Of a stretch of DNA of 52,295 bases, positions 1 through 52,295 are shown piece after piece. Within the stretch, counting starts at the first letter, position 1. Each line of letters opens with the position of its first letter. Below the pieces are notes generated by a model. It was not told the origin of the DNA and ran no database searches. It worked only from the letters and a program-made list of their open reading frames with translations. This DNA is from Candidatus Uhrbacteria bacterium (GTDB lineage Bacteria; Patescibacteriota; Patescibacteriia; 2-12-FULL-60-25). The position numbers and the translations under genes are program-made. The stretch covers positions 1 to 52,295 of the forward strand of contig CAIKOH010000044.1 in the NCBI GenBank assembly GCA_903829075.1, given 5' to 3'.

Positions 1-133
1 CATCAACAAGCTGGATCAAAAAAATCCTCTCTCACGCATACGCAAAATTTTACTTCGAACTTCCACTCAGTGCGCAAAGAGAATGCGCTGGTCACGCCGT
101 GGCTGCTCACATGTTATCAACAAGGGTGTGTTT

Positions 134-185
134 AGATTGTGTATATATTTGTCTAGATTAATATAGACAAATATATACACAATCT
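134..185. repeat. Perfect 22-bp inverted repeat upstream of endonuclease Q gene
   Basis: Arms at 134-155 and 164-185 are exact reverse complements around an 8-nt AT-rich spacer. The repeat ends 17 nt before the AAAGGAGGT ribosome-binding site of the gene at 218. It could be a dimeric operator, a cruciform or a transcript hairpin; no T-run follows directly, so it is not a typical terminator on the plus strand. Confidence 0.8.
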
Positions 186-217
186 TTAAACGATGCCGCA
201 TAAAGGAGGTTGCTCTC

Positions 218-1495
218 GTGGATCTCGGCACGTATGCTATTTGGGATTCTATGCACGTCATCACTGACTTTCATCTTCATTCAAAATGGTCGCGTGCTTG
301 TTCGCAGCAGCTGACACTACCTCATATCGCGAAAGCATGTGAACGGAAGGGGATTCAGTTCGTTGGAACGTCTGATTTTACGCATCCGGCTTGGTATGCA
401 GATATTCAGAATCAGCTCGTTGAGATCTCACCAGGCACCTTTTCCTTAAAAGATGGGTCGTCATCAACGCGTTTTCTTCTCTCGACCGAGGTTTCGTGCA
501 TTTACAAGCGTGATGGCAAGGTTCGACGCGTACACCATCTTATCTTACTGTCTTCGCTTGAGGCGCTGGCTCGCTTTATTAAGGAGCTGGATGCGCGAAA
601 AATCAACATCAAAAGCGATGGGCGACCAATCATGGGACTTGATTCACAGGAACTTCTGAAAATCATGCTTGCGGTGGATGATCACGGAATGCTCATTCCC
701 GCGCATGCATGGACGCCTTGGTTCGCGGTTTTTGGATCACAATCCGGATTCGATAGTCTTGAGGCGTGTTTCGGGGAGCTCGCGTCGAACATTTTTGCGA
801 TTGAAACCGGTTTATCATCAGATCCGTCTATGAATGCGCGCCTTAGCGCCCTGGACAACATTTTTCTTGTTTCAAACTCAGACGCCCATTCATTAGATAA
901 GCTTGGGCGCGAAGCGAACGTATTTGAGATGCCGGAGCCATCCTATCTTGAGCTTGAACGAATTTTGAAACATCATGATCGAAAAGCATTCGTTGAAACC
1001 ATCGAATTCTTCCCGGAGGAGGGGAAATACCATGCAGATGGACATCGCGCATGCGATTTTTGGTGCATGCCATCGCAATCAAAACGTCTGCATAACCTGT
1101 GTCCAAAATGCGGAAAACCTTTGACGATCGGTGTATTGCATCGCGTGGATGCGATCGCGGACCGGGATGAGGAGGCGGCGCGCGCGTACGCGGCACCGTT
1201 TCGATCGATCGTCCCGCTTGCAGAGGTGATTGCGGATACGTTAGGCGTGAAACCTCCATCCAAAAAAGTTCAGATCGAGCTCGATCGATTGCTTGAGGAT
1301 GGGCGCAACGAATTCCGTGTCCTGCTTGATCTTCCTGAATCAGAACTTACACGCATCACAAGCCCAGAAATCGTCGAGGCGATTCTCCATATGCGACGCG
1401 GCGAAGTTGCTATTCGTCCTGGATATGATGGAGAATTTGGAAAAATTTCTTTTCACAGCGTGAAGCAACAACCCAAACAAACAAAGATGTTTTAG
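218..1495 (+). CDS. Endonuclease Q family PHP-domain DNA repair nuclease
   Basis: Predicted 425-residue PHP-fold phosphoesterase that matches the endonuclease Q pattern. Members nick DNA 5' of deaminated bases (uracil, hypoxanthine) and abasic sites. Visible metal-binding motifs are DFHLHS near the N terminus, GTSDFTHP, PAHAWTP and SNSDAHS. A four-Cys zinc-finger-like segment (CDFWC ... CPKCGKP) follows at about residues 278-302, then a helical C-terminal part ending in the IRPGYDGEFG signature, as in archaeal and Bacillus EndoQ. The GTG start is chosen because AAAGGAGGT lies 8 nt upstream (202-210); an ATG at 251 is an alternative. It runs tail to tail with the next gene with only 2 nt between. 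A generic PHP phosphoesterase is the alternative call. Confidence 0.8.
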   Translation: MDLGTYAIWDSMHVITDFHLHSKWSRACSQQLTLPHIAKACERKGIQFVGTSDFTHPAWYADIQNQLVEISPGTFSLKDGSSSTRFLLSTEVSCIYKRDGKVRRVHHLILLSSLEALARFIKELDARKINIKSDGRPIMGLDSQELLKIMLAVDDHGMLIPAHAWTPWFAVFGSQSGFDSLEACFGELASNIFAIETGLSSDPSMNARLSALDNIFLVSNSDAHSLDKLGREANVFEMPEPSYLELERILKHHDRKAFVETIEFFPEEGKYHADGHRACDFWCMPSQSKRLHNLCPKCGKPLTIGVLHRVDAIADRDEEAARAYAAPFRSIVPLAEVIADTLGVKPPSKKVQIELDRLLEDGRNEFRVLLDLPESELTRITSPEIVEAILHMRRGEVAIRPGYDGEFGKISFHSVKQQPKQTKMF

Positions 1496-1497
1496 CC

Positions 1498-2022
1498 TTA
1501 GACGGTGATCACCGGTACCCCCGATATATTGAACGCGTCCTTGTAAAGAACGTGTGGTACAAAATGATATCGTAACGGCCGCTCACCTTTCGCTATCATG
1601 TCTTTATAATAGTCCTTTGTTGCTTGTGGCAACGTCGATAGATTGGCGACAAGAACAGGAGCATAGGGGATAAAATCGTCACTCTTTTTCTCTGAATCGA
1701 TTTGCGAATAGAGATATACAACGGCCTTCTCCACATGAATAAGCTCCGCCTCTATCTGAAAGCAGGTCATGGTAAAATCCGGATTACGCCCCGCATCGAT
1801 AAGCGCCTGTTTTACCTCTTTTGGATGTACGGCGGAGAAATGCAGAACGTCGTTCCATAAACAATTAAGAATAGGAATTCGTTGCTGTGTGATATGTTCA
1901 CGCCCGACATACTTCTGCGATTCTTTTGTGTATAAGTAAGGATACCGCTCTTTCAGTTGATTCAAGGGATATAAAATGTCACCCTGCATGTCCTCGGGAA
2001 CCAGGTGGTAGAGATAGCTCAT
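1498..2022 (-). CDS. Conserved hypothetical protein
   Basis: I do not recognise a named family. The 174-residue product is soluble, rich in Tyr, His and Leu, and starts MSYLYHLVPEDM with later motifs GREHITQQR and NCLWNDVLHF. It has no signal peptide or membrane helix. The ATG at 2022 is preferred because the family-like sequence begins there; an in-frame TTG at 2049 is possible. Neither has a clear Shine-Dalgarno sequence. It follows the S51 peptidase gene by about 45 nt on the same strand and is probably co-transcribed with it. Confidence 0.65.
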   Translation of the reverse strand: MSYLYHLVPEDMQGDILYPLNQLKERYPYLYTKESQKYVGREHITQQRIPILNCLWNDVLHFSAVHPKEVKQALIDAGRNPDFTMTCFQIEAELIHVEKAVVYLYSQIDSEKKSDDFIPYAPVLVANLSTLPQATKDYYKDMIAKGERPLRYHFVPHVLYKDAFNISGVPVITV

Positions 2023-2067
2023 AGAAACAACTGCTGAATCAAAGTTCAAATTAAAACATTAAAAAAA

Positions 2068-2709
2068 TCACTCAACAATTTCTTCGCGCTCTCCATCGAT
2101 CACGATCACCTGTCCGTCTGCGAGCGTCTTGAAGGGGATTTTTTCGCGCTGGAAAAATTCAACCACAGTATCAATCGCGGAGGATTCATCGTGCGCGGAT
2201 CGATAATGTGGGGCGATGGAGTAGGGGATAAGGTCGAGACCGCTCAGGATCGGGGCGAGATCATACGTTGCGCGAACAGCACCTAGATCATCAACGAAAT
2301 CCAGTCCTCGCAAATCTGGCGAGAGCACACAGATCCCTGCGCTCCAACCCGCGTAGACAAGACGATCTTCGGCCAACAAATTTTTTATCACTACGTCGAA
2401 CCCACTGTCGTGCATAATCCGTCGCAACACAAACACATTACCTCCTGTCACCATCACACCATCAAATGTTACAAGTTTCTTACTCAACACGTCTGGTTGA
2501 TGAATATAGTCCCTCAAATCGATCTCCTCAACAACAAGTCCGGTATCCGTCAGCAGTTTAGAATAACGTGCCCGTCGCTCTACTCGTTCATCTATCGTCT
2601 TAGTATCATACGCATTAAAAATCATCGCAATACGCTTTTGATTACCCAACAACGCATGGAGTCTTGAGGGGATGTTTCCAATTCCGTGAGAAGAAAGATA
2701 CAAACGCAT
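2068..2709 (-). CDS. Peptidase S51 (dipeptidase E-like) family protein
   Basis: The 213-residue cytosolic protein belongs to the S51 serine peptidases, which include aspartyl dipeptidase PepE and cyanophycinase. The nucleophile elbow GWSAGI (about residue 125) supplies the catalytic Ser. The preceding VMVTGGNVFVLRR and the later IAPHYRSAHDES provide the family's conserved Gly-rich and His motifs. The ATG at 2709 (MRLYLSS) is preferred over 2718 because a TAGGGT -10-like box lies 15 nt upstream, the usual spacing in this window. The substrate cannot be told; it may recycle small peptides. Confidence 0.8.
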   Translation of the reverse strand: MRLYLSSHGIGNIPSRLHALLGNQKRIAMIFNAYDTKTIDERVERRARYSKLLTDTGLVVEEIDLRDYIHQPDVLSKKLVTFDGVMVTGGNVFVLRRIMHDSGFDVVIKNLLAEDRLVYAGWSAGICVLSPDLRGLDFVDDLGAVRATYDLAPILSGLDLIPYSIAPHYRSAHDESSAIDTVVEFFQREKIPFKTLADGQVIVIDGEREEIVE

Positions 2710-2788
2710 ATCCCGCACACCCTACCGTCTCAGCGCTATAAAATCCATCTTCTCACAGCAAGCGCCGTTCAAAAAATGCATAAATAAA

Positions 2789-2822
2789 ATCAGCTGACCA
2801 TGCGTTGACTGGTTCAGCTGAT
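2789..2822 (-). terminator. Intrinsic terminator after the 26-residue basic gene
   Basis: Read on the minus strand, an ATCAGCTGA...TCAGCTGAT stem-loop is followed by TTTTATTTAT, about 20 nt beyond the stop codon at 2842. Confidence 0.65.
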
Positions 2823-2841
2823 CTCCTCCTCTGAAACGATT

Positions 2842-2922
2842 TTAACGTTTCGATTTCTTTGACTTCGCTTTCTTGGCAGCTGGCTTGCGCACAACTTTCT
2901 TGGCTTTCTTCTTGGCAGGCAT
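2842..2922 (-). CDS. Tiny lysine-rich basic protein (26 aa)
   Basis: A 26-codon ORF with start ATG at 2922 and stop at 2842-2844 encodes MPAKKKAKK followed by VVRKPAAKKAKSKKSKR. More than half of the residues are Lys or Arg. AAAGGTGGT stands 5 nt before the start and an intrinsic terminator follows, so it looks like a complete transcription unit. Such peptides resemble the tails of histone H1-like bacterial proteins and are common in CPR genomes. A nucleic-acid-binding role is an inference from charge alone. Confidence 0.6.
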   Translation of the reverse strand: MPAKKKAKKVVRKPAAKKAKSKKSKR

Positions 2923-3254
2923 ATGGCACCACCTTTCTAGAAAAACTTTTGATACGATCAGAACGTTTAGAAAACAGTTCCGTCGCTCACAAAAATTTTA
3001 TTGGGATATCACTCGCAGTCATTTGATAAAAATTTCTACGACGAGTGGGTGACGCTGCGCTCATCGCGCAACGAACGCAACACAAGTATACCACGTTGGA
3101 AAAAAAATACTGCAACCACGTGCACAGAAAAGTTTGTCAAGAGGGATACATATGCATGTCAAGAGGGGAGATGTGGAAAAAAATTTTAAACTTTTTATCT
3201 TTTCTTCCTCCTTTCTTTTTTTCTCAATTCTCGTTAAGGTGTACGCACTCTTGT
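2923..3254. other. Intergenic region without a supported gene
   Basis: This stretch separates the divergent basic-peptide gene and the flavocytochrome gene. On the minus strand there are promoter-like elements: TGGTATACT (TATACT complement at 3085-3090) and, nearer the gene, a TTGTGA-17-TAAACG pair. In-frame ATGs at 3156 and 3171 could extend the downstream gene. Nothing else is recognisable. Confidence 0.4.
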
Positions 3255-4604
3255 ATGTCTATCTCATCCGTGGAAAAACGTCGCGCGCTTGTCACACTCT
3301 TTCTTGTGAATTTGGCGCTGATCTTTTTTGTTTGGTGGCAAGGTTCATCAAGCCTCCTGCTTCAGCAAAATCCTGGAAGCGTGTTGATCGCGCTTGGCCG
3401 CATCACGGGTTTGCTTGCGGAATATTTGCTGCTCCTACAACTTATTTTGATCGGTCGCATTCGTGTTATTGAAACTGCATTCGCTTTTGATCGCATGAAC
3501 CAGCTGCATCGCTGGATCGGAACGTATCTCGTCCTTCTGCTCGTACTACATCCGATCCTGCTGGTGTTGGGATATGCGCAGGCCAATCAACTAGGGCTAG
3601 CGGCTCAATTCGTTCAATTTTTAACGGGCTGGGAAGGGGTGTTTCTTGGGTTTATTGGCCTTATTTTCTTCGTCATTCTTACCGTTCTTTCACTCCCGAT
3701 CATTCGTCAAAAACTTCGTTATGAAACTTGGCACGCGACACATCTTGGCATGTATCTCGCGATCGCGCTCATCTTTGACCATCAAGTTCAGAGCGGCGAC
3801 GTAACGCGGGGCAGCGCCTTCGCGTATTGGTTCGCGCTCAACTTCCTCGTCTTTGGACTCGTGCTTGTGTACCGCGTGTTGCGTCCGCTGTGGCTGTATC
3901 GCAGGCATCGTTTTGTGATCGAACGCGTCGTACAAGAAACGCCAGAGGTCACCTCTGTCTACATCACGGGTCGCGATATGCGGTCGTTTCATTTCAACGC
4001 CGGACAATTTGCGGAAATGCTGTTTTGGCAAAAAGGATTACGTTCGTGGCATCCCTTTTCTTTTTCTGCGCCGTACAATGGAACCTCGTTGCGTTTCTCG
4101 ATGAAACAACTTGGAGACTTCACGAATCATTCGCCAGAGTTACAACCCGGAACACCGGTGCTGATCGACGGACCGCTCGGATTATTTATCGGTGGAGAAG
4201 CCACTCATAAAAAATTTTTATTGATCGCTGGTGGCATTGGCGTAACACCAATTCGCTCGCTCATGGAAGAACTTCTTGCGCAAGAAAAAAACGTCATCTG
4301 TTTGTATGCATGCAGAGATCGTTCACACGTTGTATTCCATGACGAACTTCAACAACTCGTCGATGCCGCACAAGAACGAGCGCTGTATCACGTATTCCTG
4401 TCCGCAACAGACACAGCAACTATCCGCGAACCATTTCATCTCGGACGCGTGACACGGGAGGCGCTCACAACAAGCGTTCCAGATATCGCTGAGCGCGACG
4501 TGTATATCTGTGGGCCTTGGGTCATGGTGGAAGGCGTGATCAACGATTGTCTCGCGCTTGGCGTAAAAAAATCAGCCATTCATTTTGAAAAATTTCAATT
4601 TTAA
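3255..4604 (+). CDS. Ferric reductase-like transmembrane flavocytochrome (FRD/NOX type)
   Basis: About 449 residues. The N-terminal half is a ferric-reductase-like membrane domain with about six helices. Conserved His residues in HRWIGTYLVLLLVLHP and in ETWHATHLGMYLAI fit heme ligands. The C-terminal half is a ferredoxin-NADP reductase-like module: the FAD motif HPFSFSAP, the nucleotide motif GGIGVTPIRS, and a final CGPWVMVEG with a C-terminal aromatic. It probably moves electrons from NAD(P)H across the membrane to ferric iron or oxygen. Start choice is uncertain: ATG at 3255 has only a distant TAAGGTG, and ATGs at 3171 and 3156 would add a hydrophobic stretch. The gene stands alone. Confidence 0.85.
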   Translation: MSISSVEKRRALVTLFLVNLALIFFVWWQGSSSLLLQQNPGSVLIALGRITGLLAEYLLLLQLILIGRIRVIETAFAFDRMNQLHRWIGTYLVLLLVLHPILLVLGYAQANQLGLAAQFVQFLTGWEGVFLGFIGLIFFVILTVLSLPIIRQKLRYETWHATHLGMYLAIALIFDHQVQSGDVTRGSAFAYWFALNFLVFGLVLVYRVLRPLWLYRRHRFVIERVVQETPEVTSVYITGRDMRSFHFNAGQFAEMLFWQKGLRSWHPFSFSAPYNGTSLRFSMKQLGDFTNHSPELQPGTPVLIDGPLGLFIGGEATHKKFLLIAGGIGVTPIRSLMEELLAQEKNVICLYACRDRSHVVFHDELQQLVDAAQERALYHVFLSATDTATIREPFHLGRVTREALTTSVPDIAERDVYICGPWVMVEGVINDCLALGVKKSAIHFEKFQF

Positions 4605-4689
4605 ATCTACTTATCCACTTGACATAAGCGCCGAAACGTGGGATGGAGTAGAAAGGTGAATCATTCGCCTTTGATCAAGGAGGTATCGC

Positions 4690-4851
4690 ATGCGCACACC
4701 TTTGCCGATTAATCTCAAGCATCTGTCGCTCATGATCGCGCTCTTCTTCTCGTGCTTCATGTATGTGTCTCGTGGCAGCGCAATCAATTCTCATGATCTG
4801 AACGCGCGTTCACAGCAAGGATACAATCGCACCCAACAACCATCTCGATGA
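4690..4851 (+). CDS. Small membrane or secreted protein (53 aa)
   Basis: A 53-codon ORF starts at ATG 4690 behind a perfect AAGGAGG (4678-4684) and ends TGA at 4849-4851. It encodes a basic N terminus, a hydrophobic segment (LSLMIALFFSCFMYV, about residues 12-26) and a polar tail rich in Asn, Gln and Ser. A TTGACA box lies at 4619-4624 and a strong terminator follows, so it is a self-contained unit. It could be a single-pass peptide or an exported peptide. No family recognised. Confidence 0.6.
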   Translation: MRTPLPINLKHLSLMIALFFSCFMYVSRGSAINSHDLNARSQQGYNRTQQPSR

Positions 4852-4880
4852 ATGAGAAGAGCGTGCTTCTTCGATCCTTC

Positions 4881-4912
4881 CACCGACGCGACTGTGCGTC
4901 GGTGTTTTGCTT
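4881..4912 (+). terminator. Intrinsic terminator after the 53-residue gene
   Basis: A 9-bp stem CACCGACGC/GCGTCGGTG (4881-4889 and 4896-4904) with a 6-nt loop is followed by TTTTGCTTTG. Confidence 0.85.
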
Positions 4913-4976
4913 TGTGTTTATAAAAATAATTCGACACTCTTCCTCAAACTCCATTCCGTGTTACCATATCCATCAT

Positions 4977-5738
4977 ATGCTTCACTTCCAAAAACGTTTT
5001 GCAGGAATTGCGCTGGTGAGTCTCTTGTTTGGAGCCGGCTGTTCTTCACCAACACCCAGCGGATCATCTGCGACGGCAACACCTCCAGCCGTCGCACCAA
5101 CGAGCGCCGTCGCTTCAGATTGTGCGTTTGGATTTTTTCCCTTCAAACAAGGATATGAAATCACCTATCAAACTAGCGGCGGGGGACTTCCAACGCATAC
5201 ACTCGATGAACGCGTGACCGCTCTTCACGATAATCAGGCTGATATTGCGATGCAAAGCGATGGCCGCCCGATCTCAGATCAACACTATCGCTGCGATCAC
5301 GGCCACGTGCAGGCGCTGTCCTACCTTGACCCTTCATTTCTTCGCAGCGGAGAGAACGTCAAAGCCACAACCGACAGCGTCACCGGAGACTGGCTGCCTA
5401 GCGATATGACACGCATCGGTGCGACCTCTGATATGGACGCGCGTGGGGCCATCTCCCTCAATTTGAGTGGCATGGAGCATCCAACAACCATTCCGTTCAC
5501 AGTGCACATGCACCGCACGATCGTTGATCAAGAGGATGTCACGGTTCCAGCCGGAACATATCACGCCACAAAGATACAGGTGATGACCACCCTGACCACC
5601 GGGGCATCCGGTGCAGCGCCACCATTTGAAAACACGGAATGGTGGGTGAACAATGTAGGCCTCGTCAAATCTGTGATGCAGGGCGGACCCTCTGGCGCGT
5701 TCCAGGAAGAGGCGACGCGCATCGTGATTCCGTCGTAA
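4977..5738 (+). CDS. Lipoprotein of unknown function
   Basis: The 253-residue product has a lipoprotein signal peptide: basic start, hydrophobic core, lipobox FGAGC with Cys about residue 22, then a Ser/Thr/Pro/Ala linker. The mature domain has FFPFKQGYEITYQT, a VPAGTYHATKIQV strand and WWVNNVGLVKS. This layout is typical of conserved surface lipoproteins of unknown role. The ATG at 4977 is chosen because the signal peptide begins there; upstream in-frame codons cross the terminator of the previous gene. TACCAT at 4962-4967, 15 nt before the ATG, would fit a leaderless transcript. Confidence 0.8.
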   Translation: MLHFQKRFAGIALVSLLFGAGCSSPTPSGSSATATPPAVAPTSAVASDCAFGFFPFKQGYEITYQTSGGGLPTHTLDERVTALHDNQADIAMQSDGRPISDQHYRCDHGHVQALSYLDPSFLRSGENVKATTDSVTGDWLPSDMTRIGATSDMDARGAISLNLSGMEHPTTIPFTVHMHRTIVDQEDVTVPAGTYHATKIQVMTTLTTGASGAAPPFENTEWWVNNVGLVKSVMQGGPSGAFQEEATRIVIPS

Positions 5739-5762
5739 TAAGCAACCGATTCTCAACCAAGC

Positions 5763-6305
5763 ATGCCAACAAAACGAGCAACAAAAAAACCCCCTCTTAA
5801 GAGAGCTCTGCCGTCTCGACAGATCATCGAAGAAAAACCTCGTCGATCAACACGACGCTTGTCTTGGGTAGTTTTTGCGTTCGCACTTGGCATCCTTATC
5901 GGTGGCTGGTTATTTGTCGATGTGCAGCCGCGATCGTTTCTTGCAATACGTTCTTGCGACAACTGTCTTGCCCCGAACGATCTCGCCGGATTATTCGCGG
6001 CAGTTGGTCTCGCGCATATCGGAACCTGGACGCCATTCGTCATCCGTCAAACCCCGTATACGGTCGTGATCCGCAACCCATTTCCTGATACGCGCGTTGA
6101 TTACGTTGTGTTGCCAAAAAAAGACATCAAGGATGTCGGCCATCTTTCGCGTGATGATCAGGCCTATCTCGTTGATGCCTTCGCTGTCATGTCAGACCTG
6201 ATTCGCGAACACCATCTTGTCACCTATCAGGTCCTCACCAATGGCCCAGGTTGGCAAAAAATGACCTACCTCCACTTTCATCTGATGGCGTGGGATGGCG
6301 ATTAA
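5763..6305 (+). CDS. Membrane-anchored HIT-domain protein
   Basis: The 180-residue protein has a strongly basic N-terminal tail (about 33 residues), one transmembrane helix (WVVFAFALGILIGGWLFV) and an extracytoplasmic HIT-like domain. Family hallmarks are IRNPFPDTRVDYVVLPKKDIKDV and the C-terminal YLHFHLM. The middle His of the HIT triad, which is the nucleophile, is kept, but the first His is replaced by Tyr. A CDNC pair near residue 65 could bind metal. HIT enzymes hydrolyse or transfer nucleotides; an outside location is unusual. The end overlaps the convergent cca gene by 4 nt. Confidence 0.7.
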   Translation: MPTKRATKKPPLKRALPSRQIIEEKPRRSTRRLSWVVFAFALGILIGGWLFVDVQPRSFLAIRSCDNCLAPNDLAGLFAAVGLAHIGTWTPFVIRQTPYTVVIRNPFPDTRVDYVVLPKKDIKDVGHLSRDDQAYLVDAFAVMSDLIREHHLVTYQVLTNGPGWQKMTYLHFHLMAWDGD

Positions 6306-7810
6306 AGTTCGGTCATCCATCTCCTCACAACCTCTATCGCTTCCTCGTGCGTTGAGATCTCTCCTGCATCGCGCAGCACCTCGATTTGGCTGATCACCCT
6401 ACCAAACGAAGGTCCTGGCGCAAGTCCAAGCGCAACCAGATCACGACCCTGGACCAGGTCTCTACGCGGAGCAACGTCAAGCTGTTCCGCCTGAACCGCC
6501 TGCGCAAAGAGCGTCCCGGCCTCATACGGAGCCGTCTGAACACCCGGCACCCCGCGTCCACGAAAATCCGCCTCCGATACCGTAAGCAACACACGCCAGG
6601 ACGTGGGCGCGATGCGTCTCAATAATTTTCGTACGCTATTCGTGTATATCTTTTGATCAATCTTTCCACCACGCATCTGAAAAAAGAACATGCCTGGCTT
6701 AAGATGCTGCATCGCACAGACAACCGCGACCTGTTCAATCGCAGCGCTGAAGGTCCAACGCGAAAAAAGCTGCCTCGTTGGTTCTTCGCCCGCCTCTTCA
6801 TGTCCAATCGAACGGATTCGGGGTACGCCGTCTTTTTCTCCCATCTCCGTGGTGGCTGGCTTACCAAGGTCATGACACAACGCACCCAACAGACCCTGCA
6901 AACACTCCTCCTCATTCAATCCACGTTCAGGCTGCTGAATTAATCGTGCGGCCTGATCAAGTACCATCATACTGTGAATCCATACGTCGCCTTCTGGATG
7001 CCACTCCGGTTCTTGGGGCACGCCAATCAACGCGTGAAGCTCTGGGTAATTGCGTTCGATGATGCCGAGATCGCGCATGAGTTCAAATCCAATCGATGGA
7101 CGAGACGATTTCGAGACCAGTTTTTTTATCTCTTCGGTGATACGTTCTTTCGATAACGCGTCCAAGTCGCCGCGCTCAACCATCTCGCGCATCAACTGAA
7201 AACTCCTCTCTTCAATACGAAACGCAAAACGCGCCGCAAACTGAACCGCACGATACACGCGCAACGAATCATCTTGGAACGTCCGTTCGTCCACAACACG
7301 CAGCACGCGACGACCCAAATCATACACGCCATCAAAAAAATCAAACAACTCGCCCGTCAGCGGATCCGCGTAAAGCGCGTTCACCGTAAAATCCCGACGA
7401 CGCGCCGCCTCCTCGATCGTCATCCACGGATCGCTCTCCACTACAAATCCCGTGTGGCCGCGTCCCATTTTTGATTCACGTCGCGGGATCGACACATCAA
7501 GCTCAGCCCCATCACCAAGACGCACCTTCAAAATACCAAAGGAACGGCCAACCGTGTTCACGCGATCAAAAAACAGCTGCTCGAGCAACGATTCGAGTCG
7601 CTCCGGCGCAACGCCGTACACCTCGACATCGACATCTTTTGAACGAACACCAAGCAGCGCATCACGCACAAACCCACCTACAAGTAAGACTCGAGATTCG
7701 ATCAGGGCCGCCGTTGGATCAGGAGGAAGCTCACGAACTCGTCGTGCTAGAAGCTCTACCGCGTTCAATAGGTGTTGATCCTGATTTTGCAAATCGACAA
7801 CCTGTTTCAT
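6302..7810 (-). CDS. cca: CCA tRNA nucleotidyltransferase / poly(A) polymerase family with HD domain
   Basis: The 502-residue protein has the class II nucleotidyltransferase head: LVGGFVRDALLG (about residue 43), the metal-binding pair in KDVDVEVYG and RRDFTVNALYAD. A neck region follows, then an HD phosphohydrolase domain (CHDLGKPATTEMG, about residue 310) as in longer bacterial CCA enzymes. It would build or repair the tRNA 3' CCA end. It lies 12 nt after hflX on the same strand, so the pair is probably one operon. No ribosome-binding site is evident; a TAGCGT box 12 nt upstream could give a leaderless transcript. Confidence 0.92.
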   Translation of the reverse strand: MKQVVDLQNQDQHLLNAVELLARRVRELPPDPTAALIESRVLLVGGFVRDALLGVRSKDVDVEVYGVAPERLESLLEQLFFDRVNTVGRSFGILKVRLGDGAELDVSIPRRESKMGRGHTGFVVESDPWMTIEEAARRRDFTVNALYADPLTGELFDFFDGVYDLGRRVLRVVDERTFQDDSLRVYRAVQFAARFAFRIEERSFQLMREMVERGDLDALSKERITEEIKKLVSKSSRPSIGFELMRDLGIIERNYPELHALIGVPQEPEWHPEGDVWIHSMMVLDQAARLIQQPERGLNEEECLQGLLGALCHDLGKPATTEMGEKDGVPRIRSIGHEEAGEEPTRQLFSRWTFSAAIEQVAVVCAMQHLKPGMFFFQMRGGKIDQKIYTNSVRKLLRRIAPTSWRVLLTVSEADFRGRGVPGVQTAPYEAGTLFAQAVQAEQLDVAPRRDLVQGRDLVALGLAPGPSFGRVISQIEVLRDAGEISTHEEAIEVVRRWMTEL

Positions 7811-7822
7811 GTACGCACGCTA

Positions 7823-8962
7823 TCACGCTTCCTGCAGACGTTCAAACATCACACGTTTCAACTCCTCCAGCCCCTCCCCCGTACGCGTTGACACAAACAC
7901 CGGATGAAAAGCTGCGTAACGTTTTTGCAACGTTAGGCGTGGCACACGTTTCACGCCATCAATTTTATTAAAGACGTATAACTTTGGGTGGTCGGTGAGT
8001 TCAAGCTGCGTCAAAATTTGCTCTACTTCCTGAATTTTTTCTGCACGAAACACGTCCGTCACATCAATCACATGAAGAATCAGATCCGCTTGAACCGTTT
8101 CTTCCAGCGTTGAACGAAAGGCATCGACGAGCTCGGGTGGCAAATCCTGAATAAAACCGATCGTGTCAGACAGGAGCGCTTCGCGACCAACAGGATCACC
8201 CGGCAACCACACCTTTCCCACTCGCGTATCGAGCGTCGCAAACAATTCGTTCGCGACATACGCGCCTTTGTGCGTCAGCGCGTTCAACAAGGAGGATTTT
8301 CCCGCGTTGGTGTATCCGACAATCGACACGGTCTGCAATCCAACGCGCGTTCGTCGCTCGCGATGCAAGCGACGCGTCTGCGCACAGGCCGCAAGCTGTT
8401 TTTTGAGTTGGCGTTCTTGATTCGAAAGATGACGCCGCATCATTTCGATATTCGTTTCACCTCCACCGCGCGTCCCAATGCCACCAGCCTGCTGCATCAT
8501 CTCCGAACCCATTCCAAAAATCCGCGGCCCCATGTGACGAATCGCTGCAAGACGAATCTGCAGCTTCGCTTCAACCGTTTGCGCGTGCTTAGAAAAAATA
8601 TGCAGGATCAAATCCAAACGATCCCACACCTGAATCAGTTTCTTTTCTCGCTCTCTTCCTTCCGGCATCGGAGTCTTGCGCGCATATTCTTCTACCTCAA
8701 ACACCTGCTTTGGTTTCAAAGCGTTGTTCAAAATAATAATGTCGACATCCTGTTCGCGCGCAAGCAACGCAACCTCCTCAAGCTTTCCTTTACCGACATA
8801 CGTTTGATAATCCGGCGTGCGCCGCTTTTGAATGATGCGCACAATCGCCATGCCGCCATAGGTGTTGGTGAGCGCCTCCAGCTCGGTGATACGACGCTTC
8901 GCGATGCGCAAAGGGGTGTTCGGGGGGATGACATCAACCAAGATGACACGGGGGATAGACAT
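7823..8962 (-). CDS. hflX: GTPase HflX
   Basis: The 379-residue ribosome-associated GTPase has the HflX N-terminal domain, the Gly-rich linker (GGIGTRGGGETNIE), P-loop GYTNAGKSS, G3 DTIGFIQDLP and G4 NKID. HflX splits or rescues stalled 70S ribosomes under stress. ATG at 8962 is preferred over the upstream codon because TGCTACCCT (complement of 8969-8977) puts an extended -10 box 12 nt before it, implying a leaderless mRNA. It is followed by cca after 12 nt. Confidence 0.93.
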   Translation of the reverse strand: MSIPRVILVDVIPPNTPLRIAKRRITELEALTNTYGGMAIVRIIQKRRTPDYQTYVGKGKLEEVALLAREQDVDIIILNNALKPKQVFEVEEYARKTPMPEGREREKKLIQVWDRLDLILHIFSKHAQTVEAKLQIRLAAIRHMGPRIFGMGSEMMQQAGGIGTRGGGETNIEMMRRHLSNQERQLKKQLAACAQTRRLHRERRTRVGLQTVSIVGYTNAGKSSLLNALTHKGAYVANELFATLDTRVGKVWLPGDPVGREALLSDTIGFIQDLPPELVDAFRSTLEETVQADLILHVIDVTDVFRAEKIQEVEQILTQLELTDHPKLYVFNKIDGVKRVPRLTLQKRYAAFHPVFVSTRTGEGLEELKRVMFERLQEA

Positions 8963-8968
8963 GCAAAG

Positions 8969-8977
8969 AGGGTAGCA
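8969..8977 (-). promoter_or_regulatory. Extended -10 box of hflX
   Basis: Minus-strand TGCTACCCT. The -10 hexamer begins 12 nt upstream of the hflX ATG, so transcription would start at or within a base or two of the start codon. No strong -35 is seen. Confidence 0.5.
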
Positions 8978-9070
8978 GAAAAATCTGACGCCTAACACAG
9001 CACAGCCAAAGAATCGTTCTTAGACAGTTTTTTACTGATTTAGCTGTCGATTCACGATGTAAGGTCTCCC

Positions 9071-9099
9071 TTGACAAAAATGGTCTTTTATGCTATCCT
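9071..9099 (+). promoter_or_regulatory. Sigma-70 type promoter, TTGACA-17-TATCCT with TG extension
   Basis: -35 TTGACA at 9071-9076, 17-bp spacer, -10 TATCCT at 9094-9099 preceded by TGC. It closely resembles the minus-strand promoter at 33965-33993, sharing TTGACAAAA and TTTTATGCTAT. Confidence 0.85.
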
Positions 9100-9166
9100 A
9101 CTCTTTCATTTCGAAGCCAGAGCGGTTCTGGTGGTTGAGATGATATCTTCCACAAGGAGCAAGACG

Positions 9167-10057
9167 TTGAACATCCCCGAGGCGACTTCGCATGTCAATC
9201 AACTGGTTCCCGGGGCGATCGACCACGTCTTCGTGACGTGCATCTTTCGCTCCCCGGCGACCCTCGTGAGCGCGCTCGGGGCGATCGGGGCGGTGCTCAC
9301 GGTCGGGGAGGACAATCTCCCCATCAAGGAGACCCTCCGCCGCGACGTGAGCGGCCGGCCGCTCCACCCGCCGTCGCCCAACAAGAGGGCCACCCCCTCC
9401 GGATGGGCCAACGCCAACATGGCGGCGCTCCTGGAGGACCTGACCGAGCACGGCCTCGCGCTGTACGAGGTGCGGGCCTTCAACCACGTGGTCACCAACC
9501 GGCGGACGAACACGCAGGAGACCCAGGTCAAGCTGCGGCTCCGCTTCACGCGCGAGCCGCCGCCGGAACAGAGCGCGAAGTTCTGCCGCGACTTCTACGC
9601 GGCCATGACAGCGTTCTTCCAGAACATGGCTCACGCGGGGCTCGTGACCGCGTGGGAAAACAAGCTCTCCCGGTTCGGGACCGGCGGGGAAGAGCTCGAC
9701 CCCCCGATGCACCATCCCCTGAAGGGACCGGCCATTCGGATGACGATGCTTTCGATCGACATCTGGTCCCTCGAGGACCGCTGTCCGCCGCAGCGCGACC
9801 TCCGTTTCACGCGCGACGGCCAATTCTGCTGCGTGGAACGGGCATCGAACCAGCAGAAGCGTCGTCCCGCCGTGATCGCGACGAGGCCCGCCGAAGAAAC
9901 CCGGACCGTCGAGCCCACTCGAGCGTCCGCGGTCGAGGCGCCCGAGTTCACCCTCCCGCTGTGCGTACGGAGCGTCCGCGACATCGTCCAGGCGTTCCGT
10001 GATCGCACTTCGGCACACGATGACCCCTTCGGCCTCGACGAAGAAATCTGCGCGTAG
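9167..10057 (+). CDS. Hypothetical protein, GC-rich orphan gene
   Basis: A 296-residue soluble protein with no family I recognise and no signal peptide. An N-terminal region (DHVFVTCIFRSPATLVSALG), a central Lys/Arg-rich part and a Pro/Arg-rich linker near residue 235 can be seen. The TTG at 9167 is preferred because AAGGAG (9154-9159) is 7 nt upstream; an ATG at 9140 is the alternative. Codons end mostly in G or C, clearly unlike hflX and polA on either side. It has its own promoter and terminator. The opposite strand also has a long open frame, a side effect of high GC. Confidence 0.65.
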   Translation: MNIPEATSHVNQLVPGAIDHVFVTCIFRSPATLVSALGAIGAVLTVGEDNLPIKETLRRDVSGRPLHPPSPNKRATPSGWANANMAALLEDLTEHGLALYEVRAFNHVVTNRRTNTQETQVKLRLRFTREPPPEQSAKFCRDFYAAMTAFFQNMAHAGLVTAWENKLSRFGTGGEELDPPMHHPLKGPAIRMTMLSIDIWSLEDRCPPQRDLRFTRDGQFCCVERASNQQKRRPAVIATRPAEETRTVEPTRASAVEAPEFTLPLCVRSVRDIVQAFRDRTSAHDDPFGLDEEICA

Positions 10058-10115
10058 CCACTGCGCCCACCACCTCTCTCCCACCCCTGACGCCTGAACC
10101 TCATCGCGTCAGAAG

Positions 10116-10157
10116 AGCCCCCGTTTGCACAACTTGCAACCGGGGGCTGTCTGTTTT
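10116..10157 (+). terminator. Intrinsic terminator of the 9167-10057 gene
   Basis: A long GC stem AGCCCCCG...CGGGGGCT with inner pairing TTGCA/TGCAA is followed by a T-rich run (TGTCTGTTTTTT). Confidence 0.8.
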
Positions 10158-10162
10158 TTACG

Positions 10163-12841
10163 TCATTTTATTTTTTCCATCTCTTCCCAATTTTTTCCTT
10201 GCTTCACTTCCACGGTAAGCGGCACACCAATGTCTGCGACATGCTCCATAGCGTCATGTGCAAATTTCGCGAGCGATTCAAGCGCATCCTCTTGGACTTC
10301 GAAGACCAATTCATCGTGCACCTGTAGCAGGAGCTGTGCGCTCGGACATGCACGAGACAGTCCACGATCGACCTCGATCGTCGCGAGCTTCATGAGGTCT
10401 GCTTCGGTTCCTTGCACCGGCATGTTGATCGCCATACGTTCCGCTTGCGCGCGCACGACGTGCATCGGTGAATTGATCTCCGGGAGCGGACGTCGTCGAC
10501 CAAACAGTGTTTCAACGTATCCGCGTTCGCGAACCGAGGCCTTTGTTTCATCCATGTAGGTTTTTACCCCCTCATACGCGGCAAAATACGCGGCAATAAA
10601 TTCACGCGCCTCCTCAAAAGAAATACCGGCGGTGACACCAAGCGCTTGCGGCCCCTGTCCAAAAATCAATCCAAAATTAATCGTTTTTGCAATCGTGCGC
10701 TGTTTTTTCGTGACCTCATTCAACGGTACGTTCCACATCGCAGCGGCGGTGGCGATATGAATATCTAATCCATCACGAAACGCTTGCAACATACGCTCGT
10801 CATGCGCGAGAACAGCCACGACACGTAGCTCGATCTGCGAATAATCGCAGGACACGAGGCGATTACCTGGCGAGGCGATGAAAGCGCGGCGAATCTTTTT
10901 TCCCAGCTCGCTCTTAATAGGAATATTCTGCAAATTTGGATCTGAGGAGGACAGGCGCCCGGTCGCGGCCACGGCCTGATTAAAGGTCGTATGCACGCGC
11001 CCTTCCTTATCCGCAAGCGTTGGGAGCACCTCGACATAGGTCGACAACATCTTCGCGACCTCGCGATGTTCTTCGATTAATTCGATAATCGGATGCTGTC
11101 CGCGCAGCTTGTCGAGCTCCTGTGAAGCCGTTGATAGACCGGTCTTGCCCTTGCGAATGCCTTTACTCGACAACTTGAGATCTTGAAACAGAACTTCCGC
11201 GAGCTGGCTCGGCGAGGCTGGGTTGAAATCGCGGCCGACCATTGCGCGCATGGTTTCTTCAATCGCTTTTTTCTGGGTGTGAATTTCTTCAGACAGACTT
11301 TTTAAGTACGGAATATCGATACGCACGCCTGCGCGCTCCATACGATAGAGGACCGGGATAAGCGGCAGCTCAAAACGCGTTAGCACCACATCCAAGCTGT
11401 CCTCGTGCAACTTCGCACGCAGAATCGGCAACAATTCGGCGATCACCTGCGCGCTCACAACCGCATCCAGAACTCCTTCTGGAACCGTTCCCAACCAACG
11501 AAACGCCAACGCTGACAGCTCATGCGAACGCTCGTTCGCGGCCAACACATATGAGGCCAACATCGTATCAAAATCCCAACGGGGGACGGTCAGTCCAAGC
11601 TTTTCCAGCTGCCCCATGGTCATTTTTCCATCATGTGCGATGAGTGATGCGACTGTGTCCAACTTTTTTTGAAGAAGCGCCTTAATTTCATTTTTTTGAA
11701 GGACGTGCGTAGGAAACGATGTGATCTGATCTGTCGTGCACAAAACAAGTCCTTCAACCTGACCAGCAAATAATGAACCTTCCACGCCACTTGAAACACA
11801 AACGATCAGCTCTTGCGCAGAGGTAATCGCGTCAAGAATTTTTTTGGCTTGCGCGACTGTGCTGCAAACAAGCGGTTCTGTTTTTTGTACCGCGGCCGCT
11901 CGTTCAGACCTCCCCTTGCTAGAGGAGATCGCGAAAACCTCTGAACGATCGACCGACGAGCTGCCCGCCTCCATCCTCTTCACCAACGACTGAAGTCCCT
12001 GCGTACGCAAAAAAGCGATGAACGTGTCGCGATCTGGGGGCGAGACCCCGTTCGTTTGCGTCACCGACCAAGAAATCGGTGCGTCTGTCACGATACGTAC
12101 CAAGTTTTTGATCTCTGGTAGCTCCGTTTCTGCTGCCAGGAGTTTTTGTCTGGTTGACGGCGCAATAGCCGAACCTGAATCGTGCGCCGCTCGCAAAACT
12201 CCCTCGATCGTTTCAAAGCGCTGCAATAAATCCGTCGCTGTTTTCTCGCCAATGCCCTTTACCCCGGGGATATTATCCGATGGATCACCGCGCATCGTTT
12301 TATAATCGACCCACTGGCGCGGAGACAACCCGTATTCCTGTTTCATGCTCTGCTCGTCATACCGAATCATGTCGGTCACGCCTTTACGAAAAGCCAAAAC
12401 GTTCACCCCGGGTTCGATCAGCTGCAACGCATCGCGATCACTCGTCACAATCGTCACTTCAAAACCACGCGCTCGCTCACGTGTCGCGATCGTACCGATC
12501 AGGTCGTCTGCTTCAAACCCAGGCAACAATACAGACGACACACCAAGCAACTCAAGGCCCTGCTGAATCCACGGAATCTGCGCGTACAGCTCGTCTGCCT
12601 GTTTTTCGCGCTGAGCTTTATACGCGGCAAACGCCTTATGACGAAAGGTTGGCTCCGGCGTATCCCAACAGGCCACAAACGCGTCCGGCTTCTCATCCGT
12701 AATCAATTTCATCGCCACCATCAAGGTGCCATACAGCGCATTCACGATCTGTCCTTGCGGATTCGTGAGCGGCGGAAGCGCGTGCCACGCTCGATGAAGC
12801 AAAGCGTTCGCATCTAAGATAAACAGGTGTTTGGATGACAT
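10163..12841 (-). CDS. polA: DNA polymerase I
   Basis: The 892-residue protein has a full N-terminal 5'-3' exonuclease (LDANALLHRAWHAL, GFEADDLIGT, GDPSDNIPGVKGIGEKTA), a 3'-5' exonuclease-like middle domain and a family A polymerase. Polymerase motif A is DYSQIELR, motif B KTINFGLIFGQG and motif C QVHDELVFEV. The proofreading domain seems inactive: the acidic DxE of motif I is absent (the region reads VCVSSGVEGSLF), although DFDTMLASY is kept. ATG at 12841 is chosen because TGCTACGCT (complement of 12848-12856) places a -10 box 12 nt upstream and sequence further up is non-coding. It lies near dnaN and dnaA on the same strand. Confidence 0.95.
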   Translation of the reverse strand: MSSKHLFILDANALLHRAWHALPPLTNPQGQIVNALYGTLMVAMKLITDEKPDAFVACWDTPEPTFRHKAFAAYKAQREKQADELYAQIPWIQQGLELLGVSSVLLPGFEADDLIGTIATRERARGFEVTIVTSDRDALQLIEPGVNVLAFRKGVTDMIRYDEQSMKQEYGLSPRQWVDYKTMRGDPSDNIPGVKGIGEKTATDLLQRFETIEGVLRAAHDSGSAIAPSTRQKLLAAETELPEIKNLVRIVTDAPISWSVTQTNGVSPPDRDTFIAFLRTQGLQSLVKRMEAGSSSVDRSEVFAISSSKGRSERAAAVQKTEPLVCSTVAQAKKILDAITSAQELIVCVSSGVEGSLFAGQVEGLVLCTTDQITSFPTHVLQKNEIKALLQKKLDTVASLIAHDGKMTMGQLEKLGLTVPRWDFDTMLASYVLAANERSHELSALAFRWLGTVPEGVLDAVVSAQVIAELLPILRAKLHEDSLDVVLTRFELPLIPVLYRMERAGVRIDIPYLKSLSEEIHTQKKAIEETMRAMVGRDFNPASPSQLAEVLFQDLKLSSKGIRKGKTGLSTASQELDKLRGQHPIIELIEEHREVAKMLSTYVEVLPTLADKEGRVHTTFNQAVAATGRLSSSDPNLQNIPIKSELGKKIRRAFIASPGNRLVSCDYSQIELRVVAVLAHDERMLQAFRDGLDIHIATAAAMWNVPLNEVTKKQRTIAKTINFGLIFGQGPQALGVTAGISFEEAREFIAAYFAAYEGVKTYMDETKASVRERGYVETLFGRRRPLPEINSPMHVVRAQAERMAINMPVQGTEADLMKLATIEVDRGLSRACPSAQLLLQVHDELVFEVQEDALESLAKFAHDAMEHVADIGVPLTVEVKQGKNWEEMEKIK

Positions 12842-12847
12842 GCTGCT

Positions 12848-12856
12848 AGCGTAGCA
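12848..12856 (-). promoter_or_regulatory. Extended -10 box of polA
   Basis: Minus-strand TGCTACGCT. The hexamer starts 12 nt before the polA ATG, giving a predicted leaderless transcript. Confidence 0.5.
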
Positions 12857-12884
12857 CATCGACCAAAAAAGGGTCACGAACACA

Positions 12885-12912
12885 ACAAAAACACCGACCA
12901 GTTGGTCGGTGT
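12885..12912 (-). terminator. Intrinsic terminator of the 12927-13601 gene
   Basis: On the minus strand the stem ACACCGACCA/TGGTCGGTGT is followed by TTTTGTTGTG, 14 nt past the stop codon. Confidence 0.85.
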
Positions 12913-12926
12913 AGAAACGGTTCTTC

Positions 12927-13601
12927 TTAGGTTCGCTGAGACCTGGAAACGATCCGCACACGCACGAACAGAAAAGCATATCCGCGAAACGTCCGACCGC
13001 GCCGCACGGTCATAAACGTGCGCGTCTTGGCATCACCAGCGAGCATCGCCAGATACGTCTCGTTCCCACACCTGACCTGTGAACCACCGGCAACAATCCG
13101 CACAGAGCGCTGCAAGTCAGGATGTGCACAGCTAAAATCAAACGCTTCGTGATGCGTCGCCGGACGATACCCAAAACGAAAGGCGGCGTCCGTGAGCTGA
13201 TCCATCGAGAGATCTCGATCACACGGGCACACCCAAAACACCTTACGACCCGTCAGACCGTCAGGATCGCCGGGCATCGGAATCAGCATCCAGCCCCGAT
13301 GCGCGAACAGCCAACTCGCTGAATCGAACAACCGTCCGTTCAAATCCGCGAACCGCGGCAACGCCACCCCACACACATTTGCCCGATAGTGATTCGGCGG
13401 CAAAACCGCGGCCCGTTCTTTCCGAAACAGTCCGGACTGCTCCGGGCGCCCACTCCGCACACGTCCCGCAACAGCGCTCGAAACCCGCGGGGGACACGGC
13501 AGCGTCACCCGTTCATCATCAGAAACAGATTCTTCGATCGCCTCAACCTCATTCGAACCCAAATACACCCACTCTTGATCGGCCTGCTTCGCTTCCTGCA
13601 T
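12927..13601 (-). CDS. Hypothetical protein, GC-rich orphan gene
   Basis: The 224-residue product is not recognised. It has an acidic N terminus, a central Arg-rich part and a C-terminal portion with several Cys (VCPCDRD, FSCAHPD, VRCGNE) and a very basic end. There is no signal peptide. The ATG at 13601 has GAGGTG 4 nt upstream and a minus-strand TTGACA (complement of 13644-13649) with a 17-bp spacer to a weak TCGAAT. Its GC-rich codon use and self-contained promoter and terminator contrast with polA and dnaN beside it. Confidence 0.6.
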   Translation of the reverse strand: MQEAKQADQEWVYLGSNEVEAIEESVSDDERVTLPCPPRVSSAVAGRVRSGRPEQSGLFRKERAAVLPPNHYRANVCGVALPRFADLNGRLFDSASWLFAHRGWMLIPMPGDPDGLTGRKVFWVCPCDRDLSMDQLTDAAFRFGYRPATHHEAFDFSCAHPDLQRSVRIVAGGSQVRCGNETYLAMLAGDAKTRTFMTVRRGRTFRGYAFLFVRVRIVSRSQRT

Positions 13602-13671
13602 GACGCACCTCGTTCTTTTTATTCGAACAGCTTTTTTCCTTCTTGTCAATGTGGACAAGTTGCAAATAAAA

Positions 13672-13706
13672 AAATACCGGCTCCATAAAAGAGCCGGTAT
13701 TTTTTC
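13672..13706. terminator. Bidirectional terminator downstream of dnaN
   Basis: Stem ATACCGGCTC/GAGCCGGTAT flanked by A- and T-runs on both sides. It ends dnaN transcription on the minus strand. Confidence 0.85.
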
Positions 13707-13709
13707 TGT

Positions 13710-14846
13710 TTATGCTCGAATCGGCATCACAATATATTGAAACCCCTCCTCATCCTGTGCAGGACGAACCACGAGCGGATTCATCGAGTCGATCAGGTGG
13801 ATTGTGACCTGTTCGGTTCCCATGGCAGCCAACCCATCATTCATGTACTTGTAATTGATCGTGACCTGCTGATCTTGAAACGTTCCCTGCACCGAAAGCG
13901 TCGTTGAGTGCGAACCCACTCCGGTGTCCGCGGAGGAAATTTTAAGCTGGCCATCCGCACTTAGCGCGAGGTGCACATCGAACAACCCCTGACGTGCAAA
14001 CAACGAGGCGGCACGAATCGCTTTCGCGAGATCAGCGCGACGAACCTGGATCACGGCCTTGAACTGAGTGGGGATAATCTGTCGATAGTCTGGAAATGAT
14101 CCTTCAATCAAGCGCGAGACCAGTTCAACGTTTCCAAAGGTCACCACGAGCTGACTCTCGGTCACCGCCCATTCAACCAAGGTCTGGCTTGTCATTTCAT
14201 CCTTGTAACCAGACAAGATGCGGCCAACTTCGAGCAGCGTGCGCGCAGGAACGATTAAACGCGCTTCGGTATCAACGCTTCCTGGAGCAAGGGTGAGCGT
14301 GCGTTCCGAGAGGCGATACGAATCCGTTGCGGCCATGACCAATTTCCCAACACCGACCTGCCCATGGAACGTGCACGAGACGCCGGAAAGCTCTGGACGA
14401 GCGTCAGACGCGGACACAGCAAACGCTACCTGTCCGATCGCTTGTCGCAGGGCGTCTGCATCCAGATGATACGCCGCGCCCTTAGCAAGCTTTGGAATCA
14501 AGGGAAACTCTGAGGCCGGCATGGTTTTGATTGAGGTGACGTTTCCATCCGCCCGCACCTCAAGCGCATCTTGCGTAAATACGAGCTCGACTTTTCCCGC
14601 TGGTAAGAGCGAGACGTAATCCAACAACAGTTTCGCTGGAGCCGCGCACTCTCCGTCCGCCTCAACCCGTCCACGCACCAGTACGGATACGGCGATCTCA
14701 AGATTCGTGCTGGAGAGCTTGAGGTTTCCGCCCTCAGTCTTTAACAGGACGTGGCTCAGGATCGGCAGGTTCTGATTTTTCCCCGTGATGTGCCCGACCA
14801 TGGCGAGTCCTTGCATCAGATTTTCTTGTGTACAGGCGAACGTCAT
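13710..14846 (-). CDS. dnaN: DNA polymerase III subunit beta (sliding clamp)
   Basis: The 378-residue protein has the three-domain clamp architecture. Motifs such as LPILSHVLLKTE near the N terminus, SGVSCTFHG, ATDSYRLSERT and the C-terminal end VMPIRA are typical of DnaN. It forms the ring that tethers DNA polymerase to DNA. It lies 287 nt downstream of dnaA on the same strand, the classical order. No Shine-Dalgarno sequence is evident; TACTAT (complement of 14869-14874) upstream could be its -10. Confidence 0.95.
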   Translation of the reverse strand: MTFACTQENLMQGLAMVGHITGKNQNLPILSHVLLKTEGGNLKLSSTNLEIAVSVLVRGRVEADGECAAPAKLLLDYVSLLPAGKVELVFTQDALEVRADGNVTSIKTMPASEFPLIPKLAKGAAYHLDADALRQAIGQVAFAVSASDARPELSGVSCTFHGQVGVGKLVMAATDSYRLSERTLTLAPGSVDTEARLIVPARTLLEVGRILSGYKDEMTSQTLVEWAVTESQLVVTFGNVELVSRLIEGSFPDYRQIIPTQFKAVIQVRRADLAKAIRAASLFARQGLFDVHLALSADGQLKISSADTGVGSHSTTLSVQGTFQDQQVTINYKYMNDGLAAMGTEQVTIHLIDSMNPLVVRPAQDEEGFQYIVMPIRA

Positions 14847-15133
14847 AGGTTATTAGGTTTAGGTTAAAAATAGTAGACAGAAGTAACAGTAGGGGGTGTG
14901 GATGGAGTGGACAAGTCAGGGGAAGCGAGATTTGGCGCGGGTTCAACGATCCTTTTTCATCCACCGTCTCTGTGTACGCTCTGTGTGCGAGGTGAGGATA
15001 GAATCCTGCGACCAGATTCTATCCCTGTTTTGTGCGCATCCTGTGCCCACGGTTGTGCGCAACTTGTCCCCGGGGACAGTGGGTGGAAAGCTCGTGCACA
15101 AGGTGTGGAACGTTTGTGGATGATTCGTCGTTT
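14847..15133. other. dnaA-dnaN intergenic region with degenerate DnaA boxes
   Basis: DnaA-box-like sequences are TGTGGATGG (14899-14907), TGTGGAACG (15104-15112) and TGTGGATGA (15115-15123), all in the same orientation. There is a perfect 10-bp inverted repeat GGATAGAATC/GATTCTATCC (14996-15024) and a palindrome TGTCCCCGGGGACA (15065-15078). It may form part of a bipartite origin or just be the dnaN leader. Confidence 0.35.
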
Positions 15134-16525
15134 CTAATGTGCGGCTGCGCTTGAGTAGAGTTTTTCCCGAATCACGGACAGATCGCGTTTGATCTGCTCA
15201 TCGTCTTTGAGCATGTCAGTGATTTTTTGGCAGGCGTGCATCGCTGTGGTGTGGTCGCGGCTGCCCAGATGGTCGCCAATCGAGGGAAAGGAGCACTTGG
15301 TCTCTTCGCGCAACAAGAACATGGCGATCTGTCGTGGCAGCGCATAGCGCCGTTCACGGCTTTTGCCCAGCATGTCATCCAAAGAGATCTCGTAGTAGGC
15401 AATGACGGTTTCGATCAACAGCTTTGGGCTGATGCTACGCTTGGTGAACGCGGGCGCAAAAGTTTGCAGGAGCGGTTGGATGGTGGCCGCGCTTGGCAGG
15501 AGGTTCTTGAACTGATGGTAGGCGACGATTTTGTTGAGCGCGCCCTCGAGTTCGCGAACGTTGGATTGAATCGCGCCAGCTACCATGTGGAGGAGTTCGG
15601 TGTTGAGCGCGTAATTTTTTTCGCGTGTTTTCGATTGGAGGATGGCGACGCGCGTCTCAAAGTCCGGTTTGGTGACATCTGCGATCATGCCCCACTCAAA
15701 GCGCGAGAGCAGACGGCTTTCCAGGCCTTGAATGTCTTTTGGTGAGCGGTCTGAGGCAAGGATGATCTGTTTATTGTTTTGATGTAAGGCGTTGAAGGTG
15801 TGGAAGAATTCTTCTTGTGTGCCCTCTTTTCCGGTTAGAAACTGCACATCATCCATGATCAGTACGTCGATGGTGCGATAGAGTTGTTTGAATTCCGCGC
15901 CGCGACCGCTACGCACATGCTGAATGAATTCGTTGGTGAATCGTTCGCAGGTGACGTAGCGCAGCTTGGTGTTTGGGCTGTTTTTGTGAATGTGGTGGCC
16001 GATCGCTTGCAGAAGATGGGTCTTGCCCATCCCAACGCCGCCGTAGATAAAGAGGGGATTGTAGACCGTTCCGGGTTTGGCAGCGACCGCTTGGCTGGCT
16101 GCGTGCGCTAATTCATTGCTTTTGCCGACCACGAAGCTCTCAAAGAGGTAGCGCGGGTTCAAACCAAGGTCATTTGTGCTCGCCGAGGTCGTTTCCTGTT
16201 CGGTAGGAGCCGCCGCCTCCTCTAAAGGAAACGGTGTTTCTGGTAATAGGTGTTCAAGGGGCAGCACGGTCGTGTTTTTTGCTTCAACGCGATACGTTAC
16301 CTCGCGCACGCCCTGGTTGGTGGCGGTTCGCAGTGCCTTGACAATGGCATCATGGTATTTTTTCTCCAACCATGATTTGGTGAAGGTGTTCGGCACGGAG
16401 ACCACGACCTTCCCGTTTTCAAAAGAGCTGATAAAGGTGTTCTTGAACCAGGTGGTAAAGTTCGCTTTTGAGAGGGTGAGCTCGAGTTCACCGAGGGCGG
16501 CTTGCCAAATCGCTTGATAGTTCAT
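15134..16525 (-). CDS. dnaA: Chromosomal replication initiator protein DnaA
   Basis: The 463-residue initiator has domain I (IWQAALGELELTLSKANFTTWFKNT), a short linker, the AAA+ domain with Walker A GGVGMGKTHLL (about residue 160) and Walker B VLIMDDVQFL, and the C-terminal DNA-binding domain with the signature SRDHTTAMHACQKI. It binds DnaA boxes and opens oriC. ATG at 16525 matches the normal N terminus; the upstream open frame has no homology-like sequence. Divergent from yidD, with candidate boxes between them. Confidence 0.97.
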   Translation of the reverse strand: MNYQAIWQAALGELELTLSKANFTTWFKNTFISSFENGKVVVSVPNTFTKSWLEKKYHDAIVKALRTATNQGVREVTYRVEAKNTTVLPLEHLLPETPFPLEEAAAPTEQETTSASTNDLGLNPRYLFESFVVGKSNELAHAASQAVAAKPGTVYNPLFIYGGVGMGKTHLLQAIGHHIHKNSPNTKLRYVTCERFTNEFIQHVRSGRGAEFKQLYRTIDVLIMDDVQFLTGKEGTQEEFFHTFNALHQNNKQIILASDRSPKDIQGLESRLLSRFEWGMIADVTKPDFETRVAILQSKTREKNYALNTELLHMVAGAIQSNVRELEGALNKIVAYHQFKNLLPSAATIQPLLQTFAPAFTKRSISPKLLIETVIAYYEISLDDMLGKSRERRYALPRQIAMFLLREETKCSFPSIGDHLGSRDHTTAMHACQKITDMLKDDEQIKRDLSVIREKLYSSAAAH

Positions 16526-16799
16526 AGACAGAGAAGCAAGGGGATGCGAAGAAGGGCGTTTTGCATGGGTATGAGTGCAAAAGAATTCAGGGAGAGAGCA
16601 ACTTTTCTGTGTTGATAGTTTCAACTGCGTGTGGATATGTCAAACGTGTGTATAAAATGTGGATATCTTCGTCGTCGTGCAAAACATCTCTTGCTGCGGA
16701 ACTCGGTTAGCGCTTCAGACGGTCCTCGCCGCGAGATGTTTTGCACGACGACGAAGACGAAGAAGCGTGGAGAAACTTACGAGAATAAGGATAATAACT
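16526..16799. other. Candidate oriC between dnaA and yidD
   Basis: Three close DnaA boxes face the same way: TGTGGATAT (16630-16638), TGTGTATAA (16647-16655, exact complement of TTATACACA) and TGTGGATAT (16658-16666). They abut a perfect 25-bp inverted repeat. The location beside dnaA fits an origin, but no clear AT-rich unwinding block with repeats was identified. Confidence 0.5.
16666..16757. repeat. Perfect 25-bp inverted repeat beside the DnaA boxes
   Basis: Arms 16666-16690 and 16733-16757 are exact reverse complements (core GCAAAACATCTC / GAGATGTTTTGC) around a 42-nt GC-rich spacer that can pair further at GCGG/CCGC. The last DnaA box overlaps the first base of the left arm. It could extrude as a cruciform, or be transcribed as a long hairpin RNA upstream of yidD. 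Confidence 0.85.
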
Positions 16800-17108
16800 A
16801 TGTCGATAAAAAAGAAGGCAGAATTCGTTGCGCGGTGGGTGGTGTTGAGAGGTATTCGCGTGTATCAAAAAACGCTATCCCCAGACACGGGCTGGGTTAA
16901 GCGTTTTTTTCATGGACCGGTGTGTCGTTTTTATCCTACCTGTTCAGAATATGCGGTGTTGTCGATTGAACGGTTTGGTGTGTGGCAGGGAAGCGGTTTG
17001 GCCTGGAAGCGCCTAATCAAGTGTCACCCCTGGAATGCAGGGGGTGTTGATGACGTTCCTTCGACAATTGTGCCCGACGTGGTTTCACATGCGACGGACG
17101 GGGAATGA
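16800..17108 (+). CDS. yidD: Membrane protein insertion efficiency factor YidD
   Basis: The 102-residue protein shows the YidD pattern: RGIRVYQKTLSP, GPVCRFYPTCSEYA with conserved Cys, and WKRLIKCHPWNAGGVDDVP. It is a small membrane-associated protein that aids YidC-dependent insertion. The ATG at 16800 is preceded by TAAGGA (16786-16791). It is usually found with rpmH-rnpA-yidC, but here it is next to dnaA while rpmH-rnpA are about 27 kb away. It runs tail to tail with the YggU gene, 8 nt apart. Confidence 0.92.
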   Translation: MSIKKKAEFVARWVVLRGIRVYQKTLSPDTGWVKRFFHGPVCRFYPTCSEYAVLSIERFGVWQGSGLAWKRLIKCHPWNAGGVDDVPSTIVPDVVSHATDGE

Positions 17109-17116
17109 CCGGGTGT

Positions 17117-17380
17117 TTACCGTGAATCGCTCGTGAATGCGGCCAGAACGTCCTCCTCAGCTAAAGGAATTCGAACGCGCTTGTCCCGCGAGGCGCGCCC
17201 GCTTTCAAGGGTGATTTCGTAACGCTTGAGACCTAATCGCGCCGCGAGAAAGTCGATGAGCGCCTCATTTGCTTTACTGTCCACAGGTGGAGCCGCGATT
17301 TTTATTTTAAGCGTTTTCCCTTGCCAGCCAATAACCTGGTTTGATTTTGCACCCGGGGTGACGTGGATCGTGAGGAGCAT
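17117..17380 (-). CDS. UPF0235/DUF167 family protein (YggU-like)
   Basis: The 87-residue protein carries the family signature: VTPGAKSNQVIGW, LKIKIAAPPVDSKANEALIDFLA and ITLESGRASRDKRVRI. The function is unknown. ATG at 17380 is preferred over an in-frame TTG at 17401 that would overlap the ABC transporter gene. It follows that gene by only 7 nt and is probably co-transcribed. Confidence 0.88.
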   Translation of the reverse strand: MLLTIHVTPGAKSNQVIGWQGKTLKIKIAAPPVDSKANEALIDFLAARLGLKRYEITLESGRASRDKRVRIPLAEEDVLAAFTSDSR

Positions 17381-17387
17381 AGAGGAA

Positions 17388-19154
17388 TTACGTCGCTGCA
17401 AATGATCCGGCCTGAATTCCCCACAGGGTTTGATATTTTCCTGTGCGTTTCAACAATTCGTCGTGGCTGCCCGTGTCTGTGACGTGTCCGTGTTCGACAA
17501 CAACGATGCGATCCATCTGACGAATCGTGGAAAGTCGGTGAGCGATCACGATCGAGGTACGTTTTTGCATGAGCTCTCGCAACGCGTCCTGAATAAGCGC
17601 TTCAGATTCTGAATCAAGGCTTGAAGTCGCTTCATCAAGCACGAGAATCGGCGCGTTCTTCAGAATGGCGCGCGCGATGGCGACGCGTTGACGTTCTCCG
17701 CCAGACAATTTGATGCCACGTTCACCAACCAAGGTGTTGTATCCATCCGGCAATGCCGCAATGAAGTCATGGCAATGCGCTTTTTTTGCCGCCGCGACGA
17801 CCTGTGCCTCGCTGGCATCAGGACGACCGTACAAAATATTCTCCCGCAAACTCCGATGGAACAGCACCGCTTCCTGAGGAACGAAGGCGATCGCATCCCG
17901 CAAACTATCCTGTTTGATCTGTCCAATGGACTGGTCGTCGATCAGGATGTCACCGTTTGTCAGATTATATAAACGCAACAAGAGCTTTACGATGGTGGAT
18001 TTACCTGCACCAGACGGTCCGACCAGCGCAATTTTTTCTCCAGGCGCGATGGTGAGGCTGAAATTTTGCAAGATCGGTCGCTGATGGTATTGAAATGAGA
18101 CTTCGCGGAATTCCACGCCGCCTTTTTTTACAGTGAGGGCCTTGGCGCGCGGTACATCGGCGATGTCTGGAGACGCGTTCAGCACGTCGATCATTTCTTG
18201 CGCGTCGATCACGGCTTCATAACAGTTACGAGTTACCATTCCGATGTTGCTGAGACGTGAGAATAGGCTGAGTAAATAACTTTGTAGCAAAACAAAATCT
18301 CCGACGGTTAGTTGTTTGTTGTGCCAGAGAAAAACCGCGCCGATCATCACCACCAGCTCTGTGATGAGATTCAGAAGGTTCTGCAAGGCATTGCCGCCGA
18401 CACTGTACAACCAACTTTTTTGACAGATCTTGCGCCACTCTTCATGGATGCGTCCGACGTAGTTCAGTTCGCGATCTTTGGCATGAAAGAGCGTGACATT
18501 TAAGTGATTTGATAGGACATCAGCGAGCGCACCGCTGGTTTCTGAACCTTTTCTGGCGCGTTCGCGGTTCAGTTCTATTTTTGTGCGCGTGATGTATACG
18601 TTGACGATGCTAAAGCATACAACCCAGACCAGAGCGACTGCGCCGATGATGAGGCTGCGCACGAATAAAACGCCGACGATACAAATAACGTCTATCAGAA
18701 TGGGCAAAATGTTCCAGGAGATGTTTTCTATGATGGTCTTATATCCATCTGAAAAACGATGTACCTGTTTGACGAGCGAACCGGTGAACGTGTCGCTAAA
18801 AAAGCGGACTGAGTGGTCGAGCAGGTGTCGCAACGCCAAATGCTCCGCCTCAACGACTACGCGTGGCTCAAATAACGCGACGAACGTGCCATTGACGCGG
18901 GCAAGCGCCCAACCCACAGCGCGGCACGCAACGGCCAGCAGAATCAAGACAACGAGCAGGTGTACGGAGGCATTGCCGGTGACCAGTGCATTGATGAAGT
19001 GTTTATAAAATAATGGAATGACGATGCTGAATACTTCAGATAGCGACATGGTTAGCATGACGCCAGAAAACATCCACGGATGTCGCTTGCTTAGCATCCA
19101 GTAGGTGCCGAGAACGGTGTGCTTTTGAAGGGGTGAAGATGCGCGTGAAGACAT
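17388..19154 (-). CDS. ABC transporter, fused permease and ATPase (MsbA/MdlB type)
   Basis: The 588-residue half-transporter has an N-terminal exporter membrane domain with six predicted helices (about residues 25-320) and a C-terminal ATPase: Walker A GPSGAGKST, signature LSGGERQRVAIARA, Walker B ILVLDEATSSLD and H-loop AHRLST. Homodimers export lipids, peptides or drugs; the substrate cannot be told here. TATACT (complement of 19161-19166) begins 12 nt before the ATG and no Shine-Dalgarno is seen, so a leaderless mRNA is likely. Confidence 0.93.
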   Translation of the reverse strand: MSSRASSPLQKHTVLGTYWMLSKRHPWMFSGVMLTMSLSEVFSIVIPLFYKHFINALVTGNASVHLLVVLILLAVACRAVGWALARVNGTFVALFEPRVVVEAEHLALRHLLDHSVRFFSDTFTGSLVKQVHRFSDGYKTIIENISWNILPILIDVICIVGVLFVRSLIIGAVALVWVVCFSIVNVYITRTKIELNRERARKGSETSGALADVLSNHLNVTLFHAKDRELNYVGRIHEEWRKICQKSWLYSVGGNALQNLLNLITELVVMIGAVFLWHNKQLTVGDFVLLQSYLLSLFSRLSNIGMVTRNCYEAVIDAQEMIDVLNASPDIADVPRAKALTVKKGGVEFREVSFQYHQRPILQNFSLTIAPGEKIALVGPSGAGKSTIVKLLLRLYNLTNGDILIDDQSIGQIKQDSLRDAIAFVPQEAVLFHRSLRENILYGRPDASEAQVVAAAKKAHCHDFIAALPDGYNTLVGERGIKLSGGERQRVAIARAILKNAPILVLDEATSSLDSESEALIQDALRELMQKRTSIVIAHRLSTIRQMDRIVVVEHGHVTDTGSHDELLKRTGKYQTLWGIQAGSFAAT

Positions 19155-19204
19155 GCGCCCAGTATAGTCGATTTTTCTCTCCGAGAATACTCGAACGGGT
19201 GGAC

Positions 19205-19232
19205 AAAAAAGAGCGTTGAATGAAACGCTCGT
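19205..19232 (-). terminator. Intrinsic terminator after endonuclease IV
   Basis: On the minus strand the stem GAGCGTT/AACGCTC is followed by TTTTTTG, just past the stop at 19233. Confidence 0.8.
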
Positions 19233-20060
19233 TTATGCGTGAAATATGTGTAATTGTTTCAGATCTTCCGCAACGCCTTCGGGATCTGTTTCCAGATAGA
19301 GGTTCATGTGGGCGAGCGCCGGATGGTTCACGATTGCCTTGAATCCTGTGAGACCGATGAACCCTTTTCCAAGATGTTCGTGTCGATCTTTTCGCTCGCC
19401 GAGATCGACTTTGGAGTCGTTGCAATGACTTATTTTGAGTTTTGATAGGCCGACAATGCGATCAAATTCCGCGAAGGTCGCGTCAACGGCCTGAGGCGTT
19501 CGCAGATCGTATCCGCTGGCAAAGGCGTGGGCTGTGTCAAAGCAGATGCCGAGTTCTGGATGGTCTACGCCAGCCAGAAGGGCGGCAAGGTGTTCAAATT
19601 TTGAACCAATGACCATACCCGCACCTGCGGAAATTTCAATTAGAAGTTTGGTTGAGCCATTATATCCATCAAGCACGTTCTTAATGCCATCGATCACAAA
19701 CCGTTCGGCTTCAGTCTCACCCACCTCGCGCGCGCTTCCAGGATGAAACATGACGTAGGCCGCGCCGAGCAGGGTGCCGCGTTCCAGCTCTTCGCGGATG
19801 AGGCGCGCAGAATTTTTACGTGTGCGTTCTTCGTTGCTCGCGAAATTAATATAGTAGGGCGCATGGATGACCCATTGTTGGAGGCTGTGTTCAGCGCAGG
19901 ATCGTTGAAAGGTTTCAGCGATCTCTGGCGTGATGACAGGCGCGGGGCCGCCCTGCGGAGAACGTGAAAAAAATTGAAACACCTCGCACCCCAGAGCGGC
20001 GGCGTTGAGCGGGGCTTTGACGAGGCCACCGGCGATGGAAATATGAGCACCGAAGAACAT
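19233..20060 (-). CDS. nfo: Endonuclease IV (deoxyribonuclease IV, AP endonuclease)
   Basis: The 275-residue TIM-barrel AP endonuclease has the zinc-binding signatures GAHISIAGG, HPGS, CFDTAHAFASGYD, KISHCNDSK, DRHEHLGKGFIG and LETDPEG. It cleaves DNA 5' of abasic sites in base excision repair and so complements endonuclease Q in this window. ATG at 20060 is set by the conserved MFFGAHIS start. A clear promoter, TTGCCA-17-TACACT on the minus strand, ends so close that the mRNA should be leaderless. Confidence 0.95.
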   Translation of the reverse strand: MFFGAHISIAGGLVKAPLNAAALGCEVFQFFSRSPQGGPAPVITPEIAETFQRSCAEHSLQQWVIHAPYYINFASNEERTRKNSARLIREELERGTLLGAAYVMFHPGSAREVGETEAERFVIDGIKNVLDGYNGSTKLLIEISAGAGMVIGSKFEHLAALLAGVDHPELGICFDTAHAFASGYDLRTPQAVDATFAEFDRIVGLSKLKISHCNDSKVDLGERKDRHEHLGKGFIGLTGFKAIVNHPALAHMNLYLETDPEGVAEDLKQLHIFHA

Positions 20061-20067
20061 AGATACC

Positions 20068-20096
20068 AGTGTAATCAGTGACGCGGTTTGTGGCAA
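20068..20096 (-). promoter_or_regulatory. Promoter of nfo, TTGCCA-17-TACACT
   Basis: -35 is the complement of 20091-20096 and -10 the complement of 20068-20073, with a 17-bp spacer. The -10 starts 13 nt before the ATG, which predicts a leaderless transcript. Confidence 0.65.
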
Positions 20097-20142
20097 TGTG
20101 CCCGCACCCTGTATGATGCATGCATTATTCCCGACATTTTTT

Positions 20143-21093
20143 ATGAAACGCTTCCTTCCATCCATCGTTCTTCTTTCGGCGCTGTGGTTTGCTCCGTTCA
20201 CGGTCTGTGCTCAAACCACGACAACGGATCCATTCGCTACGACCGATGCCACGACAACAGCGAACACGGTTCAGGCGCCGCTGGTTGACGAGATCTCACA
20301 AGACAAAGCCCCCACCTCCTGGACGTTGGCGGCGTTCAACAAGCTGCTAGCCATGCGACCGCTCATAGTTCATGACGGTCTCCCAGAGACGACTGTGAAG
20401 AGTGCGAATCTCCATCTCTATAATAGAGACTATGCTATTTGGACGACACTCGACGTAAGTTTGCCGATTGTTCCAGGGCATGATCCGGACACGTTTATGA
20501 CAACAAACGTCAGTGTTTCAATCACGCGCGTGAATGATCGCCGTGGACATGATATCTATGATCGCCAGAGTTTTTTTGAGGAACCGGGCAACGCAGATCT
20601 CTCGGGGACATCCCCGGTTTCCTCGTCTCCGCAAGCAGCGAAGTACATCACGGCTGATCGACGAGTGCATACGAAAGATCAAAACGGGACAGTCGACATC
20701 GCGAGCATCCGTGGGGCGGTGAATATCCACGTCCCGCTTGAGGTACGTACCATCCAGTTTGATCGCGCAGACGCCGGCAAAGATCTTCAGCAGCTTGGTT
20801 TGCATGCGAAACTTGTCGAGGTGAAGCGTTTAGAAGGTGATGAGGCAAACCATGAAAGTGTGGAGCTCACGTATAGCGGATCGAGCGACACGCTGCTTAA
20901 GGTTATGGCTTTTAACGCAGCTGGTCGGCCGCTCTCATTGGCGGAGACTACGACCTCCTGGGACCGCTCTTCGAGCGCGCCAACGGATATCATCTATGCC
21001 TACGCTGGTCATGTGAAAACGATTAAATTATTTGTGGCCAAAAAATTTGTCAACAAAAGCCTCCCGTTCACCTTAAGGATTCCGCGAGGCTAA
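20143..21093 (+). CDS. Secreted protein of unknown function
   Basis: The 316-residue protein has a Sec signal peptide (MKRFLPSIVLLSALWFAP, cleavage near VCAQ). A Thr-rich stretch follows, then a mainly beta domain with phrases such as TTLDVSLPIVPGHDPDTF and VELTYSGSSDTLLKVMAFNAAGRPL. No family is recognised. The start is set by the signal peptide. TTGTGG and TATGAT (20112-20117) with an 18-bp gap may form its promoter, divergent from nfo. Confidence 0.75.
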   Translation: MKRFLPSIVLLSALWFAPFTVCAQTTTTDPFATTDATTTANTVQAPLVDEISQDKAPTSWTLAAFNKLLAMRPLIVHDGLPETTVKSANLHLYNRDYAIWTTLDVSLPIVPGHDPDTFMTTNVSVSITRVNDRRGHDIYDRQSFFEEPGNADLSGTSPVSSSPQAAKYITADRRVHTKDQNGTVDIASIRGAVNIHVPLEVRTIQFDRADAGKDLQQLGLHAKLVEVKRLEGDEANHESVELTYSGSSDTLLKVMAFNAAGRPLSLAETTTSWDRSSSAPTDIIYAYAGHVKTIKLFVAKKFVNKSLPFTLRIPRG

Positions 21094-21103
21094 GGACGGC
21101 TGC

Positions 21104-21132
21104 TTGACAGGGCAGCTTGTTCCTGGTAAAGG
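21104..21132 (+). promoter_or_regulatory. Promoter TTGACA-17-TAAAGG
   Basis: -35 TTGACA at 21104-21109 and -10 TAAAGG at 21127-21132, 17-bp spacer, upstream of the gene at 21172. Confidence 0.6.
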
Positions 21133-21171
21133 TTTGTTGTTGGTTCGTTCACCCGTCTTAAGGAGGAGTTC

Positions 21172-21522
21172 GTGAGCAGGCAAACCGAGACCCTTGTCTT
21201 CGTGGTTGCAGCGTTATTCGCCGCGCGCCATGGAGTGGCGATGATCAGAGGCAAATTTCATGAGGCGCGTACGCCGCAATACAAGGAGCGCGTACTGCGT
21301 TTCTTGCTTGCTCGCAACGGGTCGTGTCATCTGTCGGATCTGGCTCAGGAGATGGGTCTTCCGGAGTGGGTGTTACGTTCCTGTCTGTTCGAGATGGAGG
21401 AGCACGACGAGCTGATTACGACCTACCCGGCGCGTGATAGGAAGACGCGCATCGTCCAGTGGACGGTCCACGGGATAGCGTTGCTAGAAGGAAGGCCTAA
21501 TGCTCTGAAGCTTCAGGCGTAG
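21172..21522 (+). CDS. Small protein with a winged-helix-like domain
   Basis: The 116-residue product begins at GTG 21172 behind a very strong TTAAGGAGGAG (21158-21168). The N terminus has a short hydrophobic stretch (LVFVVAALFAA). Residues about 38-95 look like a winged helix-turn-helix: RVLRFLLARNGSCHLSDLAQ, MGLPEWVLRSCLFEME and a wing around RKTRIVQW. DNA binding is an inference. It is a single unit with its own promoter and terminator. Confidence 0.65.
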   Translation: MSRQTETLVFVVAALFAARHGVAMIRGKFHEARTPQYKERVLRFLLARNGSCHLSDLAQEMGLPEWVLRSCLFEMEEHDELITTYPARDRKTRIVQWTVHGIALLEGRPNALKLQA

Positions 21523-21538
21523 GTTCGCGAATCGATCT

Positions 21539-21575
21539 GCCCCGGGCCGTTCTCTCTACGGCCTGGGGTGTTTCT
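21539..21575 (+). terminator. Intrinsic terminator of the 21172-21522 gene
   Basis: Stem CCCCGGGCCGT/ACGGCCTGGGG with a 5-nt loop followed by TGTTTCTTT. It lies in the gap before the convergent tig stop codon. Confidence 0.8.
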
Positions 21576-22865
21576 TTAGGCGGTGCATTGTGTCTTCAGC
21601 CAGTCCAAGGTCTTGCGGTTGCGTAGACGAATGGAAACGTATTCGCGATATTCTGGGGAGATCACGCGTTCACGCGTTTCGTGATCTTCGGGTTTGATCT
21701 GTTCGAGGATGCGATCAATTTCCGTATCCGTCTCTTTTTCATCCAGGGTGATGTTTTGTTGTTTGGTGAACGCTTTGATCAAAATCGCAGCTCGAATGCG
21801 GCGTAAAGCCTGCGGAATGAAATCGAGTTTCAGATCATCTGAGGTTTTCTTGATGGAGGACAGGTACTCGTCCCATTTCATACCCTGTTCTTCGACCCCT
21901 TCATGCAGCTCTTCGGTCATGCGCGCAACCTCTTGGTTGATGAGGAGCTCGGGCATTTCACTGAAGCTGGAAGCATCGACCAATTTTTCAAGCAATTCAA
22001 TTTCCATAGCTTGGCGCTGTTTTTCTTGCAACTCAAGCTTCATGTTTTCGGTTAATTTTTCACGCAGCTGAACGAGACTCTCTAAGCCAGCGGCTTTTGC
22101 AAATTCGTCATTTAACTCAGGGAGTTGGAGTTCGCGAACTTCGGTGGCTTTTGCGTGAAATTCGATGTCCTGTCCGGAAAGATGTTTCTGGTAATGTTCG
22201 GTAGGAAATTTCAGGACAAACGTGCGCTCATCACCGGCTTTCATGCCAACAAGTTCTTTGGTGAGGCCTGGGATGTAGTGATCTTCGCTCAACAGAACGC
22301 GAAATCCAAGACCGGTGCCGCCTTCGATAGCGACATGATCTTTCTGCATTTCAAGATCAATAACCACAAGGTCATCGAGAGTTGCGGCACGTTCAACCAC
22401 CGCTTCTTGGCGACGCATGGTGCGCATTTCGGTGAGCGCTTTGTCCACCTCTTCTGGCTGCACGATCAGATCTTTTTTTGAAATGTGACAGGCGGAGAGA
22501 TCTGGCATGGTTGTGACCGTAGGTTCAACCGGAGCGATGACCGTAAATTTAATGTCTTGGCCAGGGGTGAGCTGGTCTACGTTGATGGCAGGGGAGCCGA
22601 TCGTGTCGATGTTCTGTGCGAGAATAGTTTTCACATAGAGCGCGCGCACCAAGCGTTCGAGAGCGGCTTCTAGGATGCGCATTTCGCCATGGACGCGCTT
22701 CACATCATCATAGCTGGCCTTGCCCGGACGAAATCCTGGCAATGGACGGGAAACAGTGAGCTCACGAGCCGCCTCTTCTAGATAGGGTTTCGCTTCCTCT
22801 TGCGTGACCACAAACGTGATCTTCACTTCAGACTTTGGTTCACGGGTGACGTTGATTTGAGGCAT
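21576..22865 (-). CDS. tig: Trigger factor (ribosome-associated chaperone)
   Basis: The 429-residue protein has the N-terminal ribosome-binding domain with the loop PGFRPGKAS (about residues 43-51), a central FKBP-type prolyl isomerase domain (LDDLVVIDLEM, IPGLTKELVGMKAGDERTF) and a helical C-terminal arm domain. It shields nascent chains as they leave the ribosome. No Shine-Dalgarno is seen; TATCAT (complement of 22878-22883) could give a leader of only a few nucleotides. Divergent from ychF. Confidence 0.95.
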   Translation of the reverse strand: MPQINVTREPKSEVKITFVVTQEEAKPYLEEAARELTVSRPLPGFRPGKASYDDVKRVHGEMRILEAALERLVRALYVKTILAQNIDTIGSPAINVDQLTPGQDIKFTVIAPVEPTVTTMPDLSACHISKKDLIVQPEEVDKALTEMRTMRRQEAVVERAATLDDLVVIDLEMQKDHVAIEGGTGLGFRVLLSEDHYIPGLTKELVGMKAGDERTFVLKFPTEHYQKHLSGQDIEFHAKATEVRELQLPELNDEFAKAAGLESLVQLREKLTENMKLELQEKQRQAMEIELLEKLVDASSFSEMPELLINQEVARMTEELHEGVEEQGMKWDEYLSSIKKTSDDLKLDFIPQALRRIRAAILIKAFTKQQNITLDEKETDTEIDRILEQIKPEDHETRERVISPEYREYVSIRLRNRKTLDWLKTQCTA

Positions 22866-22931
22866 AAGGATGACTGGATGATAGAGAAAAAAAGGAAAAG
22901 CGTCAATGCCGAGGGGGAGCGGCGCATCCCA

Positions 22932-22960
22932 TTGCTTCTTCCCCTCGTTTTCAGTAGGAT
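22932..22960 (+). promoter_or_regulatory. Promoter of ychF, TTGCTT-17-TAGGAT
   Basis: -35 at 22932-22937 and -10 at 22955-22960 with a 17-bp spacer. The -10 begins 15 nt before the ychF ATG, so the mRNA should have almost no leader. Confidence 0.55.
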
Positions 22961-22969
22961 GCGCCTACT

Positions 22970-24049
22970 ATGTCCTTCCAAGTCGGGATCGTTGGTTTGC
23001 CCAACGTCGGCAAGTCCACCCTGTTTTCTGCGATTACCAAGAAACAGGTGGATTGCGCGAATTACCCTTTTTGTACCATTGACCCAAATGTGGGTGTGGT
23101 TGAGGTCCCGGACGAACGCCTGCAGAAGCTTGCCGCGGCGAGCAAGAGTGTCAAAATCGTTCCAACCGTGATTGAATTTGTTGATATTGCTGGTTTGGTC
23201 AAGGGTGCGGCTGAGGGCCAAGGTCTGGGCAATAAATTTTTAGCCCACATTCGCGAGGCGGATGCGATCGCGCAGGTCGTGCGCGCGTTTGAGGATTCGA
23301 ATGTGCTGCATGTCGACGGTTCTGTCGACCCTGTCCGTGACGCGGACACCATTAATACGGAGCTCGCACTCGCAGATCTCGATGTTGTCACCAAGCGCAT
23401 CTCAGGACTTGAGCGCCAGCTGAAATCCGGTTCAAACAAACAGGCCGAGGCTGAGCTCGCAACCGTGCGCAAAGCTCTGGAAGAATTGAATCATGGAACC
23501 ATGCTGCGTTCCGGAACGTGGACGGATGAGGAGCGGGTGGTGTTGAAGGGGTTGAGCCTGCTCACCTTTAAGCCGATGTTGTACGTAGTAAATATTAACG
23601 AGCAACAGTGGCAAGATGGTTCGTGGCAAGAACGTACGGCAACACTTCAGGGGCGCTGCGTACCGATCTGTGTGAAGCTTGAGGCCGAACTCGCGTCCAT
23701 GTCAAACGAGGAACAGAGCGAATACCTGGCGACGCTGGGAAAAGCGCAATCTGGTTTGGCGGAATTAATTCAAGCTTCGTATGAAGCGCTTGGTTTGATC
23801 ACTTTTTTGACGAGTGGCCCTGAGGAGTCGCGCGCGTGGACGGTTCGTCGCGGAGCAAAAGCGCCTGAGGCCGCGGGTCGAATCCATTCGGATTTTGAAA
23901 CGCATTTCATTCGCGTAGAGGTCACTCCGTGGCAGGATTTTGTCGCTTTTGGCGAGGTTGCTTGTCGTGCGAAAGCCTTGACGCGGGTTGAAGGAAAGGA
24001 CTACGTGATGCAGGATGGAGACACCTGTTATTTCAGAGTTGATGCCTAA
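22970..24049 (+). CDS. ychF: Ribosome-binding ATPase YchF (Obg family)
   Basis: The 359-residue protein has P-loop GLPNVGKSTLF, G3 DIAGLVKGAAEGQGLG and a G4 motif NINE in place of NKxD, the change that gives YchF its ATP preference. The C-terminal TGS domain ends GKDYVMQDGDTCYFR. It is linked to stress response and translation in other bacteria. The start ATG is 10 nt downstream of a -10 box and lacks a Shine-Dalgarno. galU follows after 9 nt. Confidence 0.95.
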   Translation: MSFQVGIVGLPNVGKSTLFSAITKKQVDCANYPFCTIDPNVGVVEVPDERLQKLAAASKSVKIVPTVIEFVDIAGLVKGAAEGQGLGNKFLAHIREADAIAQVVRAFEDSNVLHVDGSVDPVRDADTINTELALADLDVVTKRISGLERQLKSGSNKQAEAELATVRKALEELNHGTMLRSGTWTDEERVVLKGLSLLTFKPMLYVVNINEQQWQDGSWQERTATLQGRCVPICVKLEAELASMSNEEQSEYLATLGKAQSGLAELIQASYEALGLITFLTSGPEESRAWTVRRGAKAPEAAGRIHSDFETHFIRVEVTPWQDFVAFGEVACRAKALTRVEGKDYVMQDGDTCYFRVDA

Positions 24050-24058
24050 TTTGTTTCT

Positions 24059-24928
24059 ATGTCCTCACAAAAAGTTCGCAAAGTTATTATCCCTGTCGCT
24101 GGCCTTGGCACGCGTTTTTTGCCTGCGACTAAAGCCATGCCGAAGGAGATGTTGCCGATTATCGACAAGCCTGTCATTCAATATGTGGTGGAAGAGGCGG
24201 TGGCTTCCGGCATCACCGATATTATTTTGGTGACGAGTCACACTAAACGCGCCGTGGAAGATCATTTCGACGAAAATCAATCGCTGGAAGATTGGTTGAA
24301 AAAACAGGGCAAAACAGATCTCATAGAACAGCTACAGCGTTTGAGTAAGCTCGCGAATTTTATTTACGTGCGACAAAAAGGGCCGTATGGCAACGCCACA
24401 CCTGTGCTGAACGCGGCGCATTTAATCAACGATGAACCGTTTGCCGTGGTGTTTGGTGACGATGTGTACACGGGTGCGATTCCGCGTATGAAGCAGATGA
24501 TCGACGTGTATGAGAAATATCGTAATCCGGTTTTAGGGGTGATTCGTGTGGAGAAAAACGAGGTGAACCGCTACGGCATCGTAGACACGGCTGCCCAGGT
24601 TGAACCGCGGGTGTATCAGTGTCGTGATGTGGTGGAAAAACCCTCGCCGGAGAGCACGCCCTCGTGTCTGGCCTCAGCCGCCGGATATATTTTGACCCCA
24701 GATATTTTTGAAGAAATTCAAAATCTAAAACCCGGACACGGCGGTGAGTACGTTACGCTTGATGCGGTCCGCAGTTTAATGAAAAAGCGCCCGGTCTACG
24801 CCTGTGAAATTGAGGGCGAGTATCATGACACGGGATCAAAGCTTGGATGGTTGCGCGCGAATTTGAAGATGTCTCTTGAACGAGATGATTTGAAGGACGA
24901 TGTGCGAAAAATGTTGAAGGAGTTGTGA
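24059..24928 (+). CDS. galU: UTP-glucose-1-phosphate uridylyltransferase
   Basis: The 289-residue enzyme has the nucleotidyltransferase signature VAGLGTRFLPATKAMPKEMLP, followed by FGDDVYTG, the sugar-binding VEKPSPE and the C-terminal YHDTGSKLGWLRAN. It makes UDP-glucose for surface glycans. It lies 9 nt downstream of ychF, so the two genes likely form an operon that ends at the terminator at 24953. Confidence 0.95.
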   Translation: MSSQKVRKVIIPVAGLGTRFLPATKAMPKEMLPIIDKPVIQYVVEEAVASGITDIILVTSHTKRAVEDHFDENQSLEDWLKKQGKTDLIEQLQRLSKLANFIYVRQKGPYGNATPVLNAAHLINDEPFAVVFGDDVYTGAIPRMKQMIDVYEKYRNPVLGVIRVEKNEVNRYGIVDTAAQVEPRVYQCRDVVEKPSPESTPSCLASAAGYILTPDIFEEIQNLKPGHGGEYVTLDAVRSLMKKRPVYACEIEGEYHDTGSKLGWLRANLKMSLERDDLKDDVRKMLKEL

Positions 24929-24952
24929 TGAGGGGCTTATAAAAAGTTTTTA

Positions 24953-24986
24953 TACCCCGTGAGCTTGCTACGGGGTGGTTTTTTAT
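24953..24986 (+). terminator. Intrinsic terminator after galU
   Basis: Stem ACCCCGT/ACGGGGT with an 8-nt loop followed by GGTTTTTTAT. Confidence 0.8.
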
Positions 24987-25001
24987 CGCTTTTCTTTTTC
25001 A

Positions 25002-25010
25002 TGCTATACT
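25002..25010 (+). promoter_or_regulatory. Extended -10 box TGCTATACT of the solute-binding lipoprotein gene
   Basis: TATACT at 25005-25010 preceded by TGC. It starts 14 nt before the ATG at 25019, predicting a leaderless mRNA. Confidence 0.6.
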
Positions 25011-25018
25011 TTGTCTGC

Positions 25019-26437
25019 ATGAAATCTTTTTTTCAGAGAGTTCTTTCATTGACGGCGTTGATCGGCGCTCTTTCTTTGACCGGCGCTGGATGTACCAAGG
25101 CGCTTGATCCTGCGACAATGAAGGCTTCGCAGCCTGTTTCGTTGACGATGTGGGGGACGATCGATGACGGTACCGTTTATGGTGGTGTCATCAGCGATTA
25201 TCGTCGCGCGCATCCCAATGTGCAGATCAGTTATCAGCGCATCGCACTGGCCGATTACGAGCAGACGCTGCTTGAAGCTGAGGCCGAAGATCGCGGACCA
25301 GACATTTTTTTAATCAACCACGAATGGACGGGGAAGTATATGCCGCGGATCACACCTATGCCCAGCGTCACCAACGTGGCGTACTCGGTGATGACAGGTG
25401 GTTTACGGCCGCAGCAGACCTGGCAGATTCAAACAGATCCGGGAATTTCAATGCTGAGCTATAAAAACGATTACGCGGATGCAGTGCTGCAGGACACAAT
25501 TCGTACTGTCAGCGTGACCTCGGCTTCAGGGCACACCTCTTCACAGCCGCATATCATGGGAATTCCCGTGAGTTTGGATACGATGGCGATGTTTGTGAAC
25601 AAGGATTTGTTGAACACGGCCGGTATCCCGCAGGCACCGGCGACCTGGGGAGATTTTCAAACAGATGTAAAAAAACTAGTGAAACTTGATGCAACGGGTA
25701 CGATTATGCAGGCCGCGGCCGGGATCGGTACGGCGGAAAACGTCGATCGTTCCGTGGATTTACTGACAGTACTAATGATGCAAAACGGAACGGTCATGGC
25801 TTCCCCTGATGGGATGCCCGCGTTTCATTTAGTTCCACCCGAGCTTCAAGGGCAGCGTACGGAGCCGCCTTCGTATCAAGCACTTCAGTTTTATACCGAC
25901 TTCGCCAATCCAGCAAAGGACGTGTACACCTGGAATAAGCAGCAGCCAGATGCGTTAGATGAATTCATTGCCGGCAAGAGCGCCTTCTTCTTTGGGTATT
26001 CGTATGATCTGCCCGTGATTCGTGCGCGCGCGCCGCAGCTGAACCTTTCGATTGCGGCTCTGCCTCAGATTCAAGGGAATCCGGTGCGCAATATTGCGAA
26101 CTATTGGTATTGGGTTGTGGCAAAGAAAAGTCAGAATCAGGATGTCTCATGGAATTTCTTAAACTTTTTAGCTCAGCCTGCAGAAACGCAAAAAATATTG
26201 AATGTGGTAAAACGTCCCTCTGCGCGCAAGAGCCTGCTCGCTTCACAGGCGAATGATGAGGACGTGAGCGTGTTTGCTTCGCAAGTGTTGACCGCGGCAA
26301 CCTGGTATCAAGGATCTGATGCCCGAACCATGGAGGCGGCGTTAAGCGGATTGATCAATAATTCGCTTGCGGGTACCCCCGTGGATCAAGCCATGCGTTT
26401 TGCTGTTGATACGGTTGCGCAAACGATCCATCCATAG
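25019..26437 (+). CDS. Extracellular solute-binding lipoprotein (ABC sugar-binding type)
   Basis: The 472-residue protein has a lipoprotein signal peptide with lipobox TGAGC (Cys about residue 25) and a family 1 solute-binding fold: SLTMWGTIDDG at the start of the mature part, GIPVSLDTMAMFVNKDLL, AGIPQAPATWGDFQ and FIAGKSAFFFGYSYD. Known relatives deliver sugars to ABC importers. No permease or ATPase gene is nearby, so the partner is elsewhere or the protein has another role. The start is set by the signal peptide and a leaderless promoter. Confidence 0.85.
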   Translation: MKSFFQRVLSLTALIGALSLTGAGCTKALDPATMKASQPVSLTMWGTIDDGTVYGGVISDYRRAHPNVQISYQRIALADYEQTLLEAEAEDRGPDIFLINHEWTGKYMPRITPMPSVTNVAYSVMTGGLRPQQTWQIQTDPGISMLSYKNDYADAVLQDTIRTVSVTSASGHTSSQPHIMGIPVSLDTMAMFVNKDLLNTAGIPQAPATWGDFQTDVKKLVKLDATGTIMQAAAGIGTAENVDRSVDLLTVLMMQNGTVMASPDGMPAFHLVPPELQGQRTEPPSYQALQFYTDFANPAKDVYTWNKQQPDALDEFIAGKSAFFFGYSYDLPVIRARAPQLNLSIAALPQIQGNPVRNIANYWYWVVAKKSQNQDVSWNFLNFLAQPAETQKILNVVKRPSARKSLLASQANDEDVSVFASQVLTAATWYQGSDARTMEAALSGLINNSLAGTPVDQAMRFAVDTVAQTIHP

Positions 26438-26453
26438 ATAGTTTTACGAGAAG

Positions 26454-26462
26454 TTATCCACA
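26454..26462 (+). other. Isolated consensus DnaA box TTATCCACA
   Basis: A perfect 9-bp DnaA box in the intergenic region before the pilin cluster. Single boxes occur by chance, but it lies about 70 nt before the -10 box of the first pilin-like gene. Confidence 0.3.
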
Positions 26463-26521
26463 TTTCGTGAGATTGGAGAGACGGGTAGCGGGAACGGTCC
26501 ATGGTTTGCCGTTTACATCGG

Positions 26522-26530
26522 TGCTAGACT
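26522..26530 (+). promoter_or_regulatory. Extended -10 box TGCTAGACT before the pilin-like cluster
   Basis: TAGACT at 26525-26530 with the TGC extension, 20 nt before the ATG at 26545. A leader of about 8 nt is predicted; no good -35 is seen. Confidence 0.45.
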
Positions 26531-26544
26531 AGAGTTGTTGTTTT

Positions 26545-28188
26545 ATGTTTGATCTTTTTTCTCTCCGCGCACGTTTCTCTCCAGGGCTGTTTCTTTTTTT
26601 GAGCTGCGCGGGTTTGTTGTTGGCGGCTTCTCCGGCTGCAGCGGGCAGCTGTTCCTATACGTGTCATGACGGCACCGTGGCTCCGGGAACAGTCACTTGT
26701 ACTGGAACGGATGTGAGTTCGTGCACTGTAGCCGATGGGACGACGGCTTGTGGCACAGAACGGTATACAGCGGCGGATTTTTCCACGCATGCACCAACCT
26801 GTGTCGCGACCCCAGGCGCCGCATCTTCGGGAATGTGTAGCTACACCTGTGCCAATGGGGGCTACGCATTTGGAGTAACCTGTTCAGATGTGAGTGCCTG
26901 TACAGATGCTGATGGAACGAGGGTCTGCGGAACAAATGGATACACCGCAGGATCGAGCCATCCGGAATGTGCTTCGGGTACGGGATCTGGAACGGCTTCC
27001 ATGGCTGGATTAGGAAGCACGTCGGGTGCGACGGCTTCGAGTACACCGCCGGCAAGCGGAGCACAGTTTCATCTTCCCGGGTGTGCTGGAAGTGGAAACT
27101 GCAGTATTAACGACATTATCAACACGGGTGTAAGTTTTGCGAATTTTTTGATTGGTCTTTCGGGCGCCGTATTTTTTGCGGTGTTTGTTCTTGCGGGGGT
27201 GCAGTATGTGTTTTTTGCTTACGACTCAAAGAAAGCAGGGGAAGCAAAAACCATGATGACTACGGCATGCGTCGGGATGCTGATCATCGTGTGCTCATCT
27301 TTGATCATGCGTTTTGTGAAGCAGACGATTGTATACGGGGGGACAACACCCGGTGATTTATGTTCTGCGCAGATGGGGGTGAATTTTTCCTGCCAAGACA
27401 CCACGGGATGGACCACGGCCGACAAAAGCGGATGCGTTCCGAGCCACCCTCCTTACTTGTGCCCAAGTTCTGCCGGATATAGTGCCGCAACTCGTTGTTG
27501 CCCGGTTGGTGGGACGGGTGTGACCACGCCAGCGAGCGGATCCTCTGCCGGTGGATCTTCAAGTGGATCCTCTGGTGGATCATCGGGCGGAGGTTCTACG
27601 GGCGGTTCAGGTGGAGGGGGTGGAGGTTCAACTGGTTCGACGTCAGCCCCTTCATCGGGTGCGTCTGGATCAGCGGCGACCTCTTGTAGTTGCGTGTGTA
27701 CGGATCACGCGGATCCTGCGACACCGGTGACCGGCACCGCGGATCTGACGGCGCAAGATGCGTGTACGGCGCATTGCACTGCGCACGGTGGTATTGCGAC
27801 GGGAACAAGCTGTGGAACGTCTGCGGCTGCGGGCACAACACCTCCTCCTCCAGATGGAGGCGTTGTTACGCCTCGGTCATCTGGTGGTGGTACTAGCACA
27901 TCAGGAACCTGCGTGTGTTATTATCCGACCACGGCGAGCGATATTACTGGGGCACGTGCAGCCTGTGTTGATCCATATTCCACCCCAGAATCAGTGCCAG
28001 CCGGTTTCGCGGGAGGTCCTGATCCGGCAACATTTATCTGTGCTCAAGCGGCGATTCCGGTGACGTCTGCGGGAGTGGTCACGGGTGGTATCTGTGATAC
28101 CGCCTGTCCGCCATCAGGCACGGTTACGGTGCCGGGTATTTCAACACCCGTGCCAGTTCTCAGTCAATTTATTCCTGCAAGTTCCTAA
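26545..28188 (+). CDS. Large secreted protein: Cys-rich repeats, T4SS-pilin-like two-helix domain, Gly/Ser linker, Cys-rich tail
   Basis: The 547-residue protein opens with a signal peptide (cleavage near AAAGS, residue 34). Residues 36-86 and 98-141 are two copies of a six-Cys module beginning CSYTC and ending GTxxCGTxxYTA. Residues about 186-265 form a TrbC/VirB2-like pair of hydrophobic helices with a short basic loop (DSKKAGEAK). A Gly/Ser linker (about 330-375) and a second Cys-rich part (CSCVC, CVCYYP) follow. It is the first of six consecutive genes with the same helix pair. It is likely surface-exposed and disulfide-bonded. Function unknown; a pilus or adhesin subunit is the best inference. 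Confidence 0.7.
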   Translation: MFDLFSLRARFSPGLFLFLSCAGLLLAASPAAAGSCSYTCHDGTVAPGTVTCTGTDVSSCTVADGTTACGTERYTAADFSTHAPTCVATPGAASSGMCSYTCANGGYAFGVTCSDVSACTDADGTRVCGTNGYTAGSSHPECASGTGSGTASMAGLGSTSGATASSTPPASGAQFHLPGCAGSGNCSINDIINTGVSFANFLIGLSGAVFFAVFVLAGVQYVFFAYDSKKAGEAKTMMTTACVGMLIIVCSSLIMRFVKQTIVYGGTTPGDLCSAQMGVNFSCQDTTGWTTADKSGCVPSHPPYLCPSSAGYSAATRCCPVGGTGVTTPASGSSAGGSSSGSSGGSSGGGSTGGSGGGGGGSTGSTSAPSSGASGSAATSCSCVCTDHADPATPVTGTADLTAQDACTAHCTAHGGIATGTSCGTSAAAGTTPPPPDGGVVTPRSSGGGTSTSGTCVCYYPTTASDITGARAACVDPYSTPESVPAGFAGGPDPATFICAQAAIPVTSAGVVTGGICDTACPPSGTVTVPGISTPVPVLSQFIPASS

Positions 28189-28194
28189 GTTTGT

Positions 28195-29319
28195 ATGTCA
28201 CGTTTTCTTTTTAAAAAAGGACGCTGGTTTTCAGCGAAGAATGGGGCGGCGCGTTCATGTGTGGTGAGCGCGCTGGGAGCGATTATTGGCGCCTCATTTC
28301 TTTTTGCGTTTGGATCGGCGGCGTTAGCGGATGATTGTACCTGTATCCTTTCCGATGGAAGTACGGCGGGAAGATATGTGGATGCTTGTGGGGCAGCTTG
28401 TACCACGGCCTGCACCGCAGCTGCTACAGCGGCCTCTTCGCCTGCCACAACCGTGACGGTAACGAGCTCGTCCTGCACCACGGCAAGCGGCGGCGCCTCA
28501 TTGCCTACCTATGCAGCGGCTGGCAGCGGACCTGGTACGTGCGAATTTGTGTGCAATCCAGCTTCTGGACCGAGCGCAAGTGCGCCGCAAGGATTTTATG
28601 GAAATTGTAGTACGGCTAGTGATTGTCGAGCGGATTGGGGAACGACTATTTGTAGCGATCCATCCATCGGTGCGAGTTGGACGAGCGCGGGAACATCGGA
28701 CTGTTTGGTGCCTGTAACGGGTTCTGGTTCCGGTACATGTGTCTATACCTGTGGTGATGGCGCGTCTGGAGCTGGGAGTATTCACTGTACGGCCGCAGGC
28801 ACGGAGTGTACGGCAGCGGATGGAAGAGCGGCCTGCGCCCCATCAACATGGGCCGGGACATCAGCCTGCGAGGCGAGTGCGGGAGCGAGTGCTGCGGCAC
28901 CCGCGCCTACGCATCACGCGGCTGCGTCTGGAGCAGGATCAGCCCCCGCAGCTCCAGGAGGAGGTGCGGGTGGAGCGCCTGCTTCGGGATCAGCTCCGGC
29001 TTCTGGTTCCGCTTCAACAGGAGGGGGTACGTCAGGTGCTGCCGGTAATGCGTCGCCTCCATCAGCGACCTTAAACAATCCGCTTCATACAACAGATTTG
29101 AATACTCTGATCGCGCGCGTATTGCGAGCGTTGACTGGTGTTGTCGGTTCAGTAGCATTGTTGTGGTTTGTGTGGGGCGGGATTATCTGGATGACCGCCG
29201 GTGAAAGCAAGCGCCTGGATGAAGCAAAGAGCGTGATCACAAACGCAGCGATGGGCCTGGCGATTATTTTCTTAGCGTACATGATGGCGAGTCTATTTTT
29301 AACGGCACTGCACCCGTAG
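28195..29319 (+). CDS. Secreted Cys-rich protein with C-terminal T4SS-pilin-like domain
   Basis: The 374-residue protein starts 6 nt after the previous gene. A long signal peptide ends near ALAD (residue 46). The ectodomain has CTCILSDG, CEFVCNP and a CVYTCGDG module close to those in the upstream gene, plus the STASDCRADWGTTIC motif. An Ala/Gly/Ser/Pro linker leads to two C-terminal helices (about residues 300-373) with the loop WMTAGESKRLDEAKSVITNA, typical of the TrbC/VirB2-like T4SS pilin family. No Shine-Dalgarno sequence; translational coupling is likely. Confidence 0.7.
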   Translation: MSRFLFKKGRWFSAKNGAARSCVVSALGAIIGASFLFAFGSAALADDCTCILSDGSTAGRYVDACGAACTTACTAAATAASSPATTVTVTSSSCTTASGGASLPTYAAAGSGPGTCEFVCNPASGPSASAPQGFYGNCSTASDCRADWGTTICSDPSIGASWTSAGTSDCLVPVTGSGSGTCVYTCGDGASGAGSIHCTAAGTECTAADGRAACAPSTWAGTSACEASAGASAAAPAPTHHAAASGAGSAPAAPGGGAGGAPASGSAPASGSASTGGGTSGAAGNASPPSATLNNPLHTTDLNTLIARVLRALTGVVGSVALLWFVWGGIIWMTAGESKRLDEAKSVITNAAMGLAIIFLAYMMASLFLTALHP

Positions 29320-29362
29320 AGGTGCAGGTGGGTGAAAAAAAGTCGTTGAATGCAAAAAAACT

Positions 29363-30244
29363 ATGAGTCATTTTCCCCCCAGAGTGTTTACCAGAAGGAA
29401 TTTTTTTCGAGGAGGAAGCGTCCTCGCACTTTTGCTGTCGATGAGCTTGTGGTACGCGCCATCCATTGCCTTTGCGAGTTGCGCCTGCAGCTGTACGGTC
29501 ATGACAGGTACTCGCATAACAAGTAGAACTACAACTCTTGACTGGCAAAGCTGTTCCATAGACGACGATTGCACGGTTCCTTGTACAACGGCCTGTCACG
29601 GATCTGGCCCCACGTCATCGCTCGGTTCAGCTACCTGCTCAAACGGTCCGCACCCACTTGGATCGTCAAGAACGTGCGCCTGTCAATGTGGAGATTTGCC
29701 TGCGAGACCATTGCGAGGATCAACCTGTGAATCGAATGCGGATTGTACGGGGCTCTGCTCGTCATGTTCCGACGGTTTAGGGAGATTGACGCTCTGTGTG
29801 ACCCCAGCGGAACTCTCTGCGATGCAGTCGGGTGGGTCGTCTGGCGCTGGTGGGCTCACGACCGCACCGCCGCCCACATCGGCGACCCCGACCGCTGCCA
29901 CACCTCCGCCGAACGTTCCTCTTCAAACGCCAATCGATCCACTCAATGGTGAATCGTTTCAAAAAATGATCGGGAATGTTATTCGTTTTTCTTTTGGAAT
30001 TGTTGGAGCATTATTTTTTGGCATGTTTGTGTATGGTGGTGTGGTGTGGATGATCGGTGCGGAGGACGCAAAGAGCGCTACCGCTGTACGCAAGACCATT
30101 CAAAATGCGGTCATCGGTTTATTTATTGTGCTCATGTCATTTGCGTTGGTGAATTTTCTTCTGTCGAGTCTTAGTGGAATTACCGGAGGGGGCGCAGGCT
30201 CTTCTTCAGCGCCAAGTACGACGACGTCTCCACCAGCGAGCTAG
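29363..30244 (+). CDS. Secreted Cys-rich protein with C-terminal T4SS-pilin-like domain
   Basis: The 293-residue protein has a signal peptide with a twin-Arg-like RRNFFRGG before the hydrophobic core and cleavage near AFAS. About 20 Cys occur in residues 40-150, including CACSC, IDDDCTVPC and SNADCTGLC. A Pro/Thr/Ala linker precedes the helix pair (about 195-275) with loop WMIGAEDAKSATAVRKTIQNA. A short Ser/Thr tail ends the protein. It lies 43 nt after the previous gene. The RR pair is probably just the basic n-region. Confidence 0.7.
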   Translation: MSHFPPRVFTRRNFFRGGSVLALLLSMSLWYAPSIAFASCACSCTVMTGTRITSRTTTLDWQSCSIDDDCTVPCTTACHGSGPTSSLGSATCSNGPHPLGSSRTCACQCGDLPARPLRGSTCESNADCTGLCSSCSDGLGRLTLCVTPAELSAMQSGGSSGAGGLTTAPPPTSATPTAATPPPNVPLQTPIDPLNGESFQKMIGNVIRFSFGIVGALFFGMFVYGGVVWMIGAEDAKSATAVRKTIQNAVIGLFIVLMSFALVNFLLSSLSGITGGGAGSSSAPSTTTSPPAS

Positions 30245-30371
30245 TTTTTAAAAAAGTTACACACAGACGACGATTGACACGCATACCGCGTGAAATGTGA
30301 GTGTGGTACACTGCGTTTGTTCGTGACGATATTATGGTTCGATCTTTTACGTTGAAAGGAGGTGACATAAC
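30245..30371. other. Gap inside the pilin-like cluster with possible internal promoter
   Basis: This 127-nt gap holds TTGACA (30274-30279), a small CACGC/GCGTG hairpin and a TACACT box (30307-30312), but their spacing is not ideal. It ends in the strong ribosome-binding site of the next gene. A separate promoter for the three downstream pilin genes is plausible. Confidence 0.35.
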
Positions 30372-30791
30372 ATGACCTTACACATGAAACGGGCGATAAC
30401 CTGGTGTGCTTCGCTTGCTCTTCTGAGCATGACGATGTTGCCGACCCTTGCGTCAGCTCAAACGGCCCCAACCCCTCCATTGACGACAAACGACCTTGGG
30501 GTGAATGCAGTTGCACAAAGTGGATTGGTGTTGCAAGGCGGAGACGTTCGACAAACAGCGGCGCGTATCATCAATGTTGCCTTAGGATTCTTAGGCATCA
30601 TCGCGGTAGTGATCGTATTGGTAGGTGGTTTCAAATACATGCTTTCTGGTGGTAGTGAAGAAAAGACAGCTGAAGCGCGTAATTTGATCTTCTCAGGCAT
30701 CATTGGCTTGGCCATCATCTTGTCTGCGTGGGCGATCACGAGTTTCGTTATCACGAGTTTGATCAGTGCCACCTCAACTCCGACGAGTTAA
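30372..30791 (+). CDS. Compact T4SS-pilin-like protein (TrbC/VirB2 type)
   Basis: The 139-residue protein is the minimal form: signal peptide (cleavage near ASAQ, residue 29), a short Pro/Thr spacer, then two helices with the loop YMLSGGSEEKTAEARNLIFSG and the end GLAIILSAWAITSFVITSL. It has no Cys-rich part. AAAGGAGGTGA lies a few nt before the ATG, the strongest ribosome-binding site in the cluster, so it may be the major subunit. The next gene follows after 11 nt. Confidence 0.8.
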   Translation: MTLHMKRAITWCASLALLSMTMLPTLASAQTAPTPPLTTNDLGVNAVAQSGLVLQGGDVRQTAARIINVALGFLGIIAVVIVLVGGFKYMLSGGSEEKTAEARNLIFSGIIGLAIILSAWAITSFVITSLISATSTPTS

Positions 30792-30802
30792 TCTTCGATC
30801 AC

Positions 30803-31534
30803 ATGTCTTCACCTGTTTCACGTTTTGTGTACGCATGTCTGGGGCTGGCAACATTGCTGGTTCCGGTTTCTGCGTTCGCGCAACTGACCGCCATTCAACA
30901 AGGGGTGAACAGTACGGCTCAACAGGCCGGGTTCGCGACCGATAGTTGTAATGGTGTTGGGTGTTTGTACGGTATCATCGGCGTAGCGATTAACGTCGCC
31001 TTGGGTTTCTCTGGCGTTCTCTTGCTCGGCATTCTCGTCTATGCAGGATTCAAGTGGATGACGTCAGATGGCGAGAAGGGCGCCAGTGAAGCGCGCGGCA
31101 TGATTAAAAATGCCATCGGCGGATTAATTCTGCTTGCCTCGGCCTATGCGATCAGCACCTTTGTGATGTCGCAGCTTGGAACGTTGGTGAGCGGAGGAGG
31201 TGCGGGGGCGGGAACGACGAGTTCGGGAGCGGCTGGATCATGTACCCCGGGTACATCAGGATGTACAGCGGCCACCCCTCCGACGGGTTCTGGCACGTGT
31301 TATTGCGTGACGGGTTCCGTAACGCCGGCTACCCCTCCTGCCACTGCTGGTACCTGCGCATCTGGATCGCCAACAACGGACCCAGGACATGGTAGCGATT
31401 GTGTTCGACCGGCTGCTTCGAGCGATCTTTCGGGCGTAGCAACCTCTCTCCCATCGAGCTGTTCGACCTCAGCCGATTGTATGCGTCCATCGTCGATATG
31501 TACCTCGCTCTATTGTTCGGGAGGATCGTCGTGA
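30803..31534 (+). CDS. T4SS-pilin-like protein with Cys-rich C-terminal tail
   Basis: The 243-residue protein has a signal peptide (cleavage near AFAQ) and a pair of helices with the loop WMTSDGEKGASEARGMIKNA (about residues 90-110). A Gly/Ala/Thr linker leads to a tail with about ten Cys, ending in STSADCMRPSSIC and LYCSGGSS. The pilin part is nearly a copy of the next gene's, so the two are recent duplicates that differ in the tail. The ATG at 30803 is set by the signal peptide. Confidence 0.75.
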   Translation: MSSPVSRFVYACLGLATLLVPVSAFAQLTAIQQGVNSTAQQAGFATDSCNGVGCLYGIIGVAINVALGFSGVLLLGILVYAGFKWMTSDGEKGASEARGMIKNAIGGLILLASAYAISTFVMSQLGTLVSGGGAGAGTTSSGAAGSCTPGTSGCTAATPPTGSGTCYCVTGSVTPATPPATAGTCASGSPTTDPGHGSDCVRPAASSDLSGVATSLPSSCSTSADCMRPSSICTSLYCSGGSS

Positions 31535-31580
31535 TGGTGGGGGATGAGAGAAAATCTTTTTGGAATAATTTATTTTGCGT

Positions 31581-32006
31581 ATGAAAAAACTAAATCGAAT
31601 ATTGGCGCAAGTAGGAGTGACGGTAGCGGTTCTATCCGCGCCTTTGGCAGCCATGGCAACTCTTCCGAGCCCATTTGCTCCAGGAGGATCGGGAGCCACG
31701 GCTTTAAATGGCGTGGGAGGCGCTGCCTTTGGTTCGACAGCATGTACAGGATCAGCCTGTTTGTACAGCATTATTGGTAACGTGATTAACGTTGCCTTGA
31801 GCTTCATGGGCGTGGTCGTGTTGTTTTACTTCTTGTGGGCAGGTTGGAAGTGGATGACGTCAGACGGCGAAAAAGGCGCCGGCGAAGCACGTGTCATGAT
31901 GAGAAACGCCGTCATTGGTTTGATCATCATTGTTGCCTCGTATAGCATTTCTAGTTTCGTGATGGCCCAATTGGTCGCGGTCACTACCGGAACTCCAGCT
32001 CCGTAA
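31581..32006 (+). CDS. Compact T4SS-pilin-like protein (TrbC/VirB2 type)
   Basis: The 141-residue protein has a signal peptide (cleavage near AMAT), a short spacer with the pair CTGSAC also seen in the upstream paralogue (CNGVGC), and two helices with the loop WMTSDGEKGAGEARVMMRNA and end SYSISSFVMAQL. No Cys-rich extension. The ATG at 31581 fits the signal peptide better than the TTG at 31575. It is the last gene of the cluster, followed by a terminator. Confidence 0.8.
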   Translation: MKKLNRILAQVGVTVAVLSAPLAAMATLPSPFAPGGSGATALNGVGGAAFGSTACTGSACLYSIIGNVINVALSFMGVVVLFYFLWAGWKWMTSDGEKGAGEARVMMRNAVIGLIIIVASYSISSFVMAQLVAVTTGTPAP

Positions 32007-32026
32007 TTATTCGCTGCGCAGCGAAG

Positions 32027-32062
32027 CAAAACACTCTGTATCAACAGGGTGTTTTGTTATTG
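32027..32062 (+). terminator. Intrinsic terminator ending the pilin-like cluster
   Basis: Stem AAAACACTCTG/CAGGGTGTTTT with a 6-nt loop followed by GTTATT. Confidence 0.75.
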
Positions 32063-32098
32063 AAAAGCGCCTCACTCGTTATGAACGGGTGAGGCGCC
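32063..32098 (-). terminator. Intrinsic terminator of the minus-strand lipoprotein operon
   Basis: On the minus strand the stem GCGCCTCAC/GTGAGGCGC-like arms (32067-32096) are followed by TTTTC. Confidence 0.75.
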
Positions 32099-32125
32099 GG
32101 TAAGGGGAAGGAAGAAAAGGAGCGA

Positions 32126-32746
32126 TCAGTCGTCGCGACAGGTGTCTCCCATCAGAGGGAAGTTCGACCCTGGCCGCAACCCTAGCGGGAAGATATGTGT
32201 CCCGTATGTCCCCGTTCCACGTACGGGCTGGTGCAGGTTTTGCCAGGTCGTGTGGACGATCGTCCCTCGGAAGAGGGGGATCGTGACATGGATGACGTTC
32301 CCGCAGGGGATTCCATCCGGACACGCCGGTGGAATGACCTGCTCGACCACCCCGTTCTCCATCAGCAGGGTGATGGGCCTCCCATCCGCGTTCGGGTGGG
32401 AGTTTTGGTTTCCGACGGACACCTTGAAGGCGCACGTCGTACCGTACACCTCGAGCTCGGCCATCATGGCGCCGCGTGCCGATGGATCGTCGCTGGCGTT
32501 GACGCCGATGTCGTTCGATCGAACGAACGGCCTCCGCCAGGTCGACGAAGGAGCGACGATGTTCGAGGCGACCGGCTGCGGCATCGGTGCCGGGGGCGGC
32601 GCATACTGCGGCATCGGCTGCGGCGCGCTCGAAACGGGCCCGTAGCCGCCGCCACCCCACATGTTCTGCCCACCGTACATGCCGGTCGGCAAGCACCCGA
32701 GCGTCAGGACGATCGCGGCCAGAAGGCAAAGGAGAACCTTGTTCAT
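32126..32746 (-). CDS. Lipoprotein of unknown function, GC-rich
   Basis: The 206-residue protein has a lipoprotein signal peptide with lipobox LTLGC (Cys about residue 18). A Gly/Pro/Met/Gln-rich spacer (residues 20-65) follows, then a compact domain with CAFKVSVGNQ, ITLLMENGVVEQVIPPACPDG and IPCGNVIHVTIPLFRGTIVHT. It contains two or three possible disulfide Cys. The start overlaps the previous gene's stop (ATGA), with GGAGG upstream, so translation is coupled. Last gene of a three-lipoprotein operon with G/C-ending codons. No family recognised. Confidence 0.7.
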   Translation of the reverse strand: MNKVLLCLLAAIVLTLGCLPTGMYGGQNMWGGGGYGPVSSAPQPMPQYAPPPAPMPQPVASNIVAPSSTWRRPFVRSNDIGVNASDDPSARGAMMAELEVYGTTCAFKVSVGNQNSHPNADGRPITLLMENGVVEQVIPPACPDGIPCGNVIHVTIPLFRGTIVHTTWQNLHQPVRGTGTYGTHIFPLGLRPGSNFPLMGDTCRDD

Positions 32747-33300
32747 CGATGATGCCTCCGGTCACGCCGTGCGTGGCGGTTGTGGTGATGAGCGGTGTTA
32801 CGTGTGTGGTGCGTGCCACTGAGCGTGCGCACCATCCTCTGGAAGCTGCGTTCCAGTGATGAAGCCGGTCGATGGATTGGGTCCGGTGTCTCCGCGACCG
32901 CAGGGGGAGTGTTGGTGCCGCTTGGACCGTTGTTGTCTTCCGCGGCACGACGACGCTGCTCCTCCGCGTACATGCCATCCACATCGCAGACGCTGTTCGC
33001 GCCTCCGTTGTAGATGCTGTCGCGATCATGTTCGCACTGCTGTTGCAGCCGTTGCGCTGCTGTCAGCTGCGGAGCTGGCGTTGCGACCCGTGGGTGCGCG
33101 GCCGCGTAGGCCCGCTCCTCTTCGTCCAGGTCGTCGTCGCTGTTCGCGACTGGAGCGTGTGCCGGTTCGACCGTGCGCGCCGTGTTGGGGGTCGAGTACG
33201 GAGCCGGCAGCGGCAGAACGACGCTGCCCTGCTGGTACGGCGACATGCACGCCACCAGCAAAGACATCGCGAAGAAGAAAACCACGCCGTTGATGTTCAT
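32743..33300 (-). CDS. Lipoprotein of unknown function, GC-rich
   Basis: The 185-residue protein has a signal peptide with lipobox LLVAC (Cys about residue 18), a Pro/Ala/Thr-rich spacer, an acidic stretch (DDDLDEEERAY) and a region with paired Cys (QQCEHDRDSIYNGG ... CDVDGMY). It ends in a striking His/Arg-rich tail (about ten His in the last 25 residues), which might bind metal. GGAAGG stands before the ATG. Middle gene of the operon. Confidence 0.65.
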   Translation of the reverse strand: MNINGVVFFFAMSLLVACMSPYQQGSVVLPLPAPYSTPNTARTVEPAHAPVANSDDDLDEEERAYAAAHPRVATPAPQLTAAQRLQQQCEHDRDSIYNGGANSVCDVDGMYAEEQRRRAAEDNNGPSGTNTPPAVAETPDPIHRPASSLERSFQRMVRTLSGTHHTRNTAHHHNRHARRDRRHHR

Positions 33301-33315
33301 CGCTGATTTCCTTCC

Positions 33316-33912
33316 TCAGAACGGTCCGACGCTCCGCGCGCCGGAGGTGAACGGGTTGTTCGGATCGGGTCGCGTCGCGGTCGGCTGTCGTGTGTTGCCG
33401 TGGTTGGTGGCCGCGGGCGGGGTGTTGACCCTGACCGGGTTGTCCGCCAGCGATCGCGCGAAGATCCGGAGATTCCGTTCCTCCGCCGTGAGCGGTTGCC
33501 GAGGCATCTGCTCGCCGCGTTCTTCCGCGAGCGCCAGGTTGTGGCAAAACGCCACCTCCTCGATCGTCGGATTACCCGGCCTTACGAGCTCGGCGACATC
33601 GCCGTGAGCCCTCATGACGTGGTCCTGGGTTTGCCAGCGTACCGTCGTCGTGTGATCCAGCGGCTGTTCCGCGGTCACTGTGAGTGGCTGCCTTTCGACA
33701 ACGCTCCCGGTGATGCGCGTGACGCAGAGACCTTCGGATGTCTGGATCCTCTGTCGCCGCGCTTCGGCCTCCTCGGCCGTCTCTTCGTGGCCACTGGTGG
33801 CGGTCGCGGTGGCGACGGGCGAGGTCGGCGTGGTCGGGGCGGGTGTCTGCTGAGCGGCACAGGCCGCCAGCGCGATGGAGACGACGACCAGAAGGCTTCG
33901 GTGAAAGTTCAT
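33316..33912 (-). CDS. Lipoprotein of unknown function, GC-rich
   Basis: The 198-residue protein has a signal peptide with lipobox LAAC (Cys about residue 18), a Thr/Pro/Ala spacer, a charged segment (EETAEEAEARRQR) and a domain with TIEEVAFCHNLALAEERG, then a Pro/Thr/Asn-rich tail. AAGGAG lies 8 nt before the ATG at 33912, which decides this start over 33921. First gene of the three-lipoprotein operon; the promoter is at 33965-33993. Confidence 0.65.
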   Translation of the reverse strand: MNFHRSLLVVVSIALAACAAQQTPAPTTPTSPVATATATSGHEETAEEAEARRQRIQTSEGLCVTRITGSVVERQPLTVTAEQPLDHTTTVRWQTQDHVMRAHGDVAELVRPGNPTIEEVAFCHNLALAEERGEQMPRQPLTAEERNLRIFARSLADNPVRVNTPPAATNHGNTRQPTATRPDPNNPFTSGARSVGPF

Positions 33913-33964
33913 GATGGACACTCCTTGACGGTTGCCTGTGTCGAAACGATCACAGGACGTTAAA

Positions 33965-33993
33965 ATATAGCATAAAACTTGGCTTTTGTCAAG
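33965..33993 (-). promoter_or_regulatory. Promoter of the lipoprotein operon, TTGACA-17-TATATT with TG extension
   Basis: -35 is the complement of 33988-33993, -10 the complement of 33965-33970, with TGC just upstream of the -10. It is nearly the same sequence as the promoter at 9071. Confidence 0.85.
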
Positions 33994-34016
33994 GGGGATG
34001 CCTTGTTAAGTCAATC

Positions 34017-34045
34017 TTGACATTTTAGGTATTATCTGTTAAAGT
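34017..34045 (+). promoter_or_regulatory. Promoter TTGACA-17-TAAAGT of the 34146-36812 operon
   Basis: -35 at 34017-34022 and -10 at 34040-34045. It lies back to back with the lipoprotein promoter, 23 bp apart, so the two GC-rich operons could share regulation. A second TTGACA at 34088 has no matching -10. Confidence 0.65.
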
Positions 34046-34145
34046 TATCTGTCTTTCTCTATTCATAACAGGATAGGGAGAGGGTCTTTGACATTTCGAG
34101 ACGGGGTAACACATTCAACACCTTCGGGTGAGAAAGGAGGCCGCG

Positions 34146-35012
34146 ATGGAACTTGATTTGGTGACGCTCTTGCTGCGCGGAGGTACCGTCGCGGGCGTGA
34201 GTGCGCTTGCGAAGTGGCTTCAAGAGAATCTCAATGCGAACGAAGTCGAGCGCATGGACAGTAAAGAGCTCGTCGTGCGCCTGCAGGATCTTCTGGAGGA
34301 CGGACTCAACGGACTTGACCGAATCAATCCCAGTCTTCGTCTCGGCATGTTGGCTGTCGTGGGCGAATTGGCTGATCAGGTCTTTCCGGATGAGGAAGAT
34401 GCTGTCGCCTGTAACATGCTCAAGGATGCCCTTTCAGGGCTCTTGAGAAAGGAGCGAGTTGTGGCAAACGAAAAAAAGAACCCGGATGACAAGAAGGAAG
34501 AGCCGAAGCCGTCGCAGGAGCCCCGCCAGTCCGCGAAACTCACGCTGCGTGAGGCGATCGGTGCCATGGGTGATGATTCGCGTGCCGCCGGTAGGGAATA
34601 CAGCGTACTCCTCGGCGCGATCGAAGACGCGGGAACTGTTTCAGCTGAGGAGCGTAAGAGAGTTCTTCGTGCACACGCGCTCAATTCCGTGTTCACGGAA
34701 GCCGGTATCAGGGGCCTCAAGTCGATCCTGCTGGGAGAAGGAGCTCCCAAGGATCGAGCGATCGAGCTGTTCGATACGCTCGAGAGGCTCAATGCAAGGT
34801 CTCAGGGGCTTGTTGCCAAAGTCATCGGTGAAATCCGTGGCATCCAGCATGATCTGGAGGATGGATTCAGGCCGGTGGCGGCGTCGACTGATCCGAAGAG
34901 GTCTGATGAGGATGGGAAGAAAAGAGAGATTTCTCCGCGACGGGCTCGCGAGCTTCTTCGGGGGGCTGATCTGGAGAGTGAGTTCGGGACGGTCAAGGGT
35001 ACAAAAAAGTGA
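34146..35012 (+). CDS. Soluble helical protein of unknown function
   Basis: The 288-residue protein is predicted to be mostly alpha-helical and cytosolic. Its N-terminal half (ELDLVTLLLRGGTVAGVSALAKWLQ ... LADQVFPDEEDAVACNMLKDAL) is followed by a Lys/Glu/Pro linker near residues 110-135 and a second helical domain with LTLREAIGAMGDDSRAAGREYSVLLG. The ATG at 34146 has AAAGGAGG (34132-34139) upstream. The downstream gene encodes a polytopic membrane protein, so this may be its cytosolic partner. No family recognised. Confidence 0.65.
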   Translation: MELDLVTLLLRGGTVAGVSALAKWLQENLNANEVERMDSKELVVRLQDLLEDGLNGLDRINPSLRLGMLAVVGELADQVFPDEEDAVACNMLKDALSGLLRKERVVANEKKNPDDKKEEPKPSQEPRQSAKLTLREAIGAMGDDSRAAGREYSVLLGAIEDAGTVSAEERKRVLRAHALNSVFTEAGIRGLKSILLGEGAPKDRAIELFDTLERLNARSQGLVAKVIGEIRGIQHDLEDGFRPVAASTDPKRSDEDGKKREISPRRARELLRGADLESEFGTVKGTKK

Positions 35013-35054
35013 ATAACGACCACCGATAACCATCGGGGGTAAAGGAGGATCGCG

Positions 35055-36812
35055 ATGGCAGATCAAGCTAATCAAGGAACCGTCGGAGCTCTCGGGCACC
35101 CTGCTCTGAGGGCGGTAGGTGAAAGGTTTGCTGACAGCGAACCGCTCATCGAAATCATCGCTGTGGGTCTCGCGTGGGTCGGAGGAGTTTATCTCGAAAG
35201 ACGCTTTCGCTCCGAAATCGAGGACGTGCGTGCGTCGGCCGCGGATATGCTTCGTACGCTCGCGAAGTACGCTCGGAATACTTGGGGCTATGACCTGCCG
35301 GCGAAGTTGTACGCTCTCGCGCGATTGTTCCTGAACGGCCTGTGGGCAGTCCTCGTCGGCGTAGGAGTAGACTTCGTGGTCGTGGCGTTCAAGCTGGAGC
35401 CCGATCAGAACTCGGAGGAGGTGGTGCGTATTGCGGCCAATCCGCGTGATCGCCTGCTGCTGCTGCTGTTCGTGGCGTTCTACGCTGGAACGCAGTTCGT
35501 GTTCGAGAACGTTGCCCGTCAGCAGAAGCGTGTGCCGTATCCCTATCGACTCGACGACTGGGAGCAAAACCAGATTCGTCGGTTGGTCCAGGACGGTGAG
35601 ACTGAGGCCGTGGCCGCGCGTTTGGTGAGGACGGCACGCGAGCAGAGGTGGAGGGCTGGTGGTTATGGTCCGCCCGGATCGGTGATGTCGTTGGTGCTCG
35701 TGCTCGTACTGGCACCGCTGTTCGCCTGCGTCTACGTACTGCTTCTGGCAGAGTTTCATTGTGCGCTTCATTGGCACAACGCCTTGCAGTTGCTGTTCCA
35801 TCCGCTCAGCAATTTTTTCTTTCTGTGTCTGGTGCTGCCGGCGTTCGTGGCTTTCGCGATTGCCTTCGCCGCCGTAGGGACTACCTTGACGACGGCAGAG
35901 AAGCTGATCAGTGCGTTGCGGACGCTGTACGGCGTCTTCGCGACGGTGGTTCAGCAGGTCGGTCTCGGGCTCCTGCCTGGGAGTCGGGAAGACTTCGCTC
36001 ACAACACGCCGCGGTTCGAGCCTGGATTGGATGAAGGGCTCGAGTCCGCCAAGAAACTGCACGTGAACGTGAGGTTGGCGTTCATCGTCATTCTGCTCGC
36101 CGGGATGGTGATCAAGCACCCGTTCGTGAACGTGGTCGCACTCGGACTCATGTTCGTGGCCTCGGCTGCCGAGTGGGTGCAGCAGAACGTGTTCAAGGAG
36201 ACGCTACAGCACGAACAGCTGAAGCGCTTCATGACCATCGCGGGGTACGCGACCTTCATCCTGTACGCCGTGATCGTGTTCCTGGGTTGGCTGTATGTCG
36301 ATACGGACGTGCAGCACGCTGGGCAGACGGTCAGCAATGAAGGGAGCGGGTTCTGGGACATGGTCAACGCCTCGACCCTGTCCTTTGACTGGCCGCAGGT
36401 ATTCCAGCGGCTGATCATTGCGACGGTCGCGTGGGCTGTGATCACCGGGATCGTCTGGTGGCTGCAGAAGAAGCAGGACCTGTTGCCCGTCGTAGTGGCG
36501 AAGGTGCTGAGCGGGCTGATCGCGCTCCTGGCCCTGGGGTACTTCTTCTACGGGTTCTCCTCCCGTGAACTGGTACGCACGACGTCGTTCGTGGCCCCCA
36601 CGGTCCAGGTCGCGGTCAACCAGCCAGCGCCGACGCCGACCGCTCGGTCTCTGTCGGCGCAGGAGTATCAGGTGCGGTGCCTGGGGCCCGCTGCTTCGTG
36701 GGAGAGGTGCTTCGCGGATCGCGCCAACTATCCGGGGATCCCGAATGGATGTCGTGATGCAAACGACTTCTCGCGCAACGCCTTCCCTGGGCACGAGTTG
36801 CCCTGTCCGTAG
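35055..36812 (+). CDS. Polytopic membrane protein of unknown function
   Basis: The 585-residue protein has about ten predicted membrane helices, near residues 31-48, 90-112, 133-151, 210-233, 252-276, 340-375 (two), 394-415, 452-470 and 480-500. A cytosolic basic stretch (152-205) and a soluble loop (280-335) separate them. The C-terminal tail (500-585) is Pro-rich, then has four Cys in RCLGPAASWERCFADR ... GCRDAN ... LPCP, suggesting an exported disulfide domain. AAAGGAGG precedes the ATG. It forms an operon with the gene at 34146. No transporter or enzyme signature was recognised. Confidence 0.7.
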   Translation: MADQANQGTVGALGHPALRAVGERFADSEPLIEIIAVGLAWVGGVYLERRFRSEIEDVRASAADMLRTLAKYARNTWGYDLPAKLYALARLFLNGLWAVLVGVGVDFVVVAFKLEPDQNSEEVVRIAANPRDRLLLLLFVAFYAGTQFVFENVARQQKRVPYPYRLDDWEQNQIRRLVQDGETEAVAARLVRTAREQRWRAGGYGPPGSVMSLVLVLVLAPLFACVYVLLLAEFHCALHWHNALQLLFHPLSNFFFLCLVLPAFVAFAIAFAAVGTTLTTAEKLISALRTLYGVFATVVQQVGLGLLPGSREDFAHNTPRFEPGLDEGLESAKKLHVNVRLAFIVILLAGMVIKHPFVNVVALGLMFVASAAEWVQQNVFKETLQHEQLKRFMTIAGYATFILYAVIVFLGWLYVDTDVQHAGQTVSNEGSGFWDMVNASTLSFDWPQVFQRLIIATVAWAVITGIVWWLQKKQDLLPVVVAKVLSGLIALLALGYFFYGFSSRELVRTTSFVAPTVQVAVNQPAPTPTARSLSAQEYQVRCLGPAASWERCFADRANYPGIPNGCRDANDFSRNAFPGHELPCP

Positions 36813-36835
36813 GATTCGTTCCGTTCGTTTCTCGC

Positions 36836-36872
36836 ACACCGTGCAGGGGTTCTTCCTTGCACGGTGTTTTGT
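36836..36872 (+). terminator. Intrinsic terminator of the 34146-36812 operon
   Basis: Stem ACACCGTGCA/TGCACGGTGT with a 12-nt loop followed by TTTGTAT. Confidence 0.85.
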
Positions 36873-37107
36873 ATATTGATTCTGAAAAAATGTCCTTCAT
36901 CGTAACTAAATTTTTTTGTAGAAAAAAGTTATCCACCGTTGCGGCAGTTGACGCAATTGTCCCGTGTGATAAAACATTCTCGATATACAGCGGTTGTCTC
37001 TCTACTCGCCTGACAAAGTTGAAACGAAGATCGTTCTTCTTGTTCCATCTTTATCATGCGAGCGGTGAGGGAATCTCACCCGTCGCCGTCTCCATGCTTG
37101 ACGGCAA
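36873..37107. other. Intergenic region without a supported gene
   Basis: AT-rich near the start, with one DnaA-like TTATCCACC and a short perfect hairpin GGTGAG/CTCACC near 37064-37080. A plus-strand open frame crosses terminators on both sides and looks non-coding. Nothing else is recognisable. Confidence 0.4.
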
Positions 37108-37150
37108 TGAAAAAACATTCCACCCTCGTGAAGAGAATGGAATGTTTTTT
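37108..37150. terminator. Bidirectional terminator AAAAAACATTCCA/TGGAATGTTTTTT
   Basis: A long stem with 15-nt loop and T-runs on both strands. It would end the minus-strand gene at 37154. Confidence 0.8.
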
Positions 37151-37153
37151 GAT

Positions 37154-37387
37154 TTAGAGCTCTGTTGCTTCATCGTCATCTTTAAATAGATCTGCGAGAG
37201 TGGGTTCGTTCCACAGGTTCCATTCGCGGAGGAGTTTGTCGACGGTGTCCTCGGCGTCATTGATATCGATGAGCTCTTCTTCGGTCAAGATCAGGTGGTT
37301 GATCATGCCTGCACGAGCCTCCTCTTTTTTCTTGAGCGAGCCATCGTCGTTGTAGCAAATTTTTTTGAGAACCTCTGGCTGTGTCAT
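37154..37387 (-). CDS. Small acidic hypothetical protein (77 aa)
   Basis: The product is soluble, acidic and mostly helical (TEEELIDINDAEDTVDKLLREWNLW, ending in DDDEATEL), with one Cys. The ATG at 37387 lies 14 nt after the start of TAGGCT in TGCTAGGCT (complement of 37396-37404). A -35-like ATGACA is 17 bp further up, so the mRNA should be leaderless. A strong terminator follows. No family recognised. Confidence 0.65.
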   Translation of the reverse strand: MTQPEVLKKICYNDDGSLKKKEEARAGMINHLILTEEELIDINDAEDTVDKLLREWNLWNEPTLADLFKDDDEATEL

Positions 37388-37395
37388 ACGAATAT

Positions 37396-37424
37396 AGCCT
37401 AGCAGCGACGGTCTTTTTTGTCAT
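37396..37424 (-). promoter_or_regulatory. Promoter ATGACA-17-TAGGCT with TG extension
   Basis: -10 is the complement of 37396-37401 and -35 the complement of 37419-37424. It overlaps head to head with the divergent promoter at 37430-37458. Confidence 0.55.
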
Positions 37425-37429
37425 GCGGG

Positions 37430-37458
37430 TTGTGTTATGAGTGTATGTTGTCTACTAT
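37430..37458 (+). promoter_or_regulatory. Promoter TTGTGT-17-TACTAT
   Basis: The -10 at 37453-37458 starts 12 nt before the ATG at 37465, giving a predicted leaderless transcript for the ligase-like gene. Confidence 0.5.
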
Positions 37459-37464
37459 TCGTGT

Positions 37465-38643
37465 ATGCATTGGTGGGTATTCATTCTTCCGGTTCTGTTG
37501 CCGTTGTACGTCATCCGTGTCCATCTTGGACCGTTGCCGAGCACGCTGCTTGAACTTGTCCTGCTGCTGTTTTTTGTCAGTTGGTTTTGGGTACGTAGAA
37601 TGGAGGGGGTGAGGTGTGCGTCGCAGCGTTTGAGGGTGTGGCGATGGCCATTGTCTGCTTGGGTGTTGATCACGTTGGCGGCTGTTTTTTGGTCGCCGAG
37701 CGTGTGGACCGGTCTTGGGCTGTGGCGCGCGTATGTGTTGGAACCGCTGTTGATGTTCTGCGTGCTGTTTGATCTGATTCAGGATGAAAAAGATATCCGT
37801 GTTTTGCAGACCGGTCTTTGGGCCCTGTCGATGTGGGTCGCAGCATGGGCGCTGATTCAATTTGTGACCGGTCTTGGCATCCCACATCCGTGGAATGCGG
37901 CGATCGCTTTCGGTCGTCGTGCGACCGGGCCATTTCCGTTTCCGAATGCGGTGGCGTTATTACTCGCACCAATTGGGGCATATGCCTTTAGCGTATGGAA
38001 ACGTGATCGAGATCTTGTGCCGTTGATGGCGTGTGTTTCCGCGGTCGCTGGAATCGCGTGTGCGAAGAGTGTCGGCGGAACGCTTGGTCTCGTTGCCGGT
38101 ATATGGATCGTGTTGGTGAGCGATCGACGTTGGCGCATTCCCGTATTTGTCACAACGGGATTGGTTGGTCTGGTTGCCTGGATTGTACCGTCGATTCATC
38201 GTGTGCTCGCGAAGCAATTTCTTTTTCAAAATTGGTCTGGTCAAGTGCGCTTGATGATCTGGCGTGAGACGTGGGTCATGCTGCGCGACCACTGGTTTAC
38301 AGGCGCAGGGTTCGGAGGATATCCGGTCGTGTTCAAGGCCTACCACCACATCAAAGCGATTGAAATTTTTCAATTTCCACATAACATTCTGTTGAACACC
38401 TGGAGTGAAACGGGAATCGTTGGCGTATTCGTATTCGTGTGGATCGTGTGGACATGGATTGTGCAGGCAAAGCATGCGGAGAAAGATTGGCTGGCGCGCC
38501 TTGCGCCCCTCGCTGCGATCCTTGTTCATGGGTTGGTCGATGTCCCGTATTTCAAAAACGATCTTGCCATCGTCTTTTGGATGTTGATTTTTTTAACCTG
38601 TACGCCGCTCGATAAGAAGAGGGAAGGCGAAAGAGCGGAATAA
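37465..38643 (+). CDS. O-antigen ligase/polymerase-like membrane protein (Wzy_C type)
   Basis: The 392-residue integral membrane protein has about ten or more helices. The large outer loop and following helix carry RLMIWRETWVMLRDHWFTGAGFGGYPVVF and QFPHNILLNTWSETGIVG, the pattern of the O-antigen ligase superfamily (WaaL/Wzy). Such proteins join or polymerise lipid-linked glycans. The ATG at 37465 is preferred over 37441 because of the leaderless promoter and better N-terminal topology. A terminator follows directly. Confidence 0.85.
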   Translation: MHWWVFILPVLLPLYVIRVHLGPLPSTLLELVLLLFFVSWFWVRRMEGVRCASQRLRVWRWPLSAWVLITLAAVFWSPSVWTGLGLWRAYVLEPLLMFCVLFDLIQDEKDIRVLQTGLWALSMWVAAWALIQFVTGLGIPHPWNAAIAFGRRATGPFPFPNAVALLLAPIGAYAFSVWKRDRDLVPLMACVSAVAGIACAKSVGGTLGLVAGIWIVLVSDRRWRIPVFVTTGLVGLVAWIVPSIHRVLAKQFLFQNWSGQVRLMIWRETWVMLRDHWFTGAGFGGYPVVFKAYHHIKAIEIFQFPHNILLNTWSETGIVGVFVFVWIVWTWIVQAKHAEKDWLARLAPLAAILVHGLVDVPYFKNDLAIVFWMLIFLTCTPLDKKREGERAE

Positions 38644-38676
38644 AAAACACCGTCAACATTTTGACGGTGTTTTTTG
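38642..38676. terminator. Bidirectional terminator AAAAAACACCGTCA/TTGACGGTGTTTTTT
   Basis: A perfect long stem with T-runs on both strands, between the convergent ligase-like and DUF5666-like genes. Confidence 0.9.
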
Positions 38677-38689
38677 ATGATGTCTTCAG

Positions 38690-39463
38690 CTATTTGTTCC
38701 AGATTCCGCCTTCTGCTCCTGCCGCGTGTGTTCCGCGACCCATCATCGCGCGCACACCTACGTCGGTGACGCTGGTGGCGGTGATGTTTGTGCCGCTCAG
38801 CGTCCCTGCGACCATGAGATGATCTTTGACGGCGATAGTTCCGACTGTGATGGTGGTCGCGGTGGTGCCCATGCCTTTGGTGATGGTGGCGTTGCTGGCA
38901 TCAACTGTGTAGGTGGTTGGGGTGCTATTGCGCATGCCTCGGCTCTGGAGTGTGATCGATGATCCGTTGATGGCCGTGACTGCACCGCTGAACAGATTGC
39001 GACCCATGACGGATGCGTCGCGGATGCTGGTGGCGGTGACGTTGGTTCCGCTAACCGTTCCTTGCACCATCAAGCGATCTCCGGTCTGAATGTTGGAGAT
39101 GGTGAAGGTCGTGCCGGCAGCCGCAAATCCTTGATTGAATTTGGCGTTGCTTGCATCAATCGTGTACGTCGTGCTGCTCGCTGTCAGCGTGATGGACGAG
39201 CCGTTGATGCTCGCGACGGTGCCCGTAATGCCATGATTCTGGAATGCTGTTCGAGGAAGTTTTTCGTTTGTATGAGTCGTCATGGCTTTATGGACGGTTT
39301 TTTTCACGACAACATGATGTGTGAGACTGGTATGCTTAGCATGTTTCATCTGTGCGGCGGAAGCGCTTAATGGCATGGTCGCAATCAGAGTTGCGACAAG
39401 TGCGCTGGAGGCAATTGTGGCCTGGAGTAATGGCGATAATCGCAGAGCAAAAGGCTTTTGCAT
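38690..39463 (-). CDS. Secreted protein with two DUF5666-like repeats
   Basis: The 257-residue protein has a signal peptide (basic MQKPFALRLS, long hydrophobic stretch, cleavage near ASAA) and a His/Lys/Thr-rich region. Two tandem beta-rich repeats of about 70 residues follow. Each starts G(T/A)V(A/T)(S/A)INGSSITL, contains TTYTxDASNA and ends LMV(Q/A)GT(V/L)SGTN(V/I)TATS(I/V). This fits the DUF5666 family, small OB-like domains of unknown role on the cell surface. The start ATG at 39463 gives the best signal peptide. Confidence 0.8.
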   Translation of the reverse strand: MQKPFALRLSPLLQATIASSALVATLIATMPLSASAAQMKHAKHTSLTHHVVVKKTVHKAMTTHTNEKLPRTAFQNHGITGTVASINGSSITLTASSTTYTIDASNAKFNQGFAAAGTTFTISNIQTGDRLMVQGTVSGTNVTATSIRDASVMGRNLFSGAVTAINGSSITLQSRGMRNSTPTTYTVDASNATITKGMGTTATTITVGTIAVKDHLMVAGTLSGTNITATSVTDVGVRAMMGRGTHAAGAEGGIWNK

Positions 39464-39550
39464 AAAAAATAAGATGAAAAGAATGAATGCGTTGGCAGGA
39501 AAACTGCCTTGCAATAATTGTACGGACGAGGCAGTTGGGCTGGTGCAATC

Positions 39551-39586
39551 AAAAAATCCCCACGAAATTTCGTGGGGATTTTTGTT
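39551..39586. terminator. Bidirectional terminator after rplS
   Basis: Stem AAATCCCCACGAAA/TTTCGTGGGGATTT with A- and T-runs on either side, 5 nt past the rplS stop. Confidence 0.9.
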
Positions 39587-39590
39587 GTTC

Positions 39591-39953
39591 TTAGGCCGCT
39601 GTTCGCAACTGAACGTCTTTGATTTCGCGTAGGTGCTTCTTATGACCGCGCAAATAGGATAAGTTGTTACGGCGCACCTTGAATTGTTTCACGATTTCGA
39701 TCTTTGCGATCGATGGCAGGAGCAATGGGAAGATTCTTTCCACGCCGATTCCATCAGAAATTTTGCGCACGGTCATGGTTTTTGCAGCGCCAGATCCGTG
39801 GATGCGTATGACCAAGCCCTCGTAGGTCTGAATACGCTCCTTTTCCTCGCCATTTGGGGCCACGTCTTTGATTTTTTGGTGAATACGGATGGTCATGCCT
39901 GACTCGATTTGGGCAGGTTGGATGACGGCCGGTAACAAAAGAAGGTCGCTCAT
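39591..39953 (-). CDS. rplS: 50S ribosomal protein L19
   Basis: The 120-residue protein has the L19 signatures: PAQIESGMTIRIHQKIKD, EKERIQTYEGLVIRIHGSG, TMTVRKISDGIGVERIFPL and KVRRNNLSYLRG. L19 sits at the 30S-50S interface. It is a single gene here with a clear promoter and terminator, not next to trmD or rpsP as is common. Confidence 0.97.
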   Translation of the reverse strand: MSDLLLLPAVIQPAQIESGMTIRIHQKIKDVAPNGEEKERIQTYEGLVIRIHGSGAAKTMTVRKISDGIGVERIFPLLLPSIAKIEIVKQFKVRRNNLSYLRGHKKHLREIKDVQLRTAA

Positions 39954-39968
39954 AGTATGATGAACAAG

Positions 39969-39997
39969 AGAATACAGGTATTGGCTAAAAACGTCAA
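39969..39997 (-). promoter_or_regulatory. Promoter of rplS, TTGACG-17-TATTCT
   Basis: -10 is the complement of 39969-39974 and -35 the complement of 39992-39997, with a 17-bp spacer. The predicted leader is about 9 nt and lacks a Shine-Dalgarno sequence. Confidence 0.7.
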
Positions 39998-40038
39998 GAC
40001 TCTCTCATAACAGCCGTTAACCCCACCTAATTCCATCT

Positions 40039-42300
40039 ATGCTCAAACCTTTTTCGCTTTTTCTCCTGTTTTTCTGTCTCAGCGTGGTCCCTATTGCGGA
40101 GGTGCGCGCGGCGAGCGTGGAAGCGACGTTGCCGATCATTCCAACGATCAATGCTTCCATGGTGACGCATCTGCAGGGGATTTTGCAGCAGGGCGAAGCA
40201 AAAGGCAATCGTCCAGATGTATTCGCGAAGATGGGGGATAGTATCACAGAATCTGAATCGTTTCTGACGGATTTTGGAGATCCGCATTATGATCCAGCGA
40301 GTCTTGGTGATCACGCGGATCTTCTCGCAACCATCAACTATTTTAGACAAACGACGCTTCCTGATTCGTATACGCAAATTTGGTATCAGGTTGCGAATTC
40401 ATTTTCCGTTGCAAGTCCAAGTGCGGTTTCAGGTTGGAGCGTGGATCAGGCACTTGATCCGGCGCAGCTTGATCCGTCATATGCACCAACCTGTCCTGCG
40501 CCGTCAAACACCCCGCTCACCTGCGAGCTGGCGCGCCTGCATCCAGGGTTCGCCCTGATCATGTATGGGACAAATGATCTGATTCGCTTCAATGATCCGG
40601 CAATATTTCAGACGCAGCTACAAAACTTGGTTCAACAAACGATGGATGCAGGGACGATCCCGATCTTGAGCACGATTCCGCCGCGTTTGGATGCAACCGA
40701 TCAATCTGTCGCGCAAGGAGAGCTTGATTCGCGCGTGGCGACATATAATGCGGCGATCGCGGCTGTTGCGCAGGACAAGAATGTGCCGTTGATAAATTTT
40801 TGGAGAGCGTTGCAGCCGCTTCCGCATTTCGGGATTGATACGGACAACGTGCATCCAAACGTGCTGCATGGAGGCGATCATGCGACGTTGACGGCAGAGG
40901 GCCTGCAATACGGGTACAACATGCGTAATTTGATCACCCTGGAAACGTTAGCAGAGGTGAAGACAGAGGTGATTGATGGCGCAGCTGTTGTTGTCCCGGT
41001 TGTTCAACCGGTGACGAGTAGCCAGACGGTGAGCGCACCTCCGCATGGAGCGAAGCCACTACCCGTCGTGCATCCTCAAACGCCGTTACCGTTTTTCACC
41101 CTTGGAGTTTTACCGAACGACATTGTGTTAAAACCTGGTGCGCATGCGACTGCGCACATTGTTATCTATCTGCAATCAAAATTTCGTAAGACGGTGCGTT
41201 TGACGGTGAGCGGTGCATCGAGCGCTGTGCGTGCGCAGCTTCGTATGCGTTCGATGACGCAGGCCGATCTCACAATTACAATCGCACCACACACAGCCAG
41301 CGCGACAATCACGCTCACGGTTCAAGGAAAGTGGCAGACGACCAAACGCACAGTGCAGGTTCATGTTCATGTTACACCGATTAAGCCACCGGCTCCGAAA
41401 TTGCCGCTGAACCCACCACTTACTTCAAGTGATCGCGCTCCATCACCCACACCACCCGCAAATGGATTGGCAGCGATGATTGCTGGATGCCAGATGTTTC
41501 CTTCAGATAATCCTTGGAATCAGGACGTGTCACGGTTGCCGGTGCGTGCGGATTCGGGCACATTTATTCACTCGATAGGTTTTGACACAACGCTGCACCC
41601 TGATTTTGGACAGGATCCGACCTATGGTATTCCGTTTGATGTGGTGCCTGGAACGCAACCTTTTGTTCCGATCACGTTTACTGCTTATGGCTCCGAGAGC
41701 GATCCGGGACCGTACCCGATTCCGCCAAACGCGCACGTTGAAGCGGGAAGCGACCATCACGTGCTCGTGCTTGATAGTGGGAACTGTACGTTGTACGAGC
41801 TCTACCATGCGGTAAAAAATTCCAATGATGCTGGCTGGAGCGCAGATTCTGGCGCGATCTGGAACTTGCGTTCGAATGCGTTCCGACCGTTGGAGTGGAC
41901 CTCAGCTGATGAGGCGGGGCTGCCAATTCTTCCGGGTCTGGTGCGTTACGATGAGATTGTTGCTGGACACATTGACCACGCCATTCGATTCACCGTTGAT
42001 GGATCATTAAGCAAGTATATTTTTCCAGCAACGCATCGCGGTTCAAGCGATAATGCCTCTTTGCCACCGATGGGTTTACGTGTGCGTTTAAAAGCAAGCT
42101 ATGACATTTCGAACTTAACCGGACAGGCACTGATCATCGCGCAGGCCATGAAAAAATACGGCATGATTGTCGCGGATGACGGCGGTCCATGGTATTTTCA
42201 GGGAGCAACCGATTCACGCTGGAATGATGATCAGCTCAACGAATTAAAAACGATTCCTGGCTCCGCTTTTGACGCGGTGGATACAGGGATCATTCATTGA
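40039..42300 (+). CDS. Secreted SGNH/GDSL hydrolase fused to a C-terminal domain of unknown function
   Basis: The 753-residue protein has a signal peptide (cleavage near VRAA). An SGNH hydrolase domain (about residues 55-310) has KMGDSITES (Ser block), YGTNDLI (block III) and DNVHPNVLHGGDH (catalytic Asp-His). Pro-rich linkers surround a beta-sandwich-like middle (about 345-445, LKPGAHATAHIVIYLQ). The last 270 residues start CQMFPSDNPWNQDVSRLPV and contain DHHVLVLDSGNCTLYELYHA and RYDEIVAGHIDHAIRF; this domain I do not name. It probably trims ester groups on surface glycans. TAATTC 11 nt before the ATG could give a leaderless mRNA. Confidence 0.8.
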   Translation: MLKPFSLFLLFFCLSVVPIAEVRAASVEATLPIIPTINASMVTHLQGILQQGEAKGNRPDVFAKMGDSITESESFLTDFGDPHYDPASLGDHADLLATINYFRQTTLPDSYTQIWYQVANSFSVASPSAVSGWSVDQALDPAQLDPSYAPTCPAPSNTPLTCELARLHPGFALIMYGTNDLIRFNDPAIFQTQLQNLVQQTMDAGTIPILSTIPPRLDATDQSVAQGELDSRVATYNAAIAAVAQDKNVPLINFWRALQPLPHFGIDTDNVHPNVLHGGDHATLTAEGLQYGYNMRNLITLETLAEVKTEVIDGAAVVVPVVQPVTSSQTVSAPPHGAKPLPVVHPQTPLPFFTLGVLPNDIVLKPGAHATAHIVIYLQSKFRKTVRLTVSGASSAVRAQLRMRSMTQADLTITIAPHTASATITLTVQGKWQTTKRTVQVHVHVTPIKPPAPKLPLNPPLTSSDRAPSPTPPANGLAAMIAGCQMFPSDNPWNQDVSRLPVRADSGTFIHSIGFDTTLHPDFGQDPTYGIPFDVVPGTQPFVPITFTAYGSESDPGPYPIPPNAHVEAGSDHHVLVLDSGNCTLYELYHAVKNSNDAGWSADSGAIWNLRSNAFRPLEWTSADEAGLPILPGLVRYDEIVAGHIDHAIRFTVDGSLSKYIFPATHRGSSDNASLPPMGLRVRLKASYDISNLTGQALIIAQAMKKYGMIVADDGGPWYFQGATDSRWNDDQLNELKTIPGSAFDAVDTGIIH

Positions 42301-42338
42301 TTCTCGACAAGATCGTTCAAAAAACATACCGTGTTCGC

Positions 42339-42851
42339 ATGTCCATCAATACTGCTCCGCATATCCACGAGTACGTCGTGTGTGCAAACATGCTTGTTAA
42401 AAAACATGACACATATCTTGTCATCAAGCGTTCTCCGTTGAAAAAGTATGCACCGGGTTTTACCGCGTTCATTGGTGGTAAGGTTGATGTGGGGGAGAAT
42501 CCTTATGAAGCCGCGGTGCGTGAACTGGTGGAGGAGGCGGGAGTTTGTGTAAAGAATATCAGACTCGAAGCCGTTATTCTTGAGATCCAACCCGTCAAAA
42601 ACGAGCCATATAATTGGCTCGTTTTTCATTTTTCTGGTGACTATGAATCCGGCGAGATCCTCTCAACGGAGGAAGGTGAGCTCGTGTGGCTCACGGCGGA
42701 TGAGATCAAGACATCGCAATTATTTCCTTCAGTTGGGCGGGTCATTCAACATATCTTAGATCGTGAAGCAGGAACCGTGTTTGCCACATTTGGATACGCG
42801 GGGCACGAAGCGGGAGTTGAAACGAGGAATATTTCTGTGTGTGCGAGCTAA
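42339..42851 (+). CDS. Nudix hydrolase
   Basis: The 170-residue protein has a full Nudix box, GGKVDVGENPYEAAV then RELVEEAGV (about residues 45-68), which binds the metal and cleaves nucleoside diphosphate-linked substrates. The specificity is unknown. The ATG at 42339 is chosen over earlier codons overlapping the previous gene. Unusually, a perfect bidirectional terminator-like hairpin lies inside the coding region (42597-42626). The gene ends 2 nt from the convergent HtrA gene. Confidence 0.88.
   Translation: MSINTAPHIHEYVVCANMLVKKHDTYLVIKRSPLKKYAPGFTAFIGGKVDVGENPYEAAVRELVEEAGVCVKNIRLEAVILEIQPVKNEPYNWLVFHFSGDYESGEILSTEEGELVWLTADEIKTSQLFPSVGRVIQHILDREAGTVFATFGYAGHEAGVETRNISVCAS
42597..42634. 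terminator. Terminator-like hairpin inside the Nudix gene
   Basis: An 11-bp perfect stem AAAAACGAGCC/GGCTCGTTTTT with an 8-nt loop. The plus strand continues TCATTTTTCT and the minus strand also has a T-run. It may end minus-strand htrA transcripts, or attenuate the Nudix mRNA. Confidence 0.6.
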
Positions 42852-42853
42852 GA

Positions 42854-44200
42854 CTATTTTGTTCCTAGTGTCACACTAACCGTCTCAACGACGCCTTGTC
42901 GATAGAGTTTTAATAGCATTTTATCGCCCGGTTTGTAGGCGCGCACGGCATCGGCGAGATCGTACTGTTCGTTCAATTCTTTGCCATCTGCTTCAAGAAT
43001 AATGTCTTGATCCTTTAATCCAGCCTTGTCCGCAGGTGAACCGGTGACGACCGCGACGTCATTGGTTGAAGCGCCATGGCCGATCAGCATGCCGTAATCA
43101 TACGGGAGTTTTAAATTGACGCGTAATTCTTCGGTGATCGGTTGAAAGCGCACGCCGAGAAACGTTTGTGGAACTACGGCGATCTTTCCAGCAGAACGCA
43201 CCTCGTCATATGCGGCTTTGAGTTCATTAATGGGTAACGCGAAGCCGATGCTCTGCGCATTTGCGACCGCGGTGTTCATGCCAATGACATTTCCGTTGAG
43301 ATCCAGTAACGGTCCACCGGAATTGCCGGGGTTGATTGCTGCGTCTGTTTGAATGAGGCCGTGTAGTGTTTCGCTCGCAGAGAATCCGTCTGCGGCTTCA
43401 ATGGAGCGCGAAAGGCCAGACACGATCCCTTTGCTGACCGTGTTATCGAACTGGCCGAGCGCATCCCCAATGGCGATGACCGTTTGTCCGACCTGAAGCT
43501 TACTTGAATCGCCTAGATGGACAAAGGGAAGATTTTTTCCATCGATTTTGAGAACAGCGATGTCGTCATTTGGATCGCGGGCGAGTACCGTGGCTTTATA
43601 TTTTTGTCCAGCATGCGCCGCGTCATTCATCACAACCGTATATTGGCCTTCAATATCAGAGACGACGTGGCGATTGGTTAAAATATAGCCATCTGCGGAG
43701 ACGATGAATCCAGATCCCGTGCCCGTGCGTTGCAGCTGTGTGCCATTTTGACACAGCGGAGCCTCTTGAAGAGGGAGAGGAAATTGAAGATCGTCCTGTG
43801 GGAATAGATTGATGGAAGTTGAGGTGCTGTTTTGCGAAGTGCATTGACCGAGGGTAGGAACGTTGCTTGAAGCGATGATGCTTACGACGGCACCGGAGGT
43901 ATTTTTTACATCTTGAATCACCTGCGCATCTTCGCTGATGATCTCCGGGGTGGTTGATGCGGAAGTATTTTGTGTTAAAGCGCGTTTTATACGCGGAAGA
44001 AGGGCGAACGCCTGTTCGACAGTCTGTTTGAAATTGTTGGATCCGTTGGATGATGCCGCGGTCACAGTCGCGACAACAGAACCGAGCCCGAGGACGGCGA
44101 GGAGTGAGGCGATGAGCCACGCGCGCATGAATTGCACGGAGTGTGCCTGAGGTTCATGAGATGAGGTCATAGAAGGGTTCGTTGAAAACAAAGAAAGCAT
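42854..44200 (-). CDS. HtrA/DegP-type serine protease with one PDZ domain
   Basis: The 448-residue protein has an N-terminal membrane anchor (MRAWLIASLLAVLGLGSVVATV), an Asn/Ser/Thr-rich spacer and a trypsin-like domain with triad His in TNRHVVSD, Asp in DPNDDIAVLKID and Ser in INPGNSGGPLL. One C-terminal PDZ domain has GSPADKAGLKDQDIILEADG. It degrades damaged envelope proteins. The start at 44200 fits a promoter TTGAAA-18-TACACT (complement of 44216-44245); ATG 44170 is an alternative. Divergent from rpmH. Confidence 0.92.
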   Translation of the reverse strand: MLSLFSTNPSMTSSHEPQAHSVQFMRAWLIASLLAVLGLGSVVATVTAASSNGSNNFKQTVEQAFALLPRIKRALTQNTSASTTPEIISEDAQVIQDVKNTSGAVVSIIASSNVPTLGQCTSQNSTSTSINLFPQDDLQFPLPLQEAPLCQNGTQLQRTGTGSGFIVSADGYILTNRHVVSDIEGQYTVVMNDAAHAGQKYKATVLARDPNDDIAVLKIDGKNLPFVHLGDSSKLQVGQTVIAIGDALGQFDNTVSKGIVSGLSRSIEAADGFSASETLHGLIQTDAAINPGNSGGPLLDLNGNVIGMNTAVANAQSIGFALPINELKAAYDEVRSAGKIAVVPQTFLGVRFQPITEELRVNLKLPYDYGMLIGHGASTNDVAVVTGSPADKAGLKDQDIILEADGKELNEQYDLADAVRAYKPGDKMLLKLYRQGVVETVSVTLGTK

Positions 44201-44215
44201 AGGGTGCGTAGAAAT

Positions 44216-44245
44216 AGTGTACTGGATAGAATGATCTCTTTTCAA
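44216..44245 (-). promoter_or_regulatory. Promoter of htrA, TTGAAA-18-TACACT
   Basis: -10 is the complement of 44216-44221 and -35 the complement of 44240-44245. The predicted start is about 9 nt before the ATG at 44200. Confidence 0.5.
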
Positions 44246-44411
44246 GAATACGTGAGAACCCGCTGTTTTGGCGCACGGTCAGTTGGATGTGGTTCAAAAA
44301 CGCAAAACAAGCCCGTATTTCTTGTCCATTCATGATATCATGTGCGTCTCGCGTGACAAATTTTTGGATCTGTGGTAAAAAGAGGCGAGTCAATTTTTAT
44401 ATCCCTGAATT

Positions 44412-44576
44412 ATGGCTACCAAACGAACGTACCAACCGAAAAAGAAGCGCCGCGCCCGCGTGCACGGATTCCGCAAGCGCATGTTGACCAAGGACGGACG
44501 CAAGGTCTTGTCCCGTCGCCGTGCCAAAGGACGCAAGCAGATCGCGATCAAGACGGCACGCCCGGCCGGTCGCTAG
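44412..44576 (+). CDS. rpmH: 50S ribosomal protein L34
   Basis: A 54-codon gene. The product begins [20 protein letters not shown] and includes the L34 core [22 protein letters not shown]. Its extra C-terminal residues ([12 protein letters not shown]) make it longer than the usual 44-46. TATATC at 44398-44403, 14 nt before the ATG, could make the mRNA leaderless. rnpA starts 2 nt after the stop codon. Confidence 0.97.
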
Positions 44577-44578
44577 AC

Positions 44579-44986
44579 ATGCTTGCCCGCCAAGATCGTT
44601 TGCGCCGCATGCGCGACTTCGCCCTTCTCTCCCAGAAGGGTCGTGTTGTTTTTGGGCCACTATTCACTCTGCGTTTTCGGCCAAGTGAGCTATCAACACG
44701 TATCGGATTTGTCGCTTCCACGAAATTATTCAAGCGCGCCAACAAGCGTAATCGCGTCAAACGTCGTATGCGTGCAGCGCTGCGCGAAGTCACGGCTGAG
44801 TGGCCGAAGCAGTTTGATCTCCTGTTTATTATTAAGCCAGAGGTTCTCACGGAAGATTTTCAAGTGATCCTGGCCGCCGTCCGCCGCAGTTTTGAAAAGA
44901 TGCCAGAAGCCATGACGCAGGCACCGCGTCCACGGCCATTGAAGGCCAAGAGGAAGACATCGGTGGTGTATACGGAAAAAAGTTAA
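44579..44986 (+). CDS. rnpA: Ribonuclease P protein component
   Basis: The 135-residue basic protein has the RnpA motif KRANKRNRVKRRMRAALRE and the N-terminal QDRLRRMRDFALLSQKGRVV, and helps RNase P RNA mature tRNA 5' ends. The Arg/Lys/Pro-rich tail after residue 110 is longer than in most homologues. It follows rpmH by 2 nt, the conserved pair. yidD and yidC, which usually follow, are not here. Confidence 0.95.
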   Translation: MLARQDRLRRMRDFALLSQKGRVVFGPLFTLRFRPSELSTRIGFVASTKLFKRANKRNRVKRRMRAALREVTAEWPKQFDLLFIIKPEVLTEDFQVILAAVRRSFEKMPEAMTQAPRPRPLKAKRKTSVVYTEKS

Positions 44987-45011
44987 GAAGAGAGTTAACA
45001 GTGTATGAACG

Positions 45012-45049
45012 AAAACACCCGACGCAAGGTCGAGTGTTTTTTTGTTTCT
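45012..45049 (+). terminator. Intrinsic terminator after rnpA
   Basis: Stem AACACCCGAC/GTCGAGTGTT (one mismatch) with a 5-nt loop followed by TTTTTTGTTTC. Confidence 0.8.
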
Positions 45050-45060
45050 TGTTTTGCTTC

Positions 45061-46350
45061 TTATCGTCCACGGCTGTGATACGGGGCGGCACGACGAGGC
45101 GCGTGTGCGGAATGCGCGTGCGGCGCAGCTGAGCGATGATGGCCACCCCCAGTGGAATGACGACGTTCATCTCCGTACGACGGGGCGCTCGGTGGCACGA
45201 AACGTGCGCGAGGCAAGGTCGGGAGAGGGGTAATCGCGAGCACGGTGCGGGTCAAGCGTTCGATCGCGCGGACGTCCTGACCTTGATCAGGCGTGGCGAA
45301 TGAAACGGCGCGTCCGGTTAATCCGGCACGACCTGTACGGCCGATGCGGTGCACATAGTCTTCACTTTGATCCGGCAGGTCGAAATTAATGACAAGCTCG
45401 ATGCCGGTGACATCGATGCCACGAGCAGCGATGTCGGTCGCGATCAACACGCGGTATTTTCCGCTTTTGAAGCCAGCAAGGGCTTCACGTCGTTGATTGA
45501 GCGAACGGTTGGAGTGAATTTCTGTGGCACGATGACCCATGCTTTGCACGACCGTGGTTAGGCGTTTGGCGCCATGCTTGGTGCGTGAAAAAACGAGCAC
45601 ACTGCCCTGTGTATCACTGAGAATTTTTTCTAAGAGCTGATTTTTTTGGTCTTTTCGTACGACGTACAGCTCTTGTTTGATGTGTTCTGCAGTGGTTCCA
45701 GCGCGAGCAATTTCGACGCGCACCGGGGAACGCATGTCTTTTTCAGCGATGGTAGCGATTTCTGTCGGCATGGTGGCAGAAAACAGCAGCGTTTGACGAT
45801 CTTTAGGAACGACCTGCAAGATTTTTTTGATCTGCGGGGCAAATCCCATATCAAGCATGCGGTCAGCTTCGTCCAGCACAAGAATGCGGATATCGTTGAG
45901 CTTGACCGTGCGTTGCTCGAGATGATCGATCAGACGTCCAGGGGTCGTGATCAAGATGTGTGGCTGTCGAGCGAGTTGGCGCTTCTGTTTCTCGATGTTC
46001 TCGCCGCCGATTAAGACAGCGGTACGAATCGGAATGTAGCGCGCAATGCGTTGAAACGTTTCGTCGACCTGCAGCGCGAGTTCACGCGTTGGAAGCACAA
46101 TCAACCCGCGTCCGCCGCCGCGCGACAAACGTTGGATTAAAGGCAGAGCAAAGGCCAGGGTTTTTCCTGTGCCGGTTTGCGCGATACCGATTAAATCCTG
46201 TCCTTCCAAGCTAAAAGGGATGCTTTTAGATTGAATGGGGGTCGGAACCGTCAACTTTAAAGCAGTTAAGGTCTCAATGATTTTCGGAGCAAGTCCGAGG
46301 TTCTCAAAAGAGCCTGCCGCAATTTCTTGCGTCTTCGTTGGGGTGGTCAT
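45061..46350 (-). CDS. DEAD-box RNA helicase (RhlE-like)
   Basis: The 429-residue helicase has all core motifs: AQTGTGKT (motif I), PTRELALQ (Ia), TPGRLI (Ib), LDEADRML (II), FSATMP (III), ATDIAARGID (V) and HRIGRTGR (VI). A Q-motif region (FENLGLAPKIIETL ... PTPIQ) precedes them, and a His/Arg/Ala/Pro-rich basic tail of about 60 residues follows. It unwinds RNA in ribosome assembly or decay. The ATG at 46350 lacks a Shine-Dalgarno and follows a structured leader of about 130 nt. Confidence 0.93.
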   Translation of the reverse strand: MTTPTKTQEIAAGSFENLGLAPKIIETLTALKLTVPTPIQSKSIPFSLEGQDLIGIAQTGTGKTLAFALPLIQRLSRGGGRGLIVLPTRELALQVDETFQRIARYIPIRTAVLIGGENIEKQKRQLARQPHILITTPGRLIDHLEQRTVKLNDIRILVLDEADRMLDMGFAPQIKKILQVVPKDRQTLLFSATMPTEIATIAEKDMRSPVRVEIARAGTTAEHIKQELYVVRKDQKNQLLEKILSDTQGSVLVFSRTKHGAKRLTTVVQSMGHRATEIHSNRSLNQRREALAGFKSGKYRVLIATDIAARGIDVTGIELVINFDLPDQSEDYVHRIGRTGRAGLTGRAVSFATPDQGQDVRAIERLTRTVLAITPLPTLPRARFVPPSAPSYGDERRHSTGGGHHRSAAPHAHSAHAPRRAAPYHSRGR

Positions 46351-46481
46351 AATTGTATGTGACCCGATCCAGCTGGTCACATTAAGTATGACGCGTAAGC
46401 GGTTCGAGCCTGGGGAGAAACTTCGTGAACAGTCCTTATTTCTCCTTTGTTCGGCTCGAGTACTTCACGCAAGCAAAACAA
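46351..46481 (-). promoter_or_regulatory. Structured 5' leader of the DEAD-box helicase mRNA
   Basis: The leader can fold into a nested double stem: outer TCGAGCC/GGCTCGA (46404-46410 with 46453-46459) and inner GGAGAAA/TTTCTCC (46414-46420 with 46439-46445). A second hairpin GTGACC/GGTCAC (46359-46364 with 46375-46380) lies just before the start codon. The AAAGGAGAAA sequence is inside the inner stem. No known riboswitch class is recognised. Confidence 0.5.
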
Positions 46482-46487
46482 GATTAA

Positions 46488-46516
46488 AGAATAGCACACA
46501 TGTACAAAAATGTCAA
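46488..46516 (-). promoter_or_regulatory. Promoter of the DEAD-box gene, TTGACA-17-TATTCT with TG extension
   Basis: -35 is the complement of 46511-46516 and -10 the complement of 46488-46493, with TGC before the -10. It is one of the best promoters in the window. Confidence 0.8.
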
Positions 46517-46578
46517 GGATTTTTGCTATTTTTTTCAGGAAAGTGTTTAGAATGAGCGATTGATGAAATAGGGTGATC

Positions 46579-46622
46579 GGTTAAAAATAAATGACCGACC
46601 ATCCTTTGATGATCGGTCATTT
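46579..46622 (-). terminator. Intrinsic terminator of the LysM/M23 gene
   Basis: On the minus strand the stem ATGACCGAtCAT/ATGgTCGGTCAT (46591-46602 with 46609-46620) is followed by TTATTTTT. Confidence 0.8.
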
Positions 46623-46629
46623 ATTGTAT

Positions 46630-48231
46630 TTACTGTTGAATGTATCCCAGTGGATTGCGACGGACGCCGTTGGTATACACCTCGAAGTGCAAGTGCGTCC
46701 CGGTGGAACGACCCGTGGTTCCGACCATGGCGATAACCTGTCCACGTTTGACATGGTCACCGACATTCACGAGAAGTTTTGAGGCGTGGCCGTAACGCGT
46801 TTCCATGCCATCTTCATGGTTGATCAAGATCATCAGACCATAGCCACCGTTGTTCCATCCGGCTTTTTCAACCACGCCATCATCCGCGGCGTAGATTGGG
46901 GTAGTGTAGTCTCCGTCAATGTCGACGCCGGTGTGGCGCCAGCCGTAGTATTGGTTGATAGTATGTTCAACGGTTGGCCAGAGTAATTTTCCGGAAGGAA
47001 CCTCTGTGTTCGTGGCGTTTGGCGGCTGAGGAACGGAAGAGGGTGGCACCTCGACGTTTCCGGCAGATCCTGTTGGAGGCTGATTCGTGGAAACGTCCGG
47101 TTCAGCTCCTTGTGTATCGTCTTGCGACGGAACGTTGCTCGCTGGTTCTGTGGTGACGATTGGCGCTTGCGCGATTTCAACTGGTTGAGTGGCAGGAGGT
47201 TCTGCGGCAACAGCAACTGGCGCAGGCACGTTCGTCGCACCAGGGACGGTCAATGTTTGTCCGATGTGCAAGGTGCTCTGTACATCAAGTTGGTTTGCGT
47301 CTGCGATATCAGCGATACTGACGCCATAGGCGCGCGCGATGCTTTCCAGAGTTTCACCCGAGGCTACGTGATGCGTAGCGCCTGAGGTCGAAGGAATGTC
47401 GAGCGTTGCACCCAGTTTTAAGCGCTGTTCAGATACACCTGGATTGGCTGAAAGAATGGTTTGCGTGGTGACGCCAAACTGTTTGGCGATTCCGGATAGT
47501 GTATCACCTGAATGAATTGTGTACGTTTGCGGTTTTGGAGTTGCTGGTGCGTTCGGTTCTGGAGCAGTGGACGGTTGGTTGTCAGCAAGTTGTCCCGCAT
47601 TCGTAGAGGTAACCGATCCTGAAATATCAGGCGTTTGAAAGATGGTGCCTGAACCGACAGCTAAACTACCTGGAATGCTTGTGGAAAGGGTTTTTACCTC
47701 TTCTGGTTGGGCATCAAAGTCGATACCGCCATTGGCTTGCAGGGTGGAAGGATCAAGATATTGAGCTGACGGAGGCTGTGTATTCGTGGAAGCATGCTCT
47801 TCGACAAGTTCATCGCGTCCTTGTGTCGCCAAGGTGTATAGCAAACTATTTTGACTGGTTTCAAAAGCGGTTGCGGTACGAGGGGTGAGCTGGCTCAGGA
47901 TGGTCACGATGGAAATGAGCACCAAGGTGATGTGAAATAGGTATCGATTGGTGAATAAAAGAAACAATGTCCCACGTGCCGAGGTTGCAACGCGTGAGAG
48001 ACGGATGCGGATCATTACGTAGAGCGCGTACAAAGGTAACAGGATCCAGCGATAGAAATTTGACGCAAAAAATCGCACAATTGGCTTAAGAGGGCGAATT
48101 CCCAAGCCGATCATGCGTACAAACCAACTTACTCCGCGCCCGAGGGCGAGGATCATGCGCGTGAAAAAATAGGTGAGTTGATGTCGAGAAATATGAGCCT
48201 CCTTCTTTCCGTTTCGGGCGTCGCGTCCCAT
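46630..48231 (-). CDS. LysM-domain M23 family peptidoglycan endopeptidase
   Basis: The 533-residue protein has a basic cytosolic N terminus, membrane-associated segments (about residues 20-90 and 93-113) and a Ser/Thr/Pro-rich spacer. Two LysM repeats follow (YTIHSGDTLSGIAKQFGV near 240 and HHVASGETLESIARAYGV near 288), then another Pro-rich spacer. The C-terminal M23 domain has zinc ligands in HTGVDID and THLHFEV plus GYGLMILINHEDG. It cleaves peptide cross-links in the cell wall. The promoter TTGACG-17-TAGCAT lies at 48303-48331. The start is uncertain because the leader of about 65 nt has no ribosome-binding site. Confidence 0.92.
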   Translation of the reverse strand: MGRDARNGKKEAHISRHQLTYFFTRMILALGRGVSWFVRMIGLGIRPLKPIVRFFASNFYRWILLPLYALYVMIRIRLSRVATSARGTLFLLFTNRYLFHITLVLISIVTILSQLTPRTATAFETSQNSLLYTLATQGRDELVEEHASTNTQPPSAQYLDPSTLQANGGIDFDAQPEEVKTLSTSIPGSLAVGSGTIFQTPDISGSVTSTNAGQLADNQPSTAPEPNAPATPKPQTYTIHSGDTLSGIAKQFGVTTQTILSANPGVSEQRLKLGATLDIPSTSGATHHVASGETLESIARAYGVSIADIADANQLDVQSTLHIGQTLTVPGATNVPAPVAVAAEPPATQPVEIAQAPIVTTEPASNVPSQDDTQGAEPDVSTNQPPTGSAGNVEVPPSSVPQPPNATNTEVPSGKLLWPTVEHTINQYYGWRHTGVDIDGDYTTPIYAADDGVVEKAGWNNGGYGLMILINHEDGMETRYGHASKLLVNVGDHVKRGQVIAMVGTTGRSTGTHLHFEVYTNGVRRNPLGYIQQ

Positions 48232-48302
48232 GTCAATCGATGCGTGCGCGACAGGTCCGAGCGGAAGTTATGGATACAGATGACCAAAAAATAGGTGAAA
48301 GA

Positions 48303-48331
48303 ATGCTATCATAATGGGGGGATGGCGTCAA
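48303..48331 (-). promoter_or_regulatory. Promoter of the LysM/M23 gene, TTGACG-17-TAGCAT
   Basis: -10 is the complement of 48303-48308 and -35 the complement of 48326-48331. Confidence 0.55.
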
Positions 48332-48402
48332 GGTTAAACCGTAAGAAATAGCAGGAATAAGCTATTATTTTATGGATAATTCTGATTTTTTTAAACAATA
48401 GC

Positions 48403-48437
48403 AAAATGAAAACTGCGTCAGGAGTTCCTGGACGCAG
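48403..48437 (-). terminator. Intrinsic terminator of the 48470-49285 gene
   Basis: On the minus strand CTGCGTCCAGGA pairs with TCCTGACGCAG and is followed by TTTTCATTTT. Confidence 0.8.
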
Positions 48438-48469
48438 CTTGGGGAATCGAGAGACGAACGGTTGATCGG

Positions 48470-49285
48470 TCAGAACGCGCCGCTCAGCCCGATGCCGCCG
48501 AAAGGCGAGATCGTGAGGCGGATCGGCGGGGGTTCCTCCTGCGGATGGCGCAAGAGCAGCCAGGTCACGCCCCCGATCGCGAGCGCGGCACCTGCGCCAA
48601 AAGCGACCTCTGCCATCAGCTGGTCGCTCTGCCAGGCGTTGTACGCCGACGAGCTGTAGGGATTGCTCCGTGCAAACTCGTCGCGCGCGTTCGAAGCATA
48701 CACGCTGGAGATCACCCCGGTCGTGAGCGCGATCCCTCCGAGTCCGAGCGTGAGCCACGGGCCGATGCGATCGAGCGAGCTCAGACTGGGCGTGGACCGT
48801 GTGGTCCGAGGGTGTGGAGTGGTCGGGACCGTCACCGGACGGGTCGCGATAGGCCCGTTGGCGCTGGGCGGCGTGGGTGGAACCGTCGCGATGGACGTGA
48901 GTTCGCTCCTCAGGCGCGCCTGGAGAGCCGTCAGCTCGCTTACGCGCGTGGCGAGAATCGTCTGAGAGGCAGCACGCGCAGTTGCAGCCCCAGGAAAATC
49001 CCCTGTGCTGTAGCTCATGAAGGCCGCGAGCGCTTGATCCACCAGCTGCGCTTGCTCGCGGTGGTCTGTTGCGGCCATGGCCCTCCCCTGAAGTGCTACC
49101 CCGAGGTTGAAGGTGCACATGCCGACGTGACCGCAGGTCCGCCGGATGCAGGCCTCGGCCTCGGTGAAGTTTCGTGCCTGCAGCAGTGCACGGCACTCTG
49201 CGTCCGGCACGGTCTGCGCAAAGCCCGCGGCCGGCGATGCGAGGAAAAATCCCGTGACGATCAACAAACATCGATAGTTGAACAT
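48470..49285 (-). CDS. Secreted protein with one membrane helix, GC-rich orphan gene
   Basis: The 271-residue protein has a signal peptide (MFNYRCLLIVTGFFLASPAAG, cleavage near FAQ). A Cys- and Ala-rich helical domain (AECRALLQARNFTEAEACIRRTC, then CTFNLGVALQGRAMA) looks like TPR-type helices. A Pro/Thr linker, a hydrophobic segment (IGPWLTLGLGGIALTTGVISSVYA) and another hydrophobic stretch near residue 235 follow. This layout recalls proteins of Myxococcota, but that is memory-based only. AGGAGGT lies about 8 nt before the ATG, and a TAGACA-17-CATAGT pair (complement of 49318-49346) may be the promoter. Codons are GC-rich, unlike neighbouring genes. Confidence 0.65.
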   Translation of the reverse strand: MFNYRCLLIVTGFFLASPAAGFAQTVPDAECRALLQARNFTEAEACIRRTCGHVGMCTFNLGVALQGRAMAATDHREQAQLVDQALAAFMSYSTGDFPGAATARAASQTILATRVSELTALQARLRSELTSIATVPPTPPSANGPIATRPVTVPTTPHPRTTRSTPSLSSLDRIGPWLTLGLGGIALTTGVISSVYASNARDEFARSNPYSSSAYNAWQSDQLMAEVAFGAGAALAIGGVTWLLLRHPQEEPPPIRLTISPFGGIGLSGAF

Positions 49286-49362
49286 CGCTGCCACCTCCTG
49301 TGATAGAGCGATGTATAACTATGACACGATTTCTGGATTCTGTCTAGAGGGCCGGTTCTTCT

Positions 49363-50877
49363 TTAGGGAGAGACCAGGTGTCGGTATTGCAGCGCTTCGG
49401 CAAAGTGGGTGGCTTGAATGGTGTCAGAAGAGGCGAGATCGGCGATCGTTTGTGAGACCTTGATTAAACGAAAGTACGCTCGTGCGGACAGGTGATGCCG
49501 TTCAATGGCGCGTTTGGCGAGGGAGTGAGCTGCATTATCGAGTTTGAGGAGGCGTCTAACCTGATCGCTGGTGAGTTCTGCGTTGGTGTTGATGTGGAGA
49601 GATTGGTAGCGGTTGATCTGGCGTTCGCGTGCTCGTTGCACGCGGTCACGAATGTGTTCGCTGTCCTCTGCATCATGTACGTTGATGAGCTCCGGGGTTT
49701 TGACTTTCGGAACTTCGATGGTTAGATCAAGTCGATCAAGCAGGGGACCGCTGAGACGTTTGCGATAATTTTGCATGACAGAGGCTGAACAGGTGCAGAT
49801 GTGTTCCGGATCAGTACGATAACCACAAGGGCAGGGGTTACAGGCGGCAATCAAGATAAAACGTGCGGGGAATTGTAGTGTGCCCTGCGCGCGATTGATA
49901 GTGACGCGTCCATCCTCAAGAGGCTGACGTAAGCTTTCAAGTGCAGGGCGCGGGAATTCTAAAAATTCATCCAAAAATAGGACGCCACGGTGCGCGAGAG
50001 AGATCTCACCAGGTCGCGGAAGCGTTCCACCGCCAACGAGCGAGGGGATGCTGGCGCTATGATGCGGTGCGCGAAATGGACGCGAGAGGCAGATACCGTT
50101 GTTCGGGAGTAAGCCCGCGACAGAGTAGATGCGCGTGAGTTCAAGTACTTCATTTGTCGCCAACAACGGAAGGATGGAGGGAAACGTGCGCGCGAGAAGC
50201 GTTTTGCCTGAACCGGGCGGCCCCTGCATGAGCAGATTGTGTCCGCCGGCAGCCGCGATTTCCAGGGCGCGTCGTGCTTGTTCTTGTCCACGAATAGCGG
50301 AAAAATTATTCACCTGTGCCGGATGCGTTGCAGAAAATGAGTGATAGGGTTCAACAGGAATTTTTGTTTGTCCGCGCAGATGTTGAATAACATCACGCAG
50401 AGTTACTGCAGCACGAACCCGCACGCCCTCGATGAGTGAGGCTTCCGATGCGTTGTCACGTGGGATAAATACGTCGAGCCACCCGCATTCCTTTGCGAGT
50501 AAGGAGATCGAGAGAACGCCATGAACGGCGCGTACGGTTCCATCGAGTCCTAGTTCGCCTGCGAATAGAGCTGTGTCGTGCGTTGGACGCGGGAGATCGC
50601 CCTGTGCCATCAAAATCGCCAGCGCGATCGGTAGATCAAAGGATGTTCCGGCTTTTTTTAGATCCGCTGGCGCAAGATTCACGGTGACGCGCGTGCGCGG
50701 AAAATCGCACCCCGCATGTTTCAGCGCGCTGCGCACACGTTCCTTCGCTTCTTGCACGGCAGTGTCAGGTAATCCAACAATCAAAAAGTTCGGCAGCCCT
50801 CCGGAAATATCCGCTTCAACATGGACCGGATGGGCATCGAGTCCAATCACAGAGGTGGTTAGAATGTGAGAAGGCAT
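49363..50877 (-). CDS. YifB family Mg chelatase-like AAA ATPase (ComM-like)
   Basis: The 504-residue protein has the N-terminal S5-like fold domain (VHVEADISGGLPNFLIVGLPD), a AAA+ module with Walker A GPPGSGKTLLA, Walker B GVLFLDEFLEF, a Cys-rich zinc-like insert (CNPCPCGYRTDPEHICTCS) and a C-terminal helical part (HLSARAYFRLIKVSQTIADL). ComM homologues are helicases that extend branches during natural transformation, which would fit a cell with a pilus-like uptake system. The gene lies just after a terminator that follows rbfA. Confidence 0.93.
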   Translation of the reverse strand: MPSHILTTSVIGLDAHPVHVEADISGGLPNFLIVGLPDTAVQEAKERVRSALKHAGCDFPRTRVTVNLAPADLKKAGTSFDLPIALAILMAQGDLPRPTHDTALFAGELGLDGTVRAVHGVLSISLLAKECGWLDVFIPRDNASEASLIEGVRVRAAVTLRDVIQHLRGQTKIPVEPYHSFSATHPAQVNNFSAIRGQEQARRALEIAAAGGHNLLMQGPPGSGKTLLARTFPSILPLLATNEVLELTRIYSVAGLLPNNGICLSRPFRAPHHSASIPSLVGGGTLPRPGEISLAHRGVLFLDEFLEFPRPALESLRQPLEDGRVTINRAQGTLQFPARFILIAACNPCPCGYRTDPEHICTCSASVMQNYRKRLSGPLLDRLDLTIEVPKVKTPELINVHDAEDSEHIRDRVQRARERQINRYQSLHINTNAELTSDQVRRLLKLDNAAHSLAKRAIERHHLSARAYFRLIKVSQTIADLASSDTIQATHFAEALQYRHLVSP

Positions 50878-50879
50878 GG

Positions 50880-50912
50880 GAAATAAAAAAAACGGAGCTC
50901 TTTATACTCCGT
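50880..50912 (-). terminator. Intrinsic terminator between rbfA and yifB
   Basis: On the minus strand AACGGAG/CTCCGTT with an 8- to 9-nt loop is followed by TTTTTTATTT, ending only a few nt before the yifB ATG. It may act as an attenuator. Confidence 0.75.
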
Positions 50913-50975
50913 TCCATATTTCGGCGATCCTGTCAAGTGGATAAGTCCCAAGAGACGTGGTCGGTTTGCTTGATT

Positions 50976-51323
50976 TTATAGTTCGTTGTTGTCGCTCAAT
51001 CGATTCAATGTCAGTTCAATGTCCTCTGCGCGTGCCTCAGTTGTGTCAAAAGTGTAGTGCAGCCGTGGGATGCGACGCAAGCGTAGACGTTCAGACAGAG
51101 TTTCTTTGACGTAGCGTTCATTTTCACGCAGACGCTCGAGAACTTCTGGCTGAGCCTGTTCAGGAAAGACAGAAAGAACGATTTTCGCATGAGCTGTGTT
51201 CGCAGTCATCTTTGCGCCAAGCACAGTGACCAGCACGCCCACGGGAAATTCAACCTCACGCGCAATGGCTTCAGCCATAGCGTCCTTGAGGCGTTCAAAT
51301 CCAGCATCCATGCGCAGCGACAT
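50976..51323 (-). CDS. rbfA: Ribosome-binding factor A
   Basis: The 115-residue protein has the KH-like RbfA fold pattern: FERLKDAMAEAIAREVEFPVGVLVTVLGAKMTAN, AKIVLSVFPEQ, LRENERYVKETLSERLRLRRIPRLHYTFD. It helps mature the 16S rRNA 5' end in the small subunit. It starts at ATG 51323, with a TATGAT or TACGTT box upstream, and lies back to back with a Nudix gene. Confidence 0.88.
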   Translation of the reverse strand: MSLRMDAGFERLKDAMAEAIAREVEFPVGVLVTVLGAKMTANTAHAKIVLSVFPEQAQPEVLERLRENERYVKETLSERLRLRRIPRLHYTFDTTEARAEDIELTLNRLSDNNEL

Positions 51324-51374
51324 ATCTTGACGAAACGTATCATATGTTTGTTTTTACGTCTAATCTGCTCACGT

Positions 51375-51794
51375 ATGGATCACTATATCAAGGTTGGTGT
51401 CGGAGCGGTCATTATGCGCGATGGAAAAACACTTCTCGCTCAACGAGCTGGATCGCACGGTGCGGGAATGTACGGTTCGGTTGGTGGCCATGTGGAATTT
51501 GGTGAAACGCCTACGCAAGCGATTGTGCGTGAAGCGCGTGAAGAACTGGGAATCGAAATTGGAAATATTCGTTTTGCCTCGTGCATGAACTTCTTCAAAG
51601 AAGGAAAGCAGTATCTTGATGTTTCGTTTGTGGCTGATTGGGTGTCTGGTGAACCGATGATTCGTGAGCCAGATCGAATCGCGAGTGTCGGATGGTATGC
51701 GCTTGATGCGTTACCTGAACCATTATTTGAACCGGTTCGAATTGTGCTTCAAGCGTTAAAAACGGGCCAAACCTATTTTGAAATTCAAGGATAG
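51375..51794 (+). CDS. Nudix hydrolase (MutT-like)
   Basis: The 139-residue protein has the Nudix box GGHVEFGETPTQAIV followed by REAREELGI (about residues 37-59) and a compact MutT-like fold. It may remove oxidised or unusual nucleotides. The ATG at 51375 is preferred because sequence upstream overlaps rbfA in another frame. TAATCT at 51361-51366 is 14 nt before the ATG, so the mRNA is probably leaderless. It converges with lspA, 7 nt apart. Confidence 0.9.
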   Translation: MDHYIKVGVGAVIMRDGKTLLAQRAGSHGAGMYGSVGGHVEFGETPTQAIVREAREELGIEIGNIRFASCMNFFKEGKQYLDVSFVADWVSGEPMIREPDRIASVGWYALDALPEPLFEPVRIVLQALKTGQTYFEIQG

Positions 51795-51801
51795 ACGCAA
51801 T

Positions 51802-52275
51802 TTATTTTGAAAGATCTGTGGAAAGCGTTTCTTGGCGAGTTTGGTTCCACAGCTCAAAACAGAACCAGAGAATGCCGACAAGGATAAAGATATCTGCAAG
51901 ATTTAAAGCAGAACGAAAAAATAACAGGATCCAATCGCGGACAAAGCCGAGAAGGAGACGATCGAAAAGATTGCCTAGCGCTCCGGCGAGAATCAGGCTG
52001 AGCGCGAAGGTTCGTTGTCGCTCTCGATGTCGGACAGTTTCTATAAATGCGTACAGAACACCAAGGATGATCAGCGAGCTTAATCCGATCAGTATCGTTG
52101 AAGGAAATGGCAGGTCAAAGGTCAACCCAAGATTTTTGTGATGGGTGATCTGAACAAGAAACGCAGGAACGTGGGCGATTGTTCCTGAGTCTTGGGAAAA
52201 AAAGAACCGTTTTGTCCACTGATCAAGGCTTAGCAAGCACGCGACAAGGGCAACGTTCACGGCCACGAGTTTCAT
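51802..52275 (-). CDS. lspA: Lipoprotein signal peptidase (signal peptidase II)
   Basis: The 157-residue protein has four membrane helices and the aspartic peptidase motifs: HHKNLGLTFDLP, ALGNLFDRLLLGFVRDWI (first catalytic Asp) and ALNLADIFI (second Asp). It removes signal peptides from lipid-modified proteins and so would process the five or more lipoproteins in this window. The gene is complete, with the ATG at 52275, 20 nt from the window edge. Confidence 0.93.
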   Translation of the reverse strand: MKLVAVNVALVACLLSLDQWTKRFFFSQDSGTIAHVPAFLVQITHHKNLGLTFDLPFPSTILIGLSSLIILGVLYAFIETVRHRERQRTFALSLILAGALGNLFDRLLLGFVRDWILLFFRSALNLADIFILVGILWFCFELWNQTRQETLSTDLSK

Positions 52276-52295
52276 AGCGCCGTTATTTTTGGAGC

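Follow-up and report, generated by a model that had tools for sequence, protein, structure and literature searches.

The closest described counterparts of the locus considered here are the tandem pilin arrays of the Patescibacteria. According to PMC12102498, 441 arrays of 2-11 VirB2-like pilins were recorded in this phylum and the pilin array was likened to Bartonella Trw, with the copies serving variation; the same paper refers to Gram-positive MPF_FATA systems without major pilins and cites the archaeal Ced T4SS-derived system, which imports DNA. Southlakia cannot grow as an epibiont without its cluster of six pilins (PMC10633639, PMC12857230). Because such Patescibacterial arrays and the Southlakia cluster are published, the existence of an array of this kind is not new, and a preliminary interpretation made from the nucleotides alone (the sequence-only reading), which took the arrangement to be undescribed, was mistaken as regards the array itself. 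What appears to be new in the literature searched is a division of labour among the pilins and the linkage of the array to a solute-binding lipoprotein (SBP).

The arrays of PMC12102498 belong to the same PF18895 family as the proteins analysed here and consist likewise of tandem, sequence-divergent pilins in the same phylum; the role proposed there is variation, an SBP is not mentioned in the text, and the passages considered contain neither a division into major and minor pilins nor a fixed order, nor do they report Cys-rich ectodomains or giants with a pilin domain. The Southlakia epibionticum T4SS (SEML1_0006-0019) combines, as here, six VirB2-like pilins with an MPF_FATA-like T4SS, but its pilins lie inside the T4SS cluster, whereas the Uhrbacteria pilins occupy a separate locus behind an SBP gene. 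The TrbC/VirB2 pilins of conjugative plasmids (PF04956) share the signal peptide, the two-helix hairpin, and the short charged loop; however, the profile match is not significant, and several Uhrbacteria members carry large ectodomains. The best NCBIfam match, below its cut-off, is Mbov_0395 (NF045849), a pilin-like conjugal transfer protein of a mycoplasma ICE, and we know of no array or SBP association for that family.

The window, i.e., the whole stretch of 52,295 nucleotides that was analysed, comes from a Candidatus Uhrbacteria genome of 1.04 Mb and 98% completeness, whose source is a tiny, probably host-dependent bacterium. Six same-strand genes occupy positions 26545-32006, and the locus is composed as follows:

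24953..24987, + strand: terminator-like hairpin with a T-run (9-pair stem, GTTTTTTATC tail), between galU and the SBP gene
25019..26437, + strand: orphan solute-binding lipoprotein gene (SBP_bac_1/SBP_bac_8, maltose/trehalose-binding-protein-like)
26545..28188, + strand: array gene 1, Cys-rich N-terminal ectodomain, T4SS_pilin hairpin at about aa 188-266
28195..29319, + strand: array gene 2, Cys-rich N-terminal ectodomain, C-terminal pilin hairpin
29363..30244, + strand: array gene 3, Cys-rich N-terminal ectodomain, C-terminal pilin hairpin
30304..30312, + strand: extended -10-like element TGGTACACT 5' of gene 4, corresponding to a TGnTATACT-like element that is conserved in relatives
30355..30364, + strand: near-perfect Shine-Dalgarno AAAGGAGGTG preceding gene 4
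30372..30791, + strand: array gene 4, minimal pilin, the most conserved member
30803..31534, + strand: array gene 5, pilin hairpin with a Cys-rich C-terminal tail
31581..32006, + strand: array gene 6, minimal pilin
32025..32058, + strand: strong hairpin 3' of gene 6 (61-nt stretch with MFE -25.9 kcal/mol, z -5.0)

The hairpins at 24953..24987 and 32025..32058 probably mark the start boundary and the end of one transcription unit, and between the former, which follows galU, and gene 1 there is a single gene, that of the SBP lipoprotein. Its start was set at the ATG 5' of the signal peptide and of a ..LTGAGC lipobox-like motif, while the open reading frame reaches to a GTG at 24959. The six genes had been placed correctly by the sequence-only reading, except that the starts of gene 5 (ATG 30803) and gene 6 (ATG 31581) are not the first codons of their open reading frames and were corrected. 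Its description of two minimal proteins, one with a tail, two with an ectodomain, and one with both proved exact, since the Cys counts before/after the hairpin agree with it: 15/18, 19/0, 16/0, 1/0, 3/10, and 1/0 for genes 1-6, the count of gene 5 being taken on an over-long open reading frame. Gene 1 encodes, 3' of the hairpin, a Cys module (aa 271-320) followed by a low-complexity Cys-rich tail. When gene 1 orthologues are aligned, a similar Cys pattern (C..C..C..CC) is seen both 5' and 3' of the hairpin, as if a small disulfide-rich module had been duplicated on both ends.

All six proteins match the T4SS_pilin profile PF18895, with E values of 2e-4, 3e-10, 5e-8, 5e-10, 7e-5, and 3e-4 for genes 1-6 and with 59-71 of the 71 profile positions covered. 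Measured against the curated cut-off, genes 2-4 score above it and the other three (genes 1, 5, and 6) 3-5 bits below it, while all six lie within the limits given in PMC12102498 (i-Evalue < 0.001, coverage > 50%). The likeness to the TrbC/VirB2 Pfam family was not borne out at profile level: none of the six reached the PF04956 cut-off, and gene 4 was the only one listed (E 0.039, 14.6 bits against a cut-off of 27.9). In the comparison with NF045849 gene 4 (E 1e-9, 38.0 bits) narrowly missed the 40-bit equivalog cut-off, and the other five scored lower. The genome contains 11 T4SS_pilin domains, and because 6 of them fall within these 5.5 kb the clustering is not due to chance.

Hydropathy analysis agreed with the supposed architecture, an N-terminal hydrophobic segment and then two hydrophobic helices being found in each of the six proteins, which are thus predicted to form a two-helix hairpin after a putative cleavable signal peptide. 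AlphaFold2 models of genes 4 and 1 returned this hairpin, with two long helices at 59-91 and 96-135 in gene 4 (block pLDDT mostly 84-94) and at 188-223 and 228-266 in gene 1 (about 80-91); the Cys module 271-320 of gene 1 was modelled with block pLDDT 72-89, and its N-terminal ectodomain and far tail with low confidence. Foldseek against the PDB gave nothing significant (best E 1.5 for the gene 4 model and 0.45 for the gene 1 model; among pili, 8dfu, a conjugation pilus from Aeropyrum, came closest with E 2.1), since helical hairpins lack distinctive features. A profile search of PDB sequences and a tblastn search of gene 4 against plasmids gave no match.

Arrays from 20 relatives were read for positional comparison, the named ones being mostly Candidatus Uhrbacteria, Magasanikbacteria, and Falkowbacteria, which we take to belong to class ABY1. 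The tree of pilin domains groups by array position and not by genome: for 13 six-gene arrays the position labels require 14 changes, whereas none of 500 within-genome permutations required fewer than 43 and genome labels need 68/77, a comparison that serves as a guide and not as a formal probability, since the genomes are related and hence not independent samples, the domain is short, and positions 5 and 6 mix in places. The support of single forks is modest owing to the shortness of the pilin domain. The permutation test excludes one array of another family and different order (L062); its inclusion raises the observed number to 18, for which there is no null. The recurrence of the six-gene order, posed as a question by the sequence-only reading, was in this way confirmed as orthology of the array positions across genomes.

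The order of decoration is also fixed. In the set of 72 arrays (71 from named genomes and the window) genes with N-terminal Cys lie upstream of gene 4 in 112 cases and downstream in 2, whereas genes with Cys in the C-terminal tail only lie downstream in 58 cases and upstream in 13. Gene 1 orthologues share 22-32% identity, their ectodomains being strongly diverged, array length ranges from 2 to about 15 genes, and local duplicates (L057 genes 5-6, L068 genes 6-7) pair together in the tree. The loci L099-L147 of Magasanikbacteria and Falkowbacteria hold up to ~15 pilins, mostly with one strong-Shine-Dalgarno gene and with the N-Cys genes 5' of it.

One gene in each array stands out in conservation, ribosome-binding site, and promoter-like element. 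Gene 4 is 48-70% identical over the full protein among 18 aligned sequences across the sampled genera. Anti-SD energies of -11 kcal/mol or lower were found at the gene 4 homologue in 58/72 arrays and at 8/461 other array genes, an extended -10-like element precedes 53/72 gene-4 genes and 57/459 others, and the median upstream gap is 105 nt against 24 nt. Within the window the AAAGGAGGTG Shine-Dalgarno occurs at gene 4 alone; in the whole genome the pattern AAAGGAGGTG-N3-8-ATG is found once, at gene 4, and since a reversed control pattern also occurs once, the strength of this signal lies in its recurrence across genomes. Similarly, a scan for the -35/-10 consensus found promoters no more numerous than in shuffles, so that the promoter-like element of gene 4 rests on cross-genome conservation. 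Outside ABY1 many arrays again contain one pilin with a strong ribosome-binding site.

Because of its top conservation, the extended -10 element, the strong Shine-Dalgarno, and the ordered Cys decoration around it, gene 4 is probably the bulk subunit and the other five genes are probably ordered minor pilins. These sequence features suggest a stoichiometry built into the array, with gene 4 made in bulk and the rest in minor amounts. The expectation of one or two bulk subunits with decorated variants is supported by positional orthology and by the one outstanding gene per array, so that the sequence-only interpretation is supported in part; the product may be a pilus or surface array.

The lipoprotein encoded directly upstream is of the sugar-binding type (SBP_bac_1 E 2e-23, SBP_bac_8 E 2e-21), its nearest solved relatives being binders of sugar, maltose, and trehalose. 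An SBP gene lies directly upstream of the array on the same strand in 43/53 ABY1 arrays with enough DNA. Among 12 non-ABY1 stretches chosen solely for holding an SBP, pilins follow it in nine (L160, L162-L165, L171, L172, L174, and L175; in L171 with one gene between), while L159/L176, L161/L177, and L173 have no adjacent pilins. Even where only two pilins are left in the array (L172, L174, and L175), the SBP adjoins it. Ten more stretches (L149-L158), picked for pilin and SBP matches on one contig, illustrate the arrangement and are not a test of it. Thus the SBP-pilin arrangement, judged from gene order, recurs across much of the phylum.

The usual partners of such a binding protein are missing. 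The window genome has a single SBP_bac_8 protein and, of the parts of an ABC sugar importer, the SBP_bac_1/8 binding protein and no BPD_transp_1 permease, while 14/14 control genomes were positive for the permease. It is likewise absent from 36/36 sampled family members (the window genome and 35 others), 53/57 relatives, and 248/287 phylum genomes. An SBP homologue is present, usually in single copy, in 204/287 phylum genomes, 168 of which lack the BPD_transp_1 permease on comparison of the two lists. From the absence of these permeases it follows that the SBP cannot serve in a normal binding-protein-dependent ABC importer in the lineage of this Uhrbacteria relative. The linkage between SBP and array could be frozen synteny, since galU is also conserved in the block, and co-linkage of SBP and pilins is not function. 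The galU gene itself lies at 24059-24928 of the window, and its homologues share the SBP-pilin stretch in 52 array loci and 11/17 non-ABY1 loci.

Among the window proteins scanned no VirB4, VirB6, or VirD4 was detected, just as had been read from the sequence. A T4SS machine is nevertheless present in the genome at a distance from the array, its core genes being on contig C18, where VirB4 (E 2e-29) and PrgI (E 3e-10) are accompanied by a TrsD-like 227-aa protein, an unknown protein of 523 aa, and a VirB6-like polytopic protein of 1031 aa. The last three have no Pfam match, so the names TrsD-like and VirB6-like rest on position and topology. The genome thus holds a VirB4 ATPase and VirB3/PrgI, as expected of a Patescibacterial MPF_FATA-like T4SS. 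No linkage between the array and the VirB4 core is seen in this genome or in any array locus of the ABY1 set searched with those proteins; in other lineages L157 is the one locus with a PrgI match.

The remaining T4SS_pilin domains of the genome are found on contigs C70 (two), C8 (two), and C61 (one). C70 (L016:1-7346, minus strand) encodes two long proteins that are conserved as a pair and carry a T4SS_pilin hairpin at the N-terminus, one of ~580-690 aa and one giant with Big_5, TIG, Big_7, and DUF4215 domains; such pairs are also present at L169:1887-14506 and L170:532-12645. Giants of 3,577 and 3,443 aa were verified to be free of masked bases, many relatives have open frames of ~3,300-4,100 aa, and the giant of the window genome (>1,826 aa) runs off the end of its contig. 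In genome G002 a supposed giant pilin of 14,266 aa was rejected, as 94% of it is masked N. C8 (L017:10704-14340) encodes two proteins that combine a Cys-rich ectodomain and a pilin hairpin with an enzyme-like C-terminus; of these, the second matches Peptidase_C39_2, and homologues occur in several non-ABY1 loci. On C61 (L018:6454-11150) a pilin with a Cys-rich tail is followed by a DsbA-like thioredoxin with CPFC that may form disulfides in the Cys-rich domains, and a divergently oriented SBP_bac_5 gene represents a second orphan SBP adjoining a pilin.

Taken together, we infer that the T4SS drives a heteromeric filament at the cell surface, which is coupled to a glycan receptor, and the whole of this explanation (gene 4 as major pilin, minor pilins, assembly encoded on C18, and an SBP receptor) is considered rather probable. 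The locus would encode the surface part of a Patescibacterial MPF_FATA-like T4SS machine, in which gene 4 would be the major pilin, with a promoter of its own and the strongest ribosome-binding site providing for bulk synthesis, and genes 1-3 and 5-6 would supply minor pilins that take up fixed places in this hairpin assembly. Both ends of known T4SS pilins point outward, and the minor pilins would accordingly present their presumably disulfide-rich domains, carried on one or both ends, to the outside. The VirB4, PrgI, TrsD-like, and VirB6-like proteins of C18 would assemble the pilins, and the product would be a hairpin polymer or an envelope complex of gene 4, at the base or surface of which the SBP would bind glycans. 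The upstream orphan lipoprotein may thus act as the receptor of the apparatus, capturing host-surface or host-derived glycans, which would keep the cell on its host or, with lower probability, supply material for uptake via the machine. Several findings count against this explanation: the hairpin models have no significant fold match in the PDB, array and VirB4 core are unlinked, galU is conserved in the block as well, and in some lineages the SBP has no pilins next to it.

Other explanations account for part of the same data. The array may consist of pilin copies amplified in tandem to vary antigens or host range, in the manner of Bartonella Trw and as read in PMC12102498; the ectodomain divergence (22-32% identity for gene 1), the spread of array length from 2 to about 15 genes, and local duplications such as those in L057 and L068 fit this idea, but the orthology of positions across genera already weakens it, and strong conservation of gene 4, a strong ribosome-binding site on only one gene per array, and fixed decoration order make it improbable. 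It is somewhat less improbable that the hairpins, instead of building an extracellular filament, stay in the membrane as rings, parts of a channel, or mere anchors from which Cys-rich, Ig-like, and peptidase domains are exposed at the cell surface. Fusion of the same hairpin to Ig/TIG proteins of 3,577 and 3,443 aa, which would be unusual for polymerising subunits, and to a C39-like peptidase speaks for such a role, as do the Gram-positive MPF_FATA systems without major pilins (PMC12102498); however, genes 4 and 6 are undecorated, and the bulk-expression signals of gene 4 fit a polymer better than an anchor.

An import machine, in which T4SS and pilins form a conduit and the orphan sugar-binding lipoprotein delivers host-derived solutes, is to be regarded as unlikely to about the same degree. 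It agrees with the archaeal Ced system (cited in PMC12102498), which imports DNA, with the SBP-array linkage across the phylum, with the predominance of single-copy SBPs (204/287 genomes, 168 of them without BPD_transp_1), and with the second orphan SBP, SBP_bac_5, whose neighbours on C61 are DsbA and a Cys-rich pilin. Against it, galU is also in the block. Moreover, to our knowledge no T4SS takes up solutes via an SBP. The heteromeric filament with gene 4 as its major pilin remains the preferred explanation.

It is not yet settled how bacteria as small as these feed on their hosts or keep hold of them, and the T4SS with its pilin cluster is among the few systems known to be essential for this. 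With a probable bulk subunit, ordered minor subunits, and a constant SBP neighbour the "pilin array" turns into specific testable parts: a protein to image, a tip marker, and a ligand to seek. More speculatively, and with a chance that we put well short of even, the SBP would have lost its permease and been re-used as a dedicated receptor of the T4SS pilin machine that captures, and possibly takes in, host glycans, in which case the SBP-pilin operon may be the core of host feeding or host recognition in much of the phylum.
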